Shown here one piece after another: positions 1-36,930 of a DNA stretch of 36,930 nt (positions within the stretch are counted from its first letter, which is position 1; each line of letters opens with the position of its first letter). Source of the stretch: Curvivirga aplysinae (GTDB taxonomy: Bacteria > Pseudomonadota > Alphaproteobacteria > UBA8366 > Aestuariispiraceae); the NCBI RefSeq assembly GCF_009711445.1, contig NZ_SMMC01000195.1, positions 1-36,930 of the forward strand, given 5' to 3'. The position numbers and the translations under genes were made by a program. The notes beneath the pieces are model-generated. The model made no database searches. It had not been told where the DNA came from and saw only the letters and a program-made list of their open reading frames with translations.

Positions 1-112
1 CAGAATAGTAAGGGGGATGATTGAATAATTTATAATTCCAATTATTTTTAGGTGATTTTTGGGCGACGACCTGCTACATGGGCATCAGTTGGAAAAGAGA
101 GATGAAAATCAG

Positions 113-1708
113 ATGCTAACTGGACTAAAGAATTCTGCGCGTGCAATTGGGCTTGTGAAAGCGTTGGCAAAATACGACGCCTTATGGCCTTTGGAGATGG
201 TGGGTGTGCCGAAACCTGCCTTATGGACCGCAAAATTGCTTTTGGGAAAAAAACATTCTGGTCGCCCGGGGGAGCGTCTTGCGGATGCCTTAACGGCAAT
301 GGGTCCGACATATATCAAACTCGGACAAGCCTTATCTGTTCGCGCGGATCTGGTGGGGGAAGAAGTTGCCAAAGATCTTTCTCGTCTCCAAGATAAGTTG
401 CCACCTTTTGGCTTTGATAAGGTTCGTGAGACTATTGAAACTGAATTGGAAGGTCAGTTGGCAGAATTGTTTCCTGTATTTGATAAGGATTCAATTGCCG
501 CAGCATCAATTGCACAAGTTCATTTTGCCGAGACGCCTGATGGAGATTTAGTTGCGGTCAAGGTCTTGCGCCCCGATGTGGAAGAACATTTTAATAAAGA
601 TGTGGCTTTATTCTTTTGGATGGCTGCAGTTATGGAGTATTGGTTCCCAGCGTTACGTCGTTTGCGTCTCGTGGACGTTGTAGTGACTTTTAAGGACTGG
701 GTGCAAGTTGAAATGGACTTGCGCTTAGAAGCGTCAGCAGCATCAGAACTGGCTGAAAATTGTCAGAATGATTCAGGTTTTCGAGTGCCTAAAGTATTCT
801 GGCAATATGTGGCAAAATCTGTGTTAGTCACCGAGCGTATTCAAGGCATGCGCCTTGATGATCTGCCAGCAATGCGTGAAGCAGGTCTTGACCCTGACAA
901 AGTACTTGAACACGCATCTTCTATTTTCTTTTTACAAGTATTTCGTGACGGTTTTTTCCACGCAGATATGCATCCGGGGAATGTGTTTGTGGATGATACA
1001 GGAACAATTATCCCCGTTGATTTTGGGATTATGGGGCGTGTGGATTATCCGACACGTATCTTCCTTGCCGATATGCTAATTGGTTTCTTACAACGTGATT
1101 ATCGTAAAGTGGCGGACGCCCATTTTGATATGGGGGTTGTGCCGCCTTATAAATCTCGCGATGCGTTTATGCAGGCGTTGCGCGCAATTGGTGAACCTCT
1201 TTTAGACCGTCCTTTAAATGAGATTTCTGTAGCGCGGTTGTTGGCGCATTTATTTCAGACTACTGATGATTTTGATATGGAGACGCAACCTGATCTTCTA
1301 TTGCTGCAGAAGACTATGTTAGTGGCAGAAGGGGTGGGGCGTAAACTAAACCCATCTGTAAATATGTGGATTTTGGCACAGCCATTGATCGAAGAATGGA
1401 TGTATGCAAACCGTGGACCAGAGGCGCGCGTTAAGCAAGCTGCTATGGCTTTGTATTCGCGTCTGGAAAAATTACCTGTCATGATGGACCGTCTGGAGTT
1501 GTTATTGGACGAGCAACTAGCGCAGACTGGGCAACATTCAGGTCGTGCCTCCGGTCGAACGGCGTCAGGTAGATTTGAAGGAAGCCGTTTGAATGATCTT
1601 TCTAGAGATGGTGAAGCGCGCAATGGCATGCGAAAGCGCTGGACAGTCGTTGGGGTTTTAGTGGGTGCTTTAGCAACTGCCCTGACAATGACGATGTTGA
1701 ACCAATAA
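113..1708 (+). CDS. ubiB: UbiB family atypical kinase/ATPase of ubiquinone biosynthesis
   Basis: This membrane-anchored atypical protein-kinase-like protein (ABC1/ADCK family) supports coenzyme Q biosynthesis; the family acts as an ATPase aiding Coq intermediates rather than as a classical kinase. Visible motifs in order are the KxGQ motif (YIKLGQALS), the alanine-rich loop AAASIAQVH, the nucleotide-binding lysine in VAVKVLRPDV, the catalytic-loop equivalent FFHADMHPGN and the metal-binding DFGIMGR. A C-terminal hydrophobic stretch (VVGVLVGALATALTM) fits the membrane anchor of the family. The frame is open from a TTG at 59, but the ATG at 113 follows a purine-rich GAGAGA and gives the family-like N-terminus MLTGLKNSARAIG, so it is preferred (531 aa). 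The ubiB-coaBC-dut order is common in alphaproteobacteria. No ubiE is visible in the 112 bases upstream. Confidence 0.93.
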   Translation: MLTGLKNSARAIGLVKALAKYDALWPLEMVGVPKPALWTAKLLLGKKHSGRPGERLADALTAMGPTYIKLGQALSVRADLVGEEVAKDLSRLQDKLPPFGFDKVRETIETELEGQLAELFPVFDKDSIAAASIAQVHFAETPDGDLVAVKVLRPDVEEHFNKDVALFFWMAAVMEYWFPALRRLRLVDVVVTFKDWVQVEMDLRLEASAASELAENCQNDSGFRVPKVFWQYVAKSVLVTERIQGMRLDDLPAMREAGLDPDKVLEHASSIFFLQVFRDGFFHADMHPGNVFVDDTGTIIPVDFGIMGRVDYPTRIFLADMLIGFLQRDYRKVADAHFDMGVVPPYKSRDAFMQALRAIGEPLLDRPLNEISVARLLAHLFQTTDDFDMETQPDLLLLQKTMLVAEGVGRKLNPSVNMWILAQPLIEEWMYANRGPEARVKQAAMALYSRLEKLPVMMDRLELLLDEQLAQTGQHSGRASGRTASGRFEGSRLNDLSRDGEARNGMRKRWTVVGVLVGALATALTMTMLNQ

Positions 1709-2051
1709 TATTATTCTAAAATGACCTTATCATGTTGTGGTGGCAAAGATTTATAATCTTTGTGAGGCGATTTCTTGTGTCCTCGGACGCAACTATTTGA
1801 CCTTATTATCAGATTTTCGCGCAGCGAGGATTTGACCGCCATAACTTCAAATGTAGTTATAACTGTGTGTCACATTGATGATATTTTGATAAAAACTACA
1901 TTTGAAGTTTTTGAGTTGTGAATTTGATCCGCTTTGGAACTAAATTTTTGAAAAGAAAAAAATATTAGTATCGCCCCTTGAACTTTTCGACAAATAGGAT
2001 AAATCTACATTTATAAAATGTATTACAATATATTTCCCGAATTGGTGTGAA
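1709..2051. other. Intergenic region ubiB-coaBC with three palindromes
   Basis: 343 bases without a credible gene. It holds a perfect 19-nt palindrome just after ubiB (CAAAGATT-TAT-AATCTTTG, 1744-1762), a perfect 16-bp inverted repeat separated by 35 nt (1843-1858 and 1894-1909), and a perfect 17-nt palindrome TACATTT-ATA-AAATGTA (2006-2022) some 30 nt before the coaBC start. None is followed by a proper T-tract, so none is a textbook terminator. Confidence 0.6.
1843..1909. repeat. Perfect 16-bp inverted repeat, 35-nt loop
   Basis: AACTTCAAATGTAGTT (1843-1858) is exactly reverse-complemented at 1894-1909. The stem is A/T rich, the loop is 35 nt and there is no T-run after either arm. It could be a long mRNA hairpin downstream of ubiB, a relic of a miniature transposable element, or a paired protein-binding site. 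Confidence 0.6.
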
Positions 2052-3266
2052 ATGAATAAAACAAGAAAAATACTCCTAATTGTCTCTGGTGGTATTGCTG
2101 CCTATAAGACACTTTCACTAATTCGCCTTTTACGGGAAAATGAATTTCAGGTGCGGGTCGTGATGACCAAGGCTGCAGAGCAATTTGTCACACCATTATC
2201 ACTTGCTTCATTGTCCGAAGATAAAGTCTATACAGACCTCTTCTCATTAACCGATGAAGCTGAGATGGGACATATCCAATTGTCACGTGATGCGGATTTG
2301 TTGTTGGTGGTTCCAGCCTCTGCAGACCTAATGTCAAAAATGGCAAATGGTATGTGTAACGATTTAGCATCGACTGTTTTATTGGCAACTGATAAGCCAG
2401 TGATGATTGCACCTGCTATGAATGTTCGCATGTGGCATCATCCGGCTACTCAGGACAATTTTGCTAAGTTAAAATCCCGTGATGTTAAGGTCATCGGGCC
2501 TGTTGAAGGGGTGATGGCATGCGGTGAATATGGTTTGGGTCGAATGGTCGAGCCGGAAGAGATATTAGAGGTCGTCAAAACTCATTTTGAAGAAGTTGCA
2601 AATTCGAAACAACCCTTATTAATCGGGAGGAAGGTGTTGGTTACATCTGGGCCTACCCATGAACCGATTGACCCGGTAAGATATATCGCAAATCGCTCTT
2701 CTGGGCGTCAGGGACATGCCATAGCAACCGCTTTGCAGAAAGCAGGTGCGGAAGTAACGCTGGTGTCTGGACCGACACGGTTAGCGGACCCTGTTGGTGT
2801 GAAAGTTATTCATGTTGAATCGGCCTGTGCAATGCTAGATGCCTGTCAAGAAAACGGACGATTTGATGTTGCGGTTTTCGCCGCAGCAGTTGCGGACTGG
2901 CGTGTAAAAAATGCCGGAGCCCAAAAAACTAAAAAAGAAAATGGTAAACTTCCTGTTCTCGAATTCGCAGAAAATCCTGACATCCTAAAGACAGTTTCCA
3001 ATGCCGGGAATGATCGTCCAGAGCTGGTAGTTGGTTTCGCAGCCGAAACAGAAAATGTGGTGGAATATGCCTCTGCTAAGCGTATCCGTAAAAGTTGTGA
3101 TTGGATTTTAGCAAATGATGTCTCGCCAGAGACGGGCACCTTTGGTGGTGAGAAAAACAGCATCCATTTTATACATTCTGCTGGTGTGGAATCATGGGAG
3201 GAAATGTCAAAGCAAGCGGTGGCGGAACGATTGGTTGAAAAGGTAGTTGCCTATTTTAATGGGTGA
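2052..3266 (+). CDS. coaBC: Bifunctional phosphopantothenoylcysteine decarboxylase/synthetase
   Basis: This enzyme makes 4'-phosphopantetheine for coenzyme A: CoaB couples cysteine to 4'-phosphopantothenate using CTP, and CoaC (FMN-dependent) decarboxylates the product. The N-terminal CoaC domain (about residues 1-180) shows GGIAAYK, the active-site His in GHIQLSRDAD (H74), the PAMNVRMW motif (121-128, with N124) and the lid cysteine in ACGEYGLGRM (C157). The C-terminal CoaB domain (from about 191) shows SGPTHEPIDPVRYIANRSSG, FAAAVADWR and the KTKKE lysine cluster. At 404 aa it matches the usual length of the fused enzyme. The start is ATG at 2052 with only a weak ribosome-binding site. A 17-nt palindrome lies just upstream at 2006-2022. 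Confidence 0.96.
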   Translation: MNKTRKILLIVSGGIAAYKTLSLIRLLRENEFQVRVVMTKAAEQFVTPLSLASLSEDKVYTDLFSLTDEAEMGHIQLSRDADLLLVVPASADLMSKMANGMCNDLASTVLLATDKPVMIAPAMNVRMWHHPATQDNFAKLKSRDVKVIGPVEGVMACGEYGLGRMVEPEEILEVVKTHFEEVANSKQPLLIGRKVLVTSGPTHEPIDPVRYIANRSSGRQGHAIATALQKAGAEVTLVSGPTRLADPVGVKVIHVESACAMLDACQENGRFDVAVFAAAVADWRVKNAGAQKTKKENGKLPVLEFAENPDILKTVSNAGNDRPELVVGFAAETENVVEYASAKRIRKSCDWILANDVSPETGTFGGEKNSIHFIHSAGVESWEEMSKQAVAERLVEKVVAYFNG

Positions 3267-3293
3267 TGTTCGATTTAAAGAACTTTTGGAATT

Positions 3294-3324
3294 TTGACAA
3301 ATTTATGAGTATCGAAGAGATAAT
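3294..3324 (+). promoter_or_regulatory. Candidate sigma-70 promoter for dut
   Basis: A perfect TTGACA (3294-3299) is followed by GATAAT (3319-3324) with a 19-nt spacer, slightly long. It lies in the 167-nt gap between coaBC and dut, about 110 nt before the dut start. Confidence 0.4.
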
Positions 3325-3433
3325 TTGCTGGAATCTATGACTTTTCTAAAACTGCGTTTGTAGATTTTGTTTGTATATAGAAACGATAACTCCGTATGAA
3401 GTTAAAAAATTAGATATAGAGGACTAATAGGGT

Positions 3434-3892
3434 ATGAGTGAAAAAATTACAGTGAATGTAACTATCACCCCCCATGGGGAAGGGTTGGCTTTGCCATCTT
3501 ATGGAACGGCGGATAGTGCGGGTGCAGATTTATTAGCTGCAATTACGGACACACATGTCATTCATCCAGGGAAACGTGCGCTTATTCCAACAGGCATTAA
3601 AATCGCCTTACCATCTGGATATGAAGCCCAAGTGCGTCCTCGATCTGGATTGGCATTAAAGAACGGCATCACTGTGTTAAATAGTCCAGGTACCATTGAT
3701 GCCGACTATCGTGGCGAAGTTGGGGTGATCTTGATTAATCATGGAGAAGAAGACTTTGTGATGGAACGTGGAATGCGTATTGCCCAAATGGTAATCGCAC
3801 CTGTTCAACAATTAGAATGGAATGTAGTGGATGATCTGGACAATACAGATCGCGGTGAAGGTGGCTTTGGGTCCACCGGCACAGAAGGGTAA
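3434..3892 (+). CDS. dut: dUTP diphosphatase (dUTPase)
   Basis: This cytosolic trimeric enzyme hydrolyses dUTP to dUMP and pyrophosphate, keeping uracil out of DNA and feeding dTMP synthesis. All five family motifs are present: AGADLLA (30-35), [11 protein letters not shown] (68-78), [17 protein letters not shown] with catalytic D89 and Y92, [12 protein letters not shown] (112-123), and the C-terminal arm [10 protein letters not shown]. At 152 aa it is standard length. AGAGGA precedes the ATG at 3434. The Rrf2 gene begins 9 nt after the stop, so the two are probably co-transcribed. Confidence 0.97.
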
Positions 3893-3901
3893 GGTAATAG
3901 G

Positions 3902-4354
3902 ATGCGCTTAACCAAGAAACTTATGTTTGCTATTGAGGCTGTATTAGATATCGCCTATCACGCGGCGGATATGCCTGTTCAAAGCAAAGATATTGCAGAA
4001 CGTCAGGGTATCCCGCGCCGCTATCTTGAACAGGTATTGCAACATCTTGTGCGTGCAGATGTATTGCGTGGGGTGCGTGGTCCGCGTGGTGGATATCGTC
4101 TGGCAAGGGAGCGTCGCAATATTACTGTCGCGGATATCGTAAAAGTTGTTCAAGGCATGGATGGTGGAATGGATCCTTTGATGGACCCTGCTGGTTCTGA
4201 ATTGGGCCATGCTGTATTGCGCCCTGTCTGGCAAGAAATTGAGGATGAAGCAATGTTGCGTCTCGCAAAAACAAGCGTGGAAGATTTATGTAAGCGCGCT
4301 GAAGAAGCCGGGATTGAATCTGCCCATCGTGAAAATTTTGACTTTATGATTTAA
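3902..4354 (+). CDS. Rrf2 family transcriptional regulator
   Basis: This 150-aa winged-helix DNA-binding protein belongs to the Rrf2 family (IscR, NsrR, RsrR, CymR). The N-terminus (MRLTKKLMFAIEAVLDIAYH) and the helix-turn-helix around SKDIAERQGIPRRYLEQVL, followed by the wing RGPRGGYRLAR, are typical. The three clustered cysteines that bind an Fe-S cluster in IscR and NsrR are absent; the only cysteine is C130. This resembles cluster-free members such as CymR, which regulates cysteine metabolism together with CysK. It sits 9 nt after dut and 33 nt before cysK on the same strand. A role in sulfur/cysteine control is inferred from that context only. Confidence 0.88.
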   Translation: MRLTKKLMFAIEAVLDIAYHAADMPVQSKDIAERQGIPRRYLEQVLQHLVRADVLRGVRGPRGGYRLARERRNITVADIVKVVQGMDGGMDPLMDPAGSELGHAVLRPVWQEIEDEAMLRLAKTSVEDLCKRAEEAGIESAHRENFDFMI

Positions 4355-4387
4355 CGAATAAGAATTGATTAGAATAGGACTAAGAAA

Positions 4388-5344
4388 ATGGCGAATACAG
4401 AATTCCGCGGGAAAATTTATGACAATCTAACAGAAACAATTGGGGCGACACCTCTGGTGCGCTTGAACCGTTTTGCTGAAGAAAACGGGGTTGAAGCTGA
4501 AATCCTAGGAAAGTTGGAATTTTTTAATCCATTGGCAAGTGTAAAGGATCGTATTGGTCAAGGCATGATCGAAGCGATGGAAGCAGAAGGTGTGATTACC
4601 CCGGGTAAATCTACCTTGGTTGAGCCAACATCCGGTAATACAGGTATTGCTCTGGCATTTGTTGCTGCATCTAAAGGGTACCGTTTGATCTTGACGATGC
4701 CAGAAAGCATGTCGGTTGAACGTCGTAAAATGTTGAAGCTTCTTGGGGCAGAGTTAGAATTAACACCTGCGGCAAAAGGGATGAAAGGCGCGATTGAACG
4801 TGCCGAAGAGTTGTTGAATGAAATTGAAAATTCTGCAATGCCTCAACAATTCCACAACAAAGCTAATCCTGCCGCCCATCGTCAAAGCACAGCTTTGGAG
4901 ATCTGGAATGACACAGATGGGAATGTAGACATCCTCGTCGCTGGTGTAGGGACAGGCGGTACCGTAACTGGCGTTGGCGAAGTTCTGAAAGAGAAGAATC
5001 CTGACTTTAAGGTCGTTGCTGTTGAGCCAGAAGACAGTCCAGTTTTATCGGGAGGTAAACCTGGTCCACATAAAATTCAGGGGATTGGCGCTGGTTTTGT
5101 GCCACCAGTTCTTGAAACTGAGGTGATTGATGAAGTTATTCGTATTGCGAATGAAACTGCATTTGCAACAGCCCGTAATGCAGCGGCAACAGAAGGTTTG
5201 CCTATTGGTATTTCTTCCGGTGCGGCCTTGGCGGCGGCGATTGAAATTGGTAAGCGTCCTGAAAATAAAGGCAAACGAATTGTTGTTATTTTGGCCAGCT
5301 TTGCTGAACGTTACTTGTCTACAGGTCTGTTTGAAGGTCTATAA
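4388..5344 (+). CDS. cysK: Cysteine synthase A (O-acetylserine sulfhydrylase)
   Basis: This PLP enzyme converts O-acetylserine and sulfide to L-cysteine and acetate. The PLP Schiff-base lysine is K53 in [11 protein letters not shown]. The substrate loop is TSGNTG (81-86), the phosphate-binding glycine loop is [13 protein letters not shown], and the PLP N1-contacting serine is in [10 protein letters not shown]. The C-terminus [12 protein letters not shown] is typical of CysK. Length 318 aa is normal. The start ATG at 4388 follows GGACTAAGAAA. It shares orientation and close spacing with the upstream Rrf2 gene and a downstream MoeB/ThiF-like gene that handles sulfur carriers, so this may be a small sulfur-metabolism operon. 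Confidence 0.96.
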
Positions 5345-5372
5345 GATATAGACTTTAATAAAGGATATCTTG

Positions 5373-6176
5373 ATGTCTGAGATAGAGCTCACTGATGAGC
5401 AATTGGAACGCTATGCCCGCCATGTCATCCTTAACGAAGTGGATGAAGAAGGCCAGTTAAAGCTTCTAAATGCGAAAGTGTTGATGATTGGTGCAGGGGG
5501 GCTTGGCTCGCCCGCGCTGCTCTATCTTGCGGCGGCAGGTGTTGGTACAATTGGTATTGTGGATCACGATGTGGTTGATGTTAGCAATCTTCAACGTCAG
5601 GTGATCCATTCTACCGACGAGTTGGGCCAATCGAAAGTTTCCAGTGCTGCTGAACGCATGGAAGCGATTAATCCGGAAATTACTATCCATGAGTATCGTG
5701 ATCGTATTGGACCTAATAATGCGATAGATTTAATCCGTCAGTATGATCTGGTGATTGATGGGTCTGACAATTTTGCCTCGCGCTATGTGGTCAATGATGC
5801 ATGTTATCTATTAAAGAAACCATTGATGAGCGCCGCCCTTGTGAGATTTGAAGGGCAAGCAAGTTTATTCAAGGCCTTTGAAAGTGATGAACAGCCTTGC
5901 TATCGATGTATTTTCCCGGAAAGCCCAGACCCGGATTTGGTGCCACGTTGTGATACAGTTGGTATTTTGGGGCCAGTTGCAGGTGTAATGGGATGTATTC
6001 AAGCAACTGAAGTTTTGAAAGAGATTTTAGGTCTTGGAACGAATTTAGCTGGTCGATTGATGCTTTTTGATGCTATGGATATGGAGATGCGTAGCATCAA
6101 GACGAAGAAAGACCGCAATTGTGCACTTTGTGGCGATCATCCAACTATCACCGAAGAAAATATCGGTAAGGTTTGA
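5373..6176 (+). CDS. MoeB/ThiF family sulfur-carrier adenylyltransferase
   Basis: This E1-like enzyme activates the C-terminal glycine of a ubiquitin-like sulfur carrier (MoaD or ThiS type) by adenylation. The nucleotide loop is GAGGLGSP (40-47), R14 lies in ERYARHVIL, the metal/ATP aspartate is in VIDGSDNFASRY, and the structural zinc pairs are C176/C179 (CYRC) and C250/C253 (CALC). A cysteine at C193 lies in the RCDTVGILGP segment. At 267 aa it has no C-terminal rhodanese domain, which fits MoeB/ThiF rather than the MOCS3/MoeZ form. A TTG at 5370 precedes the ATG; AAGGA at 5361 supports the ATG at 5373. The true carrier partner cannot be named because no moaD or thiS is in the window. Confidence 0.9.
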   Translation: MSEIELTDEQLERYARHVILNEVDEEGQLKLLNAKVLMIGAGGLGSPALLYLAAAGVGTIGIVDHDVVDVSNLQRQVIHSTDELGQSKVSSAAERMEAINPEITIHEYRDRIGPNNAIDLIRQYDLVIDGSDNFASRYVVNDACYLLKKPLMSAALVRFEGQASLFKAFESDEQPCYRCIFPESPDPDLVPRCDTVGILGPVAGVMGCIQATEVLKEILGLGTNLAGRLMLFDAMDMEMRSIKTKKDRNCALCGDHPTITEENIGKV

Positions 6177-6262
6177 TTTCCTAAAATTTAGGCACATAAA
6201 CTTCTAAAATCCAGCGGGTGTTCAAAATATGATTGAATACCAGATAAAAAAAGGAGAGAAGT

Positions 6263-7604
6263 TTGAAAATCTGGCTAAAGAACCCCTTATCAATCTTGGC
6301 TGAAAACGCCGAAAACGGTCTTGTTATTGAAAGTGGCAAGATAATCGAACTTGTTCCATTAGGGACAGAACCTACCATTCAGATTGATCAAATTTATGAT
6401 GCGTCTCAACACGTTATTATCCCGGGTTTGATCAATACGCATCATCATTTTTATCAAACGCTTACACGCGCTTGTCCATCGGCGATCAACAAAGAGCTTT
6501 TTCCTTTGGTTGAAAGCGCTTTATCCAATTTGGGCAGGATTGAATCCAGAGAATTTCCGTTTGGCTGTTCGTGTCGCGTTGGCTGAATTACTCTTATCCG
6601 GTTGTACGACGGCGGCGGATCATCATTATGTCTATCCAAAAGGGTTAACTGATGGTTTGGATATTCAGGTGGCAGAAGCTAGTAAGCTTGGGATCCGGAT
6701 GCATCTTACACGTGGATCGATGAACTTATCTGAGAAAGATGGTGGGTTGCCACCTGAATCTGTGGTGCAAGATAAAGATACTATTTTAGCCGATAGTGAA
6801 GCAGTTGTTAGGAAATTTCATCAACATGGGGAAGGGGCTATGACGCAGGTTGCTTTGGCACCTTGTTCCCCATTTTCTGTGACCACAGATATTATGGAAG
6901 AAACGGCAGTTCTAGCTGAAAAATTAAATGTGCGCCTTCATACCCATCTGGCGGAAACAGAAGATGAGAATAATTTCTGTCTTTCATTATATAATTGTCG
7001 TCCGGTGGATTACTTGGAAAATGTGGGCTGGATGAGCAATCGAACATGGTTAGCACATGGCATCCATTTTAACGACGATGAAATTATACGCCTTGGGAAG
7101 GCAGGTGTTGGTATCGCCCACTGCCCAAGCTCGAACCATCTTCTTGCAAGTGGGCATTGTTTAGTGCCGGAATTGGAAAAAGCAGGGGCGCCTGTTGGCT
7201 TGGCAGTTGATGGGTCAGCATCGCAAGATTGTTCTAATTTAATGCAAGAAATTCGTCAGGCATTTTTCTTACAACGCATTAATTATGGTGCGGCAAATAT
7301 CACGCATTTTGATGCGTTTCGTTGGGCAACAGAAGGATCAGCGGCTTGTCTTGGACGAGGCGATATTGGGAAATTTGCTGTTGGTAAACAAGCAGATATA
7401 GCGATGTTTAAACTGGATGAGCTTCGTTTTTCTGGTGCCGGCGATCCATTAGCGGCCCTTGTTCTTTGTGGTGCTCATAAAGCTGATCGCGTTATGATCG
7501 CAGGGAAATGGGTTGTTGAAGATGGACAGGTGCCCGGGTTAGATATTCCCTCATTAATCTCACAACATCATGGAGAAGCGTTAAAACTTCAAGGATTAAT
7601 ATAG
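6263..7604 (+). pseudogene. 8-oxoguanine deaminase/AtzB-like amidohydrolase, frameshifted
   Basis: The product would be a metal-dependent amidohydrolase of the 8-oxoguanine deaminase/hydroxydechloroatrazine hydrolase group. The first part (6263-6505, TTG start after AAGGAGA) encodes the N-terminus through the metal motif THHHFYQT and ends ...NKELFP. The second part (from 6507) continues directly with WLKALYPIWAGL, then SGCTTAADHHY, the metal His in LHTHLAE, HGIHF, CPSSN and the catalytic VDGSASQD. Joining the two needs removal of one T in CCTTTGG (6505-6507) and gives about 446 aa, the normal family length. Uncorrected, the first frame stops at 6586 after 107 codons. The rest is well preserved, so this is either a recent one-base insertion, a sequencing or assembly error, or ribosomal +1 slippage. 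The assignment by motif is strong; the exact substrate is inferred. Confidence 0.85.
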
Positions 7605-7611
7605 ATTTATG

Positions 7612-7638
7612 AAAAGCGGCTTTTTAAGTCGCTTTTTT
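7612..7638. terminator. Bidirectional rho-independent terminator
   Basis: An 11-bp stem AAAAGCGGCTT / AAGTCGCTTTT (one G-T pair) with a 3-nt loop is followed by six T. It has A-runs on the other side, so it can serve both the deaminase (+) and the EamA gene (-). It overlaps the last codons of the EamA gene. Confidence 0.85.
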
Positions 7639-8517
7639 ATGTCTGCCCTCGCGCCACGCAAGAATAACCGCGCCAGAGATTATTAATCCTGCGCCGGCGA
7701 TGCTAACCCATTCTGGAATGACATTAAAAATAACAAAATCATAGATCGCTGCAAATACAAGTGTACCGTAAAAGAAGGGCATAATGAAGCTGGCTTCTGA
7801 TCTCTTCATCGCTTGGATGAAAAAGAACTGGGCTGTCACCATAAGGCAGCCTAATGCCCCCATCAGAATAAGCTGTGTTTCATTCGGGGTAACAAAAACA
7901 CTGCTCGCTACACTGCAGGCGATTGTTGCGCCAATGAAGTTATTGATAAGCAATATCTGTAACGGAGAGTCATTGCCAGTCAGCTTCTTGATGAAAATCA
8001 CTTCAATGCCCATAAAGAGAGCCCCGGATAAAGCGATAAGGGCTGCAAATTGAAATGCATCCGTCCCGGGTTGGATCAAGATAAGGGCGCCGCTTAAAGA
8101 GATGGCCGCGGCAATCCATCGCCATGGACCGACTTTTTCGCCAAGAAACGGGATGGCAAGTAGCATGGCAACCATTGGATTCAAAAAGCTAATCGCAGTT
8201 GCTTCGGCGACAGGCATTAATGCGGCTGCCGCAAATAAACAACTAACACCTGCCCATCCACTTAAAGACCGACCGATATGGACTTTCCATGCTATATTTT
8301 TGAATTTTGGTTTGAAGATTGCTGCAAAGGGTAGGAGAGCTAGAAATGCAAAGAAGAAACGTCCTGCACTAACTTGAAATGGATGAAAAGCTTCACCTGA
8401 TGAGCCGTTACCAAGAGCTTTGGCAATCAAGGTTGTTGATGCCACGAAAGCACAAGCCGTTAATATGCAAGCTATAGCAATGGTCGTGGATTTTTGCGTT
8501 GGTTGATTATTAGTCAT
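7624..8517 (-). CDS. EamA/DMT superfamily transporter
   Basis: This inner-membrane permease has two EamA repeats, about ten predicted hydrophobic helices and 297 aa. Typical signatures include FHPFQVSAGRFFFAFLALLP, PVAEATAISFLNPMVAMLLA, and a second half ending in IAGAGLIISGAVILAWREG. The substrate is unknown; family members export amino acids or metabolites. The chosen ATG at 8517 overlaps the end of the upstream MATE gene by 8 nt (ATGACTAA), indicating translational coupling. An upstream in-frame start at 8562 would add 15 residues inside the MATE gene and is less likely. Confidence 0.88.
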   Translation of the reverse strand: MTNNQPTQKSTTIAIACILTACAFVASTTLIAKALGNGSSGEAFHPFQVSAGRFFFAFLALLPFAAIFKPKFKNIAWKVHIGRSLSGWAGVSCLFAAAALMPVAEATAISFLNPMVAMLLAIPFLGEKVGPWRWIAAAISLSGALILIQPGTDAFQFAALIALSGALFMGIEVIFIKKLTGNDSPLQILLINNFIGATIACSVASSVFVTPNETQLILMGALGCLMVTAQFFFIQAMKRSEASFIMPFFYGTLVFAAIYDFVIFNVIPEWVSIAGAGLIISGAVILAWREGRHKKAT

Positions 8518-9904
8518 GGGCGTGTGAGAGCTTATTTCCTTGTTTATGGATATAAAGAACACGGCCTAGAAAACAAAGGAGCGCAAAGAAACTTCCTAAA
8601 GAAATGGCATAAAAAAGGCCCGCAACATCATAATGCAGAATTTGTGTCATGATATAACCAGCAGGTACCATGATGATGAAAAAGGCAACAAAAGAAATCG
8701 CCGTTGGAACCCATTTATCCTCACAAGCACGTAATGTAGATTGGATCACAACTTGTCCACCGTCACCAATATTTAAAAAGGCAACGATTGTTAAAATTGG
8801 AATGGCAACACCAATTAGAGCGGGATCCGTTAAATAGAAAGAGAGTACAGTTTCGGGTAGATAAAGCATTAATAGGGCAACAGGGATTAGCAGGATAAGT
8901 AAAACTGAAAAACCAAGCCAACTTGCCAGTTTCCGATCAGACCAATCTTTGCGCCCATGGGCAACACCGACACGTACGCCTGTTGCAGTCGCCACACCAA
9001 CGGCTAGCATAAAACAAAGCGCTAAAATATTCATACAGACGCCATAAATTGCAACTGCATCTTCGCCTAGCCACCCTGCATATAAGCTCATAACGCCGAA
9101 AGCAGATGTTTCAAAGCCAAGTGCCATTCCAGCTGCATAGCCATGACGTCGTTGAACCTTACCGCCCCGCCACCAACCATTATTCGCACGTTTCCGAATA
9201 GAGAAAGTCGCATGATCTTTCAGGAACCAAACATAGGCAGTTAATCCAATGCCCAAAAAAGTACGGGAAAGAGTTGTCATCCAGGCCACACCTTCCGCGC
9301 CGTAATCATCCACTACCCATTCATTGCCAAAAGCGTTTAAGATATTGGCTATTACAATAAAAACCGTTACCGCTTTGGGGCGTTTAATTGCTTCAAGGAA
9401 ATATGTGCTGGTAAGAAATAAGGTCGTTGGGATTAAGCTTAAGCCAAGTATAGCTGTGACTGTTGCACTGCCTTGAATAAGATTACTCGGCTGATCTACA
9501 ATCGTAAAAAAAGCTTCGCCCCACAAACATATAAAGGCGGATATACATCCAACCATCAGTCCATAAGGTAAGCTTCGCCGCCAAACAGCCCCTGTTTCTT
9601 CTAGTAAATTTTCGCCATAGGCATGGGAGGTTGAGATTAAAGTACCCAACATTAATCCAATACCAATAACCAACAAGACTATAAAAGGACTCTGTCCTAA
9701 AGTGAAATAAGCAAGTTCTGTTGAAGAGGTGCGACCCAAAATCGCGAAATCTGCGACGGCTAAAGCAAGGACCCCGGTTCTGTTAAAAATCACAGGAATG
9801 CCAAGTTTGCCAATTTCAGTTAGATGCCGCCGTACGCGATTTGGATCACGCTGGTCTAGCGGATATTCTTCCTGAATTTCTGCAAGTTCGATTTTATCTG
9901 TCAT
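8510..9904 (-). CDS. MATE family multidrug/cation efflux protein
   Basis: This is a 464-aa inner-membrane antiporter of the MATE family (NorM-like), with about twelve hydrophobic segments in two halves. Recognisable stretches are ELAYFTLGQSPFIVLLVIGIG, YFLEAIKRPK near the end of the N-half, and MNILALCFMLAVGVATATGVRVG and GDGGQVVIQSTLRACED in the C-half, which resemble NorM. Members exchange Na+ or H+ for organic cations; the substrate here is unknown. The ATG at 9904 has a strong GGGGAAGG site upstream. It lies 33 nt downstream of the dehydrogenase gene and overlaps the EamA gene, so the three probably form one operon. Confidence 0.9.
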   Translation of the reverse strand: MTDKIELAEIQEEYPLDQRDPNRVRRHLTEIGKLGIPVIFNRTGVLALAVADFAILGRTSSTELAYFTLGQSPFIVLLVIGIGLMLGTLISTSHAYGENLLEETGAVWRRSLPYGLMVGCISAFICLWGEAFFTIVDQPSNLIQGSATVTAILGLSLIPTTLFLTSTYFLEAIKRPKAVTVFIVIANILNAFGNEWVVDDYGAEGVAWMTTLSRTFLGIGLTAYVWFLKDHATFSIRKRANNGWWRGGKVQRRHGYAAGMALGFETSAFGVMSLYAGWLGEDAVAIYGVCMNILALCFMLAVGVATATGVRVGVAHGRKDWSDRKLASWLGFSVLLILLIPVALLMLYLPETVLSFYLTDPALIGVAIPILTIVAFLNIGDGGQVVIQSTLRACEDKWVPTAISFVAFFIIMVPAGYIMTQILHYDVAGLFYAISLGSFFALLCFLGRVLYIHKQGNKLSHAHD

Positions 9905-9937
9905 TCGGGGCCACCTTCCCCTAAAGAGTTTTACTCT

Positions 9938-10927
9938 CTAGAACATCGTTTCGATAACGCGGTCTGGTGGATTGTGACCGTCAATAAATGTACGAATGTT
10001 GATAATAACTTTTTCCCCCATGGCAACGCGACCTTCGATGGTTGCGGAACCCAAATGCGGCAATAAAACAGCATTTTCAAGTTTCAACAATTTAGGGTTA
10101 ATCTTGGGCTCGTTTTCAAACACATCTAAACCTGCGCCAGCAATGTCTTTGTTTGCTAAAGCTTTTACAAGCGCTTGTTCATCAACCACTTCTCCGCGAC
10201 TGGTATTGACCACATAGGCATGGTTTTTCATCAAAGAAAGGCGGCGTGAGTTTAGTAGATGATAGGTCGCAGGGGTATGGGGACAGTTGATAGAAACAAT
10301 ATCCATATGGGCGATCATCTGGTCCAGACTAGACCAATAAGTGGCTTCTAATTCTTTCTCTGTCTCTTCTACTGCGCGATTACGATTATGGTAATGGATA
10401 GATAGACCAAAACCTTTAGCGCGTCTTGCAACGGCGGTACCGATACGACCCATACCAATAATACCAAGGCGTTTCCCCCAAATACGATGACCTAACATCC
10501 CTGTCGGGGACCAGCCTTGCCATTCGCCCGTGCGAACCAAGCGTTCGCCTTCAGCTAAACGGCGCGGAACAGATAAAATCAAGGCCATGGTCATATCGGC
10601 CGTATCTTCTGTTAGAACATCTGGAGTATTGGATACCATAATGCCCTTTTTACGCGCGGCATGGAAATCGATATGATCGACACCTGTACCGAAAGAGGCG
10701 ATGAATTTTAAATTATCACCAGCAGCGTCAATGATTTCCTTATCAATTTTATCAGTTACAGTCGGGACGAGTACGTCGCAAGTCTGAACTGCTTTGATCA
10801 GTTCTTCACGCGACATAGCCTTATCATCCAAGTTCAGCTTACAGTTAAACAATTCCATCATGCGGGTTTCCACAATATCAGGCAGCTTTCGTGTAACAGT
10901 AACGTTTGGTTTTTTATTGTAACTCAT
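9938..10927 (-). CDS. D-2-hydroxyacid dehydrogenase (glyoxylate/hydroxypyruvate reductase type)
   Basis: This NAD(P)-dependent D-isomer 2-hydroxyacid dehydrogenase of 329 aa probably reduces glyoxylate or hydroxypyruvate, as GyaR/GhrB-type enzymes do. The Rossmann motif is GMGRIG (158-163). The catalytic triad is visible: R244 in NTSRGEVVDE, E273 in FENEP and H291 in LLPHLGSAT. TGVDHID (81-87) is a typical substrate-domain loop. The ATG at 10927 has only a weak ribosome-binding site. It is divergent from the SH3-domain gene and leads the probable operon with MATE and EamA. The precise substrate is not decided by sequence. Confidence 0.92.
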   Translation of the reverse strand: MSYNKKPNVTVTRKLPDIVETRMMELFNCKLNLDDKAMSREELIKAVQTCDVLVPTVTDKIDKEIIDAAGDNLKFIASFGTGVDHIDFHAARKKGIMVSNTPDVLTEDTADMTMALILSVPRRLAEGERLVRTGEWQGWSPTGMLGHRIWGKRLGIIGMGRIGTAVARRAKGFGLSIHYHNRNRAVEETEKELEATYWSSLDQMIAHMDIVSINCPHTPATYHLLNSRRLSLMKNHAYVVNTSRGEVVDEQALVKALANKDIAGAGLDVFENEPKINPKLLKLENAVLLPHLGSATIEGRVAMGEKVIINIRTFIDGHNPPDRVIETMF

Positions 10928-11129
10928 AATTTATCTACTCTATCGCTCATATGCTTGGCGCCTCATAGCCAAGCTATACTCTGTTCTGAAAATTTTCCAG
11001 TCCTTCTGAAGCGGTTCACATAAATTTCTCAAAACTGTTAAGGATTGTGGTGAATATAGATCTTTGTATCTTGAGGATTTTCCCGAATCAAAGCAGGTTA
11101 AATCATCCCTTTGTTTTTAGGCTGGACAG

Positions 11130-11627
11130 ATGTTGACATCTCTAAAGAAATTTTCTGTTTTCGGATTGTTTGTGGCAATTCTTTCGTTTTTGCCACTTCT
11201 AGCGCAGGCGCAACAACAACTGCCGTTACCGCGCATGGTTTCTTTGCGGGCAGAAGAGGTGAATGTACGAACAGGGCCCGGTGTTCAATATCCGGTAAAG
11301 TGGATTTTCAAGGCGAAAGCTATGCCTGTGGAAATCATCGCCGAATATGACACATGGCGTAAAATTCGGGACTCTGAAGGTGAAGAGGGCTGGATTCATC
11401 GAGCCATGCTGACAGGTAAGCGCGCTTTGGTGGTTATTGATGCTGAAACCAAGATGATGGAAGATCCTATTGAAAATTCAGCAATTGTTGCGCGTTTGGC
11501 AATGGGCATAGTTGCTGAAATTGACGAGTGTAATAGCAGTTGGTGTCATGTGAATACGCGTGGATATGATGGTTGGGTTGCGCGTACCGCTGTTTGGGGT
11601 GTGTATCCGCATGAGGTTATTCAATAG
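11130..11627 (+). CDS. Secreted SH3-domain protein
   Basis: This 165-aa protein has a clear signal peptide (hydrophobic core FGLFVAILSFLPLL, cleavage expected after AQA near residue 27). A bacterial SH3-like domain starts near residue 37, with the hallmark EVNVRTGPGVQYPV and GEEGWIHRAML, and a second SH3-like half ends in GYDGWVARTAVWGVYP. Such proteins usually bind peptidoglycan or other envelope components. Two cysteines (ECNSSWC) could form a disulfide in the periplasm. It is transcribed divergently from the hydroxyacid dehydrogenase. The specific role is unknown. Confidence 0.88.
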   Translation: MLTSLKKFSVFGLFVAILSFLPLLAQAQQQLPLPRMVSLRAEEVNVRTGPGVQYPVKWIFKAKAMPVEIIAEYDTWRKIRDSEGEEGWIHRAMLTGKRALVVIDAETKMMEDPIENSAIVARLAMGIVAEIDECNSSWCHVNTRGYDGWVARTAVWGVYPHEVIQ

Positions 11628-11804
11628 GGTGGATTTAAGAAATTTGATCTGAAAAATGATCTAGGTCTTTATTTTTCCACGCTTTTGCCTTATTCCTGCC
11701 TTGCATTTCCATCACAAATCACATTATGAATGATTTGAAGTGATTCGCATTATGCGATTCCTTGGGATATGACGTTGATTCCATTTGAAACTACGGATTA
11801 GAAA

Positions 11805-11930
11805 ATGTTGAAAACCGTTGCAACTACATTTGCTTTACTTGTCGCCGTTTTTGCGACTGTGGCTCTGGCGACTAATGGGGCGCCTTTTTCTTCCCCTACA
11901 CAAGAAACGCCAGTTGCTTTAGCTGAGTAA
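11805..11930 (+). CDS. Small secreted or membrane peptide, 41 aa
   Basis: This short ORF is not recognised as any family. The N-terminus MLKTVATTFALLVAVFATVALAT is a good signal peptide or single membrane helix (K3, hydrophobic core, ALA near residues 20-22). It is followed by a short polar tail (NGAPFSSPTQE) and the stop. The ATG at 11805 has only a weak upstream purine stretch (GGATTAGAAA). A palindrome lies 48 nt upstream, and an A/T hairpin follows 18 nt downstream of the stop, consistent with an independent transcript. Codon choice and the clean signal-peptide shape argue for a real gene; the absence of a strong ribosome-binding site argues against. Confidence 0.5.
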   Translation: MLKTVATTFALLVAVFATVALATNGAPFSSPTQETPVALAE

Positions 11931-12002
11931 CTTTTTTTACGTGTGAATTTTTCTTATTTTAAGAAAAAAGCGTAGGAATCTGCGCGTATGCGTGAAAAAG
12001 AG

Positions 12003-12031
12003 CTTGAACTCTCCTCTTTCTTTACCCACAT
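12003..12031 (+). promoter_or_regulatory. Candidate heat-shock (RpoH) promoter for hsp20
   Basis: CTTGAA (12003-12008) followed after 17 nt by CCACAT (12026-12031) resembles the alphaproteobacterial sigma-32 pattern of CTTGAA plus a C-rich/CAT -10 element. It lies about 120 nt before the hsp20 ATG, which fits the heat-inducible nature of the gene family. Confidence 0.45.
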
Positions 12032-12151
12032 TATATTTAATTCGATTGCCGCATCTGTGCCTAATGAGGGCAGATATTGGGATCGGTTGTAACAGCATCT
12101 CGCTCAGATCGCATCGCGCATTTGGCGTTTAATAGAGGAGACAGCTGGGGT

Positions 12152-12616
12152 ATGACAAGAATGACCCTATTTGACAGTCCATTATTTTTGGGCTTTGACC
12201 AGTTGGAACGGACCTTGGACCGTGTGGCCAAAACTTCCAATGAAGGTTATCCACCCTATAATATTGAACAATTAAGTGAAGATCGCTTGCGTATTTCGTT
12301 GGCAGTTGCTGGCTTTGCAGAAGAAGATCTCAGTATTCATCGTGAAGGCAATCAACTGGTTGTAACCAGTCGGAAGTCTGAAAAAGAAGATGATCGCATT
12401 TTTCTACATCGTGGCATTGCGTCACGCCAGTTTAAGAAAAGCTTTTTACTAGCAGAAGGTATTGATGTGATTGGGGCGCATATGGATAGCGGTTTATTGC
12501 ATATCGATTTACGCCAACCGTTGCCGGAAGCGAATATTCAAAAAATAGAAATTTCCAAGCCGCAGAAGACTGTTACTCAAAAAACAGTTGCGATGGATTT
12601 GGATAGCCAAGAATAA
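12152..12616 (+). CDS. Small heat-shock protein, Hsp20/alpha-crystallin family
   Basis: This ATP-independent holdase chaperone of the IbpA type prevents aggregation of unfolded proteins. The alpha-crystallin domain runs from about PPYNIEQ through LRISLAVAGFAEEDLSI, the LHRGIASRQFKKSFLL segment, and the AHMDSGLLHIDL motif (the family A-x-x-x-n-G-v-L signature). The tail is short and lacks a clear IxI motif. The frame stays open upstream to 12077, but the start MTRMTLFDSPLFLGFD is typical for alphaproteobacterial Hsp20. The ATG at 12152 is preceded by AGAGGAG at 12134; an ATG at 12161 is the alternative. A heat-shock promoter candidate lies upstream and a DUF1150 gene follows. Confidence 0.9.
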   Translation: MTRMTLFDSPLFLGFDQLERTLDRVAKTSNEGYPPYNIEQLSEDRLRISLAVAGFAEEDLSIHREGNQLVVTSRKSEKEDDRIFLHRGIASRQFKKSFLLAEGIDVIGAHMDSGLLHIDLRQPLPEANIQKIEISKPQKTVTQKTVAMDLDSQE

Positions 12617-12663
12617 AAAATGATAACGCCCGTATATATTTGAGGGGTTATCGGAGATAAAGA

Positions 12664-12882
12664 ATGACTTTTGAAGATTTAAAAGAAATTAGCCTGTTGG
12701 AATTTGCTGAATTGGGCAAAGAGGAAATTGGCTATATTAAACCGACAGAAACAGATGAAGATGGCATTCAGAAATTTCAGATTGTAGGTGCAGACGGCCG
12801 TGCAATGGCGGAAGTAGATGATATTGAAACTGCCTGGGCTGCGATGGAACATTTTGAGTTGGAAACCGCGACTCTGCACTAA
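12664..12882 (+). CDS. DUF1150 family protein
   Basis: This small acidic protein of 72 aa has the family pattern LGKEEIGYIKP, a central FQIVGADGRAMAEVDD and the end AMEHFELE. The function is unknown. DUF1150 genes commonly follow hsp20 in alphaproteobacteria; here the gap is 47 nt with a GGAGATAAAG ribosome-binding site. It is probably co-transcribed with hsp20 and ends at a strong terminator. Confidence 0.88.
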   Translation: MTFEDLKEISLLEFAELGKEEIGYIKPTETDEDGIQKFQIVGADGRAMAEVDDIETAWAAMEHFELETATLH

Positions 12883-12908
12883 TATTTATACGTTTTATTA
12901 GTTTGAAG

Positions 12909-12936
12909 GGCGATAGATGATTCTATCGCCTTTTTT
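12909..12936 (+). terminator. Rho-independent terminator after DUF1150
   Basis: A perfect 9-bp stem GGCGATAGA/TCTATCGCC with a TGAT loop is followed by six T (12931-12936). Confidence 0.92.
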
Positions 12937-12962
12937 AATGGGGTGGTGAACTAGGGGGCAAT

Positions 12963-12988
12963 AAAAAAGGAAGCCAATCGACTTCCTT
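12963..12988 (-). terminator. Rho-independent terminator of ptsN
   Basis: On the minus strand, AAGGAAG and CTTCCTT (12967-12973 and 12982-12988) form a 7-bp stem with an 8-nt loop, followed by a run of six T (A-run at 12963-12968 on the plus strand). It lies 25 nt past the ptsN stop. Confidence 0.8.
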
Positions 12989-13012
12989 CGAAAATTATCT
13001 AAATCCTAAGAT

Positions 13013-13513
13013 TTATGCTGCATTAGATGCAGGCTCACCTGTTAGCAAGGCGAAGAGAGCATCTGCATCTTCGCAACCGCGTAGGCGCTCACATAGTCCT
13101 TGATTACGTAGCATACGGGAAATCTGTGCGAGTGCCTTTAGATGTTCTGCGCCCGCGTTACTTGGGGCTAGCAGCAAAAACACCATATCGACGGGCTGAT
13201 CATCAATAGAATCAAATTCAACCGGTTTTTCCAGTAAGGCGAAAATGCCGTGTATGCTTTTCAAGCTATCCAAACGGCCATGCGGGATGGCAATGCCATG
13301 GCCTACGCCTGTACTGCCAAGGCGTTCTCGTTCAAGCAGAACTTCAAATAGCTCACGCTCACAAGAATCCTGATCTTGAGTGAATTCTTCTGCATCGCAT
13401 TCACGCAAATGCTTTGCGCCATGGCGTGCCAATTCTTGCAGAAGCTGTTTCTTGGATGACACATTCACTTTGGCCAGAATACATTCTGGCGTAACAAGTT
13501 CATGTAATTCCAT
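13013..13513 (-). CDS. ptsN: Nitrogen PTS EIIA component (EIIA-Ntr)
   Basis: This 166-aa regulatory phosphocarrier accepts phosphate from the PTS-Ntr chain (PtsP-PtsO) and controls potassium transport, sensor kinases and carbon/nitrogen balance. The phosphorylatable histidine is H78 in GIAIPHGRLDSL. The body VDMVFLLLAPSNAGAEHLKALAQISRMLR is typical of the EIIA-fructose/mannitol fold. The ATG at 13513 has a good AGGTGGG site. It is last in the lptB-rpoN-hpf-ptsN series and ends at a clear terminator. A 10-bp hairpin lies in the 153-nt gap separating it from hpf. Confidence 0.95.
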   Translation of the reverse strand: MELHELVTPECILAKVNVSSKKQLLQELARHGAKHLRECDAEEFTQDQDSCERELFEVLLERERLGSTGVGHGIAIPHGRLDSLKSIHGIFALLEKPVEFDSIDDQPVDMVFLLLAPSNAGAEHLKALAQISRMLRNQGLCERLRGCEDADALFALLTGEPASNAA

Positions 13514-13547
13514 AACCCACCTAAGGTCTATGCACCTTCAGGCCCGA

Positions 13548-13575
13548 ACACGATTTCTTATAAGTGAAATCGTGT
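13548..13575. repeat. Perfect 10-bp hairpin between hpf and ptsN
   Basis: ACACGATTTC / GAAATCGTGT with an 8-nt loop, extended by outer CAGG/CCTG pairing across small internal loops. There is no T-tract on either side. It would sit in the leader of ptsN or in the hpf-ptsN transcript, as a stabilising or processing element. Confidence 0.65.
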
Positions 13576-13666
13576 CTGACCTGTCGATGTCTTGGCTCTA
13601 TCACCTGCTAACCCCCGCTAGCGATAAGTGATTATGCCATCTTGTTAAATTTGCAGCTGGAAACTA

Positions 13667-14242
13667 TCAGCTATTTTGCTGAGGGTCTACCCAACTTATG
13701 TTTCCATCTGCTCTTTTATAGACCACGTTGATACCACCGTGTTTGGCACTTCTAAACAACTGAATTGGTTGATTAGAAAGGTCCATCCGCATCACCGCTT
13801 CGCCTACAGACATGGTTTCCACCTCTGCCGGCATTTCAGCGATGATAATTGGATCATCGTGTTCCGGTTCCTCATCTTTCGTTTCTGGCTGTAATACATA
13901 TTGTTGTACAGCCATAATTTCGTTTTCACTACGCCCTTTATGGTCCCGCAATCTGCGCTTATAACGACGCAAACGTTTGGTCACATGTTCATGTGCCTCG
14001 TCATAGGCCCCATAAGGGTCTGTGCTATGACCTTGGCCATGTACGACAATTCGTTTGGATACGTGAACATGTATATCCACAACGAATTCATGTGCCTCTT
14101 TGGTGATCGTTACGGTGCTATCAACTGTATTGTCAAAATACTTTTCGATAGCGTCTGGTAGACGATCTTCAATATGGGTACGCAAAGCATCCCCAACATC
14201 CATTTGCTTGCCGTTGACTTGAAGCTGCATATCAGTGCTCAC
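13667..14242 (-). CDS. hpf: Long-form ribosome hibernation promoting factor
   Basis: This protein binds the 30S subunit in stationary phase and promotes 100S ribosome dimers. The N-terminal S30AE/RaiA fold (about residues 1-110) includes LRTHIEDRLPDAIEKYF, VTITKEAHEFVVDIHVHV and the basic stretch TKRLRRYKRRLRDHKGR. A linker leads to the C-terminal dimerisation domain (SNQPIQLFRSAKHGGINVVYKR), making this the long form (191 aa) typical of alphaproteobacteria. The start at 14242 is GTG; the ATG at 14230 (MQLQVNGKQMDVGDALRTH) resembles homologous N-termini equally well and would give 187 aa. It lies between rpoN and ptsN. Confidence 0.94.
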   Translation of the reverse strand: MSTDMQLQVNGKQMDVGDALRTHIEDRLPDAIEKYFDNTVDSTVTITKEAHEFVVDIHVHVSKRIVVHGQGHSTDPYGAYDEAHEHVTKRLRRYKRRLRDHKGRSENEIMAVQQYVLQPETKDEEPEHDDPIIIAEMPAEVETMSVGEAVMRMDLSNQPIQLFRSAKHGGINVVYKRADGNISWVDPQQNS

Positions 14243-14662
14243 TTTTCTTGTTATTGATTCGACAAGATCAATGCCGTCTTTCCTATAACTCAGGTGTGCA
14301 CTTGGCGTTTAGTTTTGCCAGCCCAACCTTTGCTGCCAGTAAGAATTACCAGCTCGATGCAAGTAGCGTCAGGCGATTTGCGGTCCCAATTTCATAAACA
14401 TCGTCAATTCTTTCGTCGATGCGCTAATGGCCATGATGAAATCGACGCCGGAACCTACAGACGCTACGGTTATAAGTCAAGCATCGTCTGCAAATATAGT
14501 TTCGCAAGAAATAACCCACTCTGTAAACATAAATCGGGGTTATTTTATTGCTTTTTTGGCTGTCTATTTTGAAAGCTAATGATTCCGTGTGCTTATCTTG
14601 TAATAACGTATTTTACCGGATTTCAAATCACTAGATGGAACGAGTTTATCCAGATAAGGGAT
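14243..14662. other. Intergenic region rpoN-hpf
   Basis: 420 bases with no convincing gene. It includes an 8-bp stem AATAACCC/GGGTTATT (14510-14517 and 14537-14544) with a 19-nt loop. This may act as a weak terminator of rpoN on the minus strand, and is followed by a T-rich stretch on the plus strand. The hpf promoter presumably lies here, but I could not identify a clear one. Confidence 0.5.
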
Positions 14663-16219
14663 TTAAAGTTTCTTCTTTTTTTGGCGACGTCTTTGAACAG
14701 AAGACGGAATATTCATTGCTTCGCGGTATTTGGCGACAGTACGGCGGGCAATATCCATACCTTCGCCTTTTAAGATTGCTACAATCTTGTCATCAGAAAG
14801 GACTTTCTTAGGGTCTTCTGCATCAATAAGTTTCTTGATGCTGTGTTTTACTGATTCTGCTGAATGAGACTCGCCAAAGCTGTTTGTGCTGGAAATCGCA
14901 GAAGTAAAGAAATACTTCAGTTCAAAAATACCACGAGGCGTTGCGATATATTTGTTGGATGTAACCCGACTTACGGTGGATTCGTGCATTTCAATTGCTT
15001 CGGCAATATCACGTAACACCAATGGTTTGAGATGAGAGACACCATATCGGAAAAAACCATCTTGTTGGCGTACAAGTTCAGTTGATACTTTCATGATGGT
15101 TTGTGCCCGCTGATGCAGACTTTTTACGAGCCAGTTTGCAGTTTGAAAACGTTCGTTCAGATAATCTTTATCATCTTTGCTTCTCGCTACAGCACTGATT
15201 GTACCATAATAGCTTTCATTGACCAAAACACGTGGCAAGGTTTCAGAGTTGAGGTCAATTCGCCATCCCCCCTCTGGCGTAGGACGCATCAAAACATCTG
15301 GAATCACAGGTTCTGCAACAATGGTATCAAATTCAAGAGCAGGTTTGGGGTTCAGAGCGCGGATTTCTGCGACCATTTCCAACAAGTCTTCATCATCTAC
15401 ACCGCATAAGCGTTTTAACGCGCGGGCATCTTGATTGGCCAATAAATGAAGGTTGTTCAGCAGCCTCTCCATAGCCGGGTCATATCGATTTTGATCTTTT
15501 AATTGCAGCGCTAAACATTCTTTGAGGTCACGCGCGAAAACGCCAGGTGGATCAAACTGTTGAAGTGTTTCTAAAACAGTCTCTACCAATTCTAAATTGC
15601 ATCCTAGGTTATCTGCGGCATCTTTTAAATCACCAGTAAGCCAACCGCTGTCATCTAAATAATCAATCAGATACAGAGCAACCATTTTTTCTGCATTCCC
15701 GAGATTACTCATTTGCATCTGTTCTATCAAATGATCGCCTAGAGATTTATTTTCGCTCAAAGTTGCTTCTAGGCTGCTAACATCGTCGCTAAAATCTGAT
15801 CTTCCACCACTGCCAGTTCCATTATATAGGAGTGAAGATTCATATCCGCCGCCTTCTACCGCACCTGCACCGGCATAATCTCCATCATAGGTATTGCCAT
15901 AATCTGCATCTAATGGGGTGTCTTGCCCATCACCAGATATATTCCCGCTGCCCAATAGGTCTGAGCTGTCAAAATCTTGTGCATTTTCGGAAGGCGCTGC
16001 GTCTTGTATTTCTGTGGAAGGCTGTTCGGCGGCATTACGCAGGGGGTCCGCTTGCCCTTCATCGCGTTCCAGCATCGGGTTTTGTTCGAGTTCTGATTCA
16101 ACAAACCCGGCCAGCTCAGTATGTGACATTTGCAACAATTTAATTGCTTGTTGCAGTTGTGGTGTCATTACCAGCGACTGTGATTGCCGTATGTCCAGTC
16201 TTGGACCTAAGTCAGCCAT
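14663..16219 (-). CDS. rpoN: RNA polymerase sigma-54 factor
   Basis: Sigma-54 (518 aa) directs RNA polymerase to -24/-12 promoters that need enhancer-binding ATPases, chiefly for nitrogen metabolism, motility and related systems. Region I is the Q-rich activator-interacting N-terminus (QSLVMTPQLQQAIKLLQMSH, then LESELEQNPMLE-like sequence). The acidic, low-complexity region II (about 50-150) contains the DSSDLLGSGNISGDGQD stretch. The core-binding and DNA-binding domains follow, and the RpoN box ARRTVAKYRE is at 491-500. AAGGGG lies just upstream of the ATG. It begins 29 nt after lptB and precedes hpf and ptsN, the classical arrangement. Confidence 0.97.
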   Translation of the reverse strand: MADLGPRLDIRQSQSLVMTPQLQQAIKLLQMSHTELAGFVESELEQNPMLERDEGQADPLRNAAEQPSTEIQDAAPSENAQDFDSSDLLGSGNISGDGQDTPLDADYGNTYDGDYAGAGAVEGGGYESSLLYNGTGSGGRSDFSDDVSSLEATLSENKSLGDHLIEQMQMSNLGNAEKMVALYLIDYLDDSGWLTGDLKDAADNLGCNLELVETVLETLQQFDPPGVFARDLKECLALQLKDQNRYDPAMERLLNNLHLLANQDARALKRLCGVDDEDLLEMVAEIRALNPKPALEFDTIVAEPVIPDVLMRPTPEGGWRIDLNSETLPRVLVNESYYGTISAVARSKDDKDYLNERFQTANWLVKSLHQRAQTIMKVSTELVRQQDGFFRYGVSHLKPLVLRDIAEAIEMHESTVSRVTSNKYIATPRGIFELKYFFTSAISSTNSFGESHSAESVKHSIKKLIDAEDPKKVLSDDKIVAILKGEGMDIARRTVAKYREAMNIPSSVQRRRQKKKKL

Positions 16220-16248
16220 TATTACCCCTTAGTTAACGCTTTAAAGTC

Positions 16249-17874
16249 CTAGCGATCAAATTCGTCACCAAGATAAACTCGTTTCACTTCTTCATTGCGA
16301 ACGACCTCATTAGGTGTTCCTTCCATTAACACCTTGCCACCATGAAGAATATACGCACGATCAACAATTCCCAATGTTTCTCGTACATTATGATCAGTTA
16401 TCAAAACTCCTAATCCACGATCTTTCAAATGACTAACCAATTCACGGATATCTCTTACTGCGATGGGATCAATGCCAGCTAATGGTTCATCAAGTAAAAT
16501 AAAATGTGGCTGGGTTGCAAGAGCACGTGCAATTTCAAGGCGTCGACGTTCGCCACCTGAAAGAGCGACCGATGGGCTACGACGAAGATGGGAGATTGAA
16601 AATTCTTCCATTAAAGATTCAAGCATGGTTTCTCGTTCATCGCGACTTCCACCAACCGCTTCAAGAACCGCACGGATATTTTGTTCCACAGTCAAACCAC
16701 GGAAGATAGACGCTTCTTGAGGAAGGTAACCAATCCCCATGCGTGCACGACGATACATCGGCAAATCAGTGATTTCCTGACCGTCGAGGGAGATGACGCC
16801 TGCATCAGCGGGAATAAGCCCGCAAACCATATAGAAGCATGTGGTTTTCCCGGCGCCATTTGGTCCCAGAAGACCAACGGCCTCACCACGTTTCACATAG
16901 AGAGAAACATCTTTTAGAACAGGTCGTTTCTTATATGTTTTGCCTAGGTTACGAATTTCTAAACCTGCCGCGCCCGGCATATTTATAGAGTTACCAAATG
17001 TTGAAGTTTTTGAAGTTGTTGCTTTTTCCTGTGAAGGAAATGGCACCATATCTTCTTGCTCAAGAGAGCCTTCTTCGGTTTTAATATCTGCTGTTACTGT
17101 ATCCAAGATAGGAGTCACTTCTTCAAGAGGATTGGAAGGATCAAGAGATGGTGTGTCTTTACTGGATTGCAAGACGGTTGGAATATTGATTTCCAACTCA
17201 TTTCTTTCCTTATCTTTTTCCTCTTCCAGAATATCAATCTCAGTTTCTTCCATAGTAGGTAGCTTAGCTTCATCTAACTTTATAAGATTCTTTGATAATG
17301 TTGCTTCTGCAGTTGCGGATTTACCTAGCGTTAAATCATCGAGTTTGCCAGCACTCGGTGGCGGTAATATGTCCCCGGATGGCGACGCTTCTATTTGTTC
17401 GGTTTCGTCTGATTGATCGATTTTGAAGGCAGGTGGCGGTGGTGGTGTCACGGACAAATCATGAGATTTTTCAAGATTTTCTTTTAAAATTTCACCTGGA
17501 TTTTCGATGTAGGGCTTGGAAGGATATTCTTCTTTAGCAACTTCAATTCTACTCAGGATATTTTGAATATTCTGACTTAAATCCTTGTCAAGTAAAGGGG
17601 GGGCTTCTTTGTCTTGGCTGTCAGCAGTACTATCCTCAACTTCCGATGTTTGGTCGTTGATTAGAACTCTTTCTTCGATGGGGTCCTCTACGACTTCTTT
17701 TTCTTGCTTTGGAGGAATTTCCTGCTCTAAATCTAGAGAGGCACGTAAGGCACGTCGAGCTTCAGCAAAGGACTGTTCCCCGCGACTTTCATTTGAATCG
17801 CGTTCATTCAAGCTTTGCTGTGTCTTGGATCTTTTAAGATCCTTACTGTCATTTCGGCCTTTGAACCAGCTCAT
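16249..17874 (-). CDS. lptB: LPS export ATP-binding protein LptB with long N-terminal extension
   Basis: The C-terminal ~240 residues are a complete LptB ATPase that powers LPS extraction by LptFG: Walker [10 protein letters not shown] (337-345), Q-loop [13 protein letters not shown], signature [15 protein letters not shown] (438-452), Walker [14 protein letters not shown] (458-470) and H-loop ITDHN. Before this lie about 298 residues with no recognisable fold. A basic head ([17 protein letters not shown]) and an [13 protein letters not shown] helix are followed by acidic, Pro/Ser-rich sequence with TPPPPP and repeated E/D clusters. LptB is usually about 240 aa. An in-frame ATG at 16980 (M299, [16 protein letters not shown]) would give a standard 243-aa LptB but has no good ribosome-binding site. 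The start at 17874 is also weakly supported. Either the extension is real or two forms exist. Confidence 0.92.
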
Positions 17875-18039
17875 TATTTCGTATCAACCCTTATTGAAGG
17901 AGAAGGTGTTACCTTCAAGATAGCATTCTTCTGAACAGTATATAGCTGCTTCGTGTCAAACGACAATGTGTAATAAGCAAAAACTATACCGAATTTGATT
18001 TTTTTTGGATTATTAGGTGTGCTGTAGAGAGTTAGGTGC

Positions 18040-18867
18040 TCAATTACTGTTCAAGATCAAGCCTTTAACACGGCTATTGCCGCCAAGTAGCTTGCTGCGT
18101 CCTGTTTTCATATTTACTTCTGCGCATTCACCATTTAATTGGTTTTCTCCACGAGAAATTTTTACATTTCCGCATAAGGTCGCAATTTCTTTTTGAAGGT
18201 CGTAAACACCTTCTCGACCAGTCACAATTTCTGTTGGTGTTGAGATATGGACGCCGCTTGTGGCATCAATACGGGTTACTTCATTTTTACCGGTAGTGGC
18301 ATTCTCTCCGATGAAGGCAGTCATAACACCAGCTTGCATGCGTTTGTCTTCACTGATTAATAAGGCATCGCCACGTGCAACAGCGATGTTTTTTTGAGAC
18401 CAAAATTCCAAAGCATCACGTGCGGTGATTGTGGCGCGTGGATCAATAAGGCGCAGGTTTTGCCCGACCAATACAGCAACTTGTTGTTGCATATGGAATG
18501 CGCCTCTATCTCCATAAGCATTAGTGTCTTGCTGATTTACAACAACAGACCCTTCAGCATCGATACGGTGAACGTCTTGTTTATCATCGGCATTGGTTCG
18601 ATAGTGTGCGATTAACTCATCAGAGGTGATATTTAAGTCACCTTGTTTTGCAATCGCATTGCCAATTGCCTTGTAATAACCTTCTTGCTTTCCGGGTTCT
18701 TGCACCCACTCAATTCCATTGTCAGCTTCGATCTCGACGGGTTCGTTGGATTGGTCCTGTTGCAGGTTTGCTGTTTGCGCAAAAGCATGCATATGAAAAC
18801 TTGCCAAAAACATACTTAGGGCAAGGAAAAAACTGTTCCAAGTGTTACGTTTCGGTTGGTTTGTCAT
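18040..18867 (-). CDS. lptA: LPS transport periplasmic protein LptA (OstA-like)
   Basis: This periplasmic bridge protein carries LPS from LptC to LptD. The 275-aa product has a signal peptide (core FFLALSMFLASFHMHAFAQ, cleavage after AFA) and the OstA/LptA beta-jellyroll, visible as strands such as PVEIEADNGIEW, NITSDELIAHY, IDAEGSVVVNQQ and the closing CGNVKISRGENQLNGECAEVNMKTGRSKL. It is somewhat longer than E. coli LptA (about 185 aa), as usual in alphaproteobacteria. It lies 46 nt downstream of lptC. The following 165-nt gap before lptB has no clear promoter. Confidence 0.92.
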   Translation of the reverse strand: MTNQPKRNTWNSFFLALSMFLASFHMHAFAQTANLQQDQSNEPVEIEADNGIEWVQEPGKQEGYYKAIGNAIAKQGDLNITSDELIAHYRTNADDKQDVHRIDAEGSVVVNQQDTNAYGDRGAFHMQQQVAVLVGQNLRLIDPRATITARDALEFWSQKNIAVARGDALLISEDKRMQAGVMTAFIGENATTGKNEVTRIDATSGVHISTPTEIVTGREGVYDLQKEIATLCGNVKISRGENQLNGECAEVNMKTGRSKLLGGNSRVKGLILNSN

Positions 18868-18913
18868 AAAATCAATCTCTTGTATTCTTAATTACTTATT
18901 CAAAGTGAACATT

Positions 18914-19633
18914 TTAGTTCTTTTTATTGGTTGTGTCGTTGCCGGCACCAGTGAAGATGACTTTAGATTTTCCAATTAAATCTATTCTCTCACCACCATT
19001 ATGAATATGCAGGCCTTCCGCCTCTATGTAAATATCTTGGCCCACGCCTTCTACGGGAGCATCGGTAAAGCCACTACGATTTTTTAGGTCGACGCTCATC
19101 CTTTCTGATCGGAATTCTAGGCCCTGATCTTGAAAAGCGTTAACGCCTCCCCATAATTCAAGCATGTTCGTGTCTTGATACATGCGTCCTTTAGGGGCTG
19201 TGACAGCATACCAAGCATCATCTGCCCATAGAATATCACCTTTTGGTTCTTCTAAATCAATGACTGGTTTGTCTGGGTCGTTTTGTATCGCCCGATCTGC
19301 GGTAATTGTATAAGGTGAGCCTTTGTCGCCGTAGCCACCGTAACTTGCATCAAAGACCTGTAATTTTGTACTATCAATATCGGGATCGTCATTGAAAATA
19401 TTAAAGTCTTCGGTTTTTTGTAATAAGGGCCAAAGAATTATGCCTGCAACCATTGCAAGTGCAATTGTTGGCAATATGACCTTCATAAAGGAAACAAAGC
19501 GGCCATAATATGGGTTTAGGCGCGTAGATTTTTGACTTAATCGAATAGAAGTTCCGCGTCTCAAATCAGGACTATAAGATGGGGTATGCATATTATCCCT
19601 CTGTCTCTTATCCGTGTTTGAAATATCGCTCAT
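18914..19633 (-). CDS. lptC: LPS export system protein LptC
   Basis: This is a bitopic inner-membrane protein of 239 aa. A cytoplasmic basic N-terminus (LRRGTSIRLSQKSTRLNPYYGR) precedes one transmembrane helix (FMKVILPTIALAMVAGIILWPLL) and a periplasmic LptC beta-jellyroll (YTITADRAIQ, LWGGVNAFQDQGLEFRSERM, APVEGVGQDIYIEAEGLHI). It receives LPS from the LptB2FG transporter and passes it to LptA. AGGCAAATG precedes the ATG. Adjacent lptA and lptB complete the set; lptFG and lptD are outside the window. Confidence 0.92.
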   Translation of the reverse strand: MSDISNTDKRQRDNMHTPSYSPDLRRGTSIRLSQKSTRLNPYYGRFVSFMKVILPTIALAMVAGIILWPLLQKTEDFNIFNDDPDIDSTKLQVFDASYGGYGDKGSPYTITADRAIQNDPDKPVIDLEEPKGDILWADDAWYAVTAPKGRMYQDTNMLELWGGVNAFQDQGLEFRSERMSVDLKNRSGFTDAPVEGVGQDIYIEAEGLHIHNGGERIDLIGKSKVIFTGAGNDTTNKKN

Positions 19634-19800
19634 TCATTTGCCTGCAATATAAATTTGATTAAGTAAACTCTTGCCTTGGTATAGACCCAGAGGCTTCGTG
19701 CATGCAAGCTTAAAGCCGCATGAAATATGGAATATTTAAGATTGCATCAAATTTTATACAGTTTGTAGTGATCGATACGAAAGCGTTTGTTTATCGGATA

Positions 19801-20766
19801 TTAGACAACACCCGCCCGAAGGAAGTCATGCACATGGGCAATACCAACAGGTTTTTTATCATCTGTTACGAAGACGGCTGTAATTTTTGACTTATTCATT
19901 AGTGTTAAGGCTTCTGCTGCCAAGCTATCGGGAGTTATCGTGACGGGATCGGAGGTCATGATTGAATCAGCAGATTGATCCAATAAATCCGGTGCCATGT
20001 GTCGACGTAAATCGCCATCTGTTACGATGCCGGAAAGGTTGCCAATTTCGTCAGTAATACCAACACATCCAAATCTTTTTTCGGCCATGATAACAATTGC
20101 ATCGCGCATTTTAGTTCCGGAACCACAAAGGGGCAGCTCATTACTTTCATGCATTAAATCTTCTACGCGAAGTAATTGTTGACCCAGCTTTCCGCCAGGG
20201 TGGAAAGTATGGAAATCCTGCGCGGTAAAACCTTTTCGTTCCATTAAGGCAACAGATAATGCATCGCCTAAAGCCAAGGCCATTGTGGTGGATGTTGTTG
20301 GGGCGAGTCCCATGGTTGCGGCTTCCGGCATGGTTGGTAGGATAATCGGAATATCGGAATTTTTCGCCAATGTACTTCCAGTTTTTGAGGTGATACCGAT
20401 CATAGGAATTGAAAAGCGTTTTGCGAAATAAATTAGATCACTTAATTCTTTGGTTTCCCCAGAATTGGAAATTGCAATGACTGCATCTTCATTGGTGATC
20501 ATGCCTAAATCACCATGACTTGCTTCACCAGGATGGACAAACTGGGCGGGCGTGCCGGTTGATGCCATGGTTGCCGCAATCTTGCGTCCAATATGCCCAC
20601 TTTTGCCCATGCCAGAAATAATTACACGCCCTTTTACATTGTAAAGCATGGTGACAGCGTCACTGAAGTCACCGTTCAGGCTTTCCGAGAGGGCAGATAA
20701 AGCTTCGCTTTCAAGTTTAAGAACGCGACGTCCTGCATTTACATCTGTGGTTTTTTGATCAGACAT
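19801..20766 (-). CDS. kdsD: Arabinose-5-phosphate isomerase KdsD/KpsF
   Basis: This enzyme converts ribulose-5-phosphate to arabinose-5-phosphate, the first committed precursor of Kdo in LPS. The SIS domain (about 30-180) contains VIISGMGKSGHIGRKIAATM, TPAQFVHPGEASHGDLGMI and ISNSGETKEL. A catalytic-region segment DFHTFHPGGKLGQQLL follows. Two CBS domains end the protein (VEDLMHE.. and DSIMTSDPVTITPDS..). The frame continues upstream into rnd, but the ATG at 20766 (MSDQKTTDVNAGRRVL) gives the expected 321 aa. It lies 53 nt after rnd and is followed by lptC after a 167-nt gap. Confidence 0.94.
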   Translation of the reverse strand: MSDQKTTDVNAGRRVLKLESEALSALSESLNGDFSDAVTMLYNVKGRVIISGMGKSGHIGRKIAATMASTGTPAQFVHPGEASHGDLGMITNEDAVIAISNSGETKELSDLIYFAKRFSIPMIGITSKTGSTLAKNSDIPIILPTMPEAATMGLAPTTSTTMALALGDALSVALMERKGFTAQDFHTFHPGGKLGQQLLRVEDLMHESNELPLCGSGTKMRDAIVIMAEKRFGCVGITDEIGNLSGIVTDGDLRRHMAPDLLDQSADSIMTSDPVTITPDSLAAEALTLMNKSKITAVFVTDDKKPVGIAHVHDFLRAGVV

Positions 20767-20819
20767 GTTTCTTATTTCTTGTTTTATAAATTGAAAAGGT
20801 GAAGCGAGGTTTCCCAATA

Positions 20820-21431
20820 TTAGTGATGGAAAATATCCATTTCTTCCCAACCGCCTAAATCAAGTGCCGCACGTTCTGGTAGAAATTCAAAACATGATTG
20901 TGCTAATTCCATGCGATTTTCACGTTCAAGCATCATGTCTAACTTTGCTTTTAGGGCATGAAGATGGAGTACATCGCTGGCGGCATATTCTTTTTGCGCA
21001 TCCGTTAACTCGGCCGCAGCCCAATCAGATGATTGTTGTTGTTTTGAGATTTCAACGCCTAGCATTTCACGACAAAGAACGGCCAAGCCATGGCGATCTG
21101 TGTAAGTACGAACCAATTTAGCTGCAATTTTTGTGCAATAAACCGGATTGGAACGAACACCTAAATGTTTTTCCAGCATAGCAATATCAAAACGCCCAAA
21201 ATGGAACAGTTTGGTGACGGTTTCATCTGCCAACAGCTTTTTCATATTGGGTGCATCATATTCATCTGCCTTGAATTGAACTAAATGACAATCGCCATCA
21301 CCTGCTGACAGTTGCGCCAGACAAAGACGATCGCGTACCAAGCTTAAGCCTTGTGTCTCTGTGTCAATTGCTACGATTTTTCCTAAATCCAAACTGTCAG
21401 GTAAATCACCTTGATGCAGATAAATAGTCAC
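20820..21431 (-). CDS. rnd: Ribonuclease D (3'-5' exonuclease, short form)
   Basis: This is a DEDDy exonuclease likely involved in tRNA or structured RNA 3'-end trimming. Motif I is IVAIDTETQGL, motif II is HFGRFDIAML and motif III is YAASDVLHL with the DEDDy tyrosine. At 203 aa it lacks the C-terminal HRDC domain of E. coli RNase D (about 375 aa); the short form is normal for alphaproteobacteria. The reading frame is open back to 21512, but GTG at 21431 follows AAAGGA with 7-nt spacing and yields the typical start (V)TIYLHQGDLPDSL. It leads the kdsD-lpt cluster. Confidence 0.9.
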   Translation of the reverse strand: MTIYLHQGDLPDSLDLGKIVAIDTETQGLSLVRDRLCLAQLSAGDGDCHLVQFKADEYDAPNMKKLLADETVTKLFHFGRFDIAMLEKHLGVRSNPVYCTKIAAKLVRTYTDRHGLAVLCREMLGVEISKQQQSSDWAAAELTDAQKEYAASDVLHLHALKAKLDMMLERENRMELAQSCFEFLPERAALDLGGWEEMDIFHH

Positions 21432-21566
21432 GCGATAATCCTTTAAGAAATGCTGAGTTTGATAGAAAAACCAAGAATATACCAGTTTTTCCTGAGAAAC
21501 CAGCCCCTGCAATTCAAAGATTGCACAAGAATTAATGTTGCTTGATAGTTTTCTTGGGATAGCAGA

Positions 21567-21594
21567 ATATTAGAAGCGTTAAATCGAATATCAA
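21567..21594 (-). promoter_or_regulatory. Candidate sigma-70 promoter for the rnd-kdsD cluster
   Basis: On the minus strand TTGATA (21594-21589) is followed after 16 nt by TAATAT (21572-21567). This would give a leader of roughly 130 nt before the rnd GTG. Confidence 0.4.
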
Positions 21595-21709
21595 TGAAAT
21601 TGGGGGCAGCAGTTTCCCTATACGCATTTTATCATGCGCTTTATGTACCTAATCTTGTCCCCGCTTGTTTAACTACGGGTTGTTGACCTATTTTGGGATA
21701 GATATTTTC

Positions 21710-21738
21710 TTGACTCAATCTATATATCGAGATATTAC
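21710..21738 (+). promoter_or_regulatory. Sigma-70 promoter of the arsR-OYE unit
   Basis: TTGACT (21710-21715), 17-nt spacer, TATTAC (21733-21738). The spacing is ideal and the operator-like inverted repeat starts right after the -35 and covers the -10. Confidence 0.65.
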
Positions 21739-21751
21739 GATATATAGATTG
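21716..21751. promoter_or_regulatory. Operator-like perfect 14-bp inverted repeat
   Basis: CAATCTATATATCG (21716-21729) and its exact reverse complement CGATATATAGATTG (21738-21751), 8 nt apart. It overlaps the promoter spacer and -10 and ends 19 nt before the regulator's ATG, the expected position for autorepression by an ArsR-type dimer. Confidence 0.75.
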
Positions 21752-21770
21752 TTTGTTAGGAGTGATATTT

Positions 21771-22079
21771 ATGGATATGGAAAAAGCTGTTTCGGCATTG
21801 AATAATCCTATTCGTCGACAGATTTTACATTGGCTGAAAGACCGATCCAATTTCCCGCCGGCCTTGCCGGAACATAAAGACGCAGAAGGTGTTTGTGTGG
21901 GATATATTCAGGAAAAGGCCGGTTTATCCCAATCCACGATTTCGGCTTATATGAATGCCTTGAAGCAAGTGGGGTTTGTCGAGGCTGAACGTCATGGGCA
22001 ATGGACATTCTATTATCGAAATGAAGAAAAAATTCAGGAATTCCTAAATGCTATGAGCAACGAATTATCGATATCCTGA
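21771..22079 (+). CDS. ArsR-type winged-helix transcriptional regulator
   Basis: This 102-aa repressor-like protein has an ArsR-family fold: KAVSALNNPIRRQILHWL, the recognition region GYIQEKAGLSQSTISAYMNALKQVGFV and the wing EAERHGQWTFYYRNE. The arsenic-type CVC metal motif is absent; a single cysteine, C42 (GVCVGY), precedes the recognition region. TAGGAG precedes the ATG at 21771 by 9 nt; the open frame extends to a TTG at 21753, which is less likely. It sits 36 nt before an Old Yellow Enzyme gene, and its promoter carries a strong inverted repeat. It is inferred to repress itself and the reductase in response to a reactive electrophile or other thiol signal. Confidence 0.88.
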   Translation: MDMEKAVSALNNPIRRQILHWLKDRSNFPPALPEHKDAEGVCVGYIQEKAGLSQSTISAYMNALKQVGFVEAERHGQWTFYYRNEEKIQEFLNAMSNELSIS

Positions 22080-22115
22080 CGTCGCAATAGTTTTCTAAAA
22101 TCAAGGAGTTGAATT

Positions 22116-23333
22116 ATGATTGAGCAACCATTGAAGTTGCCAAACGGCACCCTATTGAAAAATCGCATTGTAAAATCCGCCATGTCTGAAGCCTTGGCAG
22201 ATGCGCATAACAATACGACCGACGGGCATATCAATTTATTTGAAAGATGGGGTGAAGGCGGGGCAGCGCTTTTGATTACTGGCAATACACCCGTGGATCG
22301 TTGGCATCTGGAACATGCGGGTAATTTCGTGCTGGATGAAAAGACGGATGCTGAACAGACCAAGCGCTTAACAGCAGCAGCGAAAAAACATGGGGCAAAA
22401 ATTCTAGCGCAATTGGCTCATGCGGGCCGCCAAGTGCCAGAAGCGATCAACCCGACACCCTTATCTGTTTCGGAACTAAAACTGGATTTACCGGGATATG
22501 GGCAACCCAAATCCGCAACGGAAGAAGAATTACAAGCCACAATAGCGAAATTTGTAACCTCTGCTGGCTTGGCGAAAGATTATGGATTTGATGGGGTGCA
22601 AATTCACGCCGCTCACGGCTATTTATTAAGTTCTTCCCTCTCCCCACGGATAAATATGCGTGATGATGCATGGGGTGGCTCTTTGGAAAAGCGCGCGCGT
22701 CTGGTTCTTTCCGTTGTGCGGGCGGTACGTGAAAAAGTCGGCAAAGATTTTATCGTCGCAGTGAAGCTGAATTCATCTGATTTCCAAAAGGGTGGTTTTA
22801 GTCACGAAGATAGTATCGAAACGGCAAAGATGCTTGAAAAAGAAGGGGTGGATTTCATTGAAATTTCTGGTGGGAATTTTGAAACACCTGTGGCCTATGC
22901 CCATAAATCCAAGCAGGAAAGCACAAAAATCCGCGAGGCCTATTTCCTTGAATATGCAAAAGACATTAAGGCAGCGCTAGATATTCCGGTGATGGTGACT
23001 GGTGGATTTCGTTCACGTGAAGTGATGGAAAATGCATTAACAAATGGCGATGCGGATTTAATCGGTATCGGACGTCCCTTTATCATCGATCCTGAATTTC
23101 CGAGCAAATTATTCACAGGCGACATGGATATGATTCCGGCGGTAGAACGGGATTTCCCACCTGCCCAAGATTTGCCAAGAGGCGCGGTTTTAAACTGGTT
23201 CTGTCATCAACTTGCCTTGCACGGCACCGCCGGGGACTCGGATTTATCCGTGCCTGTGGTGGAAGGGCATGAGAAATATTTGGACTATATTGAAACCTCA
23301 ACTAAGAGATTGCTGGAAACCAGAGGACAATAA
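22116..23333 (+). CDS. NADH:flavin oxidoreductase, Old Yellow Enzyme family
   Basis: This FMN-dependent TIM-barrel ene-reductase of 405 aa resembles NemA/OYE-like enzymes that reduce activated alkenes, quinones or nitro compounds. Family hallmarks are LKNRIVKSAMSEALAD at the N-terminus, LAQLAHAGRQ, the substrate/FMN motif QIHAAHGYLLSSSLSPRINMR with DDAWGGSLEKRARL, VTGGFRSREVME and GDADLIGIGRPFI for phosphate binding. It lacks the C-terminal Fe-S and NAD domains of 2,4-dienoyl-CoA reductase. AAGGAG lies 7 nt before the ATG. It follows an ArsR-type regulator in one transcription unit. No terminator is evident after the gene. Confidence 0.92.
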   Translation: MIEQPLKLPNGTLLKNRIVKSAMSEALADAHNNTTDGHINLFERWGEGGAALLITGNTPVDRWHLEHAGNFVLDEKTDAEQTKRLTAAAKKHGAKILAQLAHAGRQVPEAINPTPLSVSELKLDLPGYGQPKSATEEELQATIAKFVTSAGLAKDYGFDGVQIHAAHGYLLSSSLSPRINMRDDAWGGSLEKRARLVLSVVRAVREKVGKDFIVAVKLNSSDFQKGGFSHEDSIETAKMLEKEGVDFIEISGGNFETPVAYAHKSKQESTKIREAYFLEYAKDIKAALDIPVMVTGGFRSREVMENALTNGDADLIGIGRPFIIDPEFPSKLFTGDMDMIPAVERDFPPAQDLPRGAVLNWFCHQLALHGTAGDSDLSVPVVEGHEKYLDYIETSTKRLLETRGQ

Positions 23334-23482
23334 GCGCATTAGTAACATTTGAAAAAGCCGCCGCATATTCCAGAAGCACGGACGTACTGATCGAAAAGAT
23401 AAAAGCGCTATATCCAAGATACAGCAATCTGGCTTCTTTAGAACCCAGCGCCAAAGTCATAATGGGCGAAATGGAGTGGTAA
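23306..23482 (+). pseudogene. Possible gene remnant, 58 codons without a start
   Basis: Just after the OYE gene, in another frame, a stretch is open from 23306 to a stop at 23480-23482. It reads like protein, with segments such as TFEKAAAYSRSTDVLIEK and KALYPRYSNLASLEPSAK, but has no ATG, GTG or TTG near its beginning. I do not recognise the family. It may be the C-terminal remnant of a decayed gene or a chance open frame. Confidence 0.25.
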
Positions 23483-23617
23483 TTTTAGTTTTCCAAAGCT
23501 CACAGGATCTCTGAAATTGGCTTAATTGCTACTCTCAGAGGTCGCAAATCTAATCAATGAAGCATTAGTGTTTCTGGTGATCGTTTAACAGGGTAGATTT
23601 ATGAATAATCTATACCT

Positions 23618-23755
23618 TTATTTGTCAGCTTTATGTCTTCTACATCTTTCTGAACAATATTTCACATCATCCCACACTTTACGCCATTTCTTTCGCCAGC
23701 TGAAGGGACGTTTACAAATAATACAAGTTTTCTGGGGAAGGTTTTGTTTTTTCAA
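23618..23755 (-). CDS. DUF2256 family zinc-ribbon-like small protein
   Basis: This 45-aa protein starts at TTG (23755) and reads [18 protein letters not shown], then [19 protein letters not shown]. The C-x2-C plus C-x3-C pairs and the basic, tryptophan-rich centre are the DUF2256 signature; metal binding is likely but unproven. It lies 11 nt after the iron-sulfur photolyase gene on the same strand. DUF2256 genes are known companions of photolyase/cryptochrome genes. A second in-frame TTG at 23761 is possible; neither start has a clear ribosome-binding site, so expression probably depends on translation of the upstream gene. Too short for ordinary gene calling. Confidence 0.82.
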
Positions 23756-23765
23756 TATCAAAACT

Positions 23766-25292
23766 TTAGGTTAAGGCCTCAAGGAAGCTTTCGCTGTCTC
23801 TTGCGATTGCCTGTTTCTTTTCATCGTTCATGCGATCATATGTTTTGTACATCATGCCTATTCGATGATTGGATTGAAGTTTTTCGCGATTACGAGAAAG
23901 AAAATCCCAATAGAGATAATTGAATGGGCAAGCATCTGGTCCATTTTTCTTGGTCACTTTGTAGCTACAGTTTTGACAATAGTTTGACATTTTCTGGATA
24001 TAACTGCCCCCCGCAGCATAAGGCTTACTTGCAAGGAAGCCGCCATCTGCAAATAAGATCATACCAGTTACATTTGGTAGCTCGACCCATTCATAGGCAT
24101 CGGCATAAACAATCATAAACCATTCGTTCACTTCGTCAGGGTTTATACCAGCGAGTAAAGCAAAATTTCCAAGCACCATTAACCGTTGTATGTGATGTGC
24201 ATAGGCATTTTGTTTAGTTTCAAGTATGCATTGGCGCAAACAATTCATCTTTGTCTGTGCAGACCAATAAAAGGAAGGGAGTGATGCTTTTGCGTTAAAG
24301 AAATTTTGTGTGCCATAATCCGGCATTTTCAACCAATAGATACCACGTATATATTCACGCCAACCCAGTATCTGTCGAATAAATCCTTCTACAGCATTAA
24401 GCGGAGCATGACCTTTGTAATAGGCATGTTCAGCCGCGCGGATACATTCTAAAGGTAACAAGAGGCCGCAGTTCATATAGAAACTTAGATGGGAATGATA
24501 CATCCACGGCTCGTTCTGTATCATGGCGTCTTGATAATCTCCGAACATAGGTAGTCTATGTTGGATAAAATGTTCAAGTACCTTCAGAGCTTGTTTGCGA
24601 TCCACTGCAAAGTGAAAAGGTTTCAGATTACCGAAATGATCACCAAAGTATGAATCAACAAGATCTAAAACGTCGATTGTTATCTGATTTTTTTGGATCT
24701 TGAAAGGACTGGGGATAGATAGGGTGTCAGCAGGTGGTTTACGATTTTCGCTATCATAATTCCACTTCCCGCCAACGGGCATACCATTATCCATCAGGAT
24801 ATTATATCTTTTTCGCATATCTCGATAAAAATATTCCATCCGTAATTGTTTTCGATCTTTTGCCCATTGTGCAAACTCGTTTGGCTGGCAAAGAAATCTG
24901 GTGTCGGGTCTGATTTCAACTGTTATAGAAAGCTTGTCTTCCCATCCCAACATCTCAGAAAGCAAACGATATTCTCCTGGGAAAGTCAGAACGATATTCT
25001 CAATCCAATAGTTCTCGGTTATCCGTTTAACCTCGCCAAAGAGCGTTCCCGTATTATCGGCAGCGTCTATTTTGACATATTGGATATTAAAAGAGTTATC
25101 TTTTAGTTTTTTTGCAAAATGCCGCATGGCAGAGAAGAGAAAAGCGATCTTTTTCTTATGATGTTTTACATATGTTGCTTCACCTATGACTTCGCACATC
25201 AAGATCATGTCTTGATCTTTACGAAACCCCTCAAGGCATGAAATTGTTTCAGACAGTTGATCTCCCAAAATAAGATGTAAATTCCTGCTCAT
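23766..25292 (-). CDS. phrB: Iron-sulfur bacterial cryptochrome/(6-4) photolyase
   Basis: This 508-aa protein belongs to the deoxyribodipyrimidine photolyase-related (FeS-BCP/CryPro) group, like Agrobacterium PhrB, which repairs (6-4) photoproducts using FAD and blue light. The N-terminal antenna domain begins [10 protein letters not shown]. The FAD-binding helical half includes [18 protein letters not shown] and [18 protein letters not shown]. The four [4Fe-4S] cysteines are present: C351, C439, C442 and C455 (YCQNCSYKV and [12 protein letters not shown]), almost the same numbering as in PhrB. The conserved active-site histidine lies in YAHHIQ (H366/H367). It starts with a 4-nt ATGA overlap with the upstream photolyase gene, so the two are translationally coupled. 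Confidence 0.93.
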
Positions 25293-26794
25293 AATGGTAG
25301 CTCTCCTTGTTGAGCATTTCGCGAAGGTTGCTTGCGTTGGCGTATGGATCGACTCTGTTTTCTGCTGGCATGTTTTTTTACTATGCGTTGTGCAGTTTCT
25401 TTATGTGTTCGGTTTTTACGTAACCCATATAGTTGTGATGCAGCTGATTTGCGTGCTTCTGCTTCGTTTATGATTGGCATTGGATATCCGTTTAATTGAG
25501 ACGGCATTTTCCAAGGTGTATGAATATAGTCATTATCCATATCTATTAATTCCGGAATCCATTTGCGTATAAAAATACCATCAGGATCGTGGTCAAGACC
25601 TTGCTTGATAGGATTGTAAATGCGGATACTATTTATACCGGTTGTGCCTGATTGCATTTGGACCTGGCTATAGTGAATACCTGGTTCATAATCAGTGAAG
25701 AGTTGCGCCAGATAAAGGGCGGGTTTTTGCCAATGAAGCCATAGGTGATAGCTGGCGAAGCTCATGAGCATGGCACGCATGCGAAAATTCAGCCAACCCG
25801 TTTCAATTAAAGCCCTCATACATGCATCGATCATTGGAAATCCGGTCCTACCTTCTTTCCAGGCAAGAAAATAGGCTTCATTGAAAAAATCTTGGCGTAA
25901 ATTGTCATAAGCGGGATGCATATTTTTAAATTCGATGGAAGGATCATCTTCTAGCTTTTGTATAAAATGACAATGCCATCTCAATCGGCCAGAGAAAGAT
26001 CGTATGGCGCTTGGCCAGCGACCTTTTCGATCTTTGGATAATTCTTTGAGCTTTTGTTTTCGTCTTTCGACAGCTTGAAACACTTCTTTGATGGAAATTG
26101 TCCCAAAAGCAATATGAGGAGATAAACGCGAACAGCTTTCATAGGCGGTAAGGGGGGAAGACATCTCTTTGGTGTAGCCTTCACCACGTTGATGTAAGAA
26201 ACTATCCAGTAGGTGAATAGCTTCTTTTCGTCCACCAATGTTATCCTTGTTTTGAAATGAAGTATTTAGGGATAGTTCATTCGGACCCGGTATTTGATCA
26301 CTTGCAATCTTTAAGGAGCAAAGTTTAGAGGGTGGATTTGAGACGTTTTCGCGCATTGTCTTATACCAGCGTCCAGACCAACCATCACGATCTTTCAAGT
26401 AGCGGATAACACCGTTTTGTGTTGGTTCATGCCAAGTAATGTGTTTTTTTTTACACCAATCTTTGACTTCAAGATCGCGTCGATATGTCCAGTGGTTCCA
26501 AGTCTCTTGATGGGAATAAATGGATTTAATCCCAAATTCATTATGCAGTTGCTGAAAGACTTCTGTTGCTGACCCAACCTTGATGATCAGGCCTTGGCCC
26601 AGCTTGGTTAAGGATTGGTTCAAATCCAAAAGACAATTTTTTAAGAATTGAAAGTGTTGAAAACTCATATCCGGCTGTCGCCACAAGTCTGGTTCAAAAA
26701 TGTACAGTGGAATAACGGTTTCTGTTTCTGCTGCCCATGAAAGGGCCTTATGATCATGAATGCGCAAATCGCGTTTGAACCATACAATATTCAT
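25289..26794 (-). CDS. Deoxyribodipyrimidine photolyase/cryptochrome family protein
   Basis: This 501-aa protein has the class I-like photolyase architecture. The N-terminal alpha/beta antenna domain is IVWFKRDLRIHDHKAL. The helical FAD domain contains SSPLTAYESCSRLSPHIAFGTIS, FSGRLRWHCHFIQKL, TGFPMIDACMRALIETGWLN and MQSGTTGINSIRIYNP followed by DPDGIFIRKWIPEL. It ends with a lysine/arginine-rich tail (KKHASRKQSRSIRQRKQ) that may contact DNA. Whether it repairs cyclobutane dimers or signals is not decided by sequence. It overlaps both neighbours by 4 nt (ATGA): DUF2805 upstream and the iron-sulfur photolyase downstream. Confidence 0.92.
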   Translation of the reverse strand: MNIVWFKRDLRIHDHKALSWAAETETVIPLYIFEPDLWRQPDMSFQHFQFLKNCLLDLNQSLTKLGQGLIIKVGSATEVFQQLHNEFGIKSIYSHQETWNHWTYRRDLEVKDWCKKKHITWHEPTQNGVIRYLKDRDGWSGRWYKTMRENVSNPPSKLCSLKIASDQIPGPNELSLNTSFQNKDNIGGRKEAIHLLDSFLHQRGEGYTKEMSSPLTAYESCSRLSPHIAFGTISIKEVFQAVERRKQKLKELSKDRKGRWPSAIRSFSGRLRWHCHFIQKLEDDPSIEFKNMHPAYDNLRQDFFNEAYFLAWKEGRTGFPMIDACMRALIETGWLNFRMRAMLMSFASYHLWLHWQKPALYLAQLFTDYEPGIHYSQVQMQSGTTGINSIRIYNPIKQGLDHDPDGIFIRKWIPELIDMDNDYIHTPWKMPSQLNGYPMPIINEAEARKSAASQLYGLRKNRTHKETAQRIVKKHASRKQSRSIRQRKQPSRNAQQGELPL

Positions 26795-27021
26795 TGCGCA
26801 GGATACTTTAGATCAGGAAAGTCGTGCTTTGATGAACGGCCAGAAACGCGCTTCCTCCAAAGGCGGAAGCTTTTTGGTTTCAGATTTCTTTGCATAATTG
26901 TGATAACATCTTTTTCGGAGAGGTTTGTTACCGCTTTGATATCATTAAAAGATGTTTTGTCACACCAAGCCATCTCTATGATTTCGCTAATCAGGGTGGA
27001 TTGATTTCTGACATCAGCCAT
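26791..27021 (-). CDS. DUF2805 (TIGR03643) family protein
   Basis: This 76-aa protein has the family pattern: an N-terminal helix region (LISEIIEMAWCDKTSFNDI), a helix-turn-helix-like segment (NLSEKDVITIMQRNL) and the highly typical KPKSFRLWRKRVSGRSSKH. The function is unknown; the basic C-terminus and helical N-terminus suggest nucleic-acid binding. GGAG lies about ten nt before the ATG. It heads the photolyase operon and overlaps the photolyase start by 4 nt. The tRNA-Leu lies 145 nt upstream on the same strand. Confidence 0.88.
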   Translation of the reverse strand: MADVRNQSTLISEIIEMAWCDKTSFNDIKAVTNLSEKDVITIMQRNLKPKSFRLWRKRVSGRSSKHDFPDLKYPAQ

Positions 27022-27166
27022 CGTGTTATTGCTCCATGGGTCTATATCTTATTGCTTGTAGTAAGATACGACGATAGAGGCGTTTCAGATGACTTAAAGC
27101 TTGAAAATCATCGAAGTGAATATTTGAAACATTTGAAGGGGGATTCGAACGCTTGACGTGTCTAAA

Positions 27167-27253
27167 TGGTGCCCTGAAGAAGACTCGAACTTCCACGACC
27201 ATACGGTCACTAGCACCTGAAGCTAGCGCGTCTACCAATTCCGCCACCAGGGC
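27167..27253 (-). tRNA. tRNA-Leu (CAG)
   Basis: An 87-nt class II tRNA on the minus strand with encoded CCA. The acceptor stem is GCCCTGG paired with the 3' CAGGGC (one wobble/mismatch region), the D-arm reads GGCGGAATTGGTAGACGC, and the anticodon stem CTAGC/GCTAG has the loop TTCAGGT. The anticodon CAG is at 27217-27219. There is a long variable arm (TGACCGTATGGTCG) and a T-loop GTTCGAGTC. All are typical of tRNA-Leu. Confidence 0.96.
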
Positions 27254-27276
27254 AGCACCATTTCGTTGGGAGCGCA

Positions 27277-27305
27277 TATGTGCTGATTTTGACGGTATTT
27301 GTCAA
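27277..27305 (-). promoter_or_regulatory. Candidate promoter of tRNA-Leu
   Basis: A perfect TTGACA on the minus strand (27305-27300), about 50 nt upstream of the tRNA 5' end. The -10 region 17-19 nt further (around CATATG) is poor. A mirror TTGAC (27289-27293) on the plus strand makes the site a TTGAC-N-GTCAA palindrome. Confidence 0.35.
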
Positions 27306-27441
27306 CATTGGAAATTTGCCCATTTATAAAAAATTTCCTTTATGAAAAGGCTGTTAAGGTTGGCGAAATCATCTTTTCCAAGTATAACCTCGTATAACTA
27401 ATTATATTGTGATCAGATCAGAGCATTCTGGGGAGTGAAAC

Positions 27442-28398
27442 ATGGCTTTTAACGGCAAGATGATCGTTGTTTTTGGTGGGTCCGGTTTTGTGGGCCGTTA
27501 TGTGGTTCGTAAACTGGCTGCGCAAGGTTGGCGTGTGCGTGTGGCAAGCCGCGACCCGGAAGCGGGCCTTTATCTAAAAACCACGGGGGATGTGGGCCAA
27601 GTCACACCTGTGCAAGCCAATATCCGTAACGAAGCTTCTGTTCGTGCGGCGATTGAAGGTTGCGATGCAGTGATCAATCTGGTGGGTATTCTATATGAAT
27701 CCGGCAAACAGAAATTTGACGAAGTGCAGGGCAATGCGTCTGCCCGTATTGCCAAAATCGCCAAAGAATGCGGCGTAGAAAACTATGTTCATATGTCTGC
27801 TCTTGGTGCTGATGCCAATAGCAAATCCAAATATGCACAATCAAAAGCCGCCGGCGAAGACGCTGTGCGTGCTGTTTACCAAGATGCGGTGATTGTGCGC
27901 CCAAGCGTGATTTTTGGCCCTCAAGACGGTTTCTTTAACCGCTTTGCTTCTATGGCGGCAACAAGTCCGGCCCTGCCTTTGATCGGGGGTGGTAAAACTA
28001 AGTTCCAACCTGTTTATGTGGGGGATGTTGCCGAAGTCATCGTGCGTGGTCTGGATGATAAATCCATGGCGGGCCAAACTTATGAGCTTGGCGGTCTTGA
28101 TGTATTGTCTTTGGAAGAAGTCTATAAGGTCTTATTAAAACAAATGGGCAAGCATCGTGGTCTGGTGCCGATGCCACTGTTCCTTGCAAAGATTTTGGGT
28201 TCTGTGTTGAGCTTCTTGCCTGTACCGCCAATGACCCGTGATCAAATGATCCTGTTGGAACGCGATAATGTAGTGTCTGGTGATTTGCCGGGCTTGGCTG
28301 ATCTGGGGATAGAGCCAACAACCATCGCATCTGAATTACCACATTACATGAATAGATATCGTAATGGTGGTCAATATAACCCGATCACACCATCCTAA
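27442..28398 (+). CDS. NDUFA9-like NAD(P)-binding reductase
   Basis: This 318-aa atypical short-chain dehydrogenase belongs to the complex I NDUFA9/UbiH-associated subgroup of NAD-dependent epimerase-like proteins. The Rossmann loop is VVFGGSGFVGRYVVRKLAAQGWRVRV. Further signs are ANIRNEASVRAAIEGCDAVINLVGIL, the MSALGADANSKSKYAQSKAAGE catalytic region (YxxxK-like) and IVRPSVIFGPQDGFFNRFA. In alphaproteobacteria such proteins are linked to respiratory complex I or quinone metabolism, but the reaction is unproven. The ATG at 27442 has a GGGAG site. The tautomerase gene follows 10 nt after the stop. Confidence 0.88.
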   Translation: MAFNGKMIVVFGGSGFVGRYVVRKLAAQGWRVRVASRDPEAGLYLKTTGDVGQVTPVQANIRNEASVRAAIEGCDAVINLVGILYESGKQKFDEVQGNASARIAKIAKECGVENYVHMSALGADANSKSKYAQSKAAGEDAVRAVYQDAVIVRPSVIFGPQDGFFNRFASMAATSPALPLIGGGKTKFQPVYVGDVAEVIVRGLDDKSMAGQTYELGGLDVLSLEEVYKVLLKQMGKHRGLVPMPLFLAKILGSVLSFLPVPPMTRDQMILLERDNVVSGDLPGLADLGIEPTTIASELPHYMNRYRNGGQYNPITPS

Positions 28399-28408
28399 GG
28401 ATACAAAG

Positions 28409-28750
28409 ATGCCTCATTTTCGTATTGAATATTCCCGTGATGTGGAAGAGCGTCACGATATTGGTGACGCTGTTAAAAATGCGTTTGCCGCAGGTGTGAA
28501 AACAGGGGAAATGACCGCAGATGCCTTAAAAGTACGTGCGACTCCTTATGATCATCATATGATTAATGTGGATGGTGGTAGCTTTGTGCATATGACAGTT
28601 TACCTTCTGGAAGGCCGCACCGTGGAACAGAAAGATAAGATTGGTAATATCTTATTGGAATCTCTTTCTGAGTCATTTTCAACTGTGACATCTGTCAGTA
28701 TTGATTTCCGCGATATGGAAGCAGCCGCTTATAAGAAGCGCGTTCTATAA
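28409..28750 (+). CDS. 5-carboxymethyl-2-hydroxymuconate isomerase-like tautomerase
   Basis: This 113-aa protein of the tautomerase/CHMI group starts MPHFRIEYSRDVEE. Proline-2 becomes the catalytic N-terminal proline after Met removal. Other typical stretches are VRATPYDHHMINVDGGSFVHM and LEGRTVEQKDKIGNILL. CHMI acts in 4-hydroxyphenylacetate (homoprotocatechuate) degradation, but no hpa genes are nearby, so the substrate is uncertain. The open frame runs back to 28364 inside the preceding gene, but ATG at 28409 keeps Pro-2 and has TAAGGA upstream. Confidence 0.87.
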   Translation: MPHFRIEYSRDVEERHDIGDAVKNAFAAGVKTGEMTADALKVRATPYDHHMINVDGGSFVHMTVYLLEGRTVEQKDKIGNILLESLSESFSTVTSVSIDFRDMEAAAYKKRVL

Positions 28751-28773
28751 GGTCGTATTGAATTTGATAAAAC

Positions 28774-28806
28774 AAAAAGCCGCTGGGAAATCTTAGCGGC
28801 TTTTTT
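28774..28806. terminator. Bidirectional rho-independent terminator
   Basis: An 11-bp stem AAAAAGCCGCT/AGCGGCTTTTT with a 10-nt loop and six T. The matching A-run on the other side lets it serve the tautomerase gene (+) and uppP (-). Confidence 0.92.
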
Positions 28807-28810
28807 ATGT

Positions 28811-29608
28811 TTAATAATAGATGTAATACAATAGGTATCCGCCAAGGGCGATGCGGTATAACACAAAAGGCGTATAGCTTGCCCGACGTAACCATGCCAT
28901 CAGAACAATGATGGTTAGCCATGCGGCGAAGAATGAAATAACCGCTGCCAGAATTGCATCATAGGTCAGGGCCATATTGCCGCTTTGCCATAATTTATAG
29001 GCGCCCAAGCTGCCTGCGGCCAAGATTGTCGGGATTGATAGAAGCATGGAAAAGCGTGCGGATTCTGCGCGTTCCATCCCCATAAAGCGTGCTGCCGTCA
29101 TGGTGATGCCGGACCGACTAGTGCCCGGGATAAGGGCTAAGACCTGCGCCAAGCCAATTACTAATGCAGATGGAATGCCTAAATGTTCGGTGCGGCGGAT
29201 GGTCATGCCGACTTTATCCGCAATCCAAAGCAGAATGCCAAAGCCAAGGGTTGTCCAAGCTACAACTTTAATATCGCGCAGATATCCTTCCACATAATCA
29301 TAAAGGAAGAAGCCTGCCAAAACGACAGGGATGGTGCCAATGATGATGTTGACGACCAATTTGCTGTCTTTGTTGGGGCGGAAGGTGGCAAGGCGGCCTG
29401 TTCCTTTGATCATGGTCCAGACATCTCGCCAGAAATACATCATCACGGCAAAGAGGGTGCCGAAATGAACGGCAATGTCCATGGTTAGGCCTTGATCTTC
29501 GGTACCGATAAATTCACCGGTTAGGTATAAATGACCAGAGGAGCTGATGGGCAGGAACTCTGTGATTCCCTGAACCAATGCTAAAACCAGAATATAATGA
29601 AGTGCCAC
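28811..29608 (-). CDS. uppP: Undecaprenyl-diphosphatase UppP/BacA
   Basis: This inner-membrane enzyme dephosphorylates undecaprenyl pyrophosphate to recycle the lipid carrier for peptidoglycan, LPS and other envelope polymers; overproduction gives bacitracin resistance. The two conserved motifs are GITEFLPISSSGHLYL near the N-terminus and PGTSRSGITMTAARFMGM in the middle. About eight hydrophobic helices in 265 aa are normal. The start is GTG at 29608 ((V)ALHYILVLALVQG). It is transcribed towards the tautomerase gene and ends at their shared terminator. Confidence 0.96.
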   Translation of the reverse strand: MALHYILVLALVQGITEFLPISSSGHLYLTGEFIGTEDQGLTMDIAVHFGTLFAVMMYFWRDVWTMIKGTGRLATFRPNKDSKLVVNIIIGTIPVVLAGFFLYDYVEGYLRDIKVVAWTTLGFGILLWIADKVGMTIRRTEHLGIPSALVIGLAQVLALIPGTSRSGITMTAARFMGMERAESARFSMLLSIPTILAAGSLGAYKLWQSGNMALTYDAILAAVISFFAAWLTIIVLMAWLRRASYTPFVLYRIALGGYLLYYIYY

Positions 29609-30014
29609 GCGTAACTTACCCCAAATCGCTTCTGCGTAAAGAATGAATTGATTCTATATAACATGTTCGTTTGAGCTTGCATCCAGAATGTTAGAAATAT
29701 TTAGTTCCAAAATGGTACTAAAATGTGATCCCAAATTTGTGATCATTTTAATGTGAGCGTCATTTTTTTGAAAATTTAAATATTTTAGTCAACAAAGTTG
29801 ACCTATTTTGCATTTTTTACTGGATTTATGCGAATGATCGCGATATGACGGGGGCATCCAAAGAGGAATTGAGGGTAATAATACTTCAAACTCTATTGGG
29901 TGCTTGAGGGAAAATTCCTCAAAAATCACTTCTCTGATTAGAAAATTCAATGGGTAGACGTCAGGGAAGTCGGGGTTAAGAAAGAAAAAAACAACCACGG
30001 TCAGGAGCACTGAA
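29609..30014. other. Intergenic region uppP-gltD with repeats and hairpins
   Basis: 406 bases, A/T rich, no credible gene. It contains three TGTGA(T/G)C copies spaced exactly 14 nt apart (29724, 29738, 29752), a 15-nt palindrome GTCAAC-AAA-GTTGAC (29788-29802) and a leader with alternative GAGG/CCTC pairings (29863-29922). It probably includes the gltD promoter, but no good -35/-10 pair was found. Confidence 0.55.
29724..29758 (+). repeat. Three 7-nt direct repeats phased at 14 nt
   Basis: TGTGATC (29724-29730), TGTGATC (29738-29744) and TGTGAGC (29752-29758), each start exactly 14 nt apart. They lie about 260 nt upstream of the gltD start and could be tandem half-sites for a regulator. Confidence 0.55.
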
Positions 30015-31457
30015 ATGAGCAAAACTATGCTGAAATTTGTGGATCGCGCACGTCAAATGCCGACAAAGCGTTCTGCAGAAGATCGTTCAAAGGATTTTGG
30101 CGAAATCTATGAAGGTTTCGAAGATCAAGAAGCAAAAGATCAATCTTCGCGTTGCTCGCAATGTGGTGTGCCTTTCTGTTCTGTGAATTGCCCGTTACAT
30201 AATAATATTCCTGATTGGTTGATGATGACTGCCGAAGGGCGTCTGGAAGAGGCATATGAATTATCCTCCGCAACCAATACAATGCCGGAAATCTGTGGTC
30301 GTATTTGCCCGCAAGATCGTCTTTGCGAAGGCAGTTGTGTGATTGAACAATCGGGTCATGAAACAGTGACTATTGGTTCCGTTGAAAAATATATAACGGA
30401 CACCGCTTTTGAAAATGGTTGGATTGAGCCAATCAAACCAATAATCGAACGTGATCAGTCTGTCGGTATTATCGGCGCTGGTCCAGGTGGCTTTGCAGCT
30501 GCGGCGCGTTTGCGTGGTATGGGCTATCAAGTTCATATCTATGACCGCTATGACCGTGAAGGCGGCTTACTTGTTTATGGAATTCCAAATTTCAAATTGG
30601 ATAAATCCGTTGTGGCCCGTCGTGCGGATTGGTTGAAAGATAGCGGTGTGACATTCCATATGGGCGTTAATGTCGGTGTTGATATGTCTTTCGAAGACAT
30701 CAAATCAAAACATGATGCGGTTGTGATTGCGACAGGTGTATATAAAGCACGCAATATCAAAGCACCGGGCGTTGGTTTGAAAAATGTATTACCTGCTTTG
30801 ACCTATCTAACAGCGTCCAACAAAAAAGGTTTGGGTGATGCGGTTGAAGAATATGACAATGGTGCATTAAATGCCGAAGGCAAAAACGTTGTTGTTGTAG
30901 GCGGTGGTGATACTGCAATGGATTGTGTACGTACAGCCATCCGTCAAGGCGCAAAATCTGTAAAATGCCTCTATCGTCGTGATGAAGCTAATATGCCGGG
31001 TTCCGAACGTGAAACCGCCAATGCCAAAGAAGAAGGCGTTGAATTTGTTTGGTTATCTAATCCGGAAGCCTTTGTTGGTAACGACAAAGATGAAGTGACA
31101 GGTGTACGTGCGATTTCCATGCGTTTGGGGCCGCCAGATGCAACTGGTCGTCGTCAACCACGTCCAATCGAAGGTTCTTCCACTGTTCATGATGCGGACT
31201 TGGCTATTTTGGCGCTTGGGTTTGAACCAGAAGAATTACCAACTTTATGGAACCAGCCGGAATTGCCTGTAACCAATTGGGGCACCGTCAAGGTTAATCA
31301 CCGTACATCTATGACAGATATGGATGGGGTATTTGCCATTGGCGATATCGTTCGCGGGGCAAGCCTTGTGGTTTGGGCCGTAAAAGATGGTCATGACGCT
31401 GCGGATAATATCCATAAATATATGCAAGAAAAAACAGCAGCTGCAGCTGCGGAATAA
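30015..31457 (+). CDS. gltD: Glutamate synthase [NADPH] small (beta) subunit
   Basis: This FAD/Fe-S subunit passes NADPH electrons to GltB, which forms two glutamates from glutamine and 2-oxoglutarate. The N-terminal cysteine clusters CSQCGVPFCSVNC (47-59) and CGRICPQDRLCEGSC (94-108) bind the [4Fe-4S] centres. The FAD-binding motif is GIIGAGPGGFAAAARL (151-166) with REGGLLVYGIPNFKLDK. The NADPH motif is VVVVGGGDTAMDCVRTA. GDIVRGASLVVWAVKDG closes the FAD site. At 480 aa it has normal length. CAGGAG lies 8 nt before the ATG. It is followed by gltB after 25 nt, in the order gltD-gltB, opposite to E. coli gltBD. Confidence 0.97.
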   Translation: MSKTMLKFVDRARQMPTKRSAEDRSKDFGEIYEGFEDQEAKDQSSRCSQCGVPFCSVNCPLHNNIPDWLMMTAEGRLEEAYELSSATNTMPEICGRICPQDRLCEGSCVIEQSGHETVTIGSVEKYITDTAFENGWIEPIKPIIERDQSVGIIGAGPGGFAAAARLRGMGYQVHIYDRYDREGGLLVYGIPNFKLDKSVVARRADWLKDSGVTFHMGVNVGVDMSFEDIKSKHDAVVIATGVYKARNIKAPGVGLKNVLPALTYLTASNKKGLGDAVEEYDNGALNAEGKNVVVVGGGDTAMDCVRTAIRQGAKSVKCLYRRDEANMPGSERETANAKEEGVEFVWLSNPEAFVGNDKDEVTGVRAISMRLGPPDATGRRQPRPIEGSSTVHDADLAILALGFEPEELPTLWNQPELPVTNWGTVKVNHRTSMTDMDGVFAIGDIVRGASLVVWAVKDGHDAADNIHKYMQEKTAAAAAE

Positions 31458-31482
31458 GTCGGGAAGAGTAGAGGATAACGTG

Positions 31483-34400
31483 ATGAATAAAATCAACAAA
31501 GACCTGAATGTCGTTGAAAAACATGCTCTTCAAGCGAAATATCTAGCTGAAGAAGGCATGTATCTGCCAAATATGGAAACCGCCAATTGCGGTGTTGGTA
31601 TGGTGGCGGCCCTTGATGGGGAAGCACGTCGTGATGTTGTGGAAGCTGGCATTGAGGCTTTACAACAGCTTTGGCACCGTGGTGCAGTTGATGCCGATGG
31701 TAAAACAGGGGATGGTTGCGGTATCCATCTGCAAATCCCACAAGAATTCTTTAAGGACCATATCCGTCGTATGGGTCAACAACCGGGTACAGGTGCCTTG
31801 GCGGTTGGTCAGGTTTTCTTACCACGCACAGACCTTGGTAAACAGGAACGCGTACGTGAAATCGTAGAAAGCGAAATTATCGGCATGGGGCACCGTATTT
31901 ACGGTTGGCGTCAGGTGCCAGTGAATATCGGTGTGATTGGCACAAAAGCAAATGCAACCCGTCCAGAGATTGAACAAATCCTTGTTGAAAATGCGCTAGA
32001 TGTGGATGACGCACAATTTGAGGTTGATCTTTATGTGATCCGTCGTCGCATTGAAAAAGCTGTTTTAGCAGAAAATTTAACAGAAGCTTATATCTGTTCT
32101 CTGTCTTGTCGTTCTGTGATTTATAAAGGCTTGTTTTTGGCGGAAGAATTGACAGCTTTCTATCCGGATTTATTGGATGAGCGTTTTGTATCCAACTTTG
32201 TGATTTATCACCAACGCTATTCTACAAATACTTTCCCAAGTTGGCCTTTGGCACAGCCATTCCGTGTTTTGGCACATAATGGTGAGATCAATACCCTGCT
32301 TGGTAACGTGAACTGGATGAAATCTCATGAAACACGCATGGATGATCCTGTTTTCGGCGAACATGTAGAAGACATCAAGCCAATCATCCAACCAGATAGT
32401 TCTGATAGTTCCGCATTAGACGCCGTATTTGAGGTATTGGTGCGTACCAAACGTCAATTGCCAGAAGTGAAATCCTTGTTGATGCCGGAAGCTTGGGAAA
32501 ATTCCAAAGCTGTGCCACAGAACCACAAAGATTTCTATGCTTATGCAAATAGTGTGATGGAGCCATGGGATGGTCCGGCGGCGGTTTGTGCTTATTCTGG
32601 CCGCTGGTTATTGGCGGGTCTTGACCGTAACGGTTTACGTCCTTTGCGCTATGTGGTGACAGGTGATGGTCTTTTGATCGTTGGGTCTGAAGCGGGCATG
32701 GTGAAAGCGGATGAGAAAACCGTTGTTGAGAAGGGGCGCGTAGGTCCAGGTGATATGCTGGCGGTGAACCTTGAAGAGGGTAAGCTATATAATGACCGTG
32801 AATTAAAAGATATGGTTGCTGGCCTTGCCCCATTTGGGGATTGGGTGAAAAACATCACAACTCTGGAGCAGCTAGGTTCTGAACCTGTTGGTACCATCGG
32901 CGGTCTGGATAAAGCGGAATTACGTCGTCGCCAAGTGATTGCTGGTTGGACGATGGAAGAGCTTGAATTGATCTTGCAACCGATGTTGGAAGACGGCAAA
33001 GAAGCCACTGGTTCAATGGGTGATGATACGCCTGTTGCGGTTTTAAGTGAAAAATATCGTGGTCTTCACAATTATTTCCGTCAAAACTTCTCTCAGGTAA
33101 CAAACCCGCCAATCGATAGTTTGCGTGAACGTCCGGTGATGAGTTTGTCCACACGTTTAGGTAACTTGGGTAACATTCTTGAAGAAGATGCCAACCAAGT
33201 GAAAATCCTGCAACTGGATAGCCCGGTTCTGTTGAATGGCGAATATGAAGCCATGCGTAAAAACCTTGGTGATACCGTTGCTGATCTCGATTGTGTGTTT
33301 GATCCCAAATCAGGCCCATCTGCGTTGCGTGATGCGGTCTATGCATTACAACAACAAGCGGAAGATGCTGTACGTCGCGGGGCCGCACAACTTGTGTTGA
33401 CCGATGAAAAAGTGGGTCCTGACGCAGCCCCAATTCCAATGATCTTGGCTGTCGCTGCGGTTCATACCCATTTGGTAAAATCCCAATTGCGTACATTTGT
33501 TAGCTTGAACGTACGTTCTGGTGAGGCACTGGATGTCCATTTCTATGCTGTCTTGGTTGGTGTTGGTGCAACATCCATCAACGCTTACATGACTATGGAA
33601 GTCATTGCAGATCGTCATGCCAAAGGGTTGTTAGGTGATATCAGCCTTGAAAAGGCGATGTTGAACTACAAAAAATCCATCGGTGATGGCTTGTTAAAAA
33701 TCATGGCGAAAATGGGTATTTCCATTATCTCATCTTATCGTGGTGGATATAACTTTGAAGCTGTCGGTCTGTCCCGCAGCTTGGTTGCGGAATTCTTCCC
33801 GGGTCTTCCAAGCCGTATTTCCGGTATTGGTCTATCTGGTTTGCAAAGCCAAGTGATTGCCCAACATGAAAAAGCTTATCTTGCCGCGGCAGCAACATTG
33901 CCAGTTGGTGGTTTTTATCGTTACCGTAATGGCGGGGAAAAACATGCTTGGGAAGCAGGCTTGATCCATACATTGCAAACGGCGGTTTCTACAGATTCTT
34001 ATGCAACTTACCTGAAATATTCCAAAGGTTGTCATAGCGGTGCGCCGGTGAATTTACGTGATTTATTGGATTTTGAAAAAATTCAGGCACCGATTTCTGT
34101 TGATGATGTGGAATCTATCACTGAAATTCGAAAGCGTTTGGTGGCGCCGGGTATTTCCCTTGGTGCATTGAGCCCAGAAGCCCATGAAACAATCGCCATC
34201 GCCATGAACCGTATCGGTGCGAAATCTGACTCTGGTGAGGGTGGTGAAGATGCGAAACGTTATAAGCCCTATAAAAATGGCGATAACGCCTCTTCTGCGA
34301 TCAAGCAGGTGGCCTCTGGTCGTTTCGGTGTGACAGCTGAATATCTAAATAATTGTAAAGAAATTGAGATCAAAGTTGCCCAAGGCGCAAAACCGGGTGA

Positions 34401-36027
34401 AGGGGGTCAGTTACCGGGCTTTAAAGTTTCTGGTGTCATCGCAAAACTTCGTCATGCGACAGAAGGCGTCACATTGATCAGTCCGCCTCCACATCACGAT
34501 ATCTATTCTATCGAAGATTTGGCGCAGTTGATCTATGACCTAAAGCAGATCAACCCAGATGCCTCCGTTTGTGTGAAATTGGTGGCCCGTGCGGGCATTG
34601 GTACAATTGCCGCAGGCGTGGCAAAAGCCCATGCGGATAGCATCATGATTTCCGGTCATTCAGGTGGTACAGGGGCTAGTCCACAAACATCCATCAAATA
34701 TGCGGGTCTTCCGTGGGAGATGGGCTTGGCAGAAGCGCATCAGGTATTGAGTTTGAACGGCCTTCGTCACAAAGTACGCTTGCGTACAGATGGTGGTTTG
34801 AAAACAGGTCGTGACGTTGTAATTGCTGCGATTTTGGGTGCTGAGGAATTCGGTCTTGGAACTGCAACATTGGTGGCTATGGGTTGTATTATGGTGCGTC
34901 AATGTCACTCCAATACATGTCCGGTTGGTGTATGTACCCAAGATCCAAAGATGATCGATAAGTTCGTTGGCACACCTGAAAAAGTTGTTAACTTGTTCAG
35001 TTTTGTAGCGGAAGAAGTTCGTGAGATTTTGGCAGAACTTGGTGTGTCTTCTCTAAACGAAGTGATTGGTCGTACAGACTTGCTTCGTCAGGTAAGCCGT
35101 GGTGCAGCGCATTTAGATGACCTTGATTTGAACCCGTTACTGGCGCGTGCAGATGCAGGTCCAGAAGGCATGATCTGTACTTTGGATGGTCGTAACGATG
35201 TGCCTGAAACATTGGATGCACAAATGATTGAAGATGCAGAAAATCTCTTTGATCGTGGTGAGAAGATGCAACTTCAATATAACATCCGTAATACGTATCG
35301 TGCGATTGGTACCAAAATCAGTTCCAAAATCACTCGTCAATTTGGTATGGCGAAATTGAACCCGGGTCATTTGACCGTGCGTATGCGTGGTTCTGCAGGT
35401 CAATCTTTAGGCGCCTTTGCCGTACAAGGGTTGAAGCTGGAAGTGATCGGGGATTCAAACGATTATGTGGGTAAAGGACTATCAGGTGGCAGCATCGTGG
35501 TACGTCCAATCGCAACAAGTCCTTTAGAAAGCCATAAAAACACCATCATTGGTAACACATGTATGTATGGTGCGACGGCCGGAACACTTTATGCGGCGGG
35601 TCAGGCTGGCGAGCGCTTTGCGGTACGTAATTCTGGTGCGACAGCGGTGATTGAAGGCTGTGGATCTAATGGTTGTGAATATATGACAGGTGGTCGCGTG
35701 ATGATCCTTGGTAATGTTGGTGACAACTTTGGTGCAGGTATGACAGGCGGCATGGCATTTGTGTTGGATCGTGATGGCAGCTTTGAAGAACGCATTAATC
35801 CGGAAACTATCGGCCTTTATAGCCTAGAGAATGACTATTGGGCGGATCAATGTAAATCCATGCTCGAAGATCATTATCGTGAAACACATTCCAAATGGGC
35901 AGATACATTGCTGTCTGAATGGGATCGTGTACGTGGCATGTTCCGTCACGTGGTGCCACATGAAATTCTAGACAAGCTGGAACAGCCTGTTGAAACAGTT
36001 ACCCCAACTGTAGGAGCAGCTGAGTAA
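31483..36027 (+). CDS. gltB: Glutamate synthase [NADPH] large (alpha) subunit
   Basis: This 1514-aa enzyme hydrolyses glutamine and channels ammonia to the synthase site. The N-terminal class II amidotransferase nucleophile is C36 (TANCGVGMVAAL); the first 35 residues are a propeptide expected to be removed. Later come the central domain, the FMN-binding synthase barrel (GEGGEDAKRYKPY, KPGEGGQLPGFKV, SGHSGGTGASPQTSIKYAG), the [3Fe-4S] cysteines in CIMVRQCHSNTCPVGVC and the C-terminal GXGXG helix (GGRVMILGNVGDNFGAGMTGG). AGAGGA precedes the ATG at 31483. The frame is open upstream into gltD but that part is not coding. A strong terminator follows. Confidence 0.97.
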   Translation: MNKINKDLNVVEKHALQAKYLAEEGMYLPNMETANCGVGMVAALDGEARRDVVEAGIEALQQLWHRGAVDADGKTGDGCGIHLQIPQEFFKDHIRRMGQQPGTGALAVGQVFLPRTDLGKQERVREIVESEIIGMGHRIYGWRQVPVNIGVIGTKANATRPEIEQILVENALDVDDAQFEVDLYVIRRRIEKAVLAENLTEAYICSLSCRSVIYKGLFLAEELTAFYPDLLDERFVSNFVIYHQRYSTNTFPSWPLAQPFRVLAHNGEINTLLGNVNWMKSHETRMDDPVFGEHVEDIKPIIQPDSSDSSALDAVFEVLVRTKRQLPEVKSLLMPEAWENSKAVPQNHKDFYAYANSVMEPWDGPAAVCAYSGRWLLAGLDRNGLRPLRYVVTGDGLLIVGSEAGMVKADEKTVVEKGRVGPGDMLAVNLEEGKLYNDRELKDMVAGLAPFGDWVKNITTLEQLGSEPVGTIGGLDKAELRRRQVIAGWTMEELELILQPMLEDGKEATGSMGDDTPVAVLSEKYRGLHNYFRQNFSQVTNPPIDSLRERPVMSLSTRLGNLGNILEEDANQVKILQLDSPVLLNGEYEAMRKNLGDTVADLDCVFDPKSGPSALRDAVYALQQQAEDAVRRGAAQLVLTDEKVGPDAAPIPMILAVAAVHTHLVKSQLRTFVSLNVRSGEALDVHFYAVLVGVGATSINAYMTMEVIADRHAKGLLGDISLEKAMLNYKKSIGDGLLKIMAKMGISIISSYRGGYNFEAVGLSRSLVAEFFPGLPSRISGIGLSGLQSQVIAQHEKAYLAAAATLPVGGFYRYRNGGEKHAWEAGLIHTLQTAVSTDSYATYLKYSKGCHSGAPVNLRDLLDFEKIQAPISVDDVESITEIRKRLVAPGISLGALSPEAHETIAIAMNRIGAKSDSGEGGEDAKRYKPYKNGDNASSAIKQVASGRFGVTAEYLNNCKEIEIKVAQGAKPGEGGQLPGFKVSGVIAKLRHATEGVTLISPPPHHDIYSIEDLAQLIYDLKQINPDASVCVKLVARAGIGTIAAGVAKAHADSIMISGHSGGTGASPQTSIKYAGLPWEMGLAEAHQVLSLNGLRHKVRLRTDGGLKTGRDVVIAAILGAEEFGLGTATLVAMGCIMVRQCHSNTCPVGVCTQDPKMIDKFVGTPEKVVNLFSFVAEEVREILAELGVSSLNEVIGRTDLLRQVSRGAAHLDDLDLNPLLARADAGPEGMICTLDGRNDVPETLDAQMIEDAENLFDRGEKMQLQYNIRNTYRAIGTKISSKITRQFGMAKLNPGHLTVRMRGSAGQSLGAFAVQGLKLEVIGDSNDYVGKGLSGGSIVVRPIATSPLESHKNTIIGNTCMYGATAGTLYAAGQAGERFAVRNSGATAVIEGCGSNGCEYMTGGRVMILGNVGDNFGAGMTGGMAFVLDRDGSFEERINPETIGLYSLENDYWADQCKSMLEDHYRETHSKWADTLLSEWDRVRGMFRHVVPHEILDKLEQPVETVTPTVGAAE

Positions 36028-36073
36028 GAAGACCCCTTTTTACTCAATTAAAGTTGTTCTCTCAGAACATACT

Positions 36074-36110
36074 GGCCCTGTCTCTTCGGAACAGGGCCGT
36101 TTTTTCTTTT
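36074..36110 (+). terminator. Rho-independent terminator of gltDB
   Basis: A perfect 8-bp GC-rich stem GGCCCTGT/ACAGGGCC with a 9-nt loop containing TTCG, followed by GTTTTTTCTTTT. It lies 47 nt after the gltB stop. Confidence 0.95.
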
Positions 36111-36133
36111 GAGATGAGATAAAGATAGATGCG

Positions 36134-36892
36134 TTATTCTTTGCTTCTATCATGGAAATCATCAAGCGCGTCTTGTAGGATTTTAGCGACTTGTGGTTTA
36201 GACTTTGGAACAGCAAGGTAACGTTGCACATATTCAAGTGGTGGTATCACCTCTTCAAACATGCCTTCTATATTTTGTTGTCTTGCGGCTTCTTCGAGGA
36301 CATTTCTATCACCAATGATTAAATCGACCCGCTTATTGCGTAGTTTTTGCAACAGCATTTTGTTCGTGACCGTTGAATATTGCATATTTTCAATGCATTT
36401 CGCATCCTCAATGATTACGGGGTAGCGATAGCCAGAAATCGCCCCAATGCTATATGGCGATAGATCACAGATAGATTCCCAAGATTTTATTTTTGTATCA
36501 CTTTTTCTGCCCCAGATAACAGTAGGGCTACCTTTCGGGGTGATTGGACCAACCAGATGATATTTTTTTGTACGTTCTTCGGTGTAACGCCATGGGATAG
36601 AGGCATCTACCATTGCTTTATCCGTTAAGACGATTGTTCGCTTCCATGGATGGGCCGTTAAGTTGAATTTGATTTTTTTGCTTTCCAAGGCTTCTTTTAA
36701 GGTATGCATAAGAATACCGGAAGCTATGCCATCACGATTTTGATAGGTGAATGGCGAAAAATCACCATCGTAACTGATCTCTAAAACTAATAAATTATTA
36801 TCCGATGCTTTCCCAATATTAGGATTGAACACGGTAACAGTTACAAATAGTAGTGTCAGAAACCAAAATTTATAAATCATTGCATGTTTCAT
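36134..36892 (-). CDS. Periplasmic solute-binding protein, family 3-like
   Basis: This 252-aa protein has a signal peptide (core FWFLTLLFVTVTVF, cleavage near KAS at about 30). The fold resembles the family 3 amino-acid-binding proteins: LEISYDGDFSPFTYQNRDGIASGILMH near the start, then DASIPWRYTEERTKKYHLVGPI, GAISGYRYP and KLRNKRVDLIIGDRNVLEE. Such proteins bind amino acids or small ligands in the periplasm. No ABC permease or ATPase lies beside it, as is common for solitary SBP-3-like proteins of marine Proteobacteria. Its ligand is unknown, and the ATG at 36892 has no clear ribosome-binding site; M5 is an alternative. Confidence 0.82.
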   Translation of the reverse strand: MKHAMIYKFWFLTLLFVTVTVFNPNIGKASDNNLLVLEISYDGDFSPFTYQNRDGIASGILMHTLKEALESKKIKFNLTAHPWKRTIVLTDKAMVDASIPWRYTEERTKKYHLVGPITPKGSPTVIWGRKSDTKIKSWESICDLSPYSIGAISGYRYPVIIEDAKCIENMQYSTVTNKMLLQKLRNKRVDLIIGDRNVLEEAARQQNIEGMFEEVIPPLEYVQRYLAVPKSKPQVAKILQDALDDFHDRSKE

Positions 36893-36930
36893 TGGTTTAT
36901 CAATGCTGTCTATCTGTATTATAAGACTAC

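Follow-up and report, generated by a model that had tools for sequence, protein, structure and literature searches.

Is the long open frame in front of an otherwise ordinary LptB part of the protein, and, if so, what might it do? The LptB motor is essential and normally kept to a minimum, and its control is ascribed to LptF, LptG and LptC. In the stretch of Curvivirga aplysinae DNA analysed here (36,930 nucleotides, hereafter the window), the LptB frame runs to 541 residues, where a bare ATPase of ~240 residues would be the usual size.

The identity of the gene is firm. TIGR04406, the LptB equivalog model (cut-off 240 bits), matched residues 305–540 with a score of 372.7 bits; NF008144, another LptB model, gave 322, under its cut-off of 381. 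The core matched solved LptB chains in the PDB, among them 6mjp_A, 6mhu_A and 5l75_A. The best 15 bacterial chains listed are 241–282 residues long, whereas the window protein has ~300 residues before the core. Residues 337–345 (GPNGAGKTT), 438–442 (LSGGE), 460–464 (LLDEP) and H495 are invariant in all 14 members of the family Aestuariispiraceae examined; we take these to be the Walker and signature motifs, Walker B with the following glutamate, and the switch histidine of ABC ATPases. The window shares the gene order lptC-lptA-lptB-rpoN with known LptB2FG systems, and genes for S30AE (ribosome modulation) and PTS EIIA also lie downstream. Two PF03739 genes for LptF/LptG are present in the genome, and no second LptB was seen there, the other 67 ABC matches being at most 37% identical. 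Our observations confirm a full-length LptB with a complete ATPase core plus ~300 extra N-terminal residues, as the first-pass annotation had proposed when it described an extension of ~298 residues in one uninterrupted frame. Its choice of M299 as the LptB boundary needs a small correction: the methionine is in place, but the model match begins the core at ~303–305, so that M299 lies just before it. Coordinates are collected in Table 1.

Table 1 Features of the lptB locus in the window
Feature	Position	Strand	Remarks
lptC, 239 aa	18914..19633	(-)	Pfam LptC
lptA, 275 aa, directly upstream of lptB	18040..18867	(-)	Pfam LptD_N/OstA_2
Gap from lptA stop to lptB start, 165 nt	17875..18039		Weak promoter-like match at 17966-17937
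LptB long form, 541-aa ORF	16249..17874	(-)	Single frame, ATG at 17874
LptB N-terminal tail, residues 1-299	16978..17874	(-)	Predicted mostly disordered; acidic
Long-form start, MSWFK	17860..17874	(-)	MSWF common to relative L009 (MSWFRKSKNKK)
ARRALRAS motif, residues 39-46	17737..17760	(-)	AR(R/Q)ALRAS also in L009 and L010
Two predicted tail helices, residues 97-116 and 126-138	17461..17586	(-)	AlphaFold2
Pro5 run, residues 144-148	17431..17445	(-)
Internal ATG (M299), proposed alternative start	16978..16980	(-)	No Shine-Dalgarno
LptB ABC ATPase core and stop codon, residues 300-541	16249..16977	(-)	TIGR04406; Pfam ABC_tran; PDB LptB chains
rpoN, 518 aa, downstream of lptB	14663..16219	(-)	Pfam Sigma54 domains

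Promoter-like matches such as the one in the gap before lptB were about equally frequent in shuffled sequence. The PF03739 search returned open frames of 761–777 aa in five of the 14 family genomes, and a fusion of LptF and LptG (L172, L176, L180, L181 and L182) was dropped because a single stop codon separates the two genes in each of the five, although they lie in one frame.

The first-pass annotation had tied its reading to retention of the extension in related genomes, and all 14 genomes of the family keep it. The LptB open frame spans 314–628 aa in these 14, compared with 270–309 aa in 25 genomes of the same order outside the family (the order sample comprised 43 genomes, 39 with an LptB match; the four without one are all non-family). 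Consistently, the distance from the lptA stop to the LptB core is 367–1253 nt at all 14 family loci and 79–198 nt at 15 non-family loci, a sixteenth having no lptA match. With start codons picked by us, on which these values depend, the family proteins are 309–587 residues long and their tails, with a median of 303 residues over all 14, measure 70, 85, 147, 204, 221 and 236 residues, followed by eight of 302–348, a fivefold variation. The shortest (70–85 residues), in L012 and L013 of genus g4, come close to the non-family ceiling. Tail G+C runs from 41 to 83% across the family, tracking genome G+C. We regard the tail as almost certainly real and family-wide, and it was most likely gained before the family diversified.

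A class-wide search covered 386 genomes, 347 of them with an LptB match, and was examined among the best matches listed. From outside the family we took 24 loci with listed frames of at least 328 aa together with one from G057, and read 24 of these 25 (all except L138); listed frames of 333–339 aa in G335, G348 and G110 were left out of the reading. Widespread LptB tails in the class were rejected, as most of the 24 loci look like arginine-rich read-through of another gene's frame in high-G+C DNA, the first plausible start giving ~236–295 aa; this verdict is our own reading, L155 and L156 alone having been measured against lptA. The frame of L167 is truncated by the contig end. L155 (G148, 423 aa) and L156 (G317, 395 aa), from two other alphaproteobacterial families, also carry, between lptA and the core, a long tail rich in Pro, Ala or basic residues. 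These extensions look real, and they were probably gained independently of the one in the window's family.

In a survey of LptB length across phyla (49 of the 65 loci L038–L102 read), Rhodopseudomonas palustris XCP (L044) and the Bradyrhizobium sp. D3_Bin_4 MAG (L043) also have an in-frame extension, with a possible hydrophobic-basic start, MVDL(L/R)GMFRRR, followed by Pro/Ala-rich sequence. It is ~80–88 residues long at most, counted from the first ATG, and no sequence in common was recognised by eye. Long upstream frames in L085, L049, L048 and L099 look by eye like non-coding read-through and were not accepted as tails. Since L155, L156, R. palustris and Bradyrhizobium have extensions, an N-terminal extension of LptB is not in itself unique; what sets the present one apart is how long it is and that an entire family has kept it. 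No account of such a tail was found among the titles and abstract openings listed by a literature search that had most subscription papers and bioRxiv outside its scope.

An open frame of this length could in principle be a ~900-nt leader that happens to lack stops, with the true start downstream, and at most of the 24 loci read elsewhere in the class a frame of similar length seems indeed to be spurious. We consider this highly improbable for the window. The LptB frame of the tail contains no stop, the other five frames contain 5 to 30, and first-order Markov simulation at 41% G+C produced 16.8 stops per frame on average, with not one open tail in 20,000. In G+C-richer relatives some simulated tails did stay open (L009, 0.4%; L026, 0.1%; L014, 7.9%), so the open-frame argument is weaker there; however, the lptB frame is open across the stretch in all 14 family genomes. 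Further opposing a chance leader, the MSWF start is common to two genera, and nine of the 14 family tails begin with MS(D/E)(R/N) or MADR.

Codon-level comparison supports the earlier suggestion that the open frame reflects selection, and it likewise tells against a chance leader. In four close pairs of genus g6, three of them drawn from one genome trio and therefore non-independent, dN/dS was 0.20–0.29 for the tail and 0.00–0.02 for the core. Because protein-level alignment of tails can bias dN downwards, we ran a neutral control in which one tail was evolved without amino-acid selection and realigned; in 60 runs the means were 0.72–0.96 and the lowest value was 0.52. Among five wider pairs, three gave tail dN/dS of 0.53–0.68, values that fall within or close to those of the neutral control, and two were saturated, including the sole pair that contains the window's tail; the evidence for selection hence comes from the close pairs, all of them outside the window's genus, which is represented by one genome. 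Our computations thus support purifying selection on the extension in close relatives of another genus (g6), and from the sequences the tail looks translated and constrained.

Where translation begins bears on both the leader reading and on a further proposal of the first-pass annotation, that initiation at 17874 and at M299 yields two isoforms, one long and one of normal LptB length. The long-form ATG in the window is preceded by AAGG at 14 nt, unusually far upstream, which would suit a downstream start, and a similarly placed AAGG occurs in several relatives. Given the long spacing, we regard 17874 as a likely but unproven start site. As for a second isoform, the window does have an in-frame ATG four codons before the core, as does L013 at five. 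In L010 an ATG preceded by AAGGAG stands 20 codons ahead of the core, and three codons into the core L021 and L024 each carry a GTG with AAGG. M299 is poorly conserved among the 14 family members. An ATG within one codon of its place occurs in one relative only, L013; M299 itself has no Shine-Dalgarno sequence, and L010 is the only family member in which such a sequence precedes an ATG there. In the stretch that reaches from 25 codons ahead of the core to 5 codons beyond its start, neither L014 nor L022 has any ATG, GTG or TTG, and the remaining family members have such codons but without a Shine-Dalgarno sequence. We therefore find little in favour of a normal-length product from M299 and hold the two-isoform reading to be quite improbable.

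The tail of the window protein is predicted to be mostly disordered, in line with the disorder that the first-pass annotation had asked to have checked. On the charge-hydropathy plot all 14 family tails fall on the disordered side of the line (negative score). In an AlphaFold2 model, whose alignment had non-query rows essentially limited to the core, the core has pLDDT mostly of 82–97 and most tail blocks have 34–50, and every listed segment below 50 falls in residues 1–301. Within the tail, helices were predicted at residues 10–48, 97–116 and 126–138, with blocks mostly above 60, and more weakly at 212–226. The blocks over residues 101–130 reach 79–82, flanked by blocks of 60 and 63. The helix noticed at first reading (residues 38–50), which carries ARRALRAS, lies mostly inside predicted helix 10–48, where blocks 11–50 have pLDDT of 61–71, and the poly-proline run reported with it is present. 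To judge by eye, two later stretches that resemble helices may also be present in L009 and L010.

The charge of the tail had been described as basic at first and then acidic. The first 30 residues are indeed basic, if only mildly (net +2), and residues 1–302 together carry a net charge of −33. Acidity, however, is peculiar to the window's genome and not a conserved property of the tail, since the other 13 family tails range from −4 to +12. No Pfam family was detected in the first 299 residues at E values up to 1, and a search of the window's genome with the tail returned the tail itself only (E up to 10).

Short motifs recur in this divergent sequence. AR(R/Q)ALRAS is present in three of the 14 family tails, from three genera; LPEPP(R/K)PR in six, which are all six of one genus; and ERRxxxDRR in six, from four genera, at 45–51 residues before the core. 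The patterns were picked after inspection of the sequences, and in none of 2000 shuffles did the count of any of the three reach that observed. ERRxxxDRR is absent from the other eight tails, the window's included.

As possible roles, the first-pass annotation had named tethering of LPS export to another complex, membrane binding, and control of ATPase access to LptFG. The most likely reading, to which we give about an even chance, is that the tail serves as a flexible arm for binding to the membrane or to a partner, a function that we infer. In all probability the protein made is the complete LptB, preceded by a tail that is translated and largely disordered, and its ordinary ATPase should work with LptF and LptG in the usual way. 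In LptB2FG the LptB dimer sits beneath the inner membrane, so each complex would carry two tails on the cytoplasmic side of that membrane. Short helical or arginine-rich motifs in the tails might bind the membrane surface or a partner protein, and the chain between them would be free to change. Such an arm would suit a chain that is disordered apart from a small number of short motifs under constraint; in the window, the best candidates would be the MSWFK start with the basic residues that follow it and the ARRALRAS helix. Several observations count against the arm: tail identity is 25–38% in the five wider pairs (three of these being comparisons inside a single genus), length spans a fivefold range, net charge is unconserved, the wider-pair dN/dS is near-neutral or saturated, and ERRxxxDRR is missing from eight tails and not clearly enriched as a DNA pattern.

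Most of these observations feed the main rival, in which the tail is translated but does little: a tolerated disordered appendage shaped by repeat slippage and by a weak constraint to stay soluble and unstructured. Lengths from 70 to 348 residues, a G+C content that follows the genome from 41 to 83%, hypervariable sequence and a net charge that varies across the family would all be expected of it, as would the wider-pair dN/dS (0.53–0.68 or saturated), and short repeats are visible (for example RPQEVRPQEV and QSSPTQSSPT). An appendage of low function accounts less readily for close-pair dN/dS values below all 60 neutral simulations, for the absence of any loss in 14 genomes, and for ERRxxxDRR being held 45–51 residues from the core across four genera. 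On balance we judge this rival somewhat unlikely. If the tail is functional as an arm or otherwise, up to 348 residues would amount to an added layer of control or localisation on LPS export, absent from model organisms. Because tail length and sequence vary so much, the family offers a natural test set for the function of disordered tails under sequence drift.

A parallel is found in LssB, a type I secretion permease/ATPase (TIGR03375). An open frame of 144–477 residues precedes its folded part in each of the 14 family genomes (L230; L235–L249 without L245). In the window's genome (L230, G000:C190) this is an acidic, low-complexity frame of up to 233 residues, with ERRNGERR 22 residues before the folded domain. 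Like LptB, LssB of this family thus carries a long, low-complexity N-terminal stretch. In 10 of the 14 genomes spaced arginine pairs occur within the final 80 residues of this stretch, where shuffles gave 0.50 on average; this looser pattern was picked with the sequences in view and was applied to family LssB tails only. The stricter [E/D]RR-(2–4 residues)-[E/D]RR was present in 4 of 12 LssB tails read within the family and in none of four read outside it. LssB differs from LptB in belonging to another class of transporter, and its tails occur outside the family too.

At the DNA level, the ERRxxxDRR pattern gave 29 hits in four genomes and its reversed control 22 (window's genome, 0 versus 3; the others, 5 versus 7, 7 versus 3 and 17 versus 9); as these counts are close, the raw count is not clearly enriched. 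The hits found included LptB tails, the type I secretion ATPase and proteins of ~55–58 residues, and many others lie in doubtful frames. Two of the small proteins, L233 (G001) and L234 (G004), combine ERRxxxDRR with VDRRSGIDRRE or QDRRSGIDRRE; the one that was scanned had no Pfam match. It is conceivable, though in our estimate distinctly unlikely, that in this family an element of the ERRxxxDRR type serves as a docking tag shared by LptB and LssB, unrelated ABC machines of the inner membrane that would both carry it on their disordered tails, and also by small stand-alone proteins, in which case one partner, or the surface of the membrane, would gather or regulate both machines. Apart from these motifs, a 158-aa open frame runs antisense across the LptB tail of the window (16940–17416, plus strand) and is probably a by-product of tail composition.
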